From the NCBI GenBank assembly GCA_016744775.1, contig JADGDS010000003.1:1-64000 (forward strand): DNA of 64,000 nt, read 5' to 3'. This DNA comes from Candidatus Marithrix sp. (GTDB lineage Bacteria > Pseudomonadota > Gammaproteobacteria > Beggiatoales > Beggiatoaceae). Positions 1-64,000 of the stretch are shown here, in pieces; position 1 is the first letter of the stretch, and every line of letters starts with the position of its first letter. Made by a program: the position numbers and the translations under genes. The notes beneath the pieces were generated by a model. It saw only the letters and a program-made list of their open reading frames with translations. It had not been told where the DNA came from and did not search any database.

Positions 1-225
1 TATTTATATATTATATTATATATATAATATATAAATCAATTAATTATTTCCTTATTACAGGCAAATATAATATTTTTTCTTATGTTGAAACATGGTGATT
101 AATTAGGGTTATGCAAAAAAATCAGCAATAAATATATCTATAACTTTTAATTAAAATCAATAACTATCTTAGTGTCAAGCAAACTTGTTTGGTGATTTTT
201 TTATTTATCATAGTATGATAAAATC
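1..225. other. AT-rich stretch without a gene
   Basis: Very AT-rich sequence, opening with a TA-rich run of about 40 bases. I see no coding signal on either strand before the broken ATPase that follows. An in-frame stop at 211-213 lies just upstream of the recognisable ATPase homology, so no longer N-terminus is hidden here. Confidence 0.5.
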
Positions 226-672
226 ATTAAAATTAACATATTACAACTACAGTTACTTGCCTTTGGGGTATTTACAAATAAAATTTTAGATTTTTCTGCT
301 AAGCAGCCTGGGTTTCATCTGATTTATGGTCCAAATGAAGCCGGTAAAAGTACGCTACGTCGCGCTTTGATTAATTTGTTTTTTGGTATTTCTGAACGTA
401 CTGCTGATGCTTATCTTCATGTTAATAATCAATTACGTATCGGCGCAAATGTCATAAATGATGATTTGGATCAATTGTTATTTTATCGGCGTAAAGGGCG
501 TAAAAATACTTTGCTTGATGTTGATAATAAACCTTTGAATTAGAAGTATTTATTGGATTATCTTGGTGGAAATATAGATGAGGCTCAGTTTATCATCTTG
601 TTTTGTTTTGATCATGATTGTTTGCGGCAAGGTGGAGGTGATGTCGGTGAAAGTTTATTTGAAGCCGGTAGT
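226..672 (+). pseudogene. YhaN-like AAA/SbcC-type ATPase, N-terminal fragment
   Basis: The frame translates to the N-terminus of a YhaN-like (SbcC/Smc-related) ATPase: a LLAFGVF start region, Walker A YGPNEAGKST near codon 33, and the motif DHDCLRQGG with SLFEAGSG. The family is usually around 1000 residues; only about 150 remain. No ATG is in place (the likely start codon reads ATT), codon 106 is TAG (541-543), and homology ends abruptly near 672. There it runs in frame into IS607 recombinase sequence. Function in the cell is therefore unlikely. Intact relatives often pair with a YhaO/SbcD-like phosphoesterase, which is absent here. The family assignment is firm; the exact left boundary is approximate. 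Confidence 0.75.
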
Positions 673-1085
673 GGTAGTGGTCGTATAGTTGTGCCAGATT
701 ATGAAGAACAACAACCTCTTAAAACAATAGTTTATGCAAGAGTTAGCTCACATAAGCAAAAAGATGATCTTGAAAGGCAAGCAGAAAGAATGGTTAATTT
801 TTGCATATCTAATGGGTGGCAAGTTGAGTCTGTTATTAAAGAAATAGCATCTGGTTTAAATGATAATAGACCTAAGTTAATAAAGATACTAAAAAACAAG
901 TATCCAATAAGGATTGGCTATAACTACTTATCAACGTTAATAAATGGCGAGATAGTGATAGCGAATTTGGCAGAAAAGAGGATTTAATGCAAGACCTTAT
1001 ATCTATAATAACTAGCATGGTTGCTAGGTATTATGGGCAAAGACGTGGAGGTAGAAAAATAAAACAAATTCTAGAAAAACTATGA
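673..1085 (+). pseudogene. IS607 serine recombinase TnpA remnant
   Basis: The reading GRIVVPDYEE, then IVYARVSSHKQKDDLERQ and KEIASGLNDNRPKL, is the catalytic serine-recombinase domain of IS607 TnpA; the nucleophile serine lies in ARVSS. The N-terminal MerR-like HTH is absent. An internal deletion after about position 900 removes the segment that normally reads VEHKDRLTRF. A frameshift near 975 moves the last part (EDLMQDLISIITS, YYGQRRGGRK) into another frame, ending at the TGA 1083-1085. Several independent lesions mean it cannot make active recombinase. Confidence 0.85.
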
Positions 1086-2302
1086 ATAAGTCCTATACAT
1101 TACAAGTTATTAAAAGAACAGATTCCTATTATAATGAGTGCATGGATATTTGCATTATTTCAAAGCAATTATATAATGTTGGACTTTATCAATTAAGACA
1201 AGCACTTATTAATGATAGCAAATTTATGTCTTCCAAAGTTGTTTATGAAGGAATGAAACAAAACGAGAATTGGATCAGTCTTCCAAGGAAAGTTTCAAAT
1301 AAAATTTGGAAGCAAGTAACTACAAATTGGTCTAATTGGCTCAAAGGCTTAAAAAAGTATAAAAAAATACCTAACTCCTTTACAGGAAAACCACAGATGC
1401 CAAAATACAATAAGTCACTCAATACTGTGACTTATGAAAAAGGCGCATTAGGAACAAAAGGATTATCAAAAGGACAAATACGCCTTAGTCAGACTAATAT
1501 AATATTAGATGTTAGTTCTCTAAAGGGTGATATTGTAGAAGCTAAGATCATACCAAAAAAGAACAAATTTATTATTAAAGTAACTTATAAGGAGGAAATG
1601 ACAGAAAACGAATTGGATTACAATAAGATCGCAGGTATTGATTTGGGTATTAATAATTTAATCACTGTAGCAACAAACCAAGCGAATTTACCGCATGTCA
1701 TGGTAAACGGCAGAGGGTTAAAGTCTATCAATCAATACTGGAATAAAAAAGTATCAAAGTTGAAGTCCAAGTTAGCTAAAGGCATTAGGTCATCAAAACG
1801 TATTCGCAACTTAACTGATAAACGCAATACAAAAATAGATTACTATCTCCATAAGGCCAGTTATAAAGTTGTTAAATGGTTGATTGATAACCAAGTAGGA
1901 ACGCTTGTTATTGGTAAAAACAAACAATGGAAAACAAAGATAAAGATAGGTTCTCGAAACAATCAAAATTTTGTTCAGATTCCACACGCAAGACTCATAC
2001 AATTAATTATCTATAAGTATGAACAACAAAACGGAATTGTTGTTACCAATGAAGAAAGCTATACATCGAAGGCAAGTGCTTTAGATTTAGATGCTTTACC
2101 AAAACGTAAGTTAAAGAAAAAACAGAGCTTTAGTGGTCGGAGAATAAAACGTGGATTGTATAAAACCGCGAAAGGATTATTAATCAATGCTGATGTAAAC
2201 GGAGCATTGAATATAATCAGAAAAGTAGCTAAGAATTCAATTGATGACTTAGTAGAGGATGCGCAGTTCATCCATCGTTGCGTCACACCTAAGTTTATTT
2301 AG
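1082..2302 (+). CDS. TnpB, IS607-type RNA-guided nuclease homologue
   Basis: 406 residues, a full-length TnpB. TnpB proteins are RNA-guided DNA nucleases of IS200/IS605 and IS607 elements, ancestors of Cas12. RuvC-I aspartate is D187 (IAGIDLGINN) and RuvC-III aspartate is D371 (INADVNGALN). The usual RuvC-II glutamate position reads VIGKN (G278), without Glu. A conserved EESYTSKAS motif (E324/E325) follows, where other TnpBs have the first zinc-finger cysteine pair; no CxxC is present. This matches a TnpB branch thought to have a shifted catalytic glutamate. The ATG overlaps the tnpA remnant by four bases. The frame is open throughout, unlike tnpA. Confidence 0.9.
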   Translation: MNKSYTLQVIKRTDSYYNECMDICIISKQLYNVGLYQLRQALINDSKFMSSKVVYEGMKQNENWISLPRKVSNKIWKQVTTNWSNWLKGLKKYKKIPNSFTGKPQMPKYNKSLNTVTYEKGALGTKGLSKGQIRLSQTNIILDVSSLKGDIVEAKIIPKKNKFIIKVTYKEEMTENELDYNKIAGIDLGINNLITVATNQANLPHVMVNGRGLKSINQYWNKKVSKLKSKLAKGIRSSKRIRNLTDKRNTKIDYYLHKASYKVVKWLIDNQVGTLVIGKNKQWKTKIKIGSRNNQNFVQIPHARLIQLIIYKYEQQNGIVVTNEESYTSKASALDLDALPKRKLKKKQSFSGRRIKRGLYKTAKGLLINADVNGALNIIRKVAKNSIDDLVEDAQFIHRCVTPKFI

Positions 2303-2305
2303 GTG
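2286..2305 (+). other. Hairpin over the tnpB stop codon
   Basis: CACCTAA and TTAGGTG form a 7-bp stem with a 6-base loop across the end of tnpB. TnpB guide RNAs are normally taken from the tnpB 3' end and the sequence just beyond it, so this could be part of an omega-RNA. The link is positional only. Confidence 0.35.
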
Positions 2306-2328
2306 GGCACATCAGCGAAAAAACTAAA

Positions 2329-2365
2329 TTCGAGGCAAATGTTTTTTCAAAACTTTTGCCTCGAA
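2329..2365. terminator. Long hairpin after tnpB
   Basis: TTCGAGGCAAA pairs with TTTGCCTCGAA. The loop itself contains GTTTT/AAAAC, so nearly the whole 37 bases can fold into one stem with a T-T mismatch. It lies between tnpB and the 3' end of the ABC ATPase gene. It could end transcription from both sides or be the right end of the IS607 element. Confidence 0.45.
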
Positions 2366-2423
2366 AGTAACATTTTTAGTAACTGTGTCATCATTAAACA
2401 TATTAAAATTAACCAAGTTTTTT

Positions 2424-3179
2424 TCATGATGGGTTTTCCGTTAAAACTTCAAGAGGGCTACGTTGTGCATTGATAAATTGAGTGACAAAGGGATCGGCTG
2501 GGGTGTGAACAAGTTCTTGCAAACTCCCCTGTTGAACAATCTGCCCATCACGCAATAATACGATCATCTCTCCTAAAAAGCCAGCTTCACCAATGTCATG
2601 AGTAACGATAACCACGGTTTTACCCAAGCTTTGAAAAATATGTTTTAGATCAGTTTGCAATTCAGAACGAATCATGGGATCGAGTGCGCCAAGTGGTTCA
2701 TCAAGTAAGAGCAAATCGGGATCAAGTATCAAGGCTCGCATTAAACTGACGCGCTGGCGTTGTCCACCGGATAATTGCGTGGGAAAACGACTGAGCATAT
2801 CCTTTGGTAATTGAGTCAATTGCGCCAGTTCTGTGACGCGCTTATCAATGCGTTCTGCTGACCAACCTAAATAGCCCGCCATCAAGGCTACATTTTGATA
2901 AGCCGTCAAGTGTGGAAAGAGTCCCCCTTCTTGAATGACGTAACCCATTTTACGCCGCAATTCTATAGCGTTTTCTGGTGTTATTGGTATGCCTTCAAAA
3001 AAGACGGTGCCACCACTGTCTGGTTGAATGAGGCCATTGATGATGCGTATCAGTGTCGATTTACCAGAACCACTTTGTCCTAAGAAAATCGTTGTTTTGC
3101 CTTCTGGAATAAACAGATCGATGGTTTTTAAGGCAATGTTTTTAGAAAAAGTTTTTGAAATATTTGTTAATTCGAGCAT
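2424..3179 (-). CDS. ABC transporter ATP-binding protein, osmoprotectant (ProV/OpuCA-like)
   Basis: 251 residues, a single ABC ATPase domain: Walker A LGQSGSGKST near residue 33, Q-loop MGYVIQEGG, signature LSGGQRQRV, Walker B LLLLDEP and switch histidine in VTHD. The pattern is closest to the ATPases of glycine betaine/choline/osmoprotectant importers, but the C-terminal CBS domains of ProV are missing. It would power import through a membrane permease on the inner face of the inner membrane. No permease or binding-protein gene is next to it; its 3' side faces the IS607 remnant, so partners may have been lost or lie elsewhere. The substrate is inferred from similarity only. Confidence 0.75.
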   Translation of the reverse strand: MLELTNISKTFSKNIALKTIDLFIPEGKTTIFLGQSGSGKSTLIRIINGLIQPDSGGTVFFEGIPITPENAIELRRKMGYVIQEGGLFPHLTAYQNVALMAGYLGWSAERIDKRVTELAQLTQLPKDMLSRFPTQLSGGQRQRVSLMRALILDPDLLLLDEPLGALDPMIRSELQTDLKHIFQSLGKTVVIVTHDIGEAGFLGEMIVLLRDGQIVQQGSLQELVHTPADPFVTQFINAQRSPLEVLTENPS

Positions 3180-3228
3180 TTAATCACGCCAAAAGTTAAA
3201 ATAAAATTTTAAATTTTTCTGCTAATCG

Positions 3229-3264
3229 CACAAAGGGCAAGCATAAAAGATTGCCCCTACATGA
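3229..3264. repeat. Palindromic repeat, GGGGCAATC family, partial copy
   Basis: AAGGGCAAGC followed by AGATTGCCCCTACAT is one arm of the family that occurs in full at 62735-62845. It sits between the 3' end of dnaN and the start of the ABC ATPase gene. Confidence 0.6.
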
Positions 3265-3276
3265 TATTAGCGGAGA

Positions 3277-4392
3277 TTAAAGACGCATCGGCATTACAAT
3301 AAATTTATAATCTTCATTGTCTTCTTCTGTTATTAGGCATGAGCTGTTGCTGTCACCAAATGCTAGTTGTGTCATGTTGGTTGATACTACATTTAGTGTG
3401 TCAAGTAGGTAGCTTCCATTAAATCCTATTTCTAATTCTTCGCCGCTGTATTCTACTTCTATTATTTCTTCTGCTTCTTCTTGGGATGTGTTTTTTGCAG
3501 ATAATTTTAGTAGGTTGTTGCTTAGGTTTAAACGGATTCCTTTGAATTTTTCGTTAGACAGGATTGAGGCGCGAGATAGTGATTGTTTTAATAGTTTGGT
3601 GTCTGCAATCACGATTTTATCGGTGTCACTTGGGAGTACGTTTTGCCATTCTGGAAAGTTGCCGTCTATTAATTTTGATGTCATTATTAGATTTTCATTT
3701 AATTTAAAGCTAACATGGTTGTCATCCATCAAGATTTGTACGTCAGATCCTCCATCTTTTAATAGTTTTGATAGTTCTATTACTGCTTTACGTGGAATAA
3801 TCACTTTATGTGATAGTTCTTTGTCATGATCTAAATCAATTTGTGCTACTGCCATTCTATGACCATCTGTACCAACAAGTGATATTTTTTTGTCTGCTAT
3901 TTCTAGTAGTAAGCCGGTTAGGTAATAACGTACATCATTAGTTGCTATGCAGAATGATGTTTTGTGAATTAACTGTTTTAAATCTTGTGGTGCTATAATA
4001 AATTCTTTTGCTTCTGTTAATTCAGGAGTAGATGGGAATTCTTCGGCGGGTAGGGTTTGTAATTTAAATTTACTTTTACCGGCTTTTATTATTGCTTGAT
4101 TTTCTTCCACAGTAACTTGAATATTTACATCTGGTAAGGATTTGCAAATATCAAAAAATTTACGTGCTGGTATTGTAGTTTCGCCGTCATTATCAGCCAT
4201 TAAATCTCCATTTGTGAGTGGAAAATTACAGGCTATTTCTACTTCTGCATCTGTGGCAGTTAAATAGAGGCTATTATTTGTTACTTTTACTAGGGTATTG
4301 GCTAGGATAGGCAAGGTTTGTCGTTGTTCTACGACACTTGTTATCATTTTTAATGGGGCTAATAGGTCTTTTTTGGCAATCTCAAAATACAT
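3277..4392 (-). CDS. dnaN: DNA polymerase III beta sliding clamp
   Basis: 371 residues, close to the 366 of E. coli DnaN. The start MYFEIAKKDLLAPL and the end FIVMPMRL are typical, including the conserved C-terminal MPMRL. The ring-shaped dimer holds polymerase III on DNA. In most gammaproteobacteria dnaN follows dnaA; here the gene upstream is hemJ on the same strand and no dnaA is in view. The start gives the normal N-terminus of domain I. Confidence is high. Confidence 0.97.
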   Translation of the reverse strand: MYFEIAKKDLLAPLKMITSVVEQRQTLPILANTLVKVTNNSLYLTATDAEVEIACNFPLTNGDLMADNDGETTIPARKFFDICKSLPDVNIQVTVEENQAIIKAGKSKFKLQTLPAEEFPSTPELTEAKEFIIAPQDLKQLIHKTSFCIATNDVRYYLTGLLLEIADKKISLVGTDGHRMAVAQIDLDHDKELSHKVIIPRKAVIELSKLLKDGGSDVQILMDDNHVSFKLNENLIMTSKLIDGNFPEWQNVLPSDTDKIVIADTKLLKQSLSRASILSNEKFKGIRLNLSNNLLKLSAKNTSQEEAEEIIEVEYSGEELEIGFNGSYLLDTLNVVSTNMTQLAFGDSNSSCLITEEDNEDYKFIVMPMRL

Positions 4393-4458
4393 TGATTGTA
4401 ATATCCTAACTGTAATAAATTGTATATTTTATCATATTAATTGGGTGAACAATATGCT

Positions 4459-4484
4459 AAAACAGCAATTGGAATTGCTGTTTT
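4459..4484. terminator. Hairpin terminator between hemJ and dnaN
   Basis: AAAACAGCAATT and AATTGCTGTTTT form a perfect 12-bp stem with a 2-base loop. The A/T flanks make it usable in either direction. It lies just after the hemJ stop codon and before dnaN, so hemJ and dnaN are probably separate transcripts. Confidence 0.75.
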
Positions 4485-4496
4485 ATTATAGGTTAT

Positions 4497-4919
4497 TTAA
4501 AACGGTTTAACAACTACCAAAATAACTACTGCAATTAAAATTAATACCGGAAATTCATTAAACCAACGGTAAAATACATGGCTGTGTTTATTGCGATCTT
4601 CTTTAAAATCTTTCATCAATTTACCACAATAAAAATGGTAAGCTATCAAAATAGCTATCAATGTTAATTTGGCATGTAACCATCCATATTGCCACCAATA
4701 ATTTGCAATTCCTAGTAACCAAAATCCTAGTATAACTGTTATTATTGCACTTGGTGTCATTATGCCATAATATAATTTACGTTCCATTATTTTAAAACGT
4801 TCATTACTGATAGAATCATCACTCATAGCGTGATATACAAATAAACGCGGTAAATAAAATAAAGCAGCAAACCATGTAACTACAAAAATAATATGAACAG
4901 CTTTAATCCACAACAACAT
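4497..4919 (-). CDS. hemJ: Protoporphyrinogen IX oxidase HemJ
   Basis: 140 residues with four predicted membrane helices. The N-terminus MLLWIKAVHIIFVVTWFAAL and YLPRLFVYHA are signatures of HemJ, the membrane-bound enzyme that oxidises protoporphyrinogen IX to protoporphyrin IX in haem synthesis. The conserved histidine and lysine (IKAVH) and MERKLYYGIMTPSA are present. Its start codon overlaps the region just before nth on the opposite strand, so the two genes are divergent with almost no space between them. Confidence 0.9.
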   Translation of the reverse strand: MLLWIKAVHIIFVVTWFAALFYLPRLFVYHAMSDDSISNERFKIMERKLYYGIMTPSAIITVILGFWLLGIANYWWQYGWLHAKLTLIAILIAYHFYCGKLMKDFKEDRNKHSHVFYRWFNEFPVLILIAVVILVVVKPF

Positions 4920-4932
4920 GTTGTCTCCAATT

Positions 4933-5559
4933 ATGAATAGTAAACAAATTAATAAATTTTTTGCTCGTTTACAAGCGCAAAATCCAAATCCTCAAACTGA
5001 GTTAAATTATAATAGCCATTTTGAATTGTTAATAGCGGTTATATTGTCTGCTCAAGCGACTGATAAAAGTGTTAATAAGGCTACTATGCCGTTATTTAAA
5101 GTGGCTAAGTCTGCTGCTGATTTTTTAGCTTTAGGAGAAGATGGTTTACGCGCTTATATTAAAACCATTGGTTTATATAATATGAAAGCGCGTAATATTA
5201 TTAAGACTTGTGAAATATTAGTAGAAAAATATGATGGCAAAGTTCCAAATAATCGGGCGCAATTAGAAGCCTTACCCGGCGTAGGGCGTAAAACAGCCAA
5301 TGTGATTTTAAATACCGCCTTTGGAGAAGCAACAATTGCAGTTGATACCCATATTTTTAGATTATCTAATAGAAGCGGCTTAGCTCCGGGAAAAAATGTG
5401 ATTGAGGTGGAAAAAAATTTATTGGCTAATATTGCGAAAAAATATCAAAAGAATGCGCATCATTGGTTAATTTTACATGGGCGTTATACTTGTACTGCGC
5501 GTAAGCCAAAGTGTGATCAATGTGTAGTTGCTGATTTATGTGAGTATGAAAAGGCTTGA
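4933..5559 (+). CDS. nth: Endonuclease III
   Basis: 208 residues from the ATG at 4933 (MNSKQINKFFARL), which matches the N-terminus of known Nth; an ATG at 4918 adds five residues without family support. Endonuclease III removes oxidised pyrimidines from DNA. The HhH motif (ALPGVGRKTANV) holds the catalytic lysine, AVDTHIFR the catalytic aspartate, and the C-terminal cysteines of CTARKPKCDQC and LCEY bind the [4Fe-4S] cluster. No clear ribosome site is seen, since the start region overlaps the hemJ start. Confidence 0.96.
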   Translation: MNSKQINKFFARLQAQNPNPQTELNYNSHFELLIAVILSAQATDKSVNKATMPLFKVAKSAADFLALGEDGLRAYIKTIGLYNMKARNIIKTCEILVEKYDGKVPNNRAQLEALPGVGRKTANVILNTAFGEATIAVDTHIFRLSNRSGLAPGKNVIEVEKNLLANIAKKYQKNAHHWLILHGRYTCTARKPKCDQCVVADLCEYEKA

Positions 5560-5618
5560 CAATTCATACTTAATCACAATAAAATGTAAAGTTTTTTCAA
5601 TTTATTTAAAAGGAAGTC

Positions 5619-5753
5619 ATGAAAAGAACATTCCAACCAAGCACCTTAAAACGTAAACGTCGTCATGGATTTCGTAGTCGTATGGCTACTAAAAGTGGCA
5701 GACAAATTATTAATGCAAGACGCGCTAAAGGGCGTAAAAAACTAACTGCTTAA
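5619..5753 (+). CDS. rpmH: 50S ribosomal protein L34
   Basis: 44 residues, [18 protein letters not shown] at the start and KGRKKLTA at the end, the full usual length. A ribosome site AAGGAAG lies 5' of the ATG. Its TAA stop shares a base with the ATG of rnpA (TAATG, 5751-5755), so the two proteins are probably translationally coupled. L34 is a small, arginine- and lysine-rich protein of the large ribosomal subunit. Confidence 0.97.
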
Positions 5754-6088
5754 TGCGATTCACACGAAAACAACGTTTGTTAAATTCTCAAGAATATAAG
5801 TATGTTTTTGAGGATGCTTTGAAGTCTTCTGATAGTTGTCTAACTGTTTTGGCAAGAAAGAATGGGCTGGATTTAGCTCGTTTAGGTTTGGTTATTTCTA
5901 AGAAACAGGTAAGACTTTCTGTGACTAGAAATAGAATTAAACGTTTAATTCGTGAAAGTTTTCGTAATAATAAGCAATGTTTAGCTGGATTGGATATTGT
6001 AGTCTTAGCTAAATATCGTGCTAATAAAGTTGATAATAGCGTATTGTTACAATCTCTAGCTAAACATTGGCAATCTTTAAAGCTTTGA
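5753..6088 (+). CDS. rnpA: Ribonuclease P protein component
   Basis: 111 residues. The RNP motif of the family is seen in RNRIKRLIRESFRNN, which binds the RNase P RNA and pre-tRNA leader. The start overlaps the rpmH stop by one base, as in many bacteria. What usually follows (yidD, yidC, mnmE) is missing. Instead the 3' end overlaps by 12 bases the end of a lipoprotein gene read from the other strand. Confidence 0.95.
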   Translation: MRFTRKQRLLNSQEYKYVFEDALKSSDSCLTVLARKNGLDLARLGLVISKKQVRLSVTRNRIKRLIRESFRNNKQCLAGLDIVVLAKYRANKVDNSVLLQSLAKHWQSLKL

Positions 6089-6541
6089 AACTCGTTTGGT
6101 ATTATCTACGCGGCTACTAAATACATTTACTCGTTCGCCGGGTTGAAATGGTACATCTGCTTGTTGTACAACTACTATTTTTTGACCACTGTCAAGTTTC
6201 ACTACTATTTTATAGGCTTTTTTGTCAGTGACTAGTTTTTCGGCTTTATCTCCTAGAAAACCACCTATAACAGCACCAGCTACTGAGGCAATGGCACTAC
6301 CTTTGCCGCCACCAATTCCACTAGCAGCTATTCCACCAATGGCAGCACCAGCAATTGAGCCAACTGGTGTATCTTCTTTTCTAATTTTTGCTTCTTGTAC
6401 GCTTTCTACAACGCCTTCTTCTACATCTTCAGCTTGTAAGGCTTGATCGGATGTATAAATTTTAGTCGAACGATCTGGAGCGCAAGCTCCTAATAGTAAT
6501 GTTGTTGTTATTAATAACGTAATAATTGTAAAGTTTTTCAT
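6077..6541 (-). CDS. Glycine-zipper outer-membrane lipoprotein (17 kDa antigen/SlyB-like)
   Basis: 154 residues. A lipoprotein signal with lipobox LLLGAC puts the acylated cysteine at position 20. A glycine-zipper region follows (GSIAGAAIGGIAASGIGG and VAGAVIGGFLGD), typical of the Rickettsia 17 kDa surface antigen/SlyB family, then a C-terminal beta domain (VVKLDSGQKIVVVQQ) with FQPGERVNV. It is probably anchored in the outer membrane and affects envelope integrity; the exact role is unknown. It is convergent with rnpA and overlaps its 3' end by 12 bases. Confidence 0.85.
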   Translation of the reverse strand: MKNFTIITLLITTTLLLGACAPDRSTKIYTSDQALQAEDVEEGVVESVQEAKIRKEDTPVGSIAGAAIGGIAASGIGGGKGSAIASVAGAVIGGFLGDKAEKLVTDKKAYKIVVKLDSGQKIVVVQQADVPFQPGERVNVFSSRVDNTKRVSKL

Positions 6542-6595
6542 GGTATAATCTCTAATTTGAAATAATATTATTATTATAGCATAAAGTTTTATGAT

Positions 6596-7162
6596 ATGTC
6601 GATTGAAACTGAACTGAAATTATATATTGATCCTAAATATATTAAGCAATTTTTAAACCATTCTTTATTAAAAGATAAAAATTATATTACTCAAGATTTA
6701 TATAATATTTATTATGATACTTCTGAACATGATTTGTTACGGAGTGGTGTGGGTTTACGTGTACGGCGTGTTGATGATAAATGGATACAGACTATGAAAA
6801 CCGCCAATCAAGCAGTAGATGGTTTACATCAGCGGCAAGAATGGGAAAAGGAAATTAATAGTGAGGTTCCAGAATATGATAAATTTCCAGTTTTACCATT
6901 GTTTACTACTAATTTTCAACGTATGAAGTGGGATTTGGTGTTTGATGATGGTAGTGAAATTGAATTGGTGCTTGATCAAGGTGAGGTTAAGGCTAATAAT
7001 GCAACTGTTCCTTTGAGTGAAATTGAATTGGAATTGAAGGCTGGTTCAGTAGAGAAGTTATTTGAAGTGGCTGAGATTTTAAAGGAACAGGTGCCGCTGT
7101 CGATTAAAAATGATACTAAAGCGGCGATTGGATATGCTTTACTGAATGTGAACGAAATATGA
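6596..7162 (+). CDS. CYTH-domain phosphatase (inorganic triphosphatase-like)
   Basis: 188 residues, a single CYTH domain. The signature ExExK is near the N-terminus (IETELKL), and the tunnel-lining charged residues follow (LRVRRVDDKWIQTMK, QEWEKEI, SEIELELK). CYTH enzymes hydrolyse triphosphates such as inorganic tripolyphosphate using a divalent metal. E. coli YgiF has an extra CHAD domain; here the protein ends after CYTH. A divergent promoter region of about 50 bp separates it from the lipoprotein gene. The substrate cannot be read from the sequence. Confidence 0.85.
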   Translation: MSIETELKLYIDPKYIKQFLNHSLLKDKNYITQDLYNIYYDTSEHDLLRSGVGLRVRRVDDKWIQTMKTANQAVDGLHQRQEWEKEINSEVPEYDKFPVLPLFTTNFQRMKWDLVFDDGSEIELVLDQGEVKANNATVPLSEIELELKAGSVEKLFEVAEILKEQVPLSIKNDTKAAIGYALLNVNEI

Positions 7163-7196
7163 TGTAACTCATGTTACGCACCATTTTGCCATTACC

Positions 7197-7232
7197 AAGC
7201 ATCGCCTTGGAATTTATTCCTAGGTGGTGTTT
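7197..7232. terminator. Imperfect hairpin between convergent genes
   Basis: AAGCATCGCCTTGGAA and TTCCTAGGTGGTGTTT form an imperfect 16-bp stem between the CYTH gene and the helicase gene, whose 3' ends face each other. Just before it (7164-7180) is a TAACTCATGTTACGCA motif that recurs at 58054-58070. Confidence 0.45.
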
Positions 7233-7255
7233 GAGCATGTAAAAATGTTTTTGTT

Positions 7256-8695
7256 CTACTTTGAAGGCTGTCGCCGCTGTGAAATTCTTTCATCAGCGGT
7301 ATTTCTCACTACGACTTCGTATAAAATCGCTTCGGTATTACCTTGTTTACGCAATATTCGCCCTAGGCGTTGTATATATTCTCTATCACTAGCACTGCCT
7401 CCTAGTATTATTGCTATTTTTGCTTTGGGTATGTCAATGCCTTCATTTAATACTTTGGTTGTTACAATTGCTTTGTAATTGCCATTGCGGTAATGGTCTA
7501 ATATTGCTTTACGTTCTGCGGCTTTGGTTTGGTGTGTTATTACTGGTATTAGGTAGTGTCGTGATATGCGGTAGGCAAAGCTGTTGTGTGCTGTGAAAAT
7601 TATAATGTGTTGTTTTTTATGTTCACTTAATAAGTGTTGCAGTATATCTAATTTTGCTTGTGCTTGAAATATTAGGTTTTTCCATTTTAATTCTGCGATT
7701 TTGGCACGACGCGCTTCTGCTTGATAGGCACTGCGACGTGTTAGTTCATGCCACCATGAGGAACCATGAGTTTCTCGTAAACGATGTTCTTGCACATAGC
7801 CTACATATGTTGTATATGCAGTTTCATATTCGATTTTTTCTTGTTCATATAATTCTACTAAAATACGTTGTGTACGGTATTGTGCTAGTTGTTCGCCTGT
7901 TAAATCGTCAATTTTTTTAAAATATACTACTGTTCCTACTAGTTCATTTAGTAAGGCTACTGGATCTGATGGATTTGCAAGTAGTTGTAATTGTTGGTTG
8001 GTATTGGTTTTTGGTTTGGGAGTGAATGGGCGAAAATTATTTTTTTGATTTGGATAGGTTGCGGTTAAGCCAAGGCGGTATGGAGCGGTACATATTAGGG
8101 CTATTTCATGCCATGAGGGTGCGGCTAAATGATGGATTTCGTCAAAAATCAATAATTTGAATTTGTCACCTAATGTTTCAGCATGTGCCCACGCGCTTGG
8201 ATATGTGGTGACGGTTATTGGTTGTAATTGTTTTTCTAAGCCATACCATGTGCCGATTGTAATTCCAAAAGCATTTTCTAAACGCGCATACCATTGATGT
8301 AATAAGTCAATAGTTGGTACTACTATTAAGGTGCTAACCTGTGTTTCTAATATGGCTTTTAGAGCTAAAACTGTTTTACCAGCTCCAGTTGGTAATACAA
8401 CGCTGCCCCAACATTCAGCGGCTATCCAAGCATCAAGTGCCTCAGTTTGATAGGCATGAGGTACCCAATTTTCTTGTAAATTTAAGGATAGAGATTCCCA
8501 GCGCGGGATTTGATTCCAAATATTATGTTGATAAAGCCAAGGGCGTATCAGGCGATAATCAACCGCGCGACAACGCCATTTATTTTGCAACCAGTGAAAT
8601 TGTTTAGGTGTTTCAAAATCTTGCCCTAAATTTTCTATAACAATTGTACCGCCATGAAAACGAGCGCGAGGGTTTTCTGAGGCGGTTACAGACAT
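7256..8695 (-). CDS. XPB/Ssl2-like superfamily 2 DNA helicase
   Basis: 479 residues. Motif I LPTGAGKT (residues 101-108), DEIHH (motif II), LGLTATY (motif III) and QRLGRILRKQG (motif VI) define an SF2 DEAD/DEAH helicase. The overall layout is XPB/Ssl2-like (COG1061): a short N-terminal domain of about 75 residues precedes the first RecA domain, and a mid-section rich in Y/E/R links the two. Prokaryotic XPB-like proteins unwind DNA in repair, sometimes with a Bax1-type nuclease, which is not nearby. Only five bases separate it from the DUF1566 gene upstream, so they may be co-transcribed. Confidence 0.85.
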   Translation of the reverse strand: MSVTASENPRARFHGGTIVIENLGQDFETPKQFHWLQNKWRCRAVDYRLIRPWLYQHNIWNQIPRWESLSLNLQENWVPHAYQTEALDAWIAAECWGSVVLPTGAGKTVLALKAILETQVSTLIVVPTIDLLHQWYARLENAFGITIGTWYGLEKQLQPITVTTYPSAWAHAETLGDKFKLLIFDEIHHLAAPSWHEIALICTAPYRLGLTATYPNQKNNFRPFTPKPKTNTNQQLQLLANPSDPVALLNELVGTVVYFKKIDDLTGEQLAQYRTQRILVELYEQEKIEYETAYTTYVGYVQEHRLRETHGSSWWHELTRRSAYQAEARRAKIAELKWKNLIFQAQAKLDILQHLLSEHKKQHIIIFTAHNSFAYRISRHYLIPVITHQTKAAERKAILDHYRNGNYKAIVTTKVLNEGIDIPKAKIAIILGGSASDREYIQRLGRILRKQGNTEAILYEVVVRNTADERISQRRQPSK

Positions 8696-8700
8696 AATAA

Positions 8701-9504
8701 TTAATGACTACGACGTACCGGTAATATATATTGTTTTGTGGTTTTGTTTTGAACAGATATTAGTCCATTTCTAGTTGCAACTGCTAATCCATTGGTTTCA
8801 TTTAGTGTGAATGGTGATGATACCCAGTATTTTGTTGATTGAATATCTGTAAATTGGTCGCGCCAATCGCTATGTGCAGAATTCTTATAAATTTGATTGC
8901 TCATAATTTGCCATTCGTATTTGGTTGGTAAACGCCATTCTCCAGATTGTGATTTGTCTGTTAGCCCGCAATCACCATTTTTCAAGTTTTGAGTGAATTG
9001 TAATGTTGTTTTCCAATTTTGAGCATCAAAGCAATTGCCAGTTTTTAACCAAGTTAAGCCTATATGATTGTCTGTAATGGTACCATCTCCATTATCAATA
9101 TAGCGTTCAAATGCTTTTCCAGTTCCTACTATTAATTGTCCAGATACCCAAGCCTTTTTACCGATTAATAAGTCATCTGCACTAGCATCAACATTGCCAG
9201 AACTGCTATCAATAATATTGGCATTGCCGCTAATTCCGAAAATTGTTACCCCAGTTTTGATATTGTCTGAGTTTAAATCTGAATCAATTTTTTCTAGTTT
9301 AGTTTCTTTATAATAACCTTCATAAATAGTACTAGTGCTATCTGATATTTTTTCTATAGGCATCGAACCTGTTTTCATACTGCCATTGACAATGGCGGTT
9401 TTGCCGCTTCTAATGTCGTCTGAGCTAGCGTCACCTCGAAAGAGTAGATAGCCAGTTCCAACATTTGAAAGAATTAAGATTAAAATAATAATGAACCAAG
9501 GCAT
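8701..9504 (-). CDS. Membrane-anchored DUF1566 (Lcl-like) protein
   Basis: 267 residues. An N-terminal hydrophobic helix (residues 3-22) anchors it. Next come short repeats of the type DDIRSGKTAIVNG and DDLLIGKKAWVSG, then a DUF1566 domain (RYIDNGDGTITDNHIGLTW, GEWRLPTKYEWQ) similar to the C-terminal domain of the Legionella collagen-like protein Lcl. Such domains occur on surface or secreted proteins; their function is poorly known. Its stop lies five bases before the helicase start, yet a functional link is not obvious. Confidence 0.8.
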   Translation of the reverse strand: MPWFIIILILILSNVGTGYLLFRGDASSDDIRSGKTAIVNGSMKTGSMPIEKISDSTSTIYEGYYKETKLEKIDSDLNSDNIKTGVTIFGISGNANIIDSSSGNVDASADDLLIGKKAWVSGQLIVGTGKAFERYIDNGDGTITDNHIGLTWLKTGNCFDAQNWKTTLQFTQNLKNGDCGLTDKSQSGEWRLPTKYEWQIMSNQIYKNSAHSDWRDQFTDIQSTKYWVSSPFTLNETNGLAVATRNGLISVQNKTTKQYILPVRRSH

Positions 9505-9522
9505 GAGTTTGTGTCTCCAATG

Positions 9523-10389
9523 TTATAAGCTATGTTTAAATAATAATGCAGTACCGGGTACTTGTACATATTCTAATACAGAATTTGTTATTTTTCTTGT
9601 AGTAGTGTTGGATTTTAGTATAGTATCATTTAATAGTTGTGATATATTTACAGATATACCGTAATAAATGTTACGTTCTTTTGGCTGAGTACCGGTACCA
9701 TCTGTAGGTTGATAACCTCTGGTTCCGTATCCAAAATCAAATTCTAAGTAACGTAAATATTTGTTTTTGTTTAACATCGGAATTCCTGATGCTTTTGTTA
9801 CTAATAAATAGGTTTGACCGGAATAATCAGCTACAGGATCGTAATCATTTAAGCGTCTGGCATCGTCAGATGGCCAATATTGAACTCTAATATCAAATAA
9901 TCGATCTAGTTTTGGATGTGATTCAAGAAATACACCAGCTCCAATGCCGAGTAAATTCATTGCTACATCTTCTGGACTAAAGCCGTATTGGTTGGTAAAA
10001 CCATCCATGATTTCAACCCCGATTGATAAAGCGGCTGATGTTAATCCTGCTAATTGGGCGGCTTTACGGCTATCGTGCCCAGCCCATTGGAAACCTTTGC
10101 TTAATAAACGTGTGCTTAGATAAAAGGAAAAGCCATGTCCTAATTTATCAGCTCCGCCATTTGGACTATCTTCACCAAACCAGCCTTCATGTCTAACGCG
10201 AAATTGTGATGAACTATCGCCCCACCAAGAAGTTACACCATAGGCTGTGGTTGCCAAAGCTAAACCTGATATTAGTAAACCAGTGCGATAAGGTTTGACA
10301 TCCAGCGGCTTAATTATTTCGGCATTGGCTGTAACTGAAATTAAGCTTGATAATAAAATTATTTTTGAAAATTTCTTTATGTCTATCAT
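9523..10389 (-). CDS. DUF2279 (YfiM-like) exported protein
   Basis: 288 residues from the internal ATG at 10389, which gives a good signal peptide (KKFSKIILLSSLISVTANA); an ATG at 10434 would add 15 residues and spoil it. The DUF2279/YfiM signature is present: ADKLGHGFSFY, then GVEIMDGFTNQYGFSPEDVAMN, with hydrophobic segments between. It is predicted to sit in the envelope. The C-terminal part (EFDFGYGTRGYQP) suggests an outer-membrane strand pattern. Function is unknown. It is transcribed with, or just before, the DUF1566 gene. Confidence 0.75.
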   Translation of the reverse strand: MIDIKKFSKIILLSSLISVTANAEIIKPLDVKPYRTGLLISGLALATTAYGVTSWWGDSSSQFRVRHEGWFGEDSPNGGADKLGHGFSFYLSTRLLSKGFQWAGHDSRKAAQLAGLTSAALSIGVEIMDGFTNQYGFSPEDVAMNLLGIGAGVFLESHPKLDRLFDIRVQYWPSDDARRLNDYDPVADYSGQTYLLVTKASGIPMLNKNKYLRYLEFDFGYGTRGYQPTDGTGTQPKERNIYYGISVNISQLLNDTILKSNTTTRKITNSVLEYVQVPGTALLFKHSL

Positions 10390-10620
10390 TTTTTTGATGA
10401 TGTTATAAGTAAGTACTAGTAGATATTTTAACATAATCGTAAATTATTTAGCCAAGGATTGAATAATTCCACTGAACTTATAGGAATGATTCTGCCTTTA
10501 AAACGTTTTTTGTTTAGCGGCGCGGTTAGTTATAATGTTGCATATTGAAATACTAGTGTTATAATAATATATTATTATTAATATTTTTAGTTTTAATATG
10601 ATATAGAGAGGATTTGAATT

Positions 10621-11211
10621 ATGAAACACTATTACATCAATTTAAGTATTTCATTTATCATTGCAATGATGATATTGGTTATATCTCCTGCTACTATAGC
10701 TGAAATTAAGCTAGATATGTTAGACTCAAGAGCTAACAATGACAATCTAATAATCGCCGATTCTCGTAGAAGGCGTCATCATGACAGAAGACCTAATCAT
10801 GGTAGAAGACCTAATCATGGTAGAAGACCTAATCATGATAGAAAACATGTTGTTCGTAGAAGACATAATTATAGAAGAGATTATTATGATAGATTGCCTT
10901 ATGATGATAGATGGGATGATTATGATAGAAGGCTTGATGGTGATAGAAGACCTTATCTCGGACATTCTGGAGATCACTGTTTCATAGCCACAGCCGTCTA
11001 TAATTCCCCAACAGCTCCAAAAGTAATGATTTTAAGAGAGTTTCGAGACCAAAAACTATTAACTACTTCACTAGGAAAAGGTTTTGTTAAGTTTTACTAT
11101 AAATACTCACCACCAATTGCTAACTTTTTATCAAGACATAAGTTTTTAAGTGAAGTAGTAAGAATTGCGTTTATTGAGCCTCTTGTTTGGATGGTTCGGA
11201 TATATAAGTAG
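10621..11211 (+). CDS. Secreted Arg/His/Asp-rich protein with CFI-box C-terminal domain
   Basis: 196 residues. A signal peptide (about 1-27) is followed by a strongly charged low-complexity part of Arg, His, Asp, Tyr and Asn. It includes three direct copies of an 18-base unit (10786-10839, RRPNHG). From residue 119 comes a CFI-box domain: HCFIATAVYNSP, LREFRDQKLL and FYYKYSPPIA. This domain is found at the C-termini of many exported proteins of Thiotrichales and other bacteria; its role is unknown. A ribosome site (AGAGAGGA) lies just upstream of the ATG. The low-complexity part could bind metal or polyanions, which is a guess. Confidence 0.75.
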   Translation: MKHYYINLSISFIIAMMILVISPATIAEIKLDMLDSRANNDNLIIADSRRRRHHDRRPNHGRRPNHGRRPNHDRKHVVRRRHNYRRDYYDRLPYDDRWDDYDRRLDGDRRPYLGHSGDHCFIATAVYNSPTAPKVMILREFRDQKLLTTSLGKGFVKFYYKYSPPIANFLSRHKFLSEVVRIAFIEPLVWMVRIYK

Positions 11212-11280
11212 ATGATTGATGGTTAATTTCATTTGCAATGTGTGTACAATTCCTTAAAACGCAGGTTTTTTGCCTTGATT

Positions 11281-11340
11281 AGATCTGACAGGTCTAGAAT
11301 CTTTTAATTTATTTTGTCGGGTATTAGACCTGTCAGGTCT
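11281..11340. repeat. CCTGTCAGGT-family palindrome, copy 1
   Basis: AGATCTGACAGGTCT (11281-11295) and AGACCTGTCAGGTCT (11326-11340) are arms 30 bases apart, and each arm is itself nearly palindromic. It lies between the 3' ends of the CFI-box gene and glnE, and could end both transcripts. Confidence 0.85.
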
Positions 11341-11369
11341 TTGCACTTAAAATCTTGATCAATAAGTCT

Positions 11370-14012
11370 TTAAAACAAATAAACCTCCCACAATTTCCCA
11401 ACCGCTTCTCTATGCTCAACATATTTATCATCTGCAACCAGAGCCTTTTTATTTTGCAACACCAATTGGTGTGTAGCAGCACGATATATTTTATAGGCTT
11501 CACTTAGTTGCTTTGTAGCTTGTTCTTCAAATAGTTGATGTTTTGCAAGTAGTTGTAGTGATGGTAATACTCCTGTTGTCTCTAGTAAGTCTGGGTATTC
11601 TGATGCCCAACGTAGTACGCCGTATTGTACTAAAAATTCTATGTCAACTATGCCGCCTTTTCCTTGTTTTAAATCAAATTGTTTGCCGCTTTTGTCTAAT
11701 TGTTGGCGCATTTTGTCGCGCATTTCTATAATTGCTGGTTTTAATTTTTCTATGTCACGGGGTTGGCTTAGTATTTTACGGCGGATTTGTTCAAATTTTG
11801 CCATTGTTTCAGTGTCACCAGCTATGGCTCGGGAACGTACTAGGGCTTGGTGTTCCCATATCCATGCGTCTTCTTGTTGGTATCTTTCAAAGGATTTTAG
11901 GCTGTGTACTAATAAGCCAGATGCACCGTTGGGGCGTAATCGTGAGTCTATTTCGTATAATACTCCTGCTGATGTGTTGGTGCTTATAATATGAATCAGG
12001 CGTTGTGCTAGGCGTAGAAAGAATATGTTATGATCTAATGGTTTATTTCCATCTGTGCTTACTGATTTATCCTTATGATCGTATAAAAATACTAAGTCTA
12101 AATCTGAGCCATAGCTTAATTCTATTCCTCCAGCCTTGCCATAAGCTACTACACAAAATCCTACTTTTTCTTTTAATTGTCCATGTTTTTGATGGAGATA
12201 ATCTTTGGCTATTTTTAAGGAATGCTTTACTAATATGTTTGCTAGAACTGTTAAATAATCACTGGTTACTTCTATGTTGAACTTGCCTGATAGTTCTCCG
12301 GCTGCTATATGTAATACATGGGCGCGTTTGAATTGGCGCAAACTATCCATTTGCATTTCTAAGTCGTCAGCAGGCAATTGTATATCGAATTTGTCTGGTT
12401 TGAAGTTGCGTTCGTCTAGTAGTTCGTCTAGTAATATCGGATAACGAGTAATTTGTTCTGTAATCCATGCACTTTCGGCGCAGAAATGTATTAATTTCTT
12501 TAAAACTTGTGGGCGTTCTATTAATAAACTGAGATAAACTGTACGTTGTGCTATTGCTTCAAGGAATTTTAAGGCGCGATCTATGGCTTCATATTGATTG
12601 TCTTGTTCAACAGCGGCAGCTATTAGTAGTGGAATTAAAACATCTACTTTGTCTCGTCCATTTTTGCTTAGTTTGTTGATTCGAGCAGAGTTTAATAGTT
12701 GTTCTAATTGTTTAGTTATTACTTCTGCTTCATCTAATTTATTTATTAATTGCCAATGATCAATTGTTTCTGTTTTAGGAGTAACTGGAGCAATAATTTC
12801 GGTAAATATTGCTCGTACTTGTTGTTGATGATGTTGTAGTTGAGTCAGAAATTCTGACCAAGTTGAATAGCCCATACTGTAAGCTAAACGCTTTTGATTA
12901 GCTTCATCTGTTGGTAAGGCTTGAGTTTGTCTATCGTCAATTTCTTGTAAGTGATTTTCGCTTAGACGTAAAAAATAATAGGCTTCACGTAAGCGATCAA
13001 TTACTTCTTTAGGTAATAATTGGTGTTTTTCTAGTTGCTTTAAGGTGGTTAGTAAATTACGTTGTTGTAAATCTACTAATCGCCCACCGCGTATTAATTG
13101 AAATACTTGACAAATAAATTCAACTTCACGAATACCGCCTCTGCCTAATTTTAGGTTATCTGTCATGCCTTTACGATTAGCTTCTTGATCAATTTTAGCT
13201 TTCAGATTACGTAAAGATTCAAAGGCATTAAAATCTAAATAGCGGCGATAAATGAAGGGGCGTAGGCTAGTGAGTATGGATGAATCACCAACAACTGTTC
13301 GTGCTTTTACTAAGGCATAACGTTCCCAGTCGCGAGCATGAGATTGATAATAATCTTCCATTGCGGCAAAGTTAGTGACTAATGGTCCACTTTCACCAAA
13401 TGGTCTGAGGCGCATATCGACTCTAAATACAAAACCATCGGCGGTGATTTGATTTAGTGCCGTGATTAATTTTTGCCCTAAACGTAGGAAAAATTCTTGA
13501 TGACTACGCGCACGCTTGACACCAACAGTTTCACCAGTTTCAGGATAGGCAAAAATCAGATCAATATCTGAAGAAAAGTTTAATTCTTGCCCACCAAGTT
13601 TACCTAATGCTAGTACGGTCATAGACATAGGAGTGTCGTTATGATAAGGCGTACCTAGTTGAGCAGTGAGACGTGGATAAAGCCAATTAAGTGCGGCTTC
13701 TATCATAGCATCTGCTAAATCTGATAATGATTTTAAGGTTTCTTTCAAATCAGCCCAAGCGGCTATATCGCGCCAAGCAATACGTACCATTTCGCGCTGC
13801 CGATACAAACGCAAAATTTGCATTAAAGTGGCTTCATCATCAACATCAGATAATTGAGAAACAAGCCGTACAGAATAATCAATATGGTCAGATAATAAAT
13901 CGCCGGTTTCAATTAAATCATTGTATAAATCAGGATTTTGCTGACAATGTTTGGCGACAAAGGGGCTGCATTGCCAGACTTTTTCTTGGCTGTCGAGAAT
14001 GGTTTTATTCAT
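11370..14012 (-). CDS. glnE: Glutamine synthetase adenylyltransferase/deadenylase
   Basis: 880 residues, somewhat shorter than E. coli GlnE (946), mostly at the N-terminus. Two nucleotidyltransferase domains are clear: LGKLGGQELNFSSDIDLIF in the first half (deadenylase) and YGKAGGIELSYGSDLDLVF in the second (adenylylase). Each is followed by a PII-uridylyl-transferase-associated helical region (GRGGIREVEFICQ and GKGGIVDIEFLVQ). It adds AMP to, or removes it from, glutamine synthetase in response to PII and glutamine. A three-base gap separates it from the small membrane-protein gene upstream, so they are probably one transcript. Confidence 0.96.
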   Translation of the reverse strand: MNKTILDSQEKVWQCSPFVAKHCQQNPDLYNDLIETGDLLSDHIDYSVRLVSQLSDVDDEATLMQILRLYRQREMVRIAWRDIAAWADLKETLKSLSDLADAMIEAALNWLYPRLTAQLGTPYHNDTPMSMTVLALGKLGGQELNFSSDIDLIFAYPETGETVGVKRARSHQEFFLRLGQKLITALNQITADGFVFRVDMRLRPFGESGPLVTNFAAMEDYYQSHARDWERYALVKARTVVGDSSILTSLRPFIYRRYLDFNAFESLRNLKAKIDQEANRKGMTDNLKLGRGGIREVEFICQVFQLIRGGRLVDLQQRNLLTTLKQLEKHQLLPKEVIDRLREAYYFLRLSENHLQEIDDRQTQALPTDEANQKRLAYSMGYSTWSEFLTQLQHHQQQVRAIFTEIIAPVTPKTETIDHWQLINKLDEAEVITKQLEQLLNSARINKLSKNGRDKVDVLIPLLIAAAVEQDNQYEAIDRALKFLEAIAQRTVYLSLLIERPQVLKKLIHFCAESAWITEQITRYPILLDELLDERNFKPDKFDIQLPADDLEMQMDSLRQFKRAHVLHIAAGELSGKFNIEVTSDYLTVLANILVKHSLKIAKDYLHQKHGQLKEKVGFCVVAYGKAGGIELSYGSDLDLVFLYDHKDKSVSTDGNKPLDHNIFFLRLAQRLIHIISTNTSAGVLYEIDSRLRPNGASGLLVHSLKSFERYQQEDAWIWEHQALVRSRAIAGDTETMAKFEQIRRKILSQPRDIEKLKPAIIEMRDKMRQQLDKSGKQFDLKQGKGGIVDIEFLVQYGVLRWASEYPDLLETTGVLPSLQLLAKHQLFEEQATKQLSEAYKIYRAATHQLVLQNKKALVADDKYVEHREAVGKLWEVYLF

Positions 14013-14014
14013 TT

Positions 14015-14434
14015 TTAATTTGTGCCTAAATGAACTCTTAGTTGGCGAAAAATTCGCATATCTAAAGTATCTGGAAAAATAATCATGGCTTTTTTTACAT
14101 TACTGATTTTTATTACCACTAATTGTGGGCTATAATAGCTAGAGGCTATTTTGACTTCAATGCCAGATTTTAAAAATACCCTTAAACGATTTTCTTGTTC
14201 GTCATAACGTATGGTGCAGCCATATAGAGGATGATTATGTAATAATAAATAATTATCTTTGCTATATTTTGTACTTAATAAAATTATAATAGCCAAAGAT
14301 AATTTTATTAAGAATGCTAAGGCTAAAGGTATCAATAATAAAATCGCGCCTCCATGTATTATTATTAATAATAATGCAAAGCGTTTAGAAAAACGTGGCT
14401 CAAGACGTAATGGGGTGTTAAAATACATAAACAT
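14015..14434 (-). CDS. YgfX/CptA-like membrane protein
   Basis: 139 residues. An N-terminal LRLEPRFSKRFALLLIIIHGG and two membrane helices are followed by a cytoplasmic domain ending PDTLDMRIFRQLRVHL. That pattern fits YgfX (CptA), described in E. coli as the toxin-like partner of SdhE/YgfY. No sdhE lies next to it here; it precedes glnE by three bases on the same strand. The match rests on layout and short motifs. Confidence 0.65.
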   Translation of the reverse strand: MFMYFNTPLRLEPRFSKRFALLLIIIHGGAILLLIPLALAFLIKLSLAIIILLSTKYSKDNYLLLHNHPLYGCTIRYDEQENRLRVFLKSGIEVKIASSYYSPQLVVIKISNVKKAMIIFPDTLDMRIFRQLRVHLGTN

Positions 14435-14458
14435 TCATTTAATTCAGAGGATTCAAGA

Positions 14459-14902
14459 GTGGATTCACCTATTGTTATCAGTTTATTAAATTCTCGTATT
14501 GCTGTAGCAATTGCAGTTTTTATAACTATATATTTATCATTTTTATTAATTCGTTTATTCGCAGATTTTTTTTTAGTCACCATTGCAATTGGAAGTGCTT
14601 TCTTAGTTTATCAAATAGCTGATCCAGATTGGTATGCTATTTATACAACGATATTAACAGAAACTCCTTTATTAAAAGATATGTTTAGTAGCCAGTTACC
14701 TGTTCCTGCTGATCCTGCAACTATTTTATCTATAGCTAGTATAGTTACTATTTTGGCAATTATAATTTCTCTGCCATTTTTGCCGTTTTCAGCAACTTAC
14801 CGTGTTTTATTAGGTATTGAGTTACCGGCTTTTAAACGAAAAGAAAACAAGGTACGTCATTGGATTCAGCAAGAAATCCGTAAATTTTTGAAAAACGAAT
14901 AG
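14459..14902 (+). CDS. Membrane protein of unknown function
   Basis: 147 residues. Hydrophobic segments lie at about 12-30, 34-52 and 90-112. The tail is basic (KRKENKVRHWIQQEIRKFLKNE in part). I do not recognise the family. It begins 24 bases from the divergent YgfX-like gene and ends three bases before the hisH ATG, so it is probably co-transcribed with hisH. No enzyme motif is visible. Confidence 0.6.
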   Translation: MDSPIVISLLNSRIAVAIAVFITIYLSFLLIRLFADFFLVTIAIGSAFLVYQIADPDWYAIYTTILTETPLLKDMFSSQLPVPADPATILSIASIVTILAIIISLPFLPFSATYRVLLGIELPAFKRKENKVRHWIQQEIRKFLKNE

Positions 14903-14905
14903 TGT

Positions 14906-15517
14906 ATGAAAACTGTAGTAGTTATTGATTATGGCATGAGCAATTTACGCTCTGTTAGTAAGGCTTTAGAACATGTTGCTGGAAATAATTGGCAAGTTCA
15001 AGTTAGTGATCAAGCAGATGTGATTCTGCACGCTGATAAAGTTGTGTTTCCCGGGCAAGGTGCGATTGGTCAGTGTATGCACTTATTAAAAGAAAGTCAA
15101 TTGTTAGATGTAATTCAGCAGTCTGTTGAGGAAAAACCATTTTTAGGTATTTGTCTGGGTTTGCAAACCTTATTAACGCGCAGTGAAGAAAATGGTGGTA
15201 CTGCTGGATTTGATGTGATTGCTGGTACAGTAAGACATTTTACCAAGTCTCCAGAGTATAAAATACCTCATATGGGTTGGAATCAAGTTTCACAACAAGC
15301 CCATCCTTTATGGAATGGTATTCCTGATAACAGCCGCTTTTATTTTGTACATAGTTATTATGTTGATTTGGTAGATGTAATGGCTGGTACAACTGCTTAT
15401 GGCGGGGTTAATTTTGCATCAGCAGTGGCAAAAGATAATGTGTTTGCTGTGCAATTTCATCCAGAAAAAAGCCAAGATGTTGGCTTGAAGTTGTTAGAAA
15501 ATTTTTTAAATTGGTAA
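14906..15517 (+). CDS. hisH: Imidazole glycerol phosphate synthase, glutaminase subunit
   Basis: 203 residues, a class I glutamine amidotransferase. The nucleophile is C83 in FLGICLGLQ, and the His-Glu pair is in VQFHPEKSQ. HisH passes ammonia to HisF in histidine synthesis. The usual neighbours hisB, hisA and hisF are absent, so the his genes are scattered in this genome. It follows the small membrane protein by three bases. The oxyanion-strand motif FPGQGAIGQCM differs slightly from the common FPGVGAFGDCM. Confidence 0.93.
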   Translation: MKTVVVIDYGMSNLRSVSKALEHVAGNNWQVQVSDQADVILHADKVVFPGQGAIGQCMHLLKESQLLDVIQQSVEEKPFLGICLGLQTLLTRSEENGGTAGFDVIAGTVRHFTKSPEYKIPHMGWNQVSQQAHPLWNGIPDNSRFYFVHSYYVDLVDVMAGTTAYGGVNFASAVAKDNVFAVQFHPEKSQDVGLKLLENFLNW

Positions 15518-15526
15518 TTCTTTCAA

Positions 15527-15559
15527 AGACCTGACAGGTTTTAAAAACCTGTCAGGTCT
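15527..15559. repeat. CCTGTCAGGT-family palindrome, copy 2
   Basis: AGACCTGACAGGTTTT and AAAACCTGTCAGGTCT form a perfect hairpin with almost no loop. It lies between the 3' ends of hisH and gspE and fits a bidirectional terminator. Confidence 0.9.
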
Positions 15560-15568
15560 AATATTGAG

Positions 15569-17020
15569 CTAATTAGCCCTTGTAACTCGAACAATTTCTT
15601 CTGGTGTAGTTATACCTTGATATAATTTTTCCATTGCATCTTTTCTTAAGGTTCTTAAACCTTCTTTAACTGCTTGTTTACGAATGGCATTGGCATCGCC
15701 GCCGCTACCAATTACATGACGAAGATCGTCTGATATTAGGAGTAATTCATATAATCCTAAACGCCCTTTATATCCAGTATTACCACAACGTTCACAGCCT
15801 TTACCGCGTTTTATTTCTGGACATTCATCTTTGTTAATTTCTAATAGTTCTGCTTCTTCTTCGCTTATTTGCACAGTTTCAATGCAATGAGGGCAAATTC
15901 TACGAACTAAACGTTGTGCCATTACGGCGATTACACTGGAGCTGATTAAATAGGTATCAATACCCATATCTTGTAAACGTGTAATTGCACCAGCGGCATC
16001 GTTAGTATGTAAGGTAGAAAATACTAAATGCCCGGTTAAGGCTGATTCGATTGCAATTTCTGCCGTTTCAGCGTCACGTATTTCCCCAATCATTATAATA
16101 TCAGGATCTTGTCGCACTATTGAACGTAATCCAGCGGCGAAATTTAAGCCTATTTTTGCATTTACATGAATTTGGGTAATGCCTTCTAATTGATATTCAA
16201 CTGGATCTTCAACTGTAATAGTTTTATTTTTACCGGTATTAATTTTTTCTAAAGTTGCATATAAGCTGGTGGTTTTACCGCTACCAGTTGGTCCAGTTAC
16301 TAGGATAATTCCATGTGGTTGTTTAATAACATGATTATAAGGTTTAAGAATATCTTCTGGCATACCGAGTTGATCTAAACTAACATTTACATCACTACGA
16401 TCTAAAATACGTAATACAATCGATTCGCCATGCACTCCGGGTAGGGTAGAAACACGCATATCAAGGTTTTTATTACCCATTTTATATTGAATTCGCCCAT
16501 CCTGTGGCAGACGCTTTTCACCAATATCTAAACGCGCCATCAATTTGACACGAGAAGATACAGCGGCTTTTGCTGAAGCTGGTAAAGTTTCAAGATCAAC
16601 CATAACACCATCTACGCGACAACGTATCCTTAAATGTTTTTCTTCGGGTTCAAAGTGAATATCACTGGCACTTAAATCTAAAGCGCGATCCATAAGGTGA
16701 TTTACCATACGAATAATAGGTGCATCGTTTGATGCTTCATCAAGATATTCACTATCTAAATTGAAGTCTTCTCCATCAGCACCATCTAATTCTGGTGATA
16801 ATTTGGTTCGCCAATGTTTGATTAAGTTGTCAACTTTATGTTGTTCGACGTGTTCAAAACGAACTTGTGATCCTAAAATAAAGCGAATTTTGGCGCGATC
16901 TTCAATTTCAGGTAAGGTATCTGCAAATAATAAACGGGGTGGTTCTGGAAAATTTTCAACAGGGGCAATGCCCTTGTCAGATAATAATTGGTTAAAGATC
17001 GGTAAATTTAGGGTATGCAT
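15569..17020 (-). CDS. gspE: Type II secretion ATPase GspE
   Basis: 483 residues. The order is a short N-terminal domain, an N2-type region (DLSASDIHFEPEEKHLRIR), Walker A GPTGSGKTTSLYA, Asp box TITVEDPVEY, Walker B DPDIIMIGEIRD, His box STLHTNDA, and a tetracysteine zinc site (CPHC, CERCGNTGYKGR). This is the hexameric ATPase that drives the type II secretion pseudopilus. GspE and PilB are close; the zinc site and IRDAETAEIA fit GspE. A ribosome site AAGGA precedes the ATG. Upstream on the same strand are an AIPR gene and a GspM-like gene. Confidence 0.9.
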   Translation of the reverse strand: MHTLNLPIFNQLLSDKGIAPVENFPEPPRLLFADTLPEIEDRAKIRFILGSQVRFEHVEQHKVDNLIKHWRTKLSPELDGADGEDFNLDSEYLDEASNDAPIIRMVNHLMDRALDLSASDIHFEPEEKHLRIRCRVDGVMVDLETLPASAKAAVSSRVKLMARLDIGEKRLPQDGRIQYKMGNKNLDMRVSTLPGVHGESIVLRILDRSDVNVSLDQLGMPEDILKPYNHVIKQPHGIILVTGPTGSGKTTSLYATLEKINTGKNKTITVEDPVEYQLEGITQIHVNAKIGLNFAAGLRSIVRQDPDIIMIGEIRDAETAEIAIESALTGHLVFSTLHTNDAAGAITRLQDMGIDTYLISSSVIAVMAQRLVRRICPHCIETVQISEEEAELLEINKDECPEIKRGKGCERCGNTGYKGRLGLYELLLISDDLRHVIGSGGDANAIRKQAVKEGLRTLRKDAMEKLYQGITTPEEIVRVTRAN

Positions 17021-17045
17021 GGGGTATCCTTAAAATTAAACTGTT

Positions 17046-18707
17046 TTAGATATTATCTATTTCTTCCACACTTATTTCCATATCGTGAAAATAGTTTTTC
17101 AACATTTCATAGTCTGTATTTTGATGAAACTTTGAGCTAATAAAATAAAACACTTTATTTAAAATACGGGTATCTTGTTTATTTATTAATTCCATGATTT
17201 TTTTATTGATAGAAATGGAAGTGTATGGATGTTTCTTTTCAAGATATTTAGAGAAGACAATTTTAAAAGTTCCTGATACAAAAAGACTATCATCGTTTTT
17301 TAAAAACTCTTCAATTAAACCAATTATAGTTATGGAACATAACATATTTTCAAAATTGGTTTTGTCATTAAAGATTTTCTCATATAAACCATTTGGATGA
17401 TCTTTATTTGAAACAAAATTTAAATTAAGTTCATTACTGATTGGCTCTTCTAATTCGTATGCTAGATAAGCTTTAGCAAATATTTCATTTGAAATAACTT
17501 TAATGCCTTCTGGAACTTTTCCTCTAAACTCATCTTGTCTTTTTTCATACCAAAATTTAGTTTTAAAAGATTCTTGTTGCAGTCTAATCTGCACCTTATC
17601 ATTAGCATGAAAATCCCGTTCTGAAATTGGATTTTGTGAATTTGTATAACGAGTTACCTGCAAATCAAAATCCTTGCCTCCAGATTTTAATAAGCGTAAA
17701 CTTATCGAAATTTCATTATTCATTCTTGCTCGTTCTCTTGGAGAAGCTTTTTTATAAGCAGAATGAATAGCATAAACAGTTTGAGCACCATTTATAATTT
17801 GGAATCCATAAACTTTAAATTTGTTAGCCAATTTGCTAATTTCAGGTAAAGAATCTACTATTGCAGTGATACCATTATTGTAATACCAAAAATAAGCGGG
17901 ATTTTCAGTGATAGTTGTTTCTATTTGCTGATTAATTGTAGAGTTTACAATAGGATTCCGTACATTTTTAAAAAACAAATTAAAGCTAAATTCTTCAAAT
18001 AACTCAAATATTATTATGGGTTTTACTAAAAAAATATAGGCATCAAAAGGTTTATCAATTTTAACAAAATCACCATTGTTTTCCCGTCTTCTTACCTCTA
18101 ATTCAATTAGTATATCTTCAGGTTTATAAGTATGTTCTAATAGATTGGAAGGTTTGATTTGCTTATATTTGCGTTCAATATAATCATGTTTAATACGGTT
18201 TATATCAATAAACTTCAATTCATGGGGTTTAAACTCTTGATTAAAACTAGTAACATTATCGTCAATACTTTCCTGACAAAGGGCTAAAAAAATGAATTTA
18301 ACCAAACCATTGCTTTTAATATGTTCTGATAATTCAGACAGTTTTTTATTGAAATTGTCGTTTTCAGTAGGTTTTTTATTGCCTCGCAATAGAGTAGTAA
18401 AATCACTTAAAGCATAGCCAATATCAGTACTAGCAAATTTTGACTGGATAACATAAAAAATATTTTGACCTATGCTATCTTTAGCATCAAAAATAATGTC
18501 GCATGAACTATCACCCGGACCATCTGTGATATAAGGAACATAATCGCTCTTTTTACCATAAAATTCTAAAAACCAAATGAGAAGAGCATAACTTTTCTGA
18601 TTGTCTTCAGAATTATGATGTTTTCTTATCATCTCATCATCTGGATATTTATTAATAATATCAGATAATTCTTTATTAATAATTTCGTAAAAATTTTTGG
18701 TAAGCAT
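17046..18707 (-). CDS. AIPR-family (abortive infection phage resistance) protein
   Basis: 553 residues. The central part carries the AIPR hallmark: AYFWYYNNGITAIVDSL, then KVYGFQIINGAQTVYAIHSA, with SQNPISERDFHAND later. The N-terminal 150 residues (CDIIFDAKD, FYVIQSKFAS) look like a restriction-endonuclease-type D...QSK core. AIPR proteins are linked to phage exclusion and often accompany restriction-modification systems; none is next to it here. It lies 11 bases after the GspM-like gene and 25 bases before gspE, all on one strand, so a defence-type gene has come to sit inside a secretion operon. No frameshift is seen. Confidence 0.85.
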   Translation of the reverse strand: MLTKNFYEIINKELSDIINKYPDDEMIRKHHNSEDNQKSYALLIWFLEFYGKKSDYVPYITDGPGDSSCDIIFDAKDSIGQNIFYVIQSKFASTDIGYALSDFTTLLRGNKKPTENDNFNKKLSELSEHIKSNGLVKFIFLALCQESIDDNVTSFNQEFKPHELKFIDINRIKHDYIERKYKQIKPSNLLEHTYKPEDILIELEVRRRENNGDFVKIDKPFDAYIFLVKPIIIFELFEEFSFNLFFKNVRNPIVNSTINQQIETTITENPAYFWYYNNGITAIVDSLPEISKLANKFKVYGFQIINGAQTVYAIHSAYKKASPRERARMNNEISISLRLLKSGGKDFDLQVTRYTNSQNPISERDFHANDKVQIRLQQESFKTKFWYEKRQDEFRGKVPEGIKVISNEIFAKAYLAYELEEPISNELNLNFVSNKDHPNGLYEKIFNDKTNFENMLCSITIIGLIEEFLKNDDSLFVSGTFKIVFSKYLEKKHPYTSISINKKIMELINKQDTRILNKVFYFISSKFHQNTDYEMLKNYFHDMEISVEEIDNI

Positions 18708-18718
18708 CTTATTTCTTG

Positions 18719-19276
18719 TTATCTATCTTCAGCATCAGTGGCAGGGGCACGACTAAAGCCGGAAATTCTAATTTTACAATTTAATTTATTTTTACGGGCG
18801 CGTACATCTAAAGTTGTAACTTTTAGATGAATTCTATGATTTTGAACAGCTTGTAAAAATCGCATCAGGGTATATGATGTTGCTTCAAATTGCATTGATT
18901 GAACGACTAACATCCATTGCCCGGTAGTATAAGAAGTATCTGGTGGATCAAGATTTTTAAATATTATGCCTGTTCGTTTTGCCAATTGCGTAATTAGAGC
19001 TTGCATTTTGGCACCGATTAATTCTCGATTTTTACCTGATAATAATCCAGCATTAACTTGATCGCGTAATTGTTTAGTGTCTTTATTTTCTTTTTCCCAA
19101 AATTCAGCATTTTTACTTAGTTCTTTATAACGTTCTATATTTATGTTCAATTTTTGAACACTAGTCGTATAATCATTATAATAATCATACATTACTGGAT
19201 ATAATTGAAATGGCAAGATATATAAGAAAAATATTGCTAATAGTATGTTTAAAAGTCGTTTTTCTTGTGTTGTCAC
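18719..19276 (-). CDS. GspM/PilO-like type II secretion protein
   Basis: 185 residues. A short cytoplasmic start, one membrane helix (about 9-28), a coiled-coil stretch (YNDYTTSVQKLNINIERYKE to 75) and a ferredoxin-like periplasmic domain (GQWMLVVQSMQFEATSYTLMR in part). This is the build of GspM and PilO, inner-membrane assembly-platform proteins. Being near gspE favours GspM. Other gsp genes are not in the window. The AIPR gene follows after 11 bases. Confidence 0.7.
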   Translation of the reverse strand: MTTQEKRLLNILLAIFFLYILPFQLYPVMYDYYNDYTTSVQKLNINIERYKELSKNAEFWEKENKDTKQLRDQVNAGLLSGKNRELIGAKMQALITQLAKRTGIIFKNLDPPDTSYTTGQWMLVVQSMQFEATSYTLMRFLQAVQNHRIHLKVTTLDVRARKNKLNCKIRISGFSRAPATDAEDR

Positions 19277-19300
19277 TTATTTAATTTAATTAATGGTTTT

Positions 19301-19333
19301 AAACCTGACAGGTTTTTAAAACCTGTCAGGTTT
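19301..19333. repeat. CCTGTCAGGT-family palindrome, copy 3
   Basis: AAACCTGACAGGTTTT and AAAACCTGTCAGGTTT flank a single T. It lies between the valS 3' end and the GspM-like gene on the same strand, where it could separate the two transcripts. Confidence 0.9.
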
Positions 19334-19339
19334 TTGGGT

Positions 19340-22072
19340 TTAAATAGCTCGAATTTTTGTTTCTTGTTGTTCTAATTGTTGCAGAGATGAGTTCATTTTT
19401 GCAACTCGTTGTCGTTCTTTTTCTACAATTGCTGCTGGTGCGCGATCAGTAAATTTTGGATTTTCTAGTTTGGCTGTGCATTTTGCTAGTTCTTTTCTTA
19501 GTTTTTCCATTTCTTTATTTAGTCGCTTCAATTCAGCTTCTTTGTCTATTAATCCAGCTAATGGGATTAATATTTTCATGTCGCCAACTAGGGCTATTGC
19601 TGATTCTGGAGCTTCTTCATCGTTTTCAAGCCATGTTATTTTGTCTAATCGTGCAAGGCTAATTAGGATGTTTTCATGTTTTTCTAATTTTTGTTGATCA
19701 TCGGCATTGCCATTTTGTATTAAAATTGGTAATGCTTTGCTTGGAGCAATGTCCATTTCTGCTCTAATTCGTCGTATTCCTAATATGAATTGTTTTACCC
19801 ATTCTATTTCTAACTGAATTTGTTGGTCTATTTTATCATGTTCTGGTTGTGGATATTGTTGTAACATGATGGTGTCATCAGTTTTATTCGTTACTCGTTG
19901 CCATAATTCTTCTGTGATAAATGGCATGAATGGATGTAACAAACATAGTAGCTTTTCTAGTATGTGCAATAAAGTATGTCTTGTTCCAGCAGGGTTGCTG
20001 GATTGTAACATCGGTTTTGAGAATTCTAAGTACCAGTCACAATATTCATTCCATGTAAATTCATATAAACTATTTGCTGCTAAATCAAAGCGATAGTTGT
20101 TAATATGTTGGTTTACTTGTTCGCTTAGTTGTTGAAAGCGTGAGATTATCCAACGATCTACTAAGGATAATTCAGTGACGCTGCTATCTTGTTTGCCTTC
20201 TGTATTCATTAATACATAGCGGGTTGCATTCCATAATTTGTTGCAAAAATTACGATAACCTTCTATTCTGCCTAAATCAAAACGAATATCGCGCCCTGTT
20301 GAGGCTAAAGCGGCAAAGGTAAATCGTAAAGCGTCAGTTCCAAAGGCTGGAATTCCATCTGGATAATGTTTACGAGTATCCTTTTCAATTTTAGCTGCCA
20401 TTTGTGGTTGCATTAAGCCGCTGCTACGTTTTGCAACTAATGTTTCTAATTCTATACCATCTATTAAATCAATAGGATCTAAAACGTTACCCTTTGATTT
20501 AGACATTTTCTGCCCTTCAGCGTCTCGAATTAAGCCATGAATATAAATTTCATGAAAGGGTACATCATCCATGAATTTCATACCCATCATAATCATACGG
20601 GCAACCCAGAAGAATATAATATCAAAGCCAGTTACTAGTACACTAGTTGGATAAAAAGCCTTTAAACGCTCAGTGTTTTCTGGCCAACCCAAGGTGGAAA
20701 ATGGCCATAATGCTGATGAAAACCATGTATCTAGTACGTCTGGATCTTGTTCTAATTTTACTGTTGCGGCTAGTTGATATTTTTCGCGAACTTCTGCTTC
20801 TGAATGCCCAACATAAAATTTGCCATTTTCATCATACCAAGCTGGAATGCGATGCCCCCACCATAATTGGCGACTTATACACCAATCTTGAATATTATAC
20901 ATCCATTCAAAATAGGTTTTTTTCCAGTTATCTGGTACAAATTTAATACGTCCATCTTCAACTGCTTTAATTGCTGGTGCGGCTAAGTCTTCGACTTTGA
21001 CAAACCATTGATCAGTTAAAAACGGCTCAATTATGGTGTGACTTCTATCACCGCGTGGTACCATTAATTTATGAGCTTTAGTTTCAACTAATAATTCAGC
21101 GGCTTCTAAATCAGCTAAAATTTGTTGACGCGCTATAAATCTATCCATGCCCTGATAAGCCGCTGGTGCATTGTCATTGAGTTTGGCATCAATAGTAAAA
21201 ATATTTATCAGCGGCAAATCATGGCGTTGACCCATTGCATAGTCATTAAAATCATGAGCTGGTGTGATTTTTACGCAGCCGGTACCAAATTCTGGATCGA
21301 CATAATCATCAGCAATTATGGGGATTTTACGCTCTGTTAGTGGTAAGGCGATTTCTTTACCAATCAAATGCTTATAACGTTCATCATCAGGATGCACTGC
21401 AACGGCACTATCACCTAACATTGTTTCAGGGCGGGTGGTGGCAACTATTAGATCACCATTGCCATCGGCTAATGGATAACGTAAATGCCATAATGAGCCA
21501 TTTTCTTCTTCTGAAATTACTTCTAAATCAGATACGGCAGTATGTAATACCGGATCCCAATTAACTAGACGTTTACCCCTATAAATTAAACCTTCATCAT
21601 ATAAACGGACAAATACTTCGCGTACCGCTTTAGAAAGCCCTTCATCCATAGTAAAACGTTCATTCTGCCAATCTAATGATGCGCCCATGCGGCGTAATTG
21701 GCGAGTAATATGTCCACCAGATTGTTGTTTCCATTCCCAAATTTTATCAACAAAAGCCTCACGCCCTAAATCATGTCGAGTTTGACCATCAGCGGCTAAT
21801 TGTCGCTCAACTACCATTTGGGTTGCAATTCCGGCATGATCAGTTCCAGCTTGCCACAAGGTTTGATCACCTTTCATACGATGATAACGGGTTAATAGAT
21901 CCATTAAAGTATCTTGAAAAGCGTGCCCCATATGTAAAGTTCCAGTTACATTAGGCGGCGGTATCATAATACAATAAGGGGTATCAGCATCTTGAGGAGT
22001 AAAATAACCCTTTTGTTCCCAAGTTTGATACCAATGCTGTTCAATTGTTTTAGGATTGTAAGTTTTTTCCAT
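19340..22072 (-). CDS. valS: Valyl-tRNA synthetase
   Basis: 910 residues. HIGH-type motif [14 protein letters not shown] near residue 38, editing domain ([19 protein letters not shown]), KMSKS motif [13 protein letters not shown], and a C-terminal coiled-coil arm ([17 protein letters not shown]) that binds tRNA. It charges tRNA-Val. It is divergent from ubiA, 24 bases away. A 110-base piece of its 5' part is repeated as debris near 25.3 kb, beyond ubiA. Confidence 0.98.
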
Positions 22073-22096
22073 GTTTTTTTTAATTAGTTAAATTTT

Positions 22097-22948
22097 ATGA
22101 AATTATATCAATATGCAATATTAATGCGTTTAAATCGTCCAATTGGAATTCTGCTTTTATTATGGCCGACATTGTGGGCTTTATGGATTGCTGGACAAGG
22201 TGATCCTGATATTTTGGTGACAACGGTATTCATTTTGGGAGTTATATTAATGCGTTCTGCTGGTTGTGTCATAAATGATTATGCAGATCGTAATATTGAT
22301 CCACATGTAAAACGTACACGTGAACGTCCATTAGCGGCTAAGCGCGTTACTCCAAAAGAAGCCTTAATATTATTTGCCATTCTATGTTTAGTCGCTTTTA
22401 GTCTAGTGTTATTAATGAATGCTTTAACAATTGGACTATCTGTAATAGCTGCTTTATTAGCGGCTACATATCCATTTATGAAGCGTTATACCCACCTACC
22501 ACAAGTTTTTCTAGGTGCCGCTTTTGGATTTTCAATACCAATGGCATTTGCTGCACAAACCGGCGAAATTCCCTTAATCGCATGGCTGTTATTTATAATA
22601 AATATATTATGGACAGTAGCTTATGACACATTATATGCAATAGTAGATCGCGAAGATGACCTATTAATAGGAGTAAAATCAACAGCGATTTTATTTGGCA
22701 AGGCAGATAAATTGATAATAGCAAGCTTACAAATTATAGCTATATTATTGTTATTATACTTAGGACAACTAATAAGTGCTAGCTATTTATATTATATAGG
22801 AATATTTATAGCAGCAATGTTAGCAATATATCAACAATGGCTAATTAAGGATCGAGAACCTGCACAATGTTTTCAGGCGTTTTTGAATAATAATTGGTTT
22901 GGAGCGGCTGTTTTTGTTGGAATTGCGGGGCATTATTATTTGGGGTGA
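22097..22948 (+). CDS. ubiA: 4-hydroxybenzoate octaprenyltransferase
   Basis: 283 residues with about eight membrane helices. The two aspartate-rich motifs of UbiA are in place: [22 protein letters not shown] in part (NDxxD) and [15 protein letters not shown]. It joins a polyprenyl chain to 4-hydroxybenzoate in ubiquinone synthesis at the inner membrane. It is divergent from valS. Its last 63 bases are repeated with one mismatch at 25349-25411. Confidence 0.96.
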
Positions 22949-22960
22949 TGCTTTTTGTCT

Positions 22961-22988
22961 GGAGTATAAGGCGCAGCTTTGTACTCCT
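22961..22988. terminator. Hairpin after ubiA
   Basis: GGAGTATAAG and TTTGTACTCC pair around GCGCAGC. A related sequence, GGAGTTCAAAGCGCAGCTTT, recurs at 62862-62886, so this is also a small dispersed repeat. Its place just after ubiA suits a terminator. Confidence 0.5.
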
Positions 22989-23001
22989 GATAATAATTTA
23001 A

Positions 23002-23050
23002 TTGTCAGAATCAGAATTTACAGAAACTAACTCTTAATTCTGATTCTGAC
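23002..23050. repeat. GTCAGAATCAGAATT-family palindrome, copy 1
   Basis: TTGTCAGAATCAGAATT and AATTCTGATTCTGAC are inverted arms around a 17-base centre. A longer member of the family lies at 23722-23808. Confidence 0.85.
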
Positions 23051-23073
23051 TATTTAGTTTGCTGTTTTTTTTT

Positions 23074-23149
23074 AATTCGTTTATTCCGTAAATTCGTTGT
23101 ACTATTAATTTTTATATTAAGTACAACGAATTTACGGAATAAACGAATT
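23074..23149. repeat. CGTTTATTCCGTAAATTCG-family palindrome, copy 1
   Basis: AATTCGTTTATTCCGTAAAT starts the left arm, which continues to TTCGTTGTACT. The right arm is its reverse complement. The arms are about 30 bases with a 15-base loop. A near-identical copy is at 35597-35666. It lies just upstream of an antitoxin-like gene. Confidence 0.9.
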
Positions 23150-23187
23150 TTGTTGGAAAAATAGTCTATTTTAATGGGAGAATATTT

Positions 23188-23433
23188 ATGTTACAAACTT
23201 ACGAAGCCATTTATAATGGCAATCAATTTCGTTGGATTAACCAGCCACCTAAAGTAAATAAAGAAGTGCATGTAGTAGTAGTTATGGACGTAGAAAATAC
23301 GGTAACTAAACCCAAAAAAAATATCCATGAAGTGTTACAACGTTCTTGGGGATGTTTGGGAACTGGCAAAAGTTTGGATGAAATGCGTCATAAATGGGAT
23401 AGAGTACAACTAATAAAGAGTACAACGAATTAG
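23188..23433 (+). CDS. Small antitoxin-like protein, C-terminus altered by a repeat
   Basis: 81 residues, starting MLQTYEAIYNGNQFRW. The build (short beta N-terminus, then RSWGCLGTGKSLDEMRHKWD) resembles small antitoxins that usually precede VapC PIN toxins. A ribosome site GGGAG stands seven or so bases before the ATG. The last residues (KSTTN and stop) are read from a palindromic repeat beginning at 23419, so the natural end has been replaced. No VapC gene follows. Family identity is tentative. Confidence 0.55.
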   Translation: MLQTYEAIYNGNQFRWINQPPKVNKEVHVVVVMDVENTVTKPKKNIHEVLQRSWGCLGTGKSLDEMRHKWDRVQLIKSTTN

Positions 23434-23520
23434 TTCCGCTCCGCTCCGTTACTGCGTTTACCTGGATAAACGAATAAGTCGATCAAATTAATTAGATTAT
23501 CCACGTAATTCGTTGTACTT
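23419..23520. repeat. AGTACAACGAATTA repeat, copy with long centre
   Basis: AGTACAACGAATTA at the left and TAATTCGTTGTACTT at the right are inverted. The last 55 bases are shared almost exactly with 24344-24416 (GATAAACGAATAAGTC then ATCAAATTAATTAGATTATC). It supplies the stop codon of the antitoxin-like gene before it. Confidence 0.8.
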
Positions 23521-23552
23521 ACATTATTCCTTATACAATTTGGAGATAAAAA

Positions 23553-23795
23553 ATGGAAATAAATATTTCGACTAATCAATTGTTACCAGCATTACAAATC
23601 TTACCATGAGCCGATAAACTACGTATTATCCAATTTTTGGTTTTACAATTGGCACAAGAAGAAATTTACGATACCTCCAATGCGGCTGATACATTGTTAA
23701 ATATGTTAATGGAAGATGAACTTAATTGTCAGAATCAGAATTTACAGAATCACATCTTTATAACTCATAGAAATCATACATTCTGTAAATTCTGA
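23553..23795 (+). pseudogene. Broken addiction-module protein
   Basis: The frame begins MEINISTNQLLPALQILP, then TGA at 23607-23609, then ADKLRIIQFLVLQLAQEE and AADTLLNMLMEDE. Across the stop it resembles small addiction-module proteins common in filamentous and sulfur bacteria. The 3' end runs into a palindromic repeat (from 23722), which provides the stop. A ribosome site (TGGAGA) is kept. The nonsense codon and the foreign end suggest a dead gene. Confidence 0.6.
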
Positions 23796-23808
23796 TTCTG
23801 ACAATTAA
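23722..23808. repeat. GTCAGAATCAGAATT-family palindrome, copy 2
   Basis: TTAATTGTCAGAATCAGAAT begins a left arm of 29 bases; its reverse complement forms the right arm, about 28 bases away. It is the longer relative of 23002-23050, and it supplies the end of the broken addiction-module gene. Confidence 0.9.
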
Positions 23809-23828
23809 ACTTTAGGAGAAACAAAAAA

Positions 23829-24047
23829 ATGATAAACCTAAATGAACGTTACCTAGTAGATGCTCAAGGCAATCGACTAGGTGTCTTTTTAGACTTCGCC
23901 GAGTATCAAAAAATCCTTAAACTTTTAGAAACCTTGCCAGATGAAACAATTAAAGAAAAACAAATTAATGTATCACCTAGTTTAGAAGAATTACTTGATC
24001 GCGCCGCTGTTGAAAAACAACGTTTAATTGGAGAGAATTATGATTAA
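23829..24047 (+). CDS. Phd/RelB-like antitoxin
   Basis: 72 residues. MINLNERYLVDAQGNRLGVF with FAEYQKILKLLE is the N-terminal fold of short antitoxins of the Phd/RelB type. A ribosome site (TTAGGAG) precedes it. Its 3' end overlaps the following DUF433 gene by eight bases. A toxin partner is not seen beside it. It follows directly on a palindromic repeat. Confidence 0.6.
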   Translation: MINLNERYLVDAQGNRLGVFLDFAEYQKILKLLETLPDETIKEKQINVSPSLEELLDRAAVEKQRLIGENYD

Positions 24048-24255
24048 AAACGAAAACTTATTATCAAGAATAACAATCAATCCTCAAGTGATGTTAGGTA
24101 AGCCAACGATTCGAGGCATGAGAATTACCTTAGAACAGATTTTACTAGCTTTGGCGGGTGGTGTATCTGAACAAGAATTATTGGAAGATTATCCAGAATT
24201 AGAACCAGAAGATTTTCAAGCTGTATTTATGTACACCGCTTCACTTGTAAATTAA
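24040..24255 (+). CDS. DUF433 antitoxin-like protein
   Basis: 71 residues from the ATG at 24040, preceded by GGAGAG; a TTG at 24028 is less likely. The DUF433 pattern SRITINPQVMLGKPTIRGMR and DYPELEPEDFQAVFMY is complete in its core. DUF433 proteins usually act as antitoxins upstream of a PIN-like DUF5615 toxin. Here no toxin follows; instead come repeats. The tail after FMYTASLVN is short. Confidence 0.75.
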   Translation: MIKNENLLSRITINPQVMLGKPTIRGMRITLEQILLALAGGVSEQELLEDYPELEPEDFQAVFMYTASLVN

Positions 24256-24343
24256 GAACAATTTTAAAGAAATATTAACAAGCTCAGAATAAAAACAGTA
24301 ATACACTAATTATTGTCACAAAAGTTAATTCAAAGAAATTATG

Positions 24344-24416
24344 AGTACAAGGCGTGCGTAGATAAACGAATAAGTCTATCAAATTAATTAGATTATCCAC
24401 GTAATTCGTTGTACTT
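24344..24416. repeat. AGTACAACGAATTA repeat, second long copy
   Basis: It shares about 55 bases with 23463-23520, including GATAAACGAATAAGTC and CCACGTAATTCGTTGTACTT. The left end is degenerate (AGTACAAGGCG). Confidence 0.75.
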
Positions 24417-24439
24417 ATATCAAATTAACATTAATTATT

Positions 24440-24540
24440 AACTGATGTTACGCACAGCTCTTCTATCTGTGATATATCCTGTAGGTTGGGCTGACTGCGT
24501 ATCCTTTCGTCAGCCCAACCTACAATGCGTAACATTAGTT
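24440..24540. repeat. Nested palindrome TGATGTTACGCA...TGCGTAACATTAG
   Basis: Outer arms AACTGATGTTACGCA and TGCGTAACATTAGTT enclose inner arms TGTAGGTTGGGCTGAC and GTCAGCCCAACCTACA. The outer arms recur at other repeats of the window (58060-58169). It fills the space between two DUF433 genes and looks like a composite miniature element. Confidence 0.8.
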
Positions 24541-24635
24541 ATTAAATCACTTGATCATAAGGAAAAAATAAATGATACAAAAAAAGTCAAAATCAGCTAT
24601 GATTCAAGTAACGTGGACAGAGAAGAGAGAAAGAT

Positions 24636-24884
24636 GTGAAACCAATTAAGCTCGACTACATAGATGGAAGAATTACAATTTATCCTAACTTATGTAATGG
24701 GAAACCTACAATACGTGGAAAAAGGATAACAGTCCAAACAATTGTGGAATTCTTAAGTGCAGGAGAGACAAAGGAAGAAATTCTAAAGCAATATCCATCG
24801 CTAGAAGAGAAAGATATTTATGCCTGCTTATCATTCGCAAGCAAGTTAATGAGTCATAGATACACACTCCAAGAAACAGCATAA
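24636..24884 (+). CDS. DUF433 antitoxin, second copy
   Basis: 82 residues. The core motif RITIYPNLCNGKPTIRGKR and QYPSLEEKDIYACLSFA mark DUF433, probably an HTH-bearing antitoxin. It is followed after three bases by the frame of a DUF5615 PIN-like toxin that carries an early stop. The sequence is clearly different from the DUF433 gene at 24040, so it is not a recent duplicate. Confidence 0.8.
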   Translation: MKPIKLDYIDGRITIYPNLCNGKPTIRGKRITVQTIVEFLSAGETKEEILKQYPSLEEKDIYACLSFASKLMSHRYTLQETA

Positions 24885-24887
24885 ATA

Positions 24888-25229
24888 ATGAGTTAATATC
24901 TAATAGATGTTAATTTACCAAGTCGTTTTTCAGTTTGGGCTGGTAGTGAATATGAGCATGTTGTCAATATAAATGATGAATGGAAAGACAGTGATATTTG
25001 GGAATATGCAAAAGAGAAAAACCTTACAATTGTAACAAAAGATACCGACTTTTCAGATATGGTGATGTTAAATAATCCTCCTCCAAGAGTTATTCATATC
25101 AAGCTTGGAAATATGAAAATGAAAGAATTCCACCAAAAAATATCTGGCGTTTGGTCTGATGTTTGCTCAATAAGCAAAGAATATAAACTGGTCAGAGTTT
25201 ATTCAAGCAAGATTGAAGGGATAGATTAA
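24888..25229 (+). pseudogene. DUF5615 PIN-like toxin with stop at codon 3
   Basis: From the ATG at 24888 the frame reads M-S-stop (TAA 24894-24896), then YLIDVNLPSRFSVW, DEWKDSDIWEYAKEK, LTIVTKDTDFSDM and IHIKLGNMKM to a TAA at 25227. This is the whole DUF5615 (Mut7-C-like PIN) toxin; the acidic residues of LIDVN and TKDTDF are kept. Only the third codon is broken. The next in-frame ATG is near codon 56, past the first active-site aspartate. Production would need readthrough or a non-standard start such as ATA. Confidence 0.8.
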
Positions 25230-25230
25230 A

Positions 25231-25340
25231 TGTACCGCCTAAGAAAGCCCCCTCATAGTAAAACGTTCATTCTGCCAATCTAATGATGCGCCCATGCGGC
25301 GTAATTGGCGAGTCGATTGTTGTTTCAATTCAACAAAATG
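25231..25340 (-). pseudogene. valS fragment (duplicate debris)
   Basis: This stretch repeats part of valS. Positions 25254-25313 match 21647-21706 over 60 bases without a mismatch, with weaker matching on both sides (small deletions near 25250 and 25314). It has the same orientation as the full gene. It codes for nothing by itself. It stands right next to a fragment of ubiA. Confidence 0.9.
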
Positions 25341-25348
25341 CTTTTAAA

Positions 25349-25411
25349 GCGTTTTTGAATAATAATTGGTTTGGAGCGGCTGTTTTTGTTGGGATTGCGG
25401 GGCATTATTAT
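25349..25411 (+). pseudogene. ubiA 3' fragment (duplicate debris)
   Basis: It matches 22877-22939, the last part of ubiA, with one mismatch in 63 bases. In the intact region the matching valS and ubiA parts are about 1.2 kb apart; here they are 35 bases apart, so a duplicated copy has lost its middle. The ubiA stop is replaced by repeat sequence. Confidence 0.9.
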
Positions 25412-25421
25412 ACTTAGCGAA

Positions 25422-25485
25422 AAAACCTGTCAGGTCTGAAACTCGCGAATAATTATACTTAGGAAAAAGACCTGACAGGTTTTAA
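25422..25485. repeat. CCTGTCAGGT-family pair, copy 4
   Basis: AACCTGTCAGGTCT (25424-25437) and AGACCTGACAGGTTT (25469-25483) are inverted, with ATTATACTTAG repeated on the left of each. They follow the ubiA fragment. Confidence 0.8.
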
Positions 25486-25531
25486 AAATTACTTAGTCCC
25501 ACTACTTCCGTAGTGGCGAATTGCATAATGA

Positions 25532-26560
25532 TTAAAACGCAGCGGAGGATTGTCTGAGTGACTTGGCTTTGCAAAGTGCTATATCCCGCAGTTCTTTTTT
25601 AAATATAACCCTACCCAAACACTCGTCCAACATAAGATGGACTACTTCATCATAAGATATTTCGTTTGCAATCTCACAGGCTCTAGGGAAATAACTCGAT
25701 CCAAGATTCATTCCGGGAACCAAATTCGCTTCCATGAAAAAACATTGCCCGCTATCATTCATCTTTAGATCTATACGACCAAATCCCCTAATTCCCAGAC
25801 TACAAAAGGCTGCTACAGCTAACTCTTTAACATTCTCTATATTATTTGTTTCAATTTTCTGTAGGTTTTCCGTATCAAATTTCTTAACTTTTTCTCCTAG
25901 TATCCTAAGCCCACCGGTAGATTCAGGAGCTACCACCTCAATAGCAGAAATAATCATTTCACCATTATATGCTTTAATGATCGCAACAGTATATTCTCTA
26001 CCACCTAAATATTCCTCAACTAAAATAGGTGATTTATATAAATCATGTAATGACAATAGCTTGGCTTCAAACTCAACGAAGTTTTTAACAAAAGATAAAT
26101 CGTCAATACCATTACCATTTGCCGCATCTATTGGCTTCAAAAATAAAGGAAACAAAAATGGAAGATCAGCTTCGCTTTGATATTGCCCGGGAATCGCTGT
26201 GAAATACTTAGCTGTTCTAATTCCAGCATTGTTCAAATGTGATTTAGCTAATACCTTGTCAGAATCATACTTTAGAGTTTCTCTGTTTGAACCTGAAAAT
26301 GTTATTTTATTTCTAGCAAAATATTCAGAAAACCATACATCATCCACAATTTTCATAGGCATATATTTTGCGGCCAACACAACTAAGTCAGGTTTTCTTT
26401 TGACTATGTCATCTAAATCATTAAGAGAAGTACATACAGTTAATGTAACTATATGACCCATCCTTTCAATTGACTCCAATATATTGGTACATGCCAGAAG
26501 TGATCCAAAACCAGTTTCTTTTAACTCATTATTGGGTGATGTGATGATTTCAATTCTCAT
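25532..26560 (-). CDS. ATP-grasp ligase, D-Ala-D-Ala ligase-like
   Basis: 342 residues. An N-terminal Rossmann-like domain, then the ATP-grasp core: FSGSNRETLKYDSDKVLAKS, PLFLKPIDAANGNGID, ILVEEYLGGREYTVAII, and the metal-binding end RIDLKMN with CFFMEANLVPGMN. It resembles D-alanine-D-alanine ligase, but a cell-wall operon is absent and several substrate positions differ, so it could join other amino acids or peptides. It stands alone between repeats and ppsR, next to the toxin-antitoxin island, and may be acquired. The product is unknown. Confidence 0.75.
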   Translation of the reverse strand: MRIEIITSPNNELKETGFGSLLACTNILESIERMGHIVTLTVCTSLNDLDDIVKRKPDLVVLAAKYMPMKIVDDVWFSEYFARNKITFSGSNRETLKYDSDKVLAKSHLNNAGIRTAKYFTAIPGQYQSEADLPFLFPLFLKPIDAANGNGIDDLSFVKNFVEFEAKLLSLHDLYKSPILVEEYLGGREYTVAIIKAYNGEMIISAIEVVAPESTGGLRILGEKVKKFDTENLQKIETNNIENVKELAVAAFCSLGIRGFGRIDLKMNDSGQCFFMEANLVPGMNLGSSYFPRACEIANEISYDEVVHLMLDECLGRVIFKKELRDIALCKAKSLRQSSAAF

Positions 26561-26738
26561 TTCAGATTAACCTGCGAGGTAGATACATTGGACTAAAAGC
26601 CGGTATCATGAGATTAATTTAAAAAAAAATGGATTAAAATCACAAAATCGACAGACTAAGACATCTGCTTACCTGCATAAGAACTAAAAAAAGATAAGCT
26701 GGTCATAGTACCATCATTTACGGTTTCATGCTACTAAC

Positions 26739-27575
26739 TCAACCATAAAGTTGACGTTTCAATCTAGCCTGATGCAAAATAGTGGTAGTTATTTCCTCAA
26801 TCGAAATTGCTGTAGTATTTAAATAAGGAATACGTTCACGACGATACAATTGTTGTAACCAAAGCATTTCTGTCTTACATTGTGCTAAAGAGGCATAACG
26901 ACTATCTGGTCGCCGTTCTTGACGAATCTTATGTAAACGTATCGGCTCAATCCATAAACCATATAACTTATCTTTAAATGGTTGTAACAATTTAGGTAAA
27001 CGCACCCACTCCATATCTTCTTCTGTCAAAGGATAATTTGCTGCCGCGATGCCGTATTGTAAGGCTAAATTTAAACAAGTTGGCGTTTTACCACTACGCG
27101 ATACTCCAATAAGAATAATATCAGCACTCTCAAAATCGCTAATGATCGCACCATCATCATGAGCTAAAGCATAGTTTAAGGCTCCAATACGCTTTAAATA
27201 CGAAATATCATTAACAATACCATGCGAACGTCCAATGGCATGTAAAGATTTTTGCCCCAGTTCTTTTTCCATCGGAGCAATAAAAGCATCGAAAAAATCG
27301 TATAAAATTCCTTGTGATTGCTCAATAACAGCACGCACATCAGAATCAACTAAGGTGCTAAATAATAAGGGCGGCACACCATCATCCTGTGCCGCTGCGT
27401 TAATACGTTTCACGGCTGCCTGTGCTTTTTCCACATTATCCAAAAAAGGAATAGTCTGTTTACGCCAGCGAATATTGTCAAACTGTGTAATCAGACTATG
27501 ACCTAATACTTCGGCGGTAATTCCAGTGCGATCAGAAATATAATACAGGCTTCGTTGTTTCATAGCTTTACTCAA
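26739..27575 (-). CDS. ppsR: PEP synthase regulatory protein (kinase/pyrophosphorylase)
   Basis: 278 residues, DUF299 family. The start has YYISDRTGITAEVLGHS; the P-loop is GVSRSGKTPT (residues 157-166). PpsR phosphorylates PEP synthase using ADP to switch it off and removes the phosphate with Pi to switch it on. It lies downstream of ppsA on the same strand, with an 80-base palindrome between them. That supports the pairing with PEP synthase over pyruvate-phosphate dikinase. Confidence 0.95.
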   Translation of the reverse strand: MSKAMKQRSLYYISDRTGITAEVLGHSLITQFDNIRWRKQTIPFLDNVEKAQAAVKRINAAAQDDGVPPLLFSTLVDSDVRAVIEQSQGILYDFFDAFIAPMEKELGQKSLHAIGRSHGIVNDISYLKRIGALNYALAHDDGAIISDFESADIILIGVSRSGKTPTCLNLALQYGIAAANYPLTEEDMEWVRLPKLLQPFKDKLYGLWIEPIRLHKIRQERRPDSRYASLAQCKTEMLWLQQLYRRERIPYLNTTAISIEEITTTILHQARLKRQLYG

Positions 27576-27578
27576 AGG

Positions 27579-27658
27579 AAGCCCCCCAGCCCCCTAAAGT
27601 GGGAGTACCGTTCATTGCAGCTACAGTGTGGCTCCCCCTTTAGGGGGCTGGGGGGCTT
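27579..27658. repeat. CCCCCTAAAGGGGG-family hairpin, copy 1
   Basis: AAGCCCCCCAGCCCCCTAAA and its reverse complement CTTTAGGGGGCTGGGGGGCTT form the arms around a 35-base centre. It lies between ppsA and ppsR, where it might weaken read-through from ppsA to ppsR. Confidence 0.9.
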
Positions 27659-27675
27659 ATTCTTTATACATAACA

Positions 27676-30045
27676 TCAATTACTTAAATGTAACCAAGTA
27701 TCAATAACAGTATCAGGATTTAGCGAAATCGAACTTATCTCCTGCTGCAACAGCCAAGCGGCAAAATCTGGATAATCTGATGGTCCTTGACCACAAATAC
27801 CAATATATTTTCCCTGTTTCTTACAAGCTGTAATCGCCATTTCCAGCAAACGTTTGACTGCTAAATTACGCTCATCAAACAAATGTGCAACTAAACCAGA
27901 ATCTCGATCTAAACCTAAAGTCAATTGTGTCATATCATTAGAACCAATCGACATACCATCAAAATATTCTAAAAATTCTTCCGCTAATAAGGCATTAGAT
28001 GGCAATTCGCACATCATAATCAGACGTAAACCATTTTCACCGCGCTTGAGTCCATTTTGAGCTAATAATGCTGTTACTTGTTTGGCTTCTTCTAAGGTGC
28101 GACAAAAAGGTACCATTATTTCCACATTGCCCAAGCCCATTTCGTCACGCACCCGTTTTAGGGCGATACATTCGAGTTTAAAACATTCTTGAAAGTCATC
28201 AGATAAATAACGCGAAACTCCACGATAACCAATCATAGGATTTTCTTCACTAGGTTCATAACTATCACCACCCAGCAAATTGGCATATTCATTTGATTTA
28301 AAATCAGATAATCGCACAATTACAGGTTTAGGTGCATAGGCAGCAGCTAAAATACTAATACCTTCAACTAGTTTATCAACATAAAAAGCGACTGGATCAG
28401 CATAGCCTATAATGCGCTCATTAATAGAAGAACGCAGCGTTTCTGGCAAGTTATCATAATCTAATAAGGCACGCGGATGAATGCCAATCATATTATTAAT
28501 GATAAATTCTAAACGTGCCAAGCCAACCCCTTCATTAGGAATCTGTGCAAAGGCAAAGGCATGTTGCGGATTACCTACATTCATCATGATTTTTACCGGC
28601 AATGTGGGCAATTCACCAATATCCGTATGCACATGCTCAAAATCTAATAAACCTGAATAAACAAAACCAGTATCACCTTCTGCACAACTAACCGTCACTT
28701 CTTGACCAGTTTGCAGTTGATTTGTAGCATCACCACAACCTACTACAGCCGGAATACCTAATTCACGAGCAATAATCGCCGCATGACAGGTGCGTCCTCC
28801 TTGATTGGTAACAATCGCCGCTGAACGTTTCATAATTGGTTCCCAATCAGGATCGGTCATCTTCGTTACCAGCACATCTCCAGCTTGTACCTGATCCATA
28901 TCAGCGATGCTCATAATCACTTTGACCGTGCCAGCACCAATTTTATGACCAACAGCGCGTCCACTAGTTAAAATATCGCTTTTTTCATTCAGATGAAAAC
29001 GCTCCACAATATTCTTACTGGTACGACTTTTTACAGTTTCAGGGCGAGCTTGTACGATATATAAACGATTTTCTTCACCATCCAGTGCCCATTCAATATC
29101 CATTGGTCGCTGATAATGCTTTTCAATAGTCAAAGCTTGACGTGCTAAGTCTTCAACCTGATCATCAGTTAAACAAAAACGCTGCTGCCGTTGTATATCA
29201 ACATCACGAACCAGAGTTGATTTATCATATATAGCAGCATCCATCGAGGCGTACACCATTTCAACCGCTTTTTCACCCAAATAACGTGAAACAATAGCCG
29301 GTTTATTAGCGACTAAATTAGGCTTATAAACATAAAATTCATCAGGATTAACTTCACCTTGCACCACGGTTTCACCTAAACCATAAGCGGCAGTAATAAA
29401 CACTACATCACGAAAACCTGATTCTGTATCCAAGGTAAACATAACACCACTGGTACCCACATCACTGCGTACCATTTTTTGAATACCAGCAGATAAGAAA
29501 ACCTTGTCATGATCAAATTTTTGATGCACACGGTAAGCAATTGCCCGATCATTATACAAGGAGGCAAACACTGCCTTAATCGCGGCAATAACCGCTTCTA
29601 AACTGTTGACATTCAAAAAAGTTTCTTGTTGCCCAGCAAACGAAGCATCTGGCAAATCCTCAGCTGTTGCCGAAGAACGCACTGCCACCGAAATTGGTCC
29701 ACCAGCTTCTGCCTCCATTTCACGATAAGCCGTTTTAATCGCAGTTAATAGCTCATCCGGCAACGGACTGTCCATCAACCATTGTCGAATGGTCGCCCCT
29801 GCTTCTGTTAAGGCTGTGATGTCATCAACATCCAAGCTATCTAATAGCGCATTAATACGTTCAGCTAATTTATGATGCTGTAAAAAATGCTTATAGGCAT
29901 CTGTAGTTGTCGCAAAACCACCCGGTACATGTATTCCTAGATGCTTTAAATTACCAATCATCTCGCCTAAAGAGGCATTTTTTCCGCCGACAATATTTAC
30001 ATCATTCATACCTAAAACATCAAGCTTGATAACATAATCTTCCAT
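27676..30045 (-). CDS. ppsA: Phosphoenolpyruvate synthase
   Basis: 789 residues from the ATG at 30045, which has an ideal ribosome site (CTGGAGGA five bases upstream); an ATG at 30075 adds ten residues but no support. ATP-grasp domain begins [19 protein letters not shown]; the phosphohistidine is in [15 protein letters not shown]; the PEP/pyruvate domain ends with the catalytic cysteine in [10 protein letters not shown]. It makes PEP from pyruvate and ATP for gluconeogenesis. PpsR, its regulator, is downstream. Upstream is a 32-bp element shared with the Rieske-glutamate synthase gene. Confidence 0.97.
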
Positions 30046-30091
30046 AGCATCCTCCAGTTTTTCTAATGCCAACAATTAACTTAACTATATG

Positions 30092-30156
30092 TTGTTGATA
30101 TTTTTAATATCTGAGTAAAATACTCTACTAAATATTTTTCAATAAATCAAGCTTTT
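30092..30156 (-). promoter_or_regulatory. Upstream element of ppsA, shared with the next gene
   Basis: Positions 30125-30156 are identical over 32 bases to 31897-31928, upstream of the Rieske-glutamate synthase gene; weaker similarity continues toward the gene (TTGTTGATATTT). Read toward ppsA it starts AAAAGCTTGATTTATTG. A TTGATT box followed after 17 bases by TAGAGT could be -35/-10. The distance to the ppsA start is about 80 bases. A shared promoter or operator is inferred from this. Confidence 0.6.
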
Positions 30157-30209
30157 ATTTATTGATTGTGCTGTAAATAATGCTTATAAGTATGTGTAGT
30201 TAGTATAGT

Positions 30210-31829
30210 TTATTCTATCGAAACACCGCTATAAGCAATACCTGCTAGGTGAGCCATATTGCGATCCCAAGTGGTCAAGTCATCCATACAAAATTTATTT
30301 AACTGATCATGGCCGCAGGCTCTAGCCATTACTTGCATTAATTCGGTTGATGCTTGAAAAAAATTGTTTAGTTGTTGCGCAGCTTTTTCTATATTTACGC
30401 GCTGGCGTAGATGAGGCTTTTGTGTTGCTATACCTACAGGGCAATTGTTGGTGTGGCAGGCTCGCATTCCCAAACATCCTATGGATTGTAATGCCGAGTT
30501 TGATACTGCAATGGCATCAGCTCCCAGTGCCAATGCCTTGATAAAGTCTGCTGGAAGTCGTAGTCCGCCAGTAATAATCAACGACACATCCTTACGCCCT
30601 TTCTTGTCAAGGTAACGATGTGCACGCGCTAATGCTGGAATCGTGGGTACAGAAATATTATCGCGAAAAATTAATGGAGCAGCGCCCGTACCGCCGCCAC
30701 GGCCATCAAGAATAATATAATCAACACCGATTTGTAGAGATGCCTCAATATCTCGCTCAATATGCTGCGCGGATAATTTCACCCCTATAGGTATTCCACC
30801 TGTTGCTTCGCGAACTTCTGCGGCAAAACGACGATATTCATCAATGTTATCCCAGTCAGGAAAACGCGACGGTGAAACAGCAGGCTGACCTTCAGCAAGA
30901 CCGCGTACTTCAGCAATTTTGCCTTTTACCTTATCACCCGGCAAATGGCCGCCAGTGCCAGTTTTTGCACCTTGTCCACATTTGAAATGGAACGCCTGAC
31001 ACTTTTTGATTTTCTCCATAGAATAACCAAAGCGTCCAGATGCCAGTTCATAAAAATAACGGCTGTTGGCTGCCTGTTCTTCAGCTAACATACCACCTTC
31101 TCCAGAACAAATACCCGTACCAGCCAGCTCAGCACCCATAGCCAATGCCAATTTTGCTTCTTCAGACAATGCTCCATAACTCATATCAGATACAAACAGT
31201 GGACGTTCCAACACTAATGGTTTTTTGGCATTAGGGCCAATAATCACTTCTGTTTGTACAGGGGCATCATCTAACAATGGAAGCTTGTGCAATTGTGCTG
31301 TTAGTAATTGTATTTGTTCCCATTTAGGTAATTCATCACGCGGTACACCCATTGCGCTGACTCTACCATGATGACCAACTTTTGATAATCCATACTCTGC
31401 CAAATGTTGAATATATTGAGTATGAGGTTCTTCTGGCGTACCGTGAATATCTTTGTACAAACCCTGATAAGCATCCCGATCATAAGGTTGTGGATTATCA
31501 ACAGCCCATGCTTTAATTTCATCCTTATCAACCCAAATATGGTCATTATCTAACCAAGATTTAAAAGGATGCAAACGCTCCGAAGAATTGTAAGAGCTTA
31601 CTCCTGTCTTATAGTTATAGTCCCAATTGTGCAGACCACAAATAAGGTTGTCGCCATCCACATTTCCATCGGACATTAAAGCTCCACGGTGCAAACAACG
31701 CCCATATAAAACTGAGGCTTGATCTTCATCTTTCCAACGTATGATAACTAAATCAACATTAGCAACTACAGCATAGGCTGGTTGTAGTGGCTCTAGTTCA
31801 GAAAATGATGCTATTGAGACTTTATTCAT
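30210..31829 (-). CDS. Rieske [2Fe-2S]-glutamate synthase-like FMN protein
   Basis: 539 residues. The first 90 form a Rieske-type domain with C45-x-H47 and C64-x2-H67. The rest is the FMN-binding glutamate synthase domain (Glu_synthase family): PLFVSDMSYGALSEEAK, GGRGGGTGAAP, ITGGLRLPADFIKALALGAD and the cysteine cluster GCLGMRACHTNNCPVGIATQ that binds 3Fe-4S. No glutaminase domain is present, so ammonia-dependent glutamate formation is not assured; an FMN-linked redox role is equally possible. It shares an upstream element with ppsA and is divergent from moxR. Confidence 0.85.
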   Translation of the reverse strand: MNKVSIASFSELEPLQPAYAVVANVDLVIIRWKDEDQASVLYGRCLHRGALMSDGNVDGDNLICGLHNWDYNYKTGVSSYNSSERLHPFKSWLDNDHIWVDKDEIKAWAVDNPQPYDRDAYQGLYKDIHGTPEEPHTQYIQHLAEYGLSKVGHHGRVSAMGVPRDELPKWEQIQLLTAQLHKLPLLDDAPVQTEVIIGPNAKKPLVLERPLFVSDMSYGALSEEAKLALAMGAELAGTGICSGEGGMLAEEQAANSRYFYELASGRFGYSMEKIKKCQAFHFKCGQGAKTGTGGHLPGDKVKGKIAEVRGLAEGQPAVSPSRFPDWDNIDEYRRFAAEVREATGGIPIGVKLSAQHIERDIEASLQIGVDYIILDGRGGGTGAAPLIFRDNISVPTIPALARAHRYLDKKGRKDVSLIITGGLRLPADFIKALALGADAIAVSNSALQSIGCLGMRACHTNNCPVGIATQKPHLRQRVNIEKAAQQLNNFFQASTELMQVMARACGHDQLNKFCMDDLTTWDRNMAHLAGIAYSGVSIE

Positions 31830-31867
31830 AACTAACAGTAACTCCTGTTTTTTAGTTGTTTAAAATT

Positions 31868-31928
31868 TGTTGATATTTAAATCTTGGCAAGATACACTAC
31901 TAAATATTTTTCAATAAATCAAGCTTTT
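31868..31928 (-). promoter_or_regulatory. Upstream element of the Rieske-GltS gene, shared with ppsA
   Basis: The 32 bases 31897-31928 repeat 30125-30156 exactly. Toward the gene, TTGATT, a 17-base spacer and TAGTGT give a possible promoter in the same place as in the ppsA copy. It also lies within the divergent region 14 bases before moxR, and so might touch moxR expression. Confidence 0.6.
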
Positions 31929-31942
31929 TTCACTTACAATAT

Positions 31943-32986
31943 ATGCGCCCATCTCAATTAAATATAATATTAGAACGTGAATTTTTAAGCACCAGCACCG
32001 GACATCATACCCCCGTTATGTTATGGGGTCCACCGGGAGTTGGTAAGTCACAAATCATTGCACAAGTTGCCGCGCGACATAATGCCCCTATGGTTGATAT
32101 TCGTTTATCACAAATGGAACCTAGTGATTTACGAGGCATTCCATTTCGAGTCGGTGAGCATGTTGAATGGGCAATTCCAGCCTTATTACCTAGTGTTGAG
32201 CGTCATGGTAAATCAGGTATTTTATTTTTAGATGAAATTACTTCAGCACCACCCAGCGTCTCAGCATCAGCTTATCAATTAATCTTAGATCGTCGTTTAG
32301 GTGAATATAAAGTTCCTGATGGCTGGGCAATTATTGCCGCTGGAAATCGACAAGGTGATCGCGGCGTAACTTACACCATGCCTGCCCCTTTAGCAAATCG
32401 CTTTTCTCATTTTGAACTCGAAGTTTATTTAGATGATTGGGTAGCATGGGCTTATAAAAATGGAATTGATGAAAAAATCATCGCATTTTTAAGATTTCGC
32501 CCAGAATTATTATTTGATTTTGATCCAGCTCACAATCCAGTGGCATTTCCAACACCGCGTTCATGGGAATTTGCCCATCGAGCAATACAAAAATTTGCTG
32601 ATAATCCCGAGTTATTATTAGGGACATTACAAGCATGCGTAGGTCCAGCGGCGGGAATTGAATTAAATGCTTTTATCTCTAACTTGGATCAAATGCCTGA
32701 TTTAGATGCAATCTTAAAAGGTGAAACTGTAGAAATTCCCACAGAAATTGACCTACAATATGCAATTGCCGCTGCTCTAGTTGGGCGAGCCATTCGTGCC
32801 CAAGATAGCTCTAATGCCACAGAAATTTATGGGCATATATTAAATTTTGCGACTCAATTTCATCCTCGTGAAATGGGAATCATGTTAGTTTCAGACATGC
32901 ACCGCGCTATAGGATCAGCCTTATTTAGTGTGCCAGAATTTGCACAATGGGCACAGGCAATTGGGGATATTATGCTTTATGAATGA
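31943..32986 (+). CDS. MoxR-family AAA+ ATPase
   Basis: 347 residues. Walker A WGPPGVGKSQ near residue 29, Walker B ILFLDEITSA, sensor I IIAAGNRQGD and the arginine finger region PAPLANRFSHFEL. MoxR ATPases act as chaperones that work with VWA-domain partners encoded next to them. Here the expected partner, the VWA/metallopeptidase gene at 36612, is on the same strand but 3.6 kb away, with a Roc-COR-TIR and an Rpn gene between them. Confidence 0.92.
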   Translation: MRPSQLNIILEREFLSTSTGHHTPVMLWGPPGVGKSQIIAQVAARHNAPMVDIRLSQMEPSDLRGIPFRVGEHVEWAIPALLPSVERHGKSGILFLDEITSAPPSVSASAYQLILDRRLGEYKVPDGWAIIAAGNRQGDRGVTYTMPAPLANRFSHFELEVYLDDWVAWAYKNGIDEKIIAFLRFRPELLFDFDPAHNPVAFPTPRSWEFAHRAIQKFADNPELLLGTLQACVGPAAGIELNAFISNLDQMPDLDAILKGETVEIPTEIDLQYAIAAALVGRAIRAQDSSNATEIYGHILNFATQFHPREMGIMLVSDMHRAIGSALFSVPEFAQWAQAIGDIMLYE

Positions 32987-33072
32987 GATGAGCCAATGGA
33001 TAAACAGATAAAAGTTAGGGGAGTTTAAGACTGGGGAGGTGAAAACTACAGGGATTGTATTTTAGCAGGGAT

Positions 33073-33100
33073 AAAAGTCAGATATATATCTGACTTTTTT
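33073..33100 (+). terminator. Terminator after moxR
   Basis: AAAAGTCAGATAT and ATATCTGACTTTT pair almost without a loop, followed by a run of T. This is a clear intrinsic terminator for moxR; together with the inserted genes it separates moxR from the VWA gene. Confidence 0.85.
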
Positions 33101-33140
33101 TATTATTGTTGCTAAAATTACTGAGCTTTCTTTGGAAGAA

Positions 33141-35507
33141 TTAGAACAAATCTAGTTCCACTTTATTTGATTTACTTAGTTTTTGTTTTATTTTGTAAAT
33201 AATTGGATCTAAACTCTTGGCTACTTCGGTCCAAGCTTCATCTTGATTGGGTTGTGATGTAATCCATTTGCCCGGAATTCCTTGGATTTTTGCTAAATCT
33301 AAGTTATCCCAATAACATTTACGTAGTTGAATTGGCACAACTATTTTTTCACCTTTATGATGTTGTTTTAAAACTGCTGTGAATTCACGTAAATAGCAAA
33401 AATCAGAGTTGATAAAATCTTGGCTAACTAAACATAAAACTATATCCGCTTCATCAAGTTTTTGAAAAATTTCCTTTTCCCAATCATTGCCTCCATCAAT
33501 AGCGCGATCATACCAAAGTTGTAGTTTTTTCAGACGTTTCAGTGGTGATAAGGCAGCCTCTAAATCCTTGTAATAATCCATATCTTTATGGGAATAGGAA
33601 ATAAAAACTTTGACTGGCAATTGTTCTAATTTATCACGCATAGCTGCTTCTTCTACGCCATCAAGTAAATCTGCAATAGGAATACGTTTTTTCAGTTGAG
33701 GAACGAAAATTTCTTTTTCTCCACACTCTTCTGCTGTGACTAAATCTTCATATTGCATAAATTCATTACTGTCAGGAATAGGTACCTTTTCCTCGAAATT
33801 CAAATTGGTAAAATCCTTATAAATTTCTTTCAGTGTTTCGCGAATAAAACTCAGAAAACGACGTGGTTCTTCGCCATAGACATCAATACGAATTTTTTTG
33901 TCTTCTTTATCAGCACGAATGCGAGCTGTTGCATTGAAAACATTCAACTTTTCCAAAATCATGCCACTGCGCCAACGTAATTCATCTTTGATAAATGTAT
34001 GCAATTTCACCATTAGGCGTGAAAAAATACTGTCGGGTAAAAATTCTGGAAAATAAATCTCAAAATGCAGTTTAGTTCTTTGAAATTTGAAATCAGGTTC
34101 TTGAACTGGCAATAATTGTGGTACTATATATTGCCCTCCATCAAGCTGAAAACATAACTCAAATTCTTGCATTACGCGCACGATATAATGCAGTTTGTTG
34201 CGTGGATAATGGTAGTTTTTTTCTGTGGTGTTGCCTGCTGTATAACGTGGATCATTAATTACTTTATCGAAATCATCTTCATTTAATATACCTTTGTTCT
34301 TTACAACTATGTCTGAGTTAATAATGCGATATACACCGTTTGTTAGCCATAAAGGATTCAGAATTTGTGTATCAAAGTTTTTCAAGTTACGAAAATTTAT
34401 AATTACACCTAAATCATGCATAAATTGCAATAATACGTCTTGGCTAATCGCTTTATCTACACCTTTTTCTTTACATATTTGGTGATATTCTGATGATTCT
34501 ATATAGTCTTTTTCCATGTCGGCAAAATGCTCTTTAACGGCAAGCCAAGTTGATGGAAATGGTGTGCGGCGCGTATCAGATTGATTAATTACTTCAGTCA
34601 AGGATTGTTTGAATTCAGCTATGCCTTGTTTATTTTTGCAGGATAAACGGTGGTAGCTGTGAATCTTGGGGTATTTTTCACTGATAAATTTGCGATTGAC
34701 TTCAAAGGAAGGATTTTCGTCAATTTTATTTAATACTACTAATACTGGTGATTTGCCACCAAAACTGCTAGCATATTTGAGCCAATATTCGGCTTTATCA
34801 TTAATACGGCTATCAAGAACTATGACATAAATGCAGCGTTGCGAAAGAAAAAATTGATGAGTGGCGTGCATGACTTCTTGCCCGCCAAAATCCCATAAAT
34901 GTGCTGATAAGTTTTCTTCATTTACCTTAAATGGAGTTTTGCGAATACGGATACCATGAGTTTGGCTTTCGTGAGAATCGAATTCTTCGTTGCGAAGGCG
35001 TTTGATTAGAGATGTTTTGCCAGATGCTCCCTCACCTAAAAATATTATTTTGACTTCGTTGAGATTTTTAGCGTTTTCTTGGATTTGAGAAAAGTATTCT
35101 TTTATAGCTTTATAACCATGTTGAACGAATTCTATTGGGGGAGTTATCAAAGGAGAATTTTGAGCTAAAATATTTAGTTCTTGATTACTGTTTATTCTTA
35201 TAATAGGTTCTAAGCTATCTATTTTTGTGGAAGAACAATTAAGATATTGTAAATTTGATAGAGAAGAAATTGGTTCTAAGCTATCTATTTTTGTGGAAGA
35301 ACAACTAAGAATTTGTAAATTTGATAGAGAAGAAATTGGTTCTAAGCTATCTATTTTTGTGGAAGAACAATCAAGTTTTTTTAACCAAACCAAGTCCTTA
35401 ACTGCTTCAGGAACTTCAGTCAAATCATAAGATCCCAAATCAAGTTTACCAGTCTTTTCCAATTTTTCCTTTTCAATCAAAGCAAGTGCTTTTTCTAAAT
35501 CTGACAT
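33141..35507 (-). CDS. LRR-Roc-COR-TIR protein
   Basis: 788 residues from the ATG at 35507 (MSDLEKALALIEKE; a weak AAAGAG upstream); an ATG at 35543 would add 12. Counted from that longer start: leucine-rich repeats at about 50-115 with near-identical 22-residue units, Roc GTPase with P-loop GEGASGKTS (170-178), DFGGQE (218-223) and NKID (272-275), COR region to about 600, and a TIR domain from about 643 (VKVFISYSHKD, LWYDRAIDGGNDWEKEI). Roco proteins are GTP switches; bacterial TIR domains often degrade NAD, including in phage defence. Nothing shows its trigger. It interrupts the moxR-VWA pair on the opposite strand. Confidence 0.9.
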   Translation of the reverse strand: MSDLEKALALIEKEKLEKTGKLDLGSYDLTEVPEAVKDLVWLKKLDCSSTKIDSLEPISSLSNLQILSCSSTKIDSLEPISSLSNLQYLNCSSTKIDSLEPIIRINSNQELNILAQNSPLITPPIEFVQHGYKAIKEYFSQIQENAKNLNEVKIIFLGEGASGKTSLIKRLRNEEFDSHESQTHGIRIRKTPFKVNEENLSAHLWDFGGQEVMHATHQFFLSQRCIYVIVLDSRINDKAEYWLKYASSFGGKSPVLVVLNKIDENPSFEVNRKFISEKYPKIHSYHRLSCKNKQGIAEFKQSLTEVINQSDTRRTPFPSTWLAVKEHFADMEKDYIESSEYHQICKEKGVDKAISQDVLLQFMHDLGVIINFRNLKNFDTQILNPLWLTNGVYRIINSDIVVKNKGILNEDDFDKVINDPRYTAGNTTEKNYHYPRNKLHYIVRVMQEFELCFQLDGGQYIVPQLLPVQEPDFKFQRTKLHFEIYFPEFLPDSIFSRLMVKLHTFIKDELRWRSGMILEKLNVFNATARIRADKEDKKIRIDVYGEEPRRFLSFIRETLKEIYKDFTNLNFEEKVPIPDSNEFMQYEDLVTAEECGEKEIFVPQLKKRIPIADLLDGVEEAAMRDKLEQLPVKVFISYSHKDMDYYKDLEAALSPLKRLKKLQLWYDRAIDGGNDWEKEIFQKLDEADIVLCLVSQDFINSDFCYLREFTAVLKQHHKGEKIVVPIQLRKCYWDNLDLAKIQGIPGKWITSQPNQDEAWTEVAKSLDPIIYKIKQKLSKSNKVELDLF
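35206..35370 (-). repeat. 66-bp tandem repeat within the LRR region
   Basis: The unit starting GGTTCTAAGCTATC recurs at 35206, 35272 and 35338, that is every 66 bases (22 residues). The copies are nearly identical in DNA, including silent sites, which points to recent expansion by slippage or unequal crossing-over. Confidence 0.9.
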
Positions 35508-35596
35508 AGGTTTTCTCTTTAAAATAGTGGTATTATAAACCAAATGGTAATTTTTTTAAAGTACTAACTTATGAGATTCTCGAACCAATAAAAAAA

Positions 35597-35666
35597 ATTC
35601 GTTTATTCCGTAAATTTGTTGTACTATTTTAAATTAAGTACAACGAATTTACGGAATAAACGGATT
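35597..35666. repeat. CGTTTATTCCGTAAATTCG-family palindrome, copy 2
   Basis: AATTCGTTTATTCCGTAAAT begins the left arm and the right arm is its near-exact reverse complement; the centre has about ten bases. It is almost the same as 23074-23149. It lies between the divergent Roc-COR-TIR and Rpn genes. Confidence 0.9.
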
Positions 35667-35784
35667 TTTTTATAAGCTACCAGCATGGAATTCTTCAATT
35701 TTCATGCAATCAAAATCCTTGTCAAGAAGTTAATATATGATATTATAATTAATGATATTAATCAAAAGTACTTAGGTTCAAGAT

Positions 35785-36603
35785 ATGAAACAAGTAGCAC
35801 CATTACGTTACGATGTAATTTTTAAAAAGGCTTTTTCTGTACCAGAAATTTTTAACGCCTTTGTTCGTGATTTTTTAAATATAGAATTTGAGACATTCAC
35901 AGTAGAAACTGATAAAACTTATACACCAACTATTGGTAATGTTGCAGCAAAATTTGATCTTTATGCCGAAGATAAAAAAAATCGCATAATTGTCGATATG
36001 CAACATGTTCGTTATCCTGATCATTATCATAGATTTTTACATTATCATTGTGCCGCTTTATTGGAACAAACCGTAAAATCAAGAGATTATCGCCCTAAGT
36101 TAAAAGTCTTTACACTAGTGATTTTAACTTCTGGTGATAAACATAAAAAGGATATTTGTGTCATAGATTTTGATCCAAAAGATTTGCAAGGAAATCCTAT
36201 TGGTGAAATTGATCATAAAATAATTTACATTTGTCCAAAATATCTTAATAAACAACTGACACCTAGCAAATATCATCAATGGATGGAAGCAATTGAAGAT
36301 ACCTTAGATGAAGAAGTTGAAGAATCAAAATATAGTGTGCCTGAAATTCAAGATATTTTCAAAATCATTGAAAAAGATCAAGTTACTCCAGAAGAACGTG
36401 CCAGAATGTTTGATGAATATGGAGAAGAAGAAATTAAAAAAGAAGGATTTAAAGATGGTTTAAAGGAAGGTAAGAAAGAAGGTATTACTCAAAATATACA
36501 TGACACAGTATTACGTATGCATAAAGAGGGATTAGATATAAAAATGATTGCCAAAATTGCTGGAATAACTGAACAAGAAGTGGATGATATTTTAATCAAA
36601 TAG
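35785..36603 (+). CDS. Rpn-family PD-(D/E)XK nuclease
   Basis: 272 residues. The N-terminus LRYDVIFKKAFS and the core D58 (AAKFDLYAEDKK) with VDMQ (D71, Q73) fit the Rpn/PD-(D/E)XK nuclease transposase-like family; the usual Glu of the ExQ motif is Asp. The tail KEGFKDGLKEGKKEGI is the common charged hinge, ended by a small helical part with GITEQEVDDIL. E. coli Rpn proteins promote RecA-independent recombination. It precedes the VWA gene by eight bases and follows a palindrome. Confidence 0.85.
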   Translation: MKQVAPLRYDVIFKKAFSVPEIFNAFVRDFLNIEFETFTVETDKTYTPTIGNVAAKFDLYAEDKKNRIIVDMQHVRYPDHYHRFLHYHCAALLEQTVKSRDYRPKLKVFTLVILTSGDKHKKDICVIDFDPKDLQGNPIGEIDHKIIYICPKYLNKQLTPSKYHQWMEAIEDTLDEEVEESKYSVPEIQDIFKIIEKDQVTPEERARMFDEYGEEEIKKEGFKDGLKEGKKEGITQNIHDTVLRMHKEGLDIKMIAKIAGITEQEVDDILIK

Positions 36604-36611
36604 TGATTCTT

Positions 36612-37730
36612 ATGACTGATATTGAAAACAAACTAGCAACCGCTCGCACCAAATTAATTTTAGACAAACCATTTTTAGGTGCCTTAGTATTGCGTCTGCC
36701 AATGCGAGCCGCTGAACCTAAATGGTGCGCTACCAGTGCTACTGACGCTAAACATTTCTATTATAACCCTGAATATATTGAAGCTTTAAATGTTGATCAA
36801 GTACAATTTGTATTAGCACATGAAGCCTTACATTGTGCATTATCACATTTTTCTCGCCGTCAACATCGCAACAAATTTCGTTGGGATTTAGCCTGCGATT
36901 ACGCCATAAACCCGCTATTATTAGAAGAAGGATTAGCTCCACCGCCGAATGTCTGGATACCAGAAGGCGTAGAAGGAATGACGGCTGAAGAAATTTATCC
37001 AACCATTGAAGAAAGTGATTCTGATGAGCCAATGGATAATCATGCTTATGATGGCGATGAACAAAAACAAAGCAGCGATCAACCTTCACCTTTAACTGAT
37101 ACTGAACGTAAAAATTTAGAAACACAATGGCAACAACGCTTAGCAGGAGCAGCACAACAAGCCCAACAAGCCGGTAAATTAAATGGCGCGATGGCACGAT
37201 TGGTTGATCATTTACTACAACCGCAACTACCGTGGCGTATGTTATTAGCCCGTTATATGACAATGATGGCACGAGATGATTATACCTACATGCGCCCATC
37301 ACGACGCGAAGGATCAGCAATTTTTCCAAGTTTACGTAGTTCTCAACTTGAAATTATAGTTGCCTTAGATACCAGTGGCTCAGTAAGTGATCAAGAAATA
37401 TCAGAATGTATAGCAGAAATAAACTCCCTAAAAGGACAAATGCGAGCGCGTATTACATTATTAGCCTGTGACTCGAAATTAGCAACAGACGCACCTTGGA
37501 TTTATGAACCTTGGGAAGACTTTTGCGCACCATGTAAATTTCAAGGAGGTGGAGGCACATCATTTAAGCCAATATTTGAATGTGTGGAACAAATGCAAAC
37601 ACCAGATTTACTAGTATATTTTACAGATGCTAAAGGAGAATTTCCTAAACAAGAACCGAATTATCCAGTTATTTGGTTGGTAAAAGGTAAAGCCAAAGTA
37701 GCTTGGGGGCAGAGAATTCAGTTGAATTGA
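36612..37730 (+). CDS. DUF2201 metallopeptidase-like/VWA protein
   Basis: 372 residues from ATG at 36612; a GTG at 36603 adds three. The N-terminal part has HEALH (a HExxH zinc site) in FVLAHEALHCALSHFSRR; a Q/A-rich linker follows, then a VWA domain with MIDAS motif ALDTSGSVSDQ. This is the known partner of MoxR ATPases. Metal-dependent peptidase activity is plausible but unproven. No clear ribosome site is seen, so translation may depend on the Rpn gene that ends eight bases earlier. Confidence 0.88.
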   Translation: MTDIENKLATARTKLILDKPFLGALVLRLPMRAAEPKWCATSATDAKHFYYNPEYIEALNVDQVQFVLAHEALHCALSHFSRRQHRNKFRWDLACDYAINPLLLEEGLAPPPNVWIPEGVEGMTAEEIYPTIEESDSDEPMDNHAYDGDEQKQSSDQPSPLTDTERKNLETQWQQRLAGAAQQAQQAGKLNGAMARLVDHLLQPQLPWRMLLARYMTMMARDDYTYMRPSRREGSAIFPSLRSSQLEIIVALDTSGSVSDQEISECIAEINSLKGQMRARITLLACDSKLATDAPWIYEPWEDFCAPCKFQGGGGTSFKPIFECVEQMQTPDLLVYFTDAKGEFPKQEPNYPVIWLVKGKAKVAWGQRIQLN

Positions 37731-37744
37731 ATAGAAAAATTAAC

Positions 37745-37777
37745 AGACCTGACAGGTTTCAAAAACCTGTCAGGTCT
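37745..37777. repeat. CCTGTCAGGT-family palindrome, copy 5
   Basis: AGACCTGACAGGTTT and AAACCTGTCAGGTCT with CAA as loop. It lies between the 3' ends of the VWA gene and nadA, again in a convergent gap. Confidence 0.9.
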
Positions 37778-37785
37778 AAAAACAA

Positions 37786-38889
37786 TTAAACAGAAACTTC
37801 AAACATCCTTTCTAAAGCCAAACGCGCCTCATCTGCCACATCTGCCGGCACTTTAATTTGATTCACCACATTACCATCCACTAAATTTTCCAATGTCCAT
37901 AAAAAATGTTGTGGATCTATACGGTACATCGTGGAACATTTACATGCAATTGGTGCCATGTAATCCACAATTTTTCCTTCTGCCTTCGCTTGTTCTGCTA
38001 AACGGTCAACTAAATTTACCTCAGTAGCTACTAACCAACGGCTACCTCTTGGAGAAGCTGTAATCGTTTTAATTATATAATCTGTCGAACCCATTTCATC
38101 AGATTTTTGACAAACCTCAAATGAAGATTCTGGATGAGAAATTACCTTTGCATCAGGGTATTTAACGCGATATTGATCAATATGATCTGGTGAAAATTGC
38201 ATATGAACTTCACAAAAACCATCCCATAAAATAATTTTCGCAGCCTTAATTTCTTCATGGCTTAAACCACCATAAGGCTTATCAAAATCCCATACCGCCA
38301 TTTGTTCCAATGGAATTCCCATCTTATAAGCAGTATTACGCCCTAAATGCTGATCTGGAAAAAAGAATACTTTTTCACGCTCATTAAATGCCCAATCCAA
38401 TACATTAGTTGCATTGGTAGAAGTGCAAACAATACCCCCATGACGACCACAAAAAGCCTTTAAATTAGCAGCAGAATTAATATAAGTTATCGGCGTAATT
38501 TTTTCATCAGCGTCTAATATACTCGATAATTCACTCCAAGCTTGTTCAACTTTTGGTAAATCTGCCATATCAGCCATAGAACATCCAGCGGCTAAATCAG
38601 GTAAAATCGCTTTTTGTGTAGGCTTTGATAAAATATCAGCAACCTCAGCCATAAAATGTACGCCACAAAAAATTATATATTCCGCCCCAGACTTAGCAGC
38701 GTCACGTGATAACTTTAATGAATCTCCAGTAAAATCAGCAAATTGAAATACCTCATCACATTGATAATGATGTCCTAAAACTACTAAACGTTCACCAAGT
38801 GTCGCTTTTGCAGCTTTAATACGTCGTTCACATTCAGCATCACTTAAAGAAATAAATTGTTTAATTGGAATTTTTACATCATTACTCAT
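37786..38889 (-). CDS. nadA: Quinolinate synthase
   Basis: 367 residues. The three cysteines that hold the [4Fe-4S] cluster can be placed in IIFCGVHFMAE, GGIVCTSTNA and ACKCSTMYRIDP. HHYQCDEV near residue 41 and EVHMQFSPDHI are conserved. It makes quinolinate from iminoaspartate and dihydroxyacetone phosphate, the second step of NAD synthesis. nadB and nadC are not beside it. Confidence 0.96.
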   Translation of the reverse strand: MSNDVKIPIKQFISLSDAECERRIKAAKATLGERLVVLGHHYQCDEVFQFADFTGDSLKLSRDAAKSGAEYIIFCGVHFMAEVADILSKPTQKAILPDLAAGCSMADMADLPKVEQAWSELSSILDADEKITPITYINSAANLKAFCGRHGGIVCTSTNATNVLDWAFNEREKVFFFPDQHLGRNTAYKMGIPLEQMAVWDFDKPYGGLSHEEIKAAKIILWDGFCEVHMQFSPDHIDQYRVKYPDAKVISHPESSFEVCQKSDEMGSTDYIIKTITASPRGSRWLVATEVNLVDRLAEQAKAEGKIVDYMAPIACKCSTMYRIDPQHFLWTLENLVDGNVVNQIKVPADVADEARLALERMFEVSV

Positions 38890-38912
38890 TATAAATATAC
38901 TCTTACATAGAT

Positions 38913-39284
38913 TTAAGCTGGAGCTGTTTCTTGTTTCGCGATTTCTTCACGCACCATATTCATATCTAAGCCTTTAGCTTTTTCAATTACATCTTCTAAT
39001 TGGGCTCCAGCTAAAGCACCTGCTTGTGAAAAAATGATAATTTGTTCTCTAAAAATCATTAATGTAGGAATAGAACGAATGTTAAAATGACCCGCTAAAC
39101 CTTGTTCTTGTTCTGTATTAATCTTAGCAAATACAATATCTTCGTGTTTATTAGAAACTTCTTCATAAGTTGGTGCAAAAGATTTACATGGGCCACACCA
39201 TTCAGCCCAAAAATCAATGATGACAATATCATTGTTTGTGATAGTTGGTTCAAAGTTTGCTTGTGTTAATTCTATAGTTGCCAC
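38913..39284 (-). CDS. Thioredoxin family protein
   Basis: 123 residues with active site WCGPC in FWAEWCGPCKSF and cis-proline in SIPTLMIF. It is slightly longer than TrxA (108), with an added tail (GLDMNMVREEIAKQETAPA). It reduces disulfides in the cytoplasm, as no signal peptide is seen. It stands 23 bases before nadA on the same strand; nadA has an oxygen-sensitive cluster, so a link is possible but unproven. Confidence 0.92.
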   Translation of the reverse strand: MATIELTQANFEPTITNNDIVIIDFWAEWCGPCKSFAPTYEEVSNKHEDIVFAKINTEQEQGLAGHFNIRSIPTLMIFREQIIIFSQAGALAGAQLEDVIEKAKGLDMNMVREEIAKQETAPA

Positions 39285-39343
39285 ACAATCTCCTAATTAT
39301 GTAATAATATTATTAAAAACTATATTATTACATAAATCGAAAT

Positions 39344-41686
39344 TTAACGTTCAAAAGTATAACGTATATCAGCACCATTTTCGGTGCCTGTTTCAGTTTC
39401 TAACATCAAATGATCAGTGAGTTCATAACGCGCTTTAAAAAGTTGAGTGCCAGTAAATAAACCAATCCCATAACTAACATATAACTCTGGGCTTAAATAT
39501 TTACCTAATACTAAAGCGGTTTCATCAATGCTACCCTCTGAAGAAATCATAGCATTGTCTAAACCAAAACTGTCTGCAAGTTTAGTAGTTAATGATTGAT
39601 TCTCATCAATTTGCAATGCAATAGCAGTAGCAAATAAACTAGCACCTTCTTTATCTGATGCGTATATTAAAGGTTTACCTAATACCAAATAAGATAAAAT
39701 ATTACTTTGATCGAAACTGGGTTCAGAAAACAAACTCACTTCTGGTGATTCAGCATTACCTTGTATTTTTATACCTGCTGTTACATCATATTCTCCACGT
39801 CTTTTAATGTGTCGAGAAGTTGTAATATCTAAACTAGGATTATTAAGCGGATCATTGGCAAAAATAATCCTTCCTTCATCAATTGTTAAATTTTGTCCAT
39901 AGGCTTGATAACTACCATTAACCACGTTTAATTCCCCATTAGCAATGGTAACTTTGCTGGGTGCTTGTTTAGAAATTAAACTACCCTTTAAACGAGCTTT
40001 TACGCCATAGCCGCTAATGCGAACATTTGTACCTAAAATCATTTTGATTTTACTAGATATTGCCATTTTTTTTAAAGGTTTAGGCTCTGTATTTTTAGAA
40101 TTTACAATAATGACATCTTCAGAAACAGTGATCAGATCATTGCTGGCTTTAGAAGGAGTAAATATTGCTGTTGGAATTAGAACTCTACCAATAATTTTAA
40201 TACTTTTCGGTTTAATTGAAATTTTTAAATCAGGTGATGCTAATACCCATGCTTCTGGTATATTCGCTACTTCAAAACTATGAGCTTGAATATTTAAATT
40301 ACTTTTCCATTTTAAAAATGAATCAAAATTTATATCTCCTCTTACTAATAATTTACCCTCTCCTGATTTTAAATTAGCTTTGATAAAAAGTTTATTAGTA
40401 CCATAACCGAGAATATTAAAATTTACTTTTTTAAATTTTAAACCTAAATCAGGTAATTCAGTAGTAAGATTTTTGCCTTGTAATTGCCCATCAAGTTTTG
40501 GATTACTTACCGTACCTTTTAATTGTAAATTCATTTTTATCCTACCTTTAGTGTTATCTAATTTGGGCATAACACTAGATACTACTGCTAATTCGTTCAG
40601 ATTAGCTTTTATTCTTCCTTGTATTACTTGGTTCTCATTTATAGCTAACTTCTTAAAATCCGGTAACTTTATATTTACTTGCAATCCACTTTTTTTCAAT
40701 AGACGAAATGTTAATTCACTGCTTAAACCTTGCTGATCAATTTTTAAGTTTAAATTACCACCTCTATGCTGAAATTCCTTATATTCATCTTCTGAAATAT
40801 TAGTTCTAATAATACCGGATGATAATTGTAACTTCATATCTGATCTAAGATCACCGCTGGGTAGTAAATCAGCTATTAATTTACCGTTAATATTACCTGT
40901 AATATCAGTGACTGATTGGAAACGGCGAATCATATTTAAAGGTATATGATCAATTCCAAGCTGTAATTTAGCATTTTGATGTTTTTTCCAATCAAATTGG
41001 AAACATAATTTAGCTTTTTGAAAATTATGTAAACAATTAGGAGCTATTTGTATCTCTTTAGTTGACAATTTAACATCAGTAGTTTTTTGTGATTGCCAAA
41101 TTCCTAATTTATTTGTAATAAGTCTCAATTGTTTTAACTTGCCTTGCCAACTATTATTTGTTAAATTTCCTTCTAAGTGAGCATAAAGGCTTTGTTTATC
41201 AGCTAATAATAAATTGATTAATAAATCATTAGCTTTTAACTTTAACTTCAAGGAAAATTGAGTATTAAATAAATGAGCAGTTATCTTAGGAATTGTTAAT
41301 ATATCTTTAATTGTACCAGATACATTAACAATAAAAGGCTTATTAATAGTAATCTTAAACTTTAAGTTTTGTAGATTACCACTAAATTTCCCTTTTCCTG
41401 CAATATTATTTGCAGACCAATTAATATTTATTGCAAACTTATGTGGCGGTTTTAAGCCTAAATAACCATCCACAACTGCATTAATTTTTGGAGATTGAAT
41501 TTGAAGATATTCTAAGGAAATAGTGTCAGAAGATTGCTGCTTCTGCCGCTGCAAGTCAATATTTTGAATTATGATTTTTTTTATAAATTCTTGAAATGAA
41601 TGAGCTTCTGTGATTAAGATACAATTAATCAAAATAGAAAATATGACTATTTGAAAAGCTCTATTCTTCCTTAGCTGTTTTCTCAA
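39344..41686 (-). CDS. tamB: TamB-like translocation and assembly protein
   Basis: 780 residues, shorter than E. coli TamB (1259) but with the DUF490/TamB C-terminal domain: DEGRIIFANDPLNNPSLDI, then SFDQSNILSYLVLGKPL and RYELTDHLMLETETG ending DIRYTFER. A hydrophobic N-terminus (residues 10-28) anchors it in the inner membrane and long beta-taco repeats span the periplasm. TamB works with the outer-membrane barrel TamA, encoded just upstream, in envelope assembly or phospholipid transport. Its start overlaps by 26 bases the end of the ProQ-like gene that separates it from tamA. Confidence 0.88.
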   Translation of the reverse strand: MRKQLRKNRAFQIVIFSILINCILITEAHSFQEFIKKIIIQNIDLQRQKQQSSDTISLEYLQIQSPKINAVVDGYLGLKPPHKFAININWSANNIAGKGKFSGNLQNLKFKITINKPFIVNVSGTIKDILTIPKITAHLFNTQFSLKLKLKANDLLINLLLADKQSLYAHLEGNLTNNSWQGKLKQLRLITNKLGIWQSQKTTDVKLSTKEIQIAPNCLHNFQKAKLCFQFDWKKHQNAKLQLGIDHIPLNMIRRFQSVTDITGNINGKLIADLLPSGDLRSDMKLQLSSGIIRTNISEDEYKEFQHRGGNLNLKIDQQGLSSELTFRLLKKSGLQVNIKLPDFKKLAINENQVIQGRIKANLNELAVVSSVMPKLDNTKGRIKMNLQLKGTVSNPKLDGQLQGKNLTTELPDLGLKFKKVNFNILGYGTNKLFIKANLKSGEGKLLVRGDINFDSFLKWKSNLNIQAHSFEVANIPEAWVLASPDLKISIKPKSIKIIGRVLIPTAIFTPSKASNDLITVSEDVIIVNSKNTEPKPLKKMAISSKIKMILGTNVRISGYGVKARLKGSLISKQAPSKVTIANGELNVVNGSYQAYGQNLTIDEGRIIFANDPLNNPSLDITTSRHIKRRGEYDVTAGIKIQGNAESPEVSLFSEPSFDQSNILSYLVLGKPLIYASDKEGASLFATAIALQIDENQSLTTKLADSFGLDNAMISSEGSIDETALVLGKYLSPELYVSYGIGLFTGTQLFKARYELTDHLMLETETGTENGADIRYTFER

Positions 41687-42527
41687 AAATTTGAACTCCG
41701 GGTGTTAATAATTCAAAACCACCTTTTATTTTCGCACCTATAGTGCCTCTAATGTTTGCAATCCAAATTGGATAATTACGAGAAGCTTCTTGTAGTTTTT
41801 TCCAAGTTCTAGGGCGAACTGTCATTTTTACCAGTTTACCTTGAGTATCAATTATAAATTCTTCCCAGCCATTTCTTAGTGTTTTTGAATCAGATGGTAA
41901 TTCATTGATTTTAATGCAAATTTCTAATTTTCCTATTATTAATTCTTCTAATTGAGGTCGTTTAAGTTTCTGTTCCTTAGAATTAGTTTTATTTTGCTTT
42001 GGCTCCCGCATGGAAGTGATTCCCATGAGTCTGGCTTCTGCATCTTGTTTATGTTGCTCAGATACTTCTCCACAATCATTACCTTCCCAATCAATACGTA
42101 TCTTATTGGTAATTAAGGATTTGCAATAATCAAGATTTTGTGTATAAAGAGCTAATCCTGCTGATATATCCTCTCTAGTATATTCATAATTTAAAGCTTT
42201 ATAAATTTTTTTATGAATATACTTTTGCAATGGACGTATTTTTTCAGCTTCTCTAAAAAAAGCTTTAGGGAATTTTTCAAATAACAATTCTAGCATTTCT
42301 ACATCTTTTGGAGTAGAAACAGTTTGTTGTGATTCTAACCATTCCATTGCTTCATTAACATTAGTACCAATAAAATTGGGTTCAGTATCCTTATAAAGAT
42401 ACCAACCATGTTTACCACTACCACGAATATATTCGCAATAAGCTTTTTCACCGTACAGTGATGTAGCCATGTGATTCAAATCAGATTTAGTAATTCGTTT
42501 TTTATTTTGTGTTTGACTAGTAGTCAT
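41661..42527 (-). CDS. ProQ/FinO-domain RNA chaperone
   Basis: 288 residues. The middle part (about 80-175) matches the FinO/ProQ fold: LFEKFPKAFF, IRPLQKYIHKKI, GLALYTQNLDY, KIRIDWEGNDCGEVSEQH. An N-terminal domain of about 75 residues (HMATSLYGEKAYCEYIRGSG) and a C-terminal domain (VRPRTWKKLQEASRNYPIWI) flank it, so this is not a plain ProQ. Such proteins bind structured small RNAs and mRNA 3' ends. The gene lies 61 bases after tamA and overlaps tamB by 26 bases, on the same strand. Family is convincing; targets are unknown. Confidence 0.85.
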   Translation of the reverse strand: MTTSQTQNKKRITKSDLNHMATSLYGEKAYCEYIRGSGKHGWYLYKDTEPNFIGTNVNEAMEWLESQQTVSTPKDVEMLELLFEKFPKAFFREAEKIRPLQKYIHKKIYKALNYEYTREDISAGLALYTQNLDYCKSLITNKIRIDWEGNDCGEVSEQHKQDAEARLMGITSMREPKQNKTNSKEQKLKRPQLEELIIGKLEICIKINELPSDSKTLRNGWEEFIIDTQGKLVKMTVRPRTWKKLQEASRNYPIWIANIRGTIGAKIKGGFELLTPGVQIFEKTAKEE

Positions 42528-42588
42528 AATGTTACAAATTGATAGTGATGATGATGAGTATTACTTACCTAATACTCATTACAAATAA

Positions 42589-44316
42589 TTACAAATCAGG
42601 TCCGACTGTAATATGTAAACGCAATGGAAAACCCTCTTTTTCAAGAGCCGTTGCTACATCAACACGAATTAAACCAACGGGTGAACGCCAACGGATTCCT
42701 AATCCTACTCCATGTTTAAACGGATCTGAAAAGTCATTGAAGGCATTACCCACATCATAAAAGGCAGCTAAATAGTATTTATCTAAAATTTGATATTCAT
42801 ATTCTATACTGCCTATTAATAAATTTTTTCCACCTATAACAATACCTTGGATATTTTTGGGTCCTAAACTTTGGTAATCATAGCCTCTGATGCTACGATC
42901 ACCTCCCGCAAAAAAACGTATTGAAGGTGGTAAATCATTAAATTGTCCCTTAACCAAGGAAACAACACTATAGGCAAATTGCCCTCTGGCGATGATTCTT
43001 CCTTTGTCAAATAAGGGACGAATTATTTTGCCATTTAAACGTAATTGTACAAAAGATGTATTTGATCCAAAATTATTCAATGCACCTAATACATCCATAT
43101 TAATCTTATGCCCTTGCCGGGTATAAATACGATCATCAGCATTTATATAAGACCAATTAATGCTTGGTATTAGTAATTTAGCATGTCCACTATCGCTACC
43201 AATAGTATATTTTTCATCATGATATTTTAGACCAATAATTTTGTTTTTACGATTTTTATTGAAACCCAAGGAAAAGATTTCACTATCATTAGTTAGAATA
43301 TGCTCGTTCTTATAAAGTGCTGTTATAGATAAAAATTGATCCTTATGCCAAGCTTTAGGTACAATATAATGCGCAAGTGCGGTTTGACCAATTTCGGCTT
43401 GTGCTGCTTTGATAGTAAAATTATGCCCATAACGATTTAGATAGCGTCGTTTCCATTCTAAACTAGCTCTTGCGCCAGTATCAGTACCATAACCTAAACC
43501 AATAGCATATTTAGTTTTTTTGCGTATTCCTAATTTAACTTTGATAGGCAAACGCTGATTAACAGTTTTTGCAGCACGTAGAATATCTACATCTACTCGA
43601 TCAAAGTAGCCGCTGTACATTAAAGCATTTTTAAATGCTACAAATTTACTACTAGTGTAAAAATCACCGGGTTTAAAGGTTAAATATCGTTGTAATAGCG
43701 ATTCATCAAACCAATCTTGTGGAAATATCACTTCACCAAAGCGATAACGTTTTTTAGTATCAAAGATTAATGATATTTCAGCACTATAAGTTTGTTTGTT
43801 CACGCGAATTTCATGTTTCAAAAATTCTGCATCAAAATAGCCACGTTCTTCAGCAAGTTTACGTAATAACTGTTTAGTTTCTTTATACTTAACATGTTCC
43901 AATATAATTACCTTAGAAAGAGGAAATGTTAGCTGTTGAAAACTAAGATCGTTTTTTGCTTCACCTAATATTCGTATATCTACTTTTGTGATTGTTATAG
44001 CTTTGCCTAAATTTATAGCATAAGTAGCTTGCCATGCTTTTGGCTTTAGTCGTTGTAATTTCGCTTTTACAGTTACATGATAATAACCAAACGCTTGTAA
44101 GGCGCGTTTAATTTCTTTACTTGCTCTTTTATGTAAACCTTTAATGCGACCCGTTGACAGACTGGATGATTTTTGTCCTATACTTAAATAACCAGTTATA
44201 TTTTCTAGTAGTAATTTATTTTTGATACCAATGATATTAATCTGTACCGTATGAGGAGTCGCATACAGATTTGAAATAAAGCTAATGGGCAGTAATAACG
44301 CCAATATTATTCTCAT
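42589..44316 (-). CDS. tamA: TamA, Omp85-family outer-membrane assembly protein
   Basis: 575 residues. A signal peptide (1-19, ending LYA), three POTRA domains (to about 260), and a 16-strand barrel ([20 protein letters not shown] is the Omp85 loop 6 with its VRGF-like RGY motif; end [11 protein letters not shown]). It is the outer-membrane partner of TamB. Its start overlaps the 3' end of gltX by 35 bases. A ProQ-family gene lies between it and tamB. Confidence 0.93.
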
Positions 44317-45709
44317 TCATGAATGTCAAAGCTTGTTTTATACGAGTTATGCTACGATTTTTACCGATTAAATACACAGTAGCATCAATTGATGGAGATA
44401 CTGTACCACCAGTTACTGCAACTCGCAATGGTTGTGCAATTTTACCTAATTTTAATTCATATTTTTCTGCAACTTTATGAATCAAAGCATGAATTGCATC
44501 AGCTTGCCATATTTCAATTTGTTCAAATTCTGTACATAAACTCGCCAGCGCATCATAAATAGCAGGCTTTAAGTGTTTTTTTGCGGCTTTTTCATCTAAT
44601 TCAATAGTATCAACAAAGAAAAAACGGCTATTTTCTGCCATTTCTTTCAAAGTTTTTGCGCGTTCTGCTTGTAACTTAATAACTTCAGTTAAATTTGGAC
44701 CATTTTTAGTATCAATGCCTAATTGCTTACAATGAAACTGCAAATGTTCTACCAATTCTTCAGCGGCAGTGGTTTTAATATACTGTTGATTTAACCATAG
44801 TAGTTTATCAGGATTAAAAGCTGATGCGGCACTATTGACTGATTTAAGATCAAATAATTCTATCATTTCTGGTAAAGAAAATATTTCTTGATCGCCATGT
44901 GACCAACCTAAACGTACCAAATAATTTAATAATGCTTGTGGTAAATATCCCTCATCTCTATAATTCATCACATTAACAGCACCATGCCGTTTAGACAAAC
45001 GTTGCCCATCACTACCTAAAATCATAGGTAAATGAGCATATTGTGGTATTTTAGCTCCTAAAGCTTTTAAGATATTGATTTGACGAGGAGTATTATTTAA
45101 ATGATCGTCACCACGAATTACATGTGTAATTTTCATATCGCAGTCATCAACAACTACAGTCAAATTATAAGTTGGAGTAGCATCAGAACGCGCAATGATT
45201 AAATCATCTAGTTCTTTATTTTGAACTATAACGTCACCTTTAATTAAATCCTTAATTATAACTTCACCTTCTTGAGGATTTTTAAAGCGAATGACTGGTT
45301 TAACACCGGTATTTAATATAGTGTCAATATCACGACAATGACCATCGTAACGAGGTTTTTCCTTATTAGCCATTTGTTTAGTACGTAATTTATCTATACG
45401 TTCTTTAGAACAATAACAATAATAAGCTTGACCAGTTGCTAATAATTGATCGATTGCATTATTATAAGAATCAAATCGTTTAGTTTGATAAAATGGACCA
45501 AGATCATGCTTTAATCCCAGCCATTGCATACCTTCAAGAATAGCATCTACAGAATCCTGTGTCGAGCGTTCACGATCAGTATCTTCAATACGTAATACAA
45601 ATTCGCCATTATGTTGACGTGCATATAACCATGAAAATAAAGCGGTACGAACACCACCTATATGTAAATAGCCTGTAGGGCTGGGTGCAAAACGAGTACT
45701 AATTGTCAT
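44282..45709 (-). CDS. gltX: Glutamyl-tRNA synthetase
   Basis: 475 residues. HIGH-type motif [18 protein letters not shown] near the start, zinc-type insertion [11 protein letters not shown], and KMSKS-type LSKRHGAV. It charges tRNA-Glu; with only one gltX in the window, discriminating character cannot be told. Its 3' end overlaps the tamA start by 35 bases. The promoter lies in the 69-base AT-rich divergent gap to the pilin gene. Confidence 0.97.
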
Positions 45710-45778
45710 TTTTAAAAAAGTTGATTTATATTAATAATTTATTTAAAATATCTATATTTTAATTTATTATAACATCTT

Positions 45779-46222
45779 ATGACAACTCGACAAAAAGCAA
45801 TTAGTCTAATTGAATTAATTATAGTTCTTATTATAATATGCATCATAGCTGCTATTAGTATTCCTGTTTACCAAGATTACTTACAAAAAGCTAAAGTATA
45901 TGAAGCCAGAATCTTATTTACTGATTTTGAGCAAGCAATACAAGACTTCACGCAAGATAAAAATGATTTTCCATCTTCATTAGAAGTCTTAAATAATTTT
46001 TCTACTAAAGCTTATTATGTAACTAAGGTAAAATATACCCCGGGTGATAATCCAGAAATTGTGATGACTTTAGATGGATTTCAAGATTCAGAAAATACCA
46101 TTGCATGGAAATGGATAACACCTGATGGTAAAGACGGCGCATGGTCATGTAGTCATAAAGATACTGAATCCACTACAATTAAATTAAAATATCTTCCTAA
46201 AGAGTGTAATGTCAAACATTAA
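45779..46222 (+). CDS. Type IV pilin-like protein
   Basis: 147 residues. A short basic leader MTTRQKA is followed by [20 protein letters not shown], the N-terminal alpha helix of type IV pilins, keeping Glu at +5. The residue before the cleavage site is Ala, not the usual Gly, and +1 is Ile rather than Phe. The rest ([20 protein letters not shown]) and a C-terminal pair of cysteines (WSC...KEC) fit a PilA/minor pilin. Its last 14 bases overlap argG. Confidence 0.85.
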
Positions 46223-47411
46223 AAAAGCAGTATTAGCCTATTCGGGCGGTTTAGATACTTCCATTATTTTAAAATGGTTACAAGATGAATATCAATGTGA
46301 AGTAGTTACATTTACTGCGGATATTGGTCAAGGCGAAGAAGTTGAGCCAGCACGCGCCAAAGCTGAAGCTATTGGTATAAAAGAAATTTATATTGAAGAT
46401 TTACGTGAAGAATTTGTACGCGATTATGTTTATCCAATGTTTCGCGCTAATACTATTTATGAGGGTGAATATTTATTAGGTACTTCAATTGCTCGCCCAT
46501 TAATTGCAAAACGTTTAGTTGAAATTGCTAATGAAACTGGCGCCGATGCGATTTCACATGGTGCTACTGGTAAAGGTAATGATCAGGTGCGATTTGAATT
46601 AGGTGCTTATGCTTTAAAACCTGATGTTCATATTATTGCTCCTTGGCGCGAATGGGATTTAAATTCACGTGAAAAGTTGTTAGCTTATGCTGAAAAAAAT
46701 AATATAGCAGTAGAAATGAAGCGTGGTAAAAAGTCACCATATTCAATGGATGCTAATTTATTACATATATCTTATGAAGGCGGCATTCTTGAAGATCCTT
46801 GGGCTGAGCCAGAAGAAGATATGTGGCGTTGGAGCGTTTCGCCTGAAAATGCACCAGATAAGGCTAGGGAATTAGAATTAGAATTTGTAAAAGGCGATAT
46901 TGTTGCAATTGATGGTGAAAAAATGACACCAGCCGAAGTATTAACTTATTTAAATAAAGTTGCAGGTGCAAACGCTATTGGCAGACTTGATATTGTTGAA
47001 AATCGCTATGTAGGTATGAAGGCACGTGGTTGCTATGAAACACCCGGTGGCACTGTGATGTTAAAAGCCCATCGCGCTATTGAGTCTATAACTTTAGATC
47101 GTGAAGTAGCACATTTAAAAGATGAACTGATGCCGCGTTATGCGACTTTAATTTATAATGGTTATTGGTGGAGTCCAGAACGTAAATTATTACAGGAAAT
47201 GATTGATTCATCACAAGAAAATGTCAATGGTAAAGTTAGAATTAAACTCTATAAGGGTAATGTTATAGTTGTTGGGCGTATTTCAGAAACCAATAGTTTA
47301 TTTGATAGTAATATTGCGACTTTTGAAGATGATGAAGGTGCTTATAACCAAAAAGACGCTGAAGGATTTATTAAGTTGAATGCTTTAAGATTGCGAATAG
47401 CGGCTGCGTAA
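46209..47411 (+). CDS. argG: Argininosuccinate synthase
   Basis: 400 residues, full length. Start [18 protein letters not shown] (P-loop SGGLDTS), then [16 protein letters not shown] and [17 protein letters not shown]. It joins citrulline and aspartate using ATP in arginine synthesis. Its ATG at 46209 is inside the last codons of the pilin gene in a different frame, so the two may be coupled; an unusual pairing. Confidence 0.97.
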
Positions 47412-47415
47412 ATAA

Positions 47416-47543
47416 AATCCCCCCTAGCCCCCCTTTATTAAAGGGGGGGATTAATAAAATTAAATCTCCTCTAAGCTTTCACTTTATTAAAGTGGGGGAT
47501 TAATAAAGTCCCCCCCTTTGAAAAAGGGGGGTTAGGGGGGATT
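47416..47543. repeat. CCCCCTAAAGGGGG-type hairpin cluster, copy 2
   Basis: AAATCCCCCCTAGCCCCCCT begins the cluster, and AGGGGGGTTAGGGGGGATTT ends it. Between them are two more G/C blocks (CTTTATTAAAGGGGGGG and CTTTATTAAAGTGGGGG), so several alternative stems form. It lies between the 3' ends of argG and the hybrid kinase gene. Confidence 0.9.
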
Positions 47544-47552
47544 TACTATCGA

Positions 47553-50500
47553 TTAATCTAAAAAATTATCCCAGTCAGTTTTTGTCCATAGTTCCTGTAA
47601 TTGAGAAAATTCTTCTTTTAAGGGTTTAAGCATTTGTTCTGCTGCTCTGAATTCATGATCATGAGTTAATTGTTCTGCTTGAAACGCGATTTCACCTAGA
47701 CGTGATGCGCCAACGCTACGCGAACTGCCTTTTAAGCTATGAGTAATACGTTCAATTTCTTTTATATTATTATTGTTAAATGCAATTACTAATTTTTCAA
47801 ATTGTTTTGGTGTATCTTCAACAAATTTATCTAGGATCATTTTTAAAATTGCTGCATTACCAATAGCAATACGTTTTGCTTGTTCAGTATCAAAAATCGG
47901 TAAGTCTGTTGATAATTCTTCGGTGGTAGTAGTTGATAGAGTATATTTATCTACTATTGAATGTAAATCTTCTATTGCAACCGGTTTACCTAAACAATCA
48001 TCCATGCCAGCAGCAAAATAAATTTTTAAGTCAGGTTCCTGATGATTAGCTGTAATTGCAACAATTGGAGTATCTTTATTGTCTCCACGACGTATTTGTT
48101 TTGTGGCTTCCACGCCATCCATAATAGGCATTTGTATATCCATTAAAATTAAATCATAATTATTAATTTTACATTTATCTACAGCTTCTTGACCATTTTC
48201 TGCAATCTCTACTTGACAAGCAAGTTGTTGAAGCATATTAGTTGCAACTAGACGATTAACCGCATTATCTTCTACTAATAATATTTTTTTATTCTTATTG
48301 ATAGTTGGAGTAAATTTATCTGCATGTTTATTTAAAATTTTAAATAAACCATCTAAATTAATAGGTTTAGCAATATAATCATCCATACCAGCGGCTAAAC
48401 AACGTTCAGCATCACCTTGCATAGCATTAGCTGTCATAGCCACAATAATATTTTTATTGTTTGCAGATTCATGTTCACGAATCCATTGTGTTGCTTCAAA
48501 ACCACCCATTTCTGGCATTTGTATATCCATAAAGATGATATTGAATTTTTGTGTTGCTAATATTTCTATAGCTTCAACACCATTTTCAGCAGATTTAACT
48601 TGACAACCTAATTTTTCTAACATGTTAATAGCAACCATGCGATTGACTTCATTATCCTCTACTAATAATGTTGAAATATTCGTCATAATTTTTTGAGGTT
48701 GTTTTAACTCGAATTGATTAATATCACTCATAGTAATCAATTCTCGTACTTTATTAGGATGATTAAAATTATCACGTAGTTTTAATATTACTTGTTGCAA
48801 TTGATCGCGCCGTAAAGGTTTGATTAAGTTAGCAGAAAATCCAATTTTATGTAATTCTTTACTATTTTCTTGTTCCCCGCTTGAAGATAGCATTACTAAT
48901 ATAGTTTTTTGAAATTTCGGATTTTGATTAATCATTTGCCCTAATTGGGTACCATCTATATTAGGCATAAAATGATCAACAATAGCCAACCAATAAGGAT
49001 CATTTTTTAATTGCGCATCAGTTAAAGCCTTTAAAGCCGCTTGTGCATTATCTACCGCATTAGTACGAATTTCTAAATTTTCTAATTGTTCTATCAGGAT
49101 TTTTTGATTGACGCTATTATCATCTATGATTAAGATTCGGCTGCTTTTTAAGCTGCTTAAATCTAAATTTATATCGGCATTAACAAAATCTAGTTGTTCA
49201 AAATTCTTTGCATGAATTTCAGCTAAAGGTAATGGCAGACTGAAGCTGAAATTAGAACCTTTATTTAATTCACTTACTACTCCCATTTTGCCCTTCATCA
49301 TTTTAACTAGTTGCTGACTAATTGTTAAACCTAATCCAGTTCCTCCAAATTTACGAGTAGTTGAAGCATCAGCCTGAGTAAATTTATCGAAAATAGTAGT
49401 TAATTTATTAGCAGCGATACCAACTCCAGTATCTTCAATATTAAATACCATTTGTGCTGATTCAATGCTTTGCCATTGGCAATCGACATCAATTAATACA
49501 TGCCCTTTATTAGTAAATTTGACTGCATTACCAGTTAAATTAGTTAAAATTTGTCTGATTCTGCCAGCGTCACCTACAAAGTAACGAGGTGCATCAGGTG
49601 CATAGCGTACAATAAATTTAACAGCTTTAGTTTCAGCAGTAATTGAAAGCAAACGAGCAATTTCTAACACCGCTGCTTCTAAATCAAAAGCGGCTACTTC
49701 TAAAGATAATTTACCAGCTTCAATTTTGGAAAAATCCAGAATGTCATTAATAAGAGTTTGTAAGGCTTCAGTTGATTGGTAAATAATTTGAGCATATTCG
49801 CGTTGTTTAGAACTAAGATCAGTATTTAATAATAATTCAGTCATACCAACCACACCATTCATAGGTGTACGAATTTCATGACTCATATTAGCTAAAAATT
49901 CGCTTTTAGAACGAGTAGCTGCCTCAGCCGTATCTTTGGCTTTACGTAATTCCGCCTCAGCTTGTTTACGTTCAGTAATATCACGCCCGACTAATTGATA
50001 TTCAATTAGTTCATTTTGAAAATTAAACATTGCCCTACCCACCCAATGTTGCCAACGCCTATCGTGATTAACAATAATGCAATGCTCAGTTTCTATAACA
50101 GGCTTTAATTCATTTAAATTTTCCATCATTTGTCGAATTAATGCTTGCATTTCATCTGATTCATAAGGAAATCCAATTAGCTCAGATTCAGTTTTATTAA
50201 AATAGCGGCAATAGGCTTCATTAACAAAACTGATACAGCCATTAGGTAAATATCGACAAATAAGTTCAGTTTGATCTTGTACAATAGCGCGATAACGATC
50301 TACAGTAGTTAATAGACGCTCATGAGCATCTTTCAGCGCAATTTCATTTTGCTTGCATTCAGTAATGTCACGAATAATTGCATAAATCTTTCCTTGTTCT
50401 ACCAGAGGATAAGCATTCCAAGATAAAATACGATAAGAATCGTCTTTACATTTATAGCGATTTTCAAATTTATTTACAGATTCGCCTTCTAATAATTTGT

Positions 50501-51098
50501 GAAAAAATTCTTGAGAACTTTGACGATCATCTGGATGAATAAAATGTAAAAACGGTTTACTTAATAAATGACTACGACGATAGGCTAAAGTATCTTCCCA
50601 TGCCTTATTTAATTGTTTAAAATAACCATTAAAATCAATTACACATTGCATATCAATTGAAAGATTAAATAACAGATCACGTTCTTCTTCAATCTGCTTT
50701 CTTTCAGTAATATCCATTATGATGTTGACAATAGCTTCTAAAGATCTGTTACTGTTTCTAACAGTGGCAACTGATAAATCTGCCCATAAACTTTTGCCAT
50801 TTTTATGTTGAAAGCGAATTTCGGTACGAAAATATTCACTGTCGCCATGCTGAAGTTCCTGCATTAAGCTTTCGATGGCGAAAGAATCATCTTTATGATA
50901 AAGTTCAAAGTTTTTCTTCTTACGCATTTCTTCGGCAGAATAGCCAAGCATCTCTAGCCATTTATCATTGAATTTGATATAAGAACCATCAGGCTTAGTT
51001 AGTGTAATAGCAACAGTTGCACTATTAAAAAGTGCGCGAAAACGTTTTTCAGTTAAAGTTAAGTCTTCTTTTAATTTTTTCAGTTCAGACTGATTCAT
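47553..51098 (-). CDS. Hybrid sensor histidine kinase with three receivers and HPt
   Basis: 1181 residues. PAS domains at about 12-135, 140-250 and 265-378; HisKA with H407 in [14 protein letters not shown]; HATPase ([20 protein letters not shown]); three receiver domains with Asp in [25 protein letters not shown] and [13 protein letters not shown]; then an HPt domain with His in [13 protein letters not shown]. No transmembrane segment is seen, so it senses inside the cell. The phosphate probably goes from His to a receiver to HPt and on to another regulator, which is not encoded beside it. Confidence 0.93.
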
Positions 51099-51179
51099 GA
51101 TTCAACTGCGGATAATTGGTGTCGTATTAGCTGGGATGCGAAATTCATACAATTTTTACAAATTCTAGTATTTATAATA

Positions 51180-51638
51180 ATGTTTCATTGCTTGCTTTAT
51201 CAACCAGAAATTCCACCTAATACAGGTAATATTATTCGTTTATGCGCCAACACTGGAATTAAATTACATTTAATTCATCCACTTGGCTTTGAATTAGATG
51301 ATAAAAAATTGAGACGTGCAGGGCTTGATTATCGTGAGTGGGCTACTGTTCAAGAGTATGAGTCATTAGCGGCATTTATAGATAAAGTAAAACCACAACG
51401 CATATTTGCCTGTTCGACTAAAGGCACAACTAATTATAGCAAACCACATTATCAAGTTGGGGATGTATTTTTATTTGGACCAGAAACGCGAGGATTACCT
51501 ATGACAATTTTAGAACAATTACCTGCTGAACAAATAATACGTATTCCGATGTATCCAGAAAGTCGCAGTTTAAATTTGTCTAATTCTGTAGCGGTTATTC
51601 TTTATGAGGCTTGGAGACAGTTAGATTTTGAAATTTGA
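51180..51638 (+). CDS. trmL: tRNA (cytidine/uridine-34 2'-O)-methyltransferase
   Basis: 152 residues of the SPOUT fold. [20 protein letters not shown] at the start, [10 protein letters not shown] in the middle and [19 protein letters not shown] as the knot region. TrmL methylates the wobble base of tRNA-Leu. It is divergent from the kinase and followed by a hairpin repeat. Confidence 0.95.
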
Positions 51639-51677
51639 AAATCCCCCCCTTTAACAAAGGGGGGTTAGGGGGGATTT
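51639..51677. repeat. CCCCCTAAAGGGGG-type hairpin, copy 3
   Basis: AAATCCCCCCCTTTAACAAA and GGGGGGTTAGGGGGGATTT. It lies between the 3' ends of trmL and the second kinase gene and probably ends both transcripts. Confidence 0.85.
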
Positions 51678-51691
51678 TATTTAACTAAAAT

Positions 51692-52894
51692 TTAGTTAAT
51701 TGCTAAAATAAACTCCATTATTAATCCTGACTTCTCTTCACTATTATATAATCGACAAGTTCCACCATTGCCCCAAATTATACTAGCAATCATTGCTAAG
51801 CCTAATCCCATACCCTTTACTTCTCCGGTGAAATATTTTTCACTTTGGTAATAGGGTGTCCATACTTGGGTTAATTCTTCATTTGGAAGTCCATTGCCGT
51901 TATCTGTAATAGATAATAACATTTTATTATTATCTATTGCATGAATTGCTATTTCTATCGCAGGATTTTCTTCAGGATGAAATTTTTTTGAATTAGTAAA
52001 ACATTCGCGTATAATTAATTCTAATTGTTTATAAGTTAAAGCGATAGATTTTTTTTCTAAAGTTTTGTCAATTTGTATAGATACAGTTTGTATCTCTAAA
52101 TCTCTTCTAATTTTTGTTAATAATGTTGATAAATCTGATAAATTAAATTTTTCATGGTATTTAATTGTTTTTGATGAGTCCATAAAACGCAATATTTCTA
52201 ATATTTGATTGCGTAAGCGTTTTGCACTATCTTGTGCAATTTTTAGTAAACCCTTTGCTTCTGTTGAAGATAAATCTTCTTTTTGCTCTAAAATTTGAAG
52301 ACTAACCAAGCCATGTAAAGGCGCACGTAATTTATGTGAAATCATAGATTGAAATGACCACACTTGTTGCTGCAAATTAATATGCTCACTAACATCGCGT
52401 AAGTGTACTAATTGATCAGTAATATTATCAGAAGGTTGCTCTAAAATATTAACCTGTAACCATAAAGCAGCACTTTGTTTAGATTCAGGGCGTACTAAAT
52501 ACCGAGGTAATGTTCCTATATTTGGAATAGGCCAACTATCCCATGCAACCGTTGGTTGACATTTTAAATTTTGTTTTTTTATATGATCAAAAAATCCTTC
52601 AGGAGTAAAATCATCTTTTAATCCTAAATAAAAACGGGCAGATGAATTAGCGTATTGTATAACATTACCTTCACTCAGTAATAAATAGCCATCATTAGAT
52701 TGTTCCACAGCCCATTCAAAACGAACCCGTTCTGTTAATAAACGACGATAATTCTTTGTATCTAATACCACAAAATCTGATGTGGCATCTTCATCACTAA
52801 CAAATTCATAATTATTTTCAGCAAGTAATTTTTTTAATTTTGATCGTCCTTGCTTTTGATCATCGACAATCAATATACAGTTTTTTTGAGGCAT
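51692..52894 (-). CDS. Sensor histidine kinase with shortened receiver and PAS domain
   Basis: 400 residues. Start ILIVDDQKQGRSKLKKLL is the beginning of a receiver domain (D11, D12), but after about 45 residues (FVVLDTKNY) the sequence enters a PAS domain (FEWAVEQSNDGYLLL), so the rest of the receiver is missing. Then HisKA with MISHKLRAPLHGL and a HATPase (ITDNGNGLPNE, GMGLGLAMI). It is cytoplasmic. Whether D45 can take a phosphate is unclear. No response regulator lies beside it. Confidence 0.85.
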   Translation of the reverse strand: MPQKNCILIVDDQKQGRSKLKKLLAENNYEFVSDEDATSDFVVLDTKNYRRLLTERVRFEWAVEQSNDGYLLLSEGNVIQYANSSARFYLGLKDDFTPEGFFDHIKKQNLKCQPTVAWDSWPIPNIGTLPRYLVRPESKQSAALWLQVNILEQPSDNITDQLVHLRDVSEHINLQQQVWSFQSMISHKLRAPLHGLVSLQILEQKEDLSSTEAKGLLKIAQDSAKRLRNQILEILRFMDSSKTIKYHEKFNLSDLSTLLTKIRRDLEIQTVSIQIDKTLEKKSIALTYKQLELIIRECFTNSKKFHPEENPAIEIAIHAIDNNKMLLSITDNGNGLPNEELTQVWTPYYQSEKYFTGEVKGMGLGLAMIASIIWGNGGTCRLYNSEEKSGLIMEFILAIN

Positions 52895-53051
52895 AGCCGA
52901 TCCTAAAACAGCATGTTTTTATTAAGCATATTGTAAAAAAGGTGCAATGATTGTGACAAGTGTTCCTTTATTTTACACTCTTGATATATTTTTTTTGTTC
53001 ATTATTATAAATAAGGATTTTATAACAATTCTATTAAGAGATATTAAAAAT

Positions 53052-53396
53052 ATGGCATACGAATTTAATGGTCAAACAATTGAAGCTAATCCTAATGGTT
53101 ATTTAGATAATATAGATGATTGGAATGAAGATGTGGCAAAAGTTATTGCAGAAGCCGAAGGTGTTAGCGAATTAACTGAACGCCATTTCAGTGTTATTAA
53201 TTATTTACGTGATGAATATATTAATAATGCTGGTAATCAGCCTAATATGAGAAATATTGTTAAAGCCATGAAAAAAGCTCTTAACGATAGTAAATTAGAT
53301 AGTAAATCTCTTTACGAGCTATTTCCGAAAAGTCCTGATAAGCAAGGTAGTAAAATAGCCGGTTTACCAGAAAGTAAACGTAAAGGCGGATATTAA
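53052..53396 (+). CDS. DsrC/TusE-family protein without cysteine
   Basis: 114 residues from the ATG at 53052 (MAYEFNGQTIEANPNGYLDN); an upstream ATG at 52947 would add 35 unrelated residues. The fold is clear: DWNEDVAKVIAEAEG, LTERHFSVINYLRDEY, then FPKSPDKQGSKIAGLP. DsrC carries sulfur on two C-terminal cysteines (about 100 and 111); here those places are S100 and K111, and the protein has no cysteine at all. It cannot act as a normal sulfur carrier. A regulatory role, as proposed for some DsrC-like (RspA) proteins, is possible. Confidence 0.88.
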   Translation: MAYEFNGQTIEANPNGYLDNIDDWNEDVAKVIAEAEGVSELTERHFSVINYLRDEYINNAGNQPNMRNIVKAMKKALNDSKLDSKSLYELFPKSPDKQGSKIAGLPESKRKGGY

Positions 53397-53400
53397 AAGC

Positions 53401-53433
53401 AAAGCTGACAGGTTTTTAAAACCTGTCAGCTTT
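53401..53433. repeat. CCTGTCAGGT-family palindrome, copy 6
   Basis: AAAGCTGACAGGTTTT and AAAACCTGTCAGCTTT around one T. It is a sub-type with GC in place of CC at the outer edge on both arms, so both sides changed together. It lies after the DsrC-like gene. Confidence 0.9.
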
Positions 53434-53445
53434 AATTAATATATT

Positions 53446-53712
53446 ATGCAAATAAAAGACAATATTAAATCCAGCAATGTCTGGATGCGCGGTTTTTTTA
53501 TATTTTTATATGCTATGATTGCTTATGTAACTATTTTTTTGACTTTTTTTGTGGTAATGTTTCAATTTGGTAGCCTATTATTCACAGGTAAATTAAATGA
53601 ACGTTTATTGCCTTTTGGTCAAAGTCTTAGCATTTTAATTCATCAAATCTTTAATTTTTTAACCTTTAATAGCGATGAAAAACCCTTCCCACTTGGCAAT
53701 TGGCCAAAGTAA
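53446..53712 (+). CDS. DUF4389 membrane protein
   Basis: 88 residues. Two hydrophobic segments (about 15-45 and 60-72) with the DUF4389 ends: MRGFFIFLYAMIAYV, FTGKLNERLLPFGQ and LTFNSDEKPFPLGNWP. Function is unknown; it lies three bases before the GTG of dnaE. Confidence 0.8.
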   Translation: MQIKDNIKSSNVWMRGFFIFLYAMIAYVTIFLTFFVVMFQFGSLLFTGKLNERLLPFGQSLSILIHQIFNFLTFNSDEKPFPLGNWPK

Positions 53713-53715
53713 AAC

Positions 53716-56700
53716 GTGAAACGTTTTGTTCATTTACATCTTCACACCGAATATTCGTTAATTGATAGTCTGATTCGTATCAAACCGTTAGTAAAAACGT
53801 TGCGTGATGCGAATATGCCTGCCTGTGCTATCACTGATTATAGTAATTTATTTGCACTGGTAAAATTTTATCGCGCTGCACAATCGCAAGGTATTAAGCC
53901 TATTATTGGTGTGGATACACTATTATCTCATAATGATAATTCAGTCTCTCATTTAGTATTATTATGTCAAAATAATACTGGTTATAATAATCTTACTCGT
54001 TTAATTTCTCGTAGTTATACCGAAGGGCAACGTGATAATGTTCCTTATATCCATACTAAATGGCTAAAAGGTGCAACAGATGGCTTGATTGCCTTATCTG
54101 GTGGAATTCATGGTCATATCGGGCAAACTTTATTAGCAAATAATTTTGAATTAGCGCGACAACATGTAGAAGCATGGAAAAATTTATTTCCAGAACGGTT
54201 TTATTTGGAGTTACAACGTACTGGTCGTGCAAATGAGGAAACATATATTCATGCCGCTGTTGATTTAGCTTTAAAAGCGGATGTTCCAGTTGTAGCTACT
54301 AATGATGTTTGTTTTCTTGAGGCTGATGATTTTGAACCTCATGAAATTCGTGTTTGTATTCATGATGGCAAAGTGTTAGACGATAAAAATCGTCCTCGCC
54401 GTTATACTTCTCAACAGTATTTGCGTACTCCAGAAGAAATGGCAGAATTATTTGCTGATATACCAGAGGCATTAGAAAATACATGGTTAATTGCTGAACG
54501 TTGTAATATTGAGTTAAGCCTTGGTAAAAATTATCTGCCTGATTTTCCAGATATTCCTAAAGAACAAACTGTTGAGGAATATTTTCGTGATCAAGCTAAG
54601 TTAGGTTTAGAACAACGTTTACTGACTTTATTTGATAGTAGCAGTGAAGATTTTGCTAAGCAACGTAAGCCTTATGATGAGCGTTTAGCTCTGGAATTAG
54701 ATGTTATTATAGAAATGGGCTTTCCGGGCTATTTCTTAATAGTTGCGGATTTTATTCAATGGGCAAAAGATAATGATATTCCAGTAGGACCGGGGCGTGG
54801 TTCAGGTGCTGGTTCATTGGTAGCATACGTACTTCTTATAACTGATTTAGATCCTATTCGCTATGATTTATTATTTGAGCGGTTTTTAAACCCTGAACGG
54901 GTTTCTATGCCAGATTTTGATATTGACTTCTGCATGGAAAGGCGCGATGAGGTGATTGCTTATGTTGCAAGGCGTTATGGGCGTGAACGAGTTTCACAAA
55001 TTATAACTTATGGCACCATGGCTGCCAAAGCGGTAGTACGTGATGTTGGGCGTGTTTTAAATCATGCACATGGTTTTGTAGATAAAATTGCTAAACTGAT
55101 TCCATTTGAAGTAGGAATTACCCTAGAAAAAGCCTTAGAAAAAGAACCAGCTTTACGCAGTCGTTATGAGGAAGAAGAAGATGTACGCGCTTTAATAGAT
55201 ATGGCGCGTAGATTAGAAGGATTAACTCGTAATTCGGGCAAACATGCTGGTGGTGTTGTAATTGCCCCTACAGTTTTAACAGATTTTACGCCGCTGTATT
55301 GTGAACAAGACAGTACAGATTTAATGACTCAATTTGACAAAAACGATGTGGAAGCAGTCGGTTTAGTTAAATTTGACTTTTTAGGCTTAAGAACACTTAC
55401 TATTATTAAGTGGACATTAGACACAATCAATCGTTTTGTTGATAAACCTGTAGATATATCAAAAATTCCTCTGGATGATCCAGCGACTTTTGAATTACTA
55501 AAACGAGCTGATACTACAGCGGTATTCCAATTAGAATCATCTGGCATCAAGAAACTGATCAAACAATTGCAACCAGATTGTTTTGATGATGTAGTAGCTT
55601 TGGTCGCATTATATCGTCCCGGACCCTTGCAATCTGGGATGGTAGAAGACTTTATAAATCGAAAACATGGACGTGCCAAAGTTGAATATCCGCACCCTGA
55701 TCTAGCACATATTTTGAAACCAACTTATGGTGTCATTGTTTATCAAGAACAGGTTATGCAAATTGCTCAGGTGCTGGCTGGGTATAGTTTGGGTGGGGCA
55801 GATTTGCTTCGGAGAGCAGTTGGTAAGAAAGTTCCAGCAGAAATGGAGAAGCAAAGAGGAATTTTTGTAAAAGGTGCCGCTGCGAGAAATGTTAAAGAGC
55901 AAGTTGCCACTTCAATTTTCGATTTGATGGAGAAATTTGCCGCTTATGGTTTTAACTTAAGTCATAGTGCCGCTTATGCTTTAGTTTCTTATCAAACTGC
56001 TTGGTTGAAAGCTCATTATCCTGCCGCTTTTATGGCTGCTGTGTTATCTGCCGATCTTGATAATACTGATAAAGTTGTGATGTTGGTTGAAGAATGTCGC
56101 GCTATGAAGCTGAAAGTTTTGCCGCCTAATATTAATCTCTGTGATTCTAAATTCACTGTTGTAGATAATGAAGATTTGTCTATTTATTATGGTTTAGGCG
56201 CGATTAAAGGTGCTGGTGAGGCGGCTCTTGAAAGTATTGTTGCGGAGCGTCAAGAACATGGAGCTTTTAGTGATTTATTTGATTTTTGTAATCGGATAGA
56301 TTTGCGTAAAGTTAGCAAGCGTTTGTTAGAACCTTTAATAAAATCAGGAGCTTTTGATGATTTAGGTCCTAATCGTGCAATTACGATGGCTTCTTTAAAT
56401 ACTGCTATTAAAACTGCGGAACAGAATTCTAATAATAGTGCCGCTGGGCAAAATGATATTTTTGGCAGCAGTTCAGCTACTAGCAAAAAACCTGAATTTG
56501 TTAAAAATGTAGCTAATTGGAATGAAACTGTACGTTTAAATAAGGAAAAAGAAAGTTTAGGTTTTTATTTAAGTGGACATCCTATTACTCCATATTTGCC
56601 TGAATTAAAAAGAATTATTCATAGTAATTTAGCAAATATTAAACCTACTGAGAAAAAGAAAACGCTACGTGTTGCTGGTTGGTTGATTGATGTGCGTGTT

Positions 56701-57156
56701 AAAAATACTCAGCGTGGGCGCATGGCTTTTTTGACTTTAGATGATAATACAGCGCGTATAGATGTAAAAGTTTATTCTGAAGTTTATAATCAAGTATCTG
56801 AGCGGTTAGTAAAAGATAGCTTATTAATTATTGATGGATCAGTGCGTTCAGATGATTACACTGGAGGTTATAGTATGACTGCACAAAGTGTTTCAACTCT
56901 TGAAATTGCTCGTGAAAATTTAGCTAAGAGTTTGGAAATATATGTTTCAAACACATCTGATAATTTAGCTGAAAAACTAGTTAATATCTTGACACCTCAT
57001 CGTGATGGAAAATGTCCCGTTATAATTCATTATAAGCGTCAAGATGCTCAAGTAGATTTACAATTAGATGAGAATTGGCGCATTAAACCCGATACCAGTT
57101 TAGTTGATGAATTAAAGAATTTGCTTGGAGAAGATCAAGTTAAGGTAATATATTAA
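53716..57156 (+). CDS. dnaE: DNA polymerase III alpha subunit
   Basis: 1146 residues, beginning at a GTG codon (MKRFVHLHLHTEYSLIDS). PHP domain at the start; catalytic aspartates in SMPDFDIDFCMERRDEV and later RNSGKHAGGVVIAP; PGRGSGAGSLVAY; HhH and OB-fold parts (KKTLRVAGWLIDVRVKNTQ) at the end. This is the replicative polymerase of the DnaE1 type. rnfD follows after two bases. Confidence 0.97.
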   Translation: MKRFVHLHLHTEYSLIDSLIRIKPLVKTLRDANMPACAITDYSNLFALVKFYRAAQSQGIKPIIGVDTLLSHNDNSVSHLVLLCQNNTGYNNLTRLISRSYTEGQRDNVPYIHTKWLKGATDGLIALSGGIHGHIGQTLLANNFELARQHVEAWKNLFPERFYLELQRTGRANEETYIHAAVDLALKADVPVVATNDVCFLEADDFEPHEIRVCIHDGKVLDDKNRPRRYTSQQYLRTPEEMAELFADIPEALENTWLIAERCNIELSLGKNYLPDFPDIPKEQTVEEYFRDQAKLGLEQRLLTLFDSSSEDFAKQRKPYDERLALELDVIIEMGFPGYFLIVADFIQWAKDNDIPVGPGRGSGAGSLVAYVLLITDLDPIRYDLLFERFLNPERVSMPDFDIDFCMERRDEVIAYVARRYGRERVSQIITYGTMAAKAVVRDVGRVLNHAHGFVDKIAKLIPFEVGITLEKALEKEPALRSRYEEEEDVRALIDMARRLEGLTRNSGKHAGGVVIAPTVLTDFTPLYCEQDSTDLMTQFDKNDVEAVGLVKFDFLGLRTLTIIKWTLDTINRFVDKPVDISKIPLDDPATFELLKRADTTAVFQLESSGIKKLIKQLQPDCFDDVVALVALYRPGPLQSGMVEDFINRKHGRAKVEYPHPDLAHILKPTYGVIVYQEQVMQIAQVLAGYSLGGADLLRRAVGKKVPAEMEKQRGIFVKGAAARNVKEQVATSIFDLMEKFAAYGFNLSHSAAYALVSYQTAWLKAHYPAAFMAAVLSADLDNTDKVVMLVEECRAMKLKVLPPNINLCDSKFTVVDNEDLSIYYGLGAIKGAGEAALESIVAERQEHGAFSDLFDFCNRIDLRKVSKRLLEPLIKSGAFDDLGPNRAITMASLNTAIKTAEQNSNNSAAGQNDIFGSSSATSKKPEFVKNVANWNETVRLNKEKESLGFYLSGHPITPYLPELKRIIHSNLANIKPTEKKKTLRVAGWLIDVRVKNTQRGRMAFLTLDDNTARIDVKVYSEVYNQVSERLVKDSLLIIDGSVRSDDYTGGYSMTAQSVSTLEIARENLAKSLEIYVSNTSDNLAEKLVNILTPHRDGKCPVIIHYKRQDAQVDLQLDENWRIKPDTSLVDELKNLLGEDQVKVIY

Positions 57157-57158
57157 AA

Positions 57159-58043
57159 ATGGAATTTAAAGTCTCAAACGCACCGTTTATACATAATAAC
57201 AATAGTGTATCCAAAATTATGCGGCAATTGCTCTATGCTCTAATGCCGGCTATTGTTGTATATGTGTATTTTTTTGGTTGGAATATTGTTGTTAATTTAT
57301 TTATTGCTAGTATTACTGCATTGAGTTGTGAAGCTTTAATGCTGTTGCTACGCAAACGCCCATTACGCGCCTTTCTTACAGATTATAGTGCAATTGTAAC
57401 CGCTTTTTTACTGGCTTTGGCTTTACCGCCATTTGTGCCTTGGTGGATTACTGTATTAGGAACAGCTTTTGCCATTATTGTGGCTAAGCATGTATATGGT
57501 GGCTTAGGTTATAACTTGTTTAATCCGGCAATGGCTGCTTATGCGATGTTATTGATTTCATTTCCATTACAGATGAGTGATTGGTCAGTAATATTAGATA
57601 CTTTAAGTGGTGCTACTCCTTTAGATGCAATAAAAAATCAACTAAAAATCACCGATCTTAAAGCTTGGGAGTGGATAAATCTTGCATTTTTATTAGGTGG
57701 CTGTTGGCTGTTGTATAAAAAAGTGATTACTTGGCATATTCCGGTAGCAATGTTAATTAGTTTAATTATCATTTCAGCAATATTTTTTCTGATAAATCCG
57801 AATTTATATTCTTCACCATTATTTCATCTTCTAAATGGCGCAACAATTATGGGAGCATTTTTTATAGCAACTGATCCAGTAACAGCAGCAACATCAAATA
57901 AAGCTCGATTAATTTATGCCGCTGGAATTGGGATATTAATTTATGTTATTAGGACATGGGGAGCTTATCCAGATGCGGTGGCTTTTGCGGTGTTGTTGAT
58001 GAATATGGCTGCTCCTACTATTGATTATTATGTTAAGAGTTAA
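57159..58043 (+). CDS. rnfD: Rnf electron-transport complex subunit D
   Basis: 294 residues with about nine helices, a little short against 350 in E. coli. AKHVYGGLGYNLFNPAMAAY is the family mark; SGATPLDA holds the threonine that carries covalent FMN; FFIATDPVTAATSN follows. RnfD is a membrane subunit of the ion-pumping ferredoxin:NAD oxidoreductase. The other rnf genes (A, B, C, G, E) are absent here; the downstream gene is convergent. It is two bases after dnaE. Confidence 0.9.
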   Translation: MEFKVSNAPFIHNNNSVSKIMRQLLYALMPAIVVYVYFFGWNIVVNLFIASITALSCEALMLLLRKRPLRAFLTDYSAIVTAFLLALALPPFVPWWITVLGTAFAIIVAKHVYGGLGYNLFNPAMAAYAMLLISFPLQMSDWSVILDTLSGATPLDAIKNQLKITDLKAWEWINLAFLLGGCWLLYKKVITWHIPVAMLISLIIISAIFFLINPNLYSSPLFHLLNGATIMGAFFIATDPVTAATSNKARLIYAAGIGILIYVIRTWGAYPDAVAFAVLLMNMAAPTIDYYVKS

Positions 58044-58059
58044 TTAACTTTACATAACT

Positions 58060-58169
58060 CATGTTACGCAGTGAAAGCCCCCCAACCCCCTAAAGGGGGA
58101 GCCACACTATGATGCAGTACTCCCCCTTTAGGGGGTTGGGGGGCTTTTGTGCTTTATACGTAACATCAG
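58060..58169. repeat. CCCCCTAAAGGGGG-family hairpin inside TGTTACG arms, copy 4
   Basis: Inner arms AAAGCCCCCCAACCCCCTAA and its reverse complement enclose GAGCCACACTATGATGCAGT. Outside are GTTACGCAGTG and TTATACGTAACATCAG, remnants of an inverted pair also seen at 24440-24540. The right arm codes for the last residues and stop of the neighbouring gene. Confidence 0.9.
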
Positions 58170-58619
58170 TTTGGTAATTTCTTCCATCCATTCCTGATAA
58201 TATATATCATCATCAATTTCATTTTTTAAATCATCAGAAAGATTTGAAATTATATCCAATGCTTGAAAACAGTATTCTGATTCTACAACACCTACGCGCA
58301 AATCTACATTAAACTTATCTTTTGGAATCAAAACATGATACTTACATCGCAAATTTAGTGGACTAGATAAGGCTTCATCTGGAAGTTGAAGGTCAAAACC
58401 ACCAAGCATCGGATTATCATCAGCTGGTACAGTTAAAATTAAATCATCATCAGTATTCAATACCACCCATTGCAATCCCATAACATCAACATCTTCAAAT
58501 AGAAAAATATCTCCGGGCTGTGGATTGAATGGACGATCTTCTAGTTCTATATCAATTAAATTCTGTTTCTTTGTTATATCAGCATCTATCTCATATAAAT
58601 TTTTAAAATCTATTGTCAC
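58128..58619 (-). CDS. Acidic protein of unknown function, ended by a repeat
   Basis: 163 residues, rich in Asp and Glu (PGDIFLFEDVDVMGLQW, NTDDDLILTVPADDN). No family is recognised. The last residues (KSPPTP) and the stop codon come from the palindrome 58060-58169, so the natural C-terminus has been cut or extended. It stands 12 bases downstream of the HTH gene; the two are probably a unit. It could be an accessory or inhibitor protein of that regulator, by position only. Confidence 0.6.
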   Translation of the reverse strand: MTIDFKNLYEIDADITKKQNLIDIELEDRPFNPQPGDIFLFEDVDVMGLQWVVLNTDDDLILTVPADDNPMLGGFDLQLPDEALSSPLNLRCKYHVLIPKDKFNVDLRVGVVESEYCFQALDIISNLSDDLKNEIDDDIYYQEWMEEITKLMLRIKHKSPPTP

Positions 58620-58631
58620 AATTTTCCTATA

Positions 58632-59609
58632 CTATTTTAGTATTTTATCAATAAAAATTGATAAAGAATTTGACTTATAATTATTTGTTATATCTTGTGC
58701 GTATTGTCGAAGAATTTTGATACAAGCATTTATTGTGCCTACAGATACATTTAATTGTTTTGCCAACTGACTTTGTGAGGGAATTTCCGTGAACTTACTT
58801 ATGGCTTGTACCCGTGCCATGAATATCAGTTTAAGATTATGACGAACACGACGCTGATAAGTTGAGTTTTCAATTAACTGAATCATATTTAGGTACCACT
58901 GATGAAATATGTTATTTAGTTCATCACAATCTATGTAAAAGTCATCTTGTGGTTCATCTATTTTGACACTCAGATAGCTAGCACGAACATCATCTTTCAT
59001 TATATCGACTAGAGTTTTAAATCTAAAATGTTTAATACCAACATCTTTAAATGCACAAATCAATTCACATAGCTGTTGTTGGACTCTTTTATTCCGTTTT
59101 GCAAGCTTTATGCGAATCTTCAACCATGTTTGATTATTTCTAAGGACTTTAGATATTAATTGAGGATCATCGTCCGTTATCTTAGATGATTCAAAACTAA
59201 AAGATGTCTGATTACAAATTTTTCCCCTTTTTAAGCCTTCAGGAATAATCGTTCCTGATTCAATTCCATCTTGAAGGGCGCATATAAGATTTTGTGCTAC
59301 TGCATAACCTATAGGGTCATGAGTTCTTTGCCGCTCTGTGAGGAAATTATTAATATTCCTAAACACTAAACCATCTATATTATCAAATCGTTGCATCGCA
59401 TTAGTTAATGATCTAAGACGCTTAGCAATTGCAAACATATAACAGTCAAAAACCATTTCATCAAATAAACTAGGGTCTTGGTCCCAATTACCAGCACTGG
59501 GATAACCTAAAAAATTAGTATGATTATTCCATAATCCTCGTTGATACATTCTCTCACGTAAAGCTTTAGCTATAGTTTTTAACAAACTATGAAATACACT
59601 TTCTGGCAA
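58632..59609 (-). CDS. Helix-turn-helix protein of unknown family
   Basis: 325 residues. Near the C-terminus, SQSQLAKQLNVSVGTINACI is a good HTH of the sigma region 4/GntR shape. The middle has FRNINNFLTERQRTHDPIGY, a segment I have only a loose memory of from sigma-like proteins. No membrane helix is seen. With the acidic protein encoded 12 bases downstream it may form a regulator and partner pair. The role is not known. Confidence 0.6.
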   Translation of the reverse strand: MPESVFHSLLKTIAKALRERMYQRGLWNNHTNFLGYPSAGNWDQDPSLFDEMVFDCYMFAIAKRLRSLTNAMQRFDNIDGLVFRNINNFLTERQRTHDPIGYAVAQNLICALQDGIESGTIIPEGLKRGKICNQTSFSFESSKITDDDPQLISKVLRNNQTWLKIRIKLAKRNKRVQQQLCELICAFKDVGIKHFRFKTLVDIMKDDVRASYLSVKIDEPQDDFYIDCDELNNIFHQWYLNMIQLIENSTYQRRVRHNLKLIFMARVQAISKFTEIPSQSQLAKQLNVSVGTINACIKILRQYAQDITNNYKSNSLSIFIDKILK

Positions 59610-59924
59610 AAAACAAGACTTATCATTTAATTTATTTATTATATTTGGTCATTATTTCCTCGATTTCTTAATATTTTGAAAATTAACATTTTTTTACTCA
59701 AAACTGAATGATTATAGAAATCTATCGTTAATCTTATTAGTGAGAGTCTTATAAAGCCCCCCTAGCCCCCCTAAAGGGGGGAATGATTAGCAAATTATTT
59801 CATTCATTCCCCCTTTAGGGGGCTAGGGGGCTTACTAATGATGGATGATGTAACCCATTGTCTAATTAAGTCTAAAATAATATATAGCAAATATGAATTA
59901 AAATCAAGCAAAAAATAAATTACG
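59610..59924. other. Intergenic region with a hairpin repeat
   Basis: About 315 bases without a gene. It holds the hairpin 59754-59834 and the promoters of the divergent HTH and glycosyltransferase genes, which I cannot place exactly. A GATGATGTAACCCATTG stretch after the hairpin resembles the TGTTACG arms seen at other repeats. Confidence 0.6.
59754..59834. repeat. CCCCCTAAAGGGGG-family hairpin, copy 5
   Basis: AAGCCCCCCTAGCCCCCCTA begins the left arm and TAGGGGGCTAGGGGGCTT ends the right arm; the centre, about 20 bases, has AATGATTAGC. Unlike the others it lies between two gene starts, so it is not a terminator of either. Confidence 0.9.
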
Positions 59925-61088
59925 ATGAAAATTGCCTTTAGCCATGATTGGCTATCCTTTTATTCAGGTGGGGATAAAACACTTGAAGCTATGCTGGAGC
60001 ATTATCCAGACGCGCCAGTTTATACCTTGATTTATCAAGCTGAAAATTTTCGCGGTACCCATATAGCGCAACATCCTATATACACATCATTTATAGAAAA
60101 ATTGCCCAAGGGTCGTACAAAATATCGCTCGTATTTAGCTTTTATGCCACTTGCTATAGAACAGTTTGATTTGTCTGAATATGATGTAGTGGTATCTAGT
60201 TCTAGTGCTATTGCTAAAGGAGTTATAACTGGACCAAATCAATTGCATATCAGTTATATACACACTCCTATACGCTATGCTTGGGATTTGCAACATCAAT
60301 ATTTACGTGAAGCCAATATGGAAACAGGAATGAAATCTTGGTTAGCGCGTTGGGTACTGAATAAAATACGTATATGGGATATTAGAACCATTAATGGAGT
60401 AGATAAAATGGTAGCTAATTCTCACTATATAGCGCGACGCATACGCAAAGTATATGGTAGAAATGCAACAGTTATTTATCCTCCGGTAGATATAGACGCT
60501 TTTCCTTTACAAGAACAGAAGCAGGATTTTTTCTTAACAGCGTCAAGAATAGTACCTTATAAAAAAATTAATCTGATTGTTAAAGCTTTTAACAAAATGC
60601 CAGACAAACGCTTAGTTGTGATTGGAGACGGTACAGAATTTAATAAGCTAAAAGCCATTGCTGGTTCAAATATAGACTTGATGGGCTATCAACCAGATGA
60701 AGTCTTAAAAGACAAAATGCAAAAAGCTCGTGCATTTGTATTTGCCGCAGAAGAAGATTTTGGCATAACACCAGTAGAAGCACAATCTTGTGGTACTCCC
60801 GTTATTGCTTTTGGCAAAGGTGGAGCAACTGAGACTGTTATAGACGGAGAAACTGGCTTGTTTTTTTCAGAACAAACAGAAGAATCTATAATAGAAGCAA
60901 TACAACGCTTTGAACAACAAGTATTTATACCGAAAAAGATTCATGAACATGCCAAATACTTCTCCAAGGCTAGATTTCAAAAACAAATGATAGAATTGAT
61001 AGAAACGAGTTGGGAAAAACGACTAATGGAACATAATAAAAAACATCAGATAATTCCATTAACAGAACCAAGATTAAGATGCAATTAA
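59925..61088 (+). CDS. GT4-family glycosyltransferase
   Basis: 387 residues, GT-B fold. FSHDWLSFYSGGDKTLEAML at the start, then HISYIHTPIRYAWD, SRIVPYKKINLIVKAFN, and the donor-binding EEDFGITPVEAQSCGTPVIA with KGGATETVIDGETGLFF. It probably adds a sugar to exopolysaccharide or lipopolysaccharide on the inner membrane's cytoplasmic face. The neighbours (EPS-type MarR gene, overlapping by 10 bases; flippase downstream) support a surface-polysaccharide role. Confidence 0.92.
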   Translation: MKIAFSHDWLSFYSGGDKTLEAMLEHYPDAPVYTLIYQAENFRGTHIAQHPIYTSFIEKLPKGRTKYRSYLAFMPLAIEQFDLSEYDVVVSSSSAIAKGVITGPNQLHISYIHTPIRYAWDLQHQYLREANMETGMKSWLARWVLNKIRIWDIRTINGVDKMVANSHYIARRIRKVYGRNATVIYPPVDIDAFPLQEQKQDFFLTASRIVPYKKINLIVKAFNKMPDKRLVVIGDGTEFNKLKAIAGSNIDLMGYQPDEVLKDKMQKARAFVFAAEEDFGITPVEAQSCGTPVIAFGKGGATETVIDGETGLFFSEQTEESIIEAIQRFEQQVFIPKKIHEHAKYFSKARFQKQMIELIETSWEKRLMEHNKKHQIIPLTEPRLRCN

Positions 61089-61417
61089 ATATAACACATT
61101 TCAACTTATTACGTTTATTGGAAAAAAAGTCAAATATTAATCAAAGAGCCATTGCAAGAGAACTTCAAATTAGCTTAGGCAAGGCGAATTATTGTTTAAT
61201 TTCATTGATTAATGATGGTTACATAAAAACAACAAAAACAGGCAAGAATAAGTTCTTATATATATATAAGCTTACATCCAAAGGTTTAGAAACCAAAGCT
61301 AAGCTGACAGTGCAATTCTTAAAACGAAAAATGGCTGAATCTCATAAGTTGCAGACTGAAATTGAAGAATTGAATCAAGAAGTTAAAGCCCTGAAGGGGC
61401 GAAATAATACAGCCTAG
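61079..61417 (+). CDS. MarR-family EPS-associated regulator
   Basis: 112 residues. A winged helix (NINQRAIARELQISLGKANY, LINDGYIKTTKTGKN) with a coiled tail (FLKRKMAESHKLQTEIEELN) fits the MarR-type regulators linked to exopolysaccharide clusters. It overlaps the glycosyltransferase gene by ten bases. The last codons (LKGRNNTA, stop) come from a palindromic repeat starting at 61386; a second copy of the coding tail, ending VQRLGINSKPQS, lies at 62615 and may be the original end. Confidence 0.85.
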   Translation: MQLNITHFNLLRLLEKKSNINQRAIARELQISLGKANYCLISLINDGYIKTTKTGKNKFLYIYKLTSKGLETKAKLTVQFLKRKMAESHKLQTEIEELNQEVKALKGRNNTA

Positions 61418-61574
61418 GGCAACGCCCTAGGTAAATTCGGATTGATGTAATTTAGCCCTGAAGGGGCGAAATAATGATATTTATGTTTTAATACGCCCCT
61501 TCAGGGCTATGTTAAAATAATATCCGCACCTAGGGCGTTGCCCTAGGCTATATTATTTCGCCCCTTCAGGGCTT
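61386..61574. repeat. AGCCCTGAAGGGGCG nested inverted repeat
   Basis: The outer arms of about 47 bases (AAGCCCTGAAGGGGCGAAAT, then AGCCTAGGGCAACGCCCTAG) match with one mismatch. Inside, TAGCCCTGAAGGGGCG and CGCCCCTTCAGGGCTA form a second pair, and CCTAGGGCAACGCCCTAGG is a palindrome in itself. It begins in the last codons of the marR gene. Confidence 0.92.
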
Positions 61575-61681
61575 GTAAATCAAAGATTTAAATATTTGTG
61601 CGCTGGAGCGTGGGATGTTAGATAGCATGTGAGGTGCAAAATTTGATACAATGTATGTTCACTATTTAAGCAAATACCATA

Positions 61682-61864
61682 ATGAAAACATTAAACATAC
61701 AAATTGATGATTCGCTATATGCTTCGCTATTGGAAATGTTAAAAAAAATACCGAAAAGTAAAATCAAAATACAGGAACTGGATTCCACAAATGATCTTAG
61801 CTTTGAACAGGCTACGAATTATGCCCTAGAGAAAAATAAAGAATTATATAAGCGTTTATCCTGA
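61682..61864 (+). CDS. Antitoxin of a Doc-type module
   Basis: 60 residues, MKTLNIQIDDSLYASLLEML at the start, then a charged tail (FEQATNYALEKNKELYKRL). Its TGA overlaps the ATG of the doc frame by one base (TGATG), typical of a TA operon. The toxin that follows has lost its active site, so this antitoxin has no target here. Confidence 0.65.
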   Translation: MKTLNIQIDDSLYASLLEMLKKIPKSKIKIQELDSTNDLSFEQATNYALEKNKELYKRLS

Positions 61865-62149
61865 TGAAGCTATTAACATTAGAACAGGTTTTAATATTGC
61901 ACCAGCGAATTATTGAACAATCTGGTGGTTCTATCGGTATTCGTGATAAAGGTATTTTAGAATCTGCATTGGCACAACCCTATATGACTTATGGCGGACA
62001 GGAACTGTACCCAACATCGATAGAAAAAGTCGCTGCATTTACAAGCAGATGTTGATACACAGGAAGCCATAATATTAGCAGTTGCTGCCAGTGAGATGAG
62101 CAGAGAGTCCTTTTTGGAATGGTTACAAAATCATGTTGTGCCACAGTAA
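61864..62149 (+). pseudogene. Doc/Fic toxin with its active site deleted
   Basis: The frame starts MKLLTLEQVLILHQRIIEQS and GIRDKGILESALAQP, YGGQELYPTSIEKVAA, the Doc N-terminus. Near 62040 the frame shifts and the rest reads LQADVDTQEAIILAVAASEM and SFLEWLQNHVVPQ, the Doc C-terminus. What is missing is about 30 residues including the HPFxDGNKRT motif that Doc uses to phosphorylate EF-Tu. The toxin is dead. Confidence 0.85.
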
Positions 62150-62239
62150 TTGACAACATTCAACATATTCATCCTCGTTTGTCTGGGAACTGATTCATGA
62201 TATAATGCAAGTTATTATAACTAAAAAATAGGTAATAAC

Positions 62240-62428
62240 ATGATCGCAATACGAGAATTGGTAAAGGTTAAAAATCATAGGATAGATTTATTATTACCAG
62301 CAGATTTTGACTATGATGAAGTTGAAGTAATTGTGCTACCTAAAGCCGAATTTGATTATTGGAGTGATGAAGAAATAGCACAAATGGGCAAAATAGGGCA
62401 GATGTCTCAAAGTTTTGATAAAAACTAA
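62240..62428 (+). CDS. MazE/PemI-like antitoxin, shortened
   Basis: 62 residues: MIAIRELVKVKNHRIDLLLP, LPKAEFDYWSDEEI, QMGKIGQMSQSF. In relatives the tail continues after the SxSF motif; here it stops at DKN. A promoter may lie in the TTGTCT-TATAAT-like stretch before 62215. It precedes a toxin remnant. Confidence 0.55.
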   Translation: MIAIRELVKVKNHRIDLLLPADFDYDEVEVIVLPKAEFDYWSDEEIAQMGKIGQMSQSFDKN

Positions 62429-62612
62429 TCAAAACGGTATTATTGTTAGCAAAAATGACTTGGAAAGCGGTGAATTAAAAAAGGAATCATTAATCATAAT
62501 TCCTAAAAACTTTACTTTGCATAAATCTATTTTGTTTAAATATCTTGCCACTATAAAAACTGATAAACTTAACTCTATTTTTGTGGCATTTTGTCAAGAA
62601 TTGGGGTGTTAG
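62415..62612 (+). pseudogene. MazF/PemK-like toxin, C-terminal remnant
   Basis: The frame reads ISKNDLESGELKKESLIII, NFTLHKSILFKYLATI and IFVAFCQELG, the second half of a MazF/PemK-type endoribonuclease. The N-terminal half with the RNA-binding PFP loop is absent. A deletion near 62423 seems to have taken the end of the antitoxin and the start of the toxin. Identity is moderate. Confidence 0.55.
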
Positions 62613-62614
62613 TT

Positions 62615-62716
62615 TTAAAACGAAAAATTGCTGAATCTCATAAGTTGCAGACTGAAATTGAAGAATTGAATCAGGAAGTTCAGAGGCTTGGAATAAATTC
62701 CAAACCTCAAAGCTAA
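62615..62716 (+). pseudogene. Second copy of the marR-gene 3' end
   Basis: 62615-62680 repeats 61319-61384 with two mismatches in 66 bases. It continues LNQEVQRLGINSKPQS and stops at 62714-62716. It has no start and no ribosome site. It marks the right edge of the broken toxin-antitoxin patch; the intact gene marks its left edge. Confidence 0.9.
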
Positions 62717-62734
62717 AGTTAAGGGCAACTAAAG

Positions 62735-62845
62735 TTAAGGGCAACCATAAAGGATTGCCCCTACATAGGTTGGGTTTTTATTAAAGGCAAACAATTAACA
62801 TAATAAATGTATTGTAGGGGCAATCCCTTGTGGTTGCCCTTAACT
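62735..62845. repeat. GGGGCAATCC palindrome, full copy
   Basis: TTAAGGGCAACCATAAAGGA then TTGCCCCTACA is the left arm; TGTAGGGGCAATCCCTTGTG then GTTGCCCTTAA the right arm, about 46 bases apart. A half copy is at 3229-3264. Confidence 0.88.
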
Positions 62846-62905
62846 AATGAACGAATATTTTGGAGTTCAAAGCGCAGCTTTGTTCTATAGTACAACTAAT
62901 TATGA

Positions 62906-62920
62906 AGACCTGACAGGTCT
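62906..62920. repeat. CCTGTCAGGT-family palindrome, copy 7 (minimal)
   Basis: AGACCTGACAGGTCT is the basic 15-base unit of the family, seen here alone. Confidence 0.75.
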
Positions 62921-63020
62921 AGCAGCATAATCAAGTCTATAAAATAAGACAACTTAAAATAACATTGAAAATATTAACCATATTCGGCACATGCCCTATT
63001 CATAGCTTGTCAGATATTTT

Positions 63021-64000
63021 ATGATCGCCAAATTTAAAGGCTTAACCAATACAGAAGATAAAAAGAGGCTGTTGTCAAACTTTTTTTCTCTATCAGTATT
63101 ACAAGGGGCAAACTATATTTTGCCTCTTATCACTTTTCCATATCTTGTAAGAGTTTTAGGAATTGAATATTTTGGACTTTTGGCTTTTGCTACCGCTACG
63201 ATAGCCTATTTTAATATCATTACCGATTATGGATTTAATCTAACTGCTACAAGAGAAGTATCAATACATAGAGAAGATAAAGCAAAGATAGTAGAGATTT
63301 TTAGTTCGGTGATGACTATTAAATTTATCTTAATGTTTATTAGTTTGCTTCTTTTATCTTTACTTGTGTTTAGTTTTGAAAAGTTTGCAAAAGATTGGGA
63401 AATATATTTTTTTACATTTGGAATTGTTGTAGGGCAAATGTTGTTTCCTGTTTGGTTTTTTCAGGGTATGGAGAGAATGAAGTATATTACATATCTAAAT
63501 ATCTTGGCAAAATCAATCTTTACTGTCGCTATTTTTATATTTGTACAGGAGCAGAGTGATTTTTATATAGTTCCGATACTTACTTCACTGGGATTTATTG
63601 TAGCTGGAGTATGGTCGCTTGTGATTATAACAAGAGAGTTTAGAGTTGAGTTTAAGTGGCAAAACATTAAGACTATTAAATTTTATTTAAAAGAGGGTTG
63701 GCATGTGTTTGTATCAAGAATTTATGTAAGCCTTTATACTAGTACGAATGTTTTGTTACTGGGGTTATTGACAAATAACACTACAGTAGGTTATTACTCA
63801 ATCACTGAAAAAATAGTTGTAGCTATCGGAGGAATTTTTGAACCAGCCAATCAAACTCTTTATCCATATCTTGCAAAAAAATATAAAGAAAATTTTATTC
63901 AATTTCTACAGATTCTAAAAAAAATTGCTATGCTATTTTTAGCATTATCTTTTTCGTTTGTTATTGTGTCTGAATATTTTAAAGAAGAGATTGTTTACTT
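63021..64000 (+). CDS. Wzx-type oligosaccharide flippase (partial, runs off the window)
   Basis: At least 326 residues; no stop before the window ends. NFFSLSVLQGANYILPLITF and PYLVRVLGIEYFGLLAFATA are typical for the MATE-like polysaccharide flippases of the RfbX/Wzx family, with about eight helices so far. It moves lipid-linked sugar units to the periplasmic side. All visible arginine codons are AGA or AGG, whereas the conserved genes here use mostly CGT/CGC, so it was probably acquired. Confidence 0.88.
   Translation, partial: MIAKFKGLTNTEDKKRLLSNFFSLSVLQGANYILPLITFPYLVRVLGIEYFGLLAFATATIAYFNIITDYGFNLTATREVSIHREDKAKIVEIFSSVMTIKFILMFISLLLLSLLVFSFEKFAKDWEIYFFTFGIVVGQMLFPVWFFQGMERMKYITYLNILAKSIFTVAIFIFVQEQSDFYIVPILTSLGFIVAGVWSLVIITREFRVEFKWQNIKTIKFYLKEGWHVFVSRIYVSLYTSTNVLLLGLLTNNTTVGYYSITEKIVVAIGGIFEPANQTLYPYLAKKYKENFIQFLQILKKIAMLFLALSFSFVIVSEYFKEEIVY

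Follow-up and report, generated by a model that had tools for sequence, protein, structure and literature searches.

Microbial sulfur oxidation has DsrC as its redox hub, and to our knowledge the extra DsrC-like copies of sulfur oxidisers have been left unexplained since the first genomes. A gene of Candidatus Marithrix, one of the large sulfur bacteria, raises the question of what a protein of the DsrC family does when it has no cysteine. The gene lies in the window, i.e. the whole stretch of 64,000 nucleotides of contig JADGDS010000003.1 that was analysed.

The open reading frame was listed with a start at 52947 (149 aa); the orthologues begin at the ATG at 53052. From there, positions 53052-53393 are translated into a protein of 114 aa (MAYEFNGQTIEANP...KSPDKQGSKIAGLPESKRKGGY) with zero cysteines. 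The protein scored 118.7 bits against the Pfam model of DsrC, PF04358 (cut-off 24.9), 105.2 bits against NCBIfam TIGR03342 (cut-off 53.5) and 89.9 bits against the TusE equivalog PRK11508, which is below the cut-off of 191. The closest solved structures were those of A. vinosum DsrC and of DsrC from a sulfate reducer. Translation and alignment with A. vinosum DsrC and with the two-cysteine DsrC of the same genome bore out the original prediction that both sulfur-carrying positions, Cys100 and Cys111, are replaced, by S100 and K111 (codon 53382-53384), and that no other cysteine exists (Table 1). As there is no cysteine, the protein as translated is unable to carry sulfur as a cysteine persulfide, and sulfur carriage as in DsrC is impossible. 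The protein thus lacks the Cys100 and Cys111 of the sulfur-carrying DsrC sensu stricto, and by ending K111-G-G-Y also the penultimate cysteine of TusE. It shares with DsrC sensu stricto the occurrence together with DsrAB (dsrB in 67 of the 69 genomes carrying its clade, see below), and with 0 Cys it agrees with the RspA type, which is DsrC-like with the conserved cysteines gone.

Table 1. Positions of the gene, its diagnostic codons, its neighbours and the scattered module genes (window coordinates unless a locus or contig is given)
Feature	Location	Strand	Basis or remark
Cysteine-free DsrC paralogue, KGGY clade, 114 aa + stop	53052..53396	+	family profiles, orthologues, purifying selection, monophyly, predicted DsrC fold
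S100 codon, position of DsrC Cys100 (CysA)	53349..53351	+	alignment; column of 95 orthologues
Codons of invariant C-terminal tail R110-K111-G112-G113-Y114; K111 at position of DsrC Cys111 (CysB)	53379..53393	+	identical in 95/95 distinct orthologues
DUF4389 membrane protein gene (PF14333), downstream	53446..53712	+	
Histidine kinase gene, divergent upstream	51692..52894	-	
TauD-like gene, same genome	L247 (contig C1)		still divergent from dsrA
Cas6-like gene + 64-aa gene, same genome	L248 5503-6180 = C9:230502-231179 (Cas6-like)		
C10 gene, same genome	L249 (contig C4)		

The original prediction had also stated that the rest of the fold is kept, and this was supported by structure prediction. 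An AlphaFold2 model based on a 65-sequence alignment reached a pLDDT of 92.2, and with Foldseek the predicted fold gave TM values of 0.8-0.9 to solved DsrC chains; the comparison with DsrAB-bound D. vulgaris DsrC gave TM 0.81/0.89 at an rmsd of 1.4 A. According to this model the protein has the DsrC fold, and KIAGLP, the start of the C-terminal arm, is retained. The last ten residues alone were poorly determined, and the tail is predicted to be flexible (pLDDT 56).

When 57 genomes were searched with the Pfam model, a model that makes no selection for the tail, 33 orthologues were obtained, and 33 of 33 ended in RKGGY. Together with 80 loci from a named genome collection these formed a set of 113 sequences, 95 of them distinct. 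RKGGY was identical in 95 of the 95 distinct orthologues, the last residues always being (R/K)RKGGY, where the patterns used to scan the genome collection included part of the tail and excluded the terminal Y. More divergent members still keep KGGY, and about 478 relatives are present in the genome collection. No cysteine was present in 105 of the 113 orthologues, and the column of S100 in the 95 orthologues contained G (56), S (30), A (5) and T (4), never C. QPN (63-65), R67, K71 and K97 were also invariant; R67 and K71 are common to the clade and DsrC, whereas QPN is absent from DsrC. N59, QPN 63-65 and K85 were near-invariant and clade-specific. In the tree, the KGGY sequences formed one side of a branch with an SH-aLRT value of 98, even when the tail and the CysA region had been removed, and on this topology they are one ancient orthologous clade. 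The orthologue of Candidatus Marithrix Canyon 246 showed 90% identity with a dN of 0.043, a dS of 0.377 and an omega of about 0.11. A frameshift near the 3' end that hides the cysteines, or a pseudogene, was ruled out by this omega and by the RKGGY end common to the 33 of 33 family-level orthologues and to the 95 distinct sequences as well.

Four genes of the DsrC family were found in this genome, in line with the expectation that a sulfur oxidiser often has several copies. They encode a two-cysteine DsrC in the dsr operon (contig C1), a one-cysteine protein (C11), a cysteine-free protein ending in KGEH (C9) and the protein of the window (C3). The copy on C9 (L036 5088-5435) belongs to a second DsrC clade, cysteine-poor or cysteine-free with the tail TKGEH, which was also seen in L038, L054 and L111. 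Long open reading frames (291-371 aa) with a C-terminal DsrC domain were observed in L107 (2490-3575), L116 (3285-4397) and L120 (2920-3792); their N-terminal parts had no Pfam match, and they are possibly fusions or misread starts.

The distribution of the clade was determined in 232 gammaproteobacterial genomes that were at least 95% complete. With profile A5, which was partly built from the same genomes it was run on, the clade was detected in 69 genomes, dsrB in 76 and both in 67 (Fisher p 1.4e-45, uncorrected for phylogeny). The earlier profile A1 alone had detected the clade in 57 of the 232 genomes, 55 of them with dsrB (p 4e-33). At its threshold (E 1e-44) profile A1 missed divergent members; these were exposed by their adjacency to a Cas6-like gene, and the broader profile was then rebuilt. 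The carriers span 55 genera. Both exceptions lacking dsrB look like assembly edges: in G090 a dsrB fragment lies at a contig end, and in G136 the contig stops inside the TauD gene of the KGGY operon, where dsrA would come next. Among the near relatives dsr was present in 32 of the 33 carriers, and at five loci without adjacent dsr, Rhodobacteraceae included, the genomes have dsrB or matches consistent with dsrA/dsrB fragments. The KGGY gene was located within 8 kb of dsrB and divergent from it at 42 of 58 places; in the Beggiatoa family it lies far from dsr. No KGGY copy was detectable in 9 of the 76 dsrB genomes, and the protein is therefore not essential for the pathway everywhere.

In the majority of the 80 loci, the gene belonged to an operon divergent from dsrAB, with the order TauD-like dioxygenase, a 64-aa protein, C10, Cas6-like protein and KGGY protein, the KGGY gene being at or near the end. 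C10 is a protein of about 235 aa with a predicted helical fold, for which no Pfam match and no significant PDB match were obtained. Of the 70 places of the KGGY gene in the 232-genome set, 56 were immediately downstream of the Cas6-like gene. The Cas6-like gene (PF09559, TIGR02807) was present in 76 of the 232 genomes and shared 74 of them with dsrB, itself present in 76 (p 1e-55, uncorrected for phylogeny). This makes a Cas6-family protein a near-perfect marker of the oxidative Dsr pathway in Gammaproteobacteria. The protein keeps the histidine of LPLDH and the C-terminal glycine-rich loop GCGLF, and its best PDB match was a Cas6 (8fcj, E 1.8e-10). It belongs to the same sequence family as Cas6/Cmx6 and has the glycine-rich loop and a possible catalytic histidine, but it tracks dsrAB, and among the recurrent neighbours no other cas or CRISPR genes were noted. 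In the genome studied here all five module genes are kept and are spread over four contigs (Table 1). A shared function of the module is supported by their retention after scattering.

We lean towards the reading that the KGGY protein is a non-sulfur-carrying DsrC paralogue that probably docks on a partner within oxidative (reverse) Dsr and serves this pathway as a dedicated accessory. The predicted DsrC fold and the beginning of the arm are retained, but in place of the two redox cysteines the arm ends in an inert, basic and unvarying RKGGY. The fold may be used for docking on a partner of the Dsr pathway, of which DsrAB is the best candidate because the arm of DsrC enters DsrAB. Once docked, the protein might regulate or protect the partner or help it to mature, and it would work with the proteins of the ancestral operon, i.e. 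the Cas6-like protein, the helical C10, the 64-aa protein and the TauD-like oxygenase. As read from the sequences, the loss of the cysteines, the clade, its tail, the selection, the co-occurrence with dsr, the operon and the predicted fold argue for this accessory role. Against it stand the 9 of 76 dsrB genomes without a copy, the distance from dsr in the Beggiatoa family and the predicted flexibility of the tail. The non-carrier role of the original prediction is thus kept insofar as an accessory fits the near-exclusive co-occurrence with dsrAB.

An RNA-directed module is an alternative that we consider possible but doubtful. The Cas6-like protein would bind or cut dsr or tRNA transcripts, the cysteine-free DsrC would be a protein subunit, and dsr would be regulated at the RNA level. 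This is favoured by the position of the KGGY gene behind the Cas6-like gene, by the presence of the latter in nearly all dsrB genomes, by its retained histidine and loop, its Cas6 match and the lack of other cas genes among the recurrent neighbours. The tail of the KGGY protein is basic, and its relative TusE works in tRNA 2-thiolation. However, neither the TauD-like neighbour nor C10 has a clear connection with RNA, and the KGGY and Cas6-like genes are unlinked in this genome. It is the Cas6-like neighbour alone that suggests an involvement of RNA. Tentatively, a repurposed Cas6, a cysteine-free DsrC, a helical scaffold and a TauD-like oxygenase could together form a ribonucleoprotein-like accessory system that controls or matures the Dsr machinery. 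It is speculation that the diglycine of the tail, after removal of the terminal tyrosine, might act as a non-cysteine chemical handle like that of ThiS/MoaD-type carriers; no activating enzyme for such a handle was recognised among the recurrent neighbours.

It is rather unlikely that the protein is a competitive decoy of DsrC, whose arm would enter the siroheme channel of DsrAB and block or gate the turnover of DsrC. The fold and the arm start are as in DsrC, the protein cannot react, and its link to dsrAB is strict. However, the clade-specific residues N59, QPN 63-65 and K85 suggest a surface altered for another partner. In A. vinosum the interaction of DsrC with DsrEFH strictly requires Cys111 of DsrC (PMC3397948), so that a decoy binding to DsrEFH is unlikely, and this part of the regulator or decoy role first proposed is not upheld.

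A conserved palindrome was found in the spacer between dsrA and the operon. In the DISCRIMINATING test, 35 of 41 loci had the palindrome TATCCCNNNNGGGATA with no more than one mismatch, against a shuffled expectation of 0.15. It is located about 80-270 bp upstream of dsrA, in spacers of L185-L245 and L252-L285 that are outside the window. As the pattern had been derived from the same 41 loci, it was rechecked in genomes sharing no sampled 25-mer there, and with at most two mismatches it was recovered in 10 of 10 in one genome set and in 7 of 10 in another. The palindrome is a candidate operator of some regulator of oxidative dsr. That this regulator is the KGGY protein, as a DNA-binding transcription regulator of dsr, appears improbable. 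The divergent position of the operon is typical of regulators, the palindrome between dsrA and the operon is strong, and binding of A. vinosum DsrC to DNA upstream of dsr has been reported (cited in PMC5944118). But the palindrome was present with 0-1 mismatches in four genomes in which the KGGY gene was not found (L252, L253, L257, L261), and it was not found near dsrA in ten Beggiatoa-family genomes carrying the gene, nor upstream of the gene in the window; moreover, the gene comes last or nearly last in its operon. With palindrome and gene uncoupled in this way, a role of the KGGY protein as regulator of this site is unlikely. As far as this palindrome is concerned, the DNA binding that the original prediction had put up for testing is thus argued against. 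An ordinary degenerating duplicate of DsrC, as might be concluded from the loss of both functional cysteines, is already refuted by the omega of about 0.11, the invariant tail, the about 478 relatives and the strict dsr association read from these sequences.

The KGGY protein shares with DsrC (A. vinosum, 1yx3; D. vulgaris, 2v4j chain C) the family PF04358, the predicted fold, the AGLP arm start and the occurrence in dsrAB organisms. It differs from these proteins by lacking CysA and CysB, being two residues longer, ending in RKGGY and having a clade-specific loop NN-G-NQPN-R, and its gene is in a separate divergent operon, whereas that of DsrC is in dsrABEFHC. TusE belongs to the same family but retains the penultimate cysteine, while the KGGY protein has no cysteine and tracks dsrAB. 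Cysteine-lacking DsrC homologues as such are already known. Venceslau et al. reportedly labelled them 'RspA' in 2014. They were remarked in the genome of the Solemya velum symbiont (PMC4287430), and A. vinosum has DsrC paralogues that are unassigned (PMC3368242). These are likewise DsrC-like without the two C-terminal cysteines; the group described here is a single orthologous clade whose tail is invariant, whose operon is conserved and whose link to oxidative dsr is near-exclusive, and it may be part of the RspA group. We found no description of the clade, tail or operon in the literature on DsrC together with RspA, TusE, Cas6, helix-turn-helix or paralogues, in a search mostly confined to papers outside subscription. 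One extra DsrC copy thus gains an identity, with a conserved clade, a diagnostic tail, a tie to oxidative dsr across 55 genera and defined operon partners, and its role is now testable in culturable sulfur oxidisers.

A homologous DUF4389 gene follows the orthologue only in L039 and L074, so this linkage is local. In several genomes of the Beggiatoa family (L039, L042, L050, L083, L085), homologous kinases with a receiver domain lie upstream of the orthologue in divergent orientation. Kinase and DUF4389 protein were rejected as functional partners, as their synteny is local and restricted to part of the family. An Rfam search around the gene gave no match. Just 3' of the gene, at 53405-53429, lies the palindrome CTGACAGGTTTTTAAAACCTGTCAG, one of 133 near-identical copies dispersed in the genome; to judge from these copies, it is a repeat or terminator element and not specific to the KGGY gene. 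Elsewhere in the genome, dsrA (contig C1, L247) is interrupted by about 1 kb (6404-7420) containing two group I intron matches below the gathering threshold and an ORF of 246 aa. A group I intron is known from dsrA of Thiomargarita nelsonii (PMC4853749), and in seven relatives dsrA was broken at the same model position.
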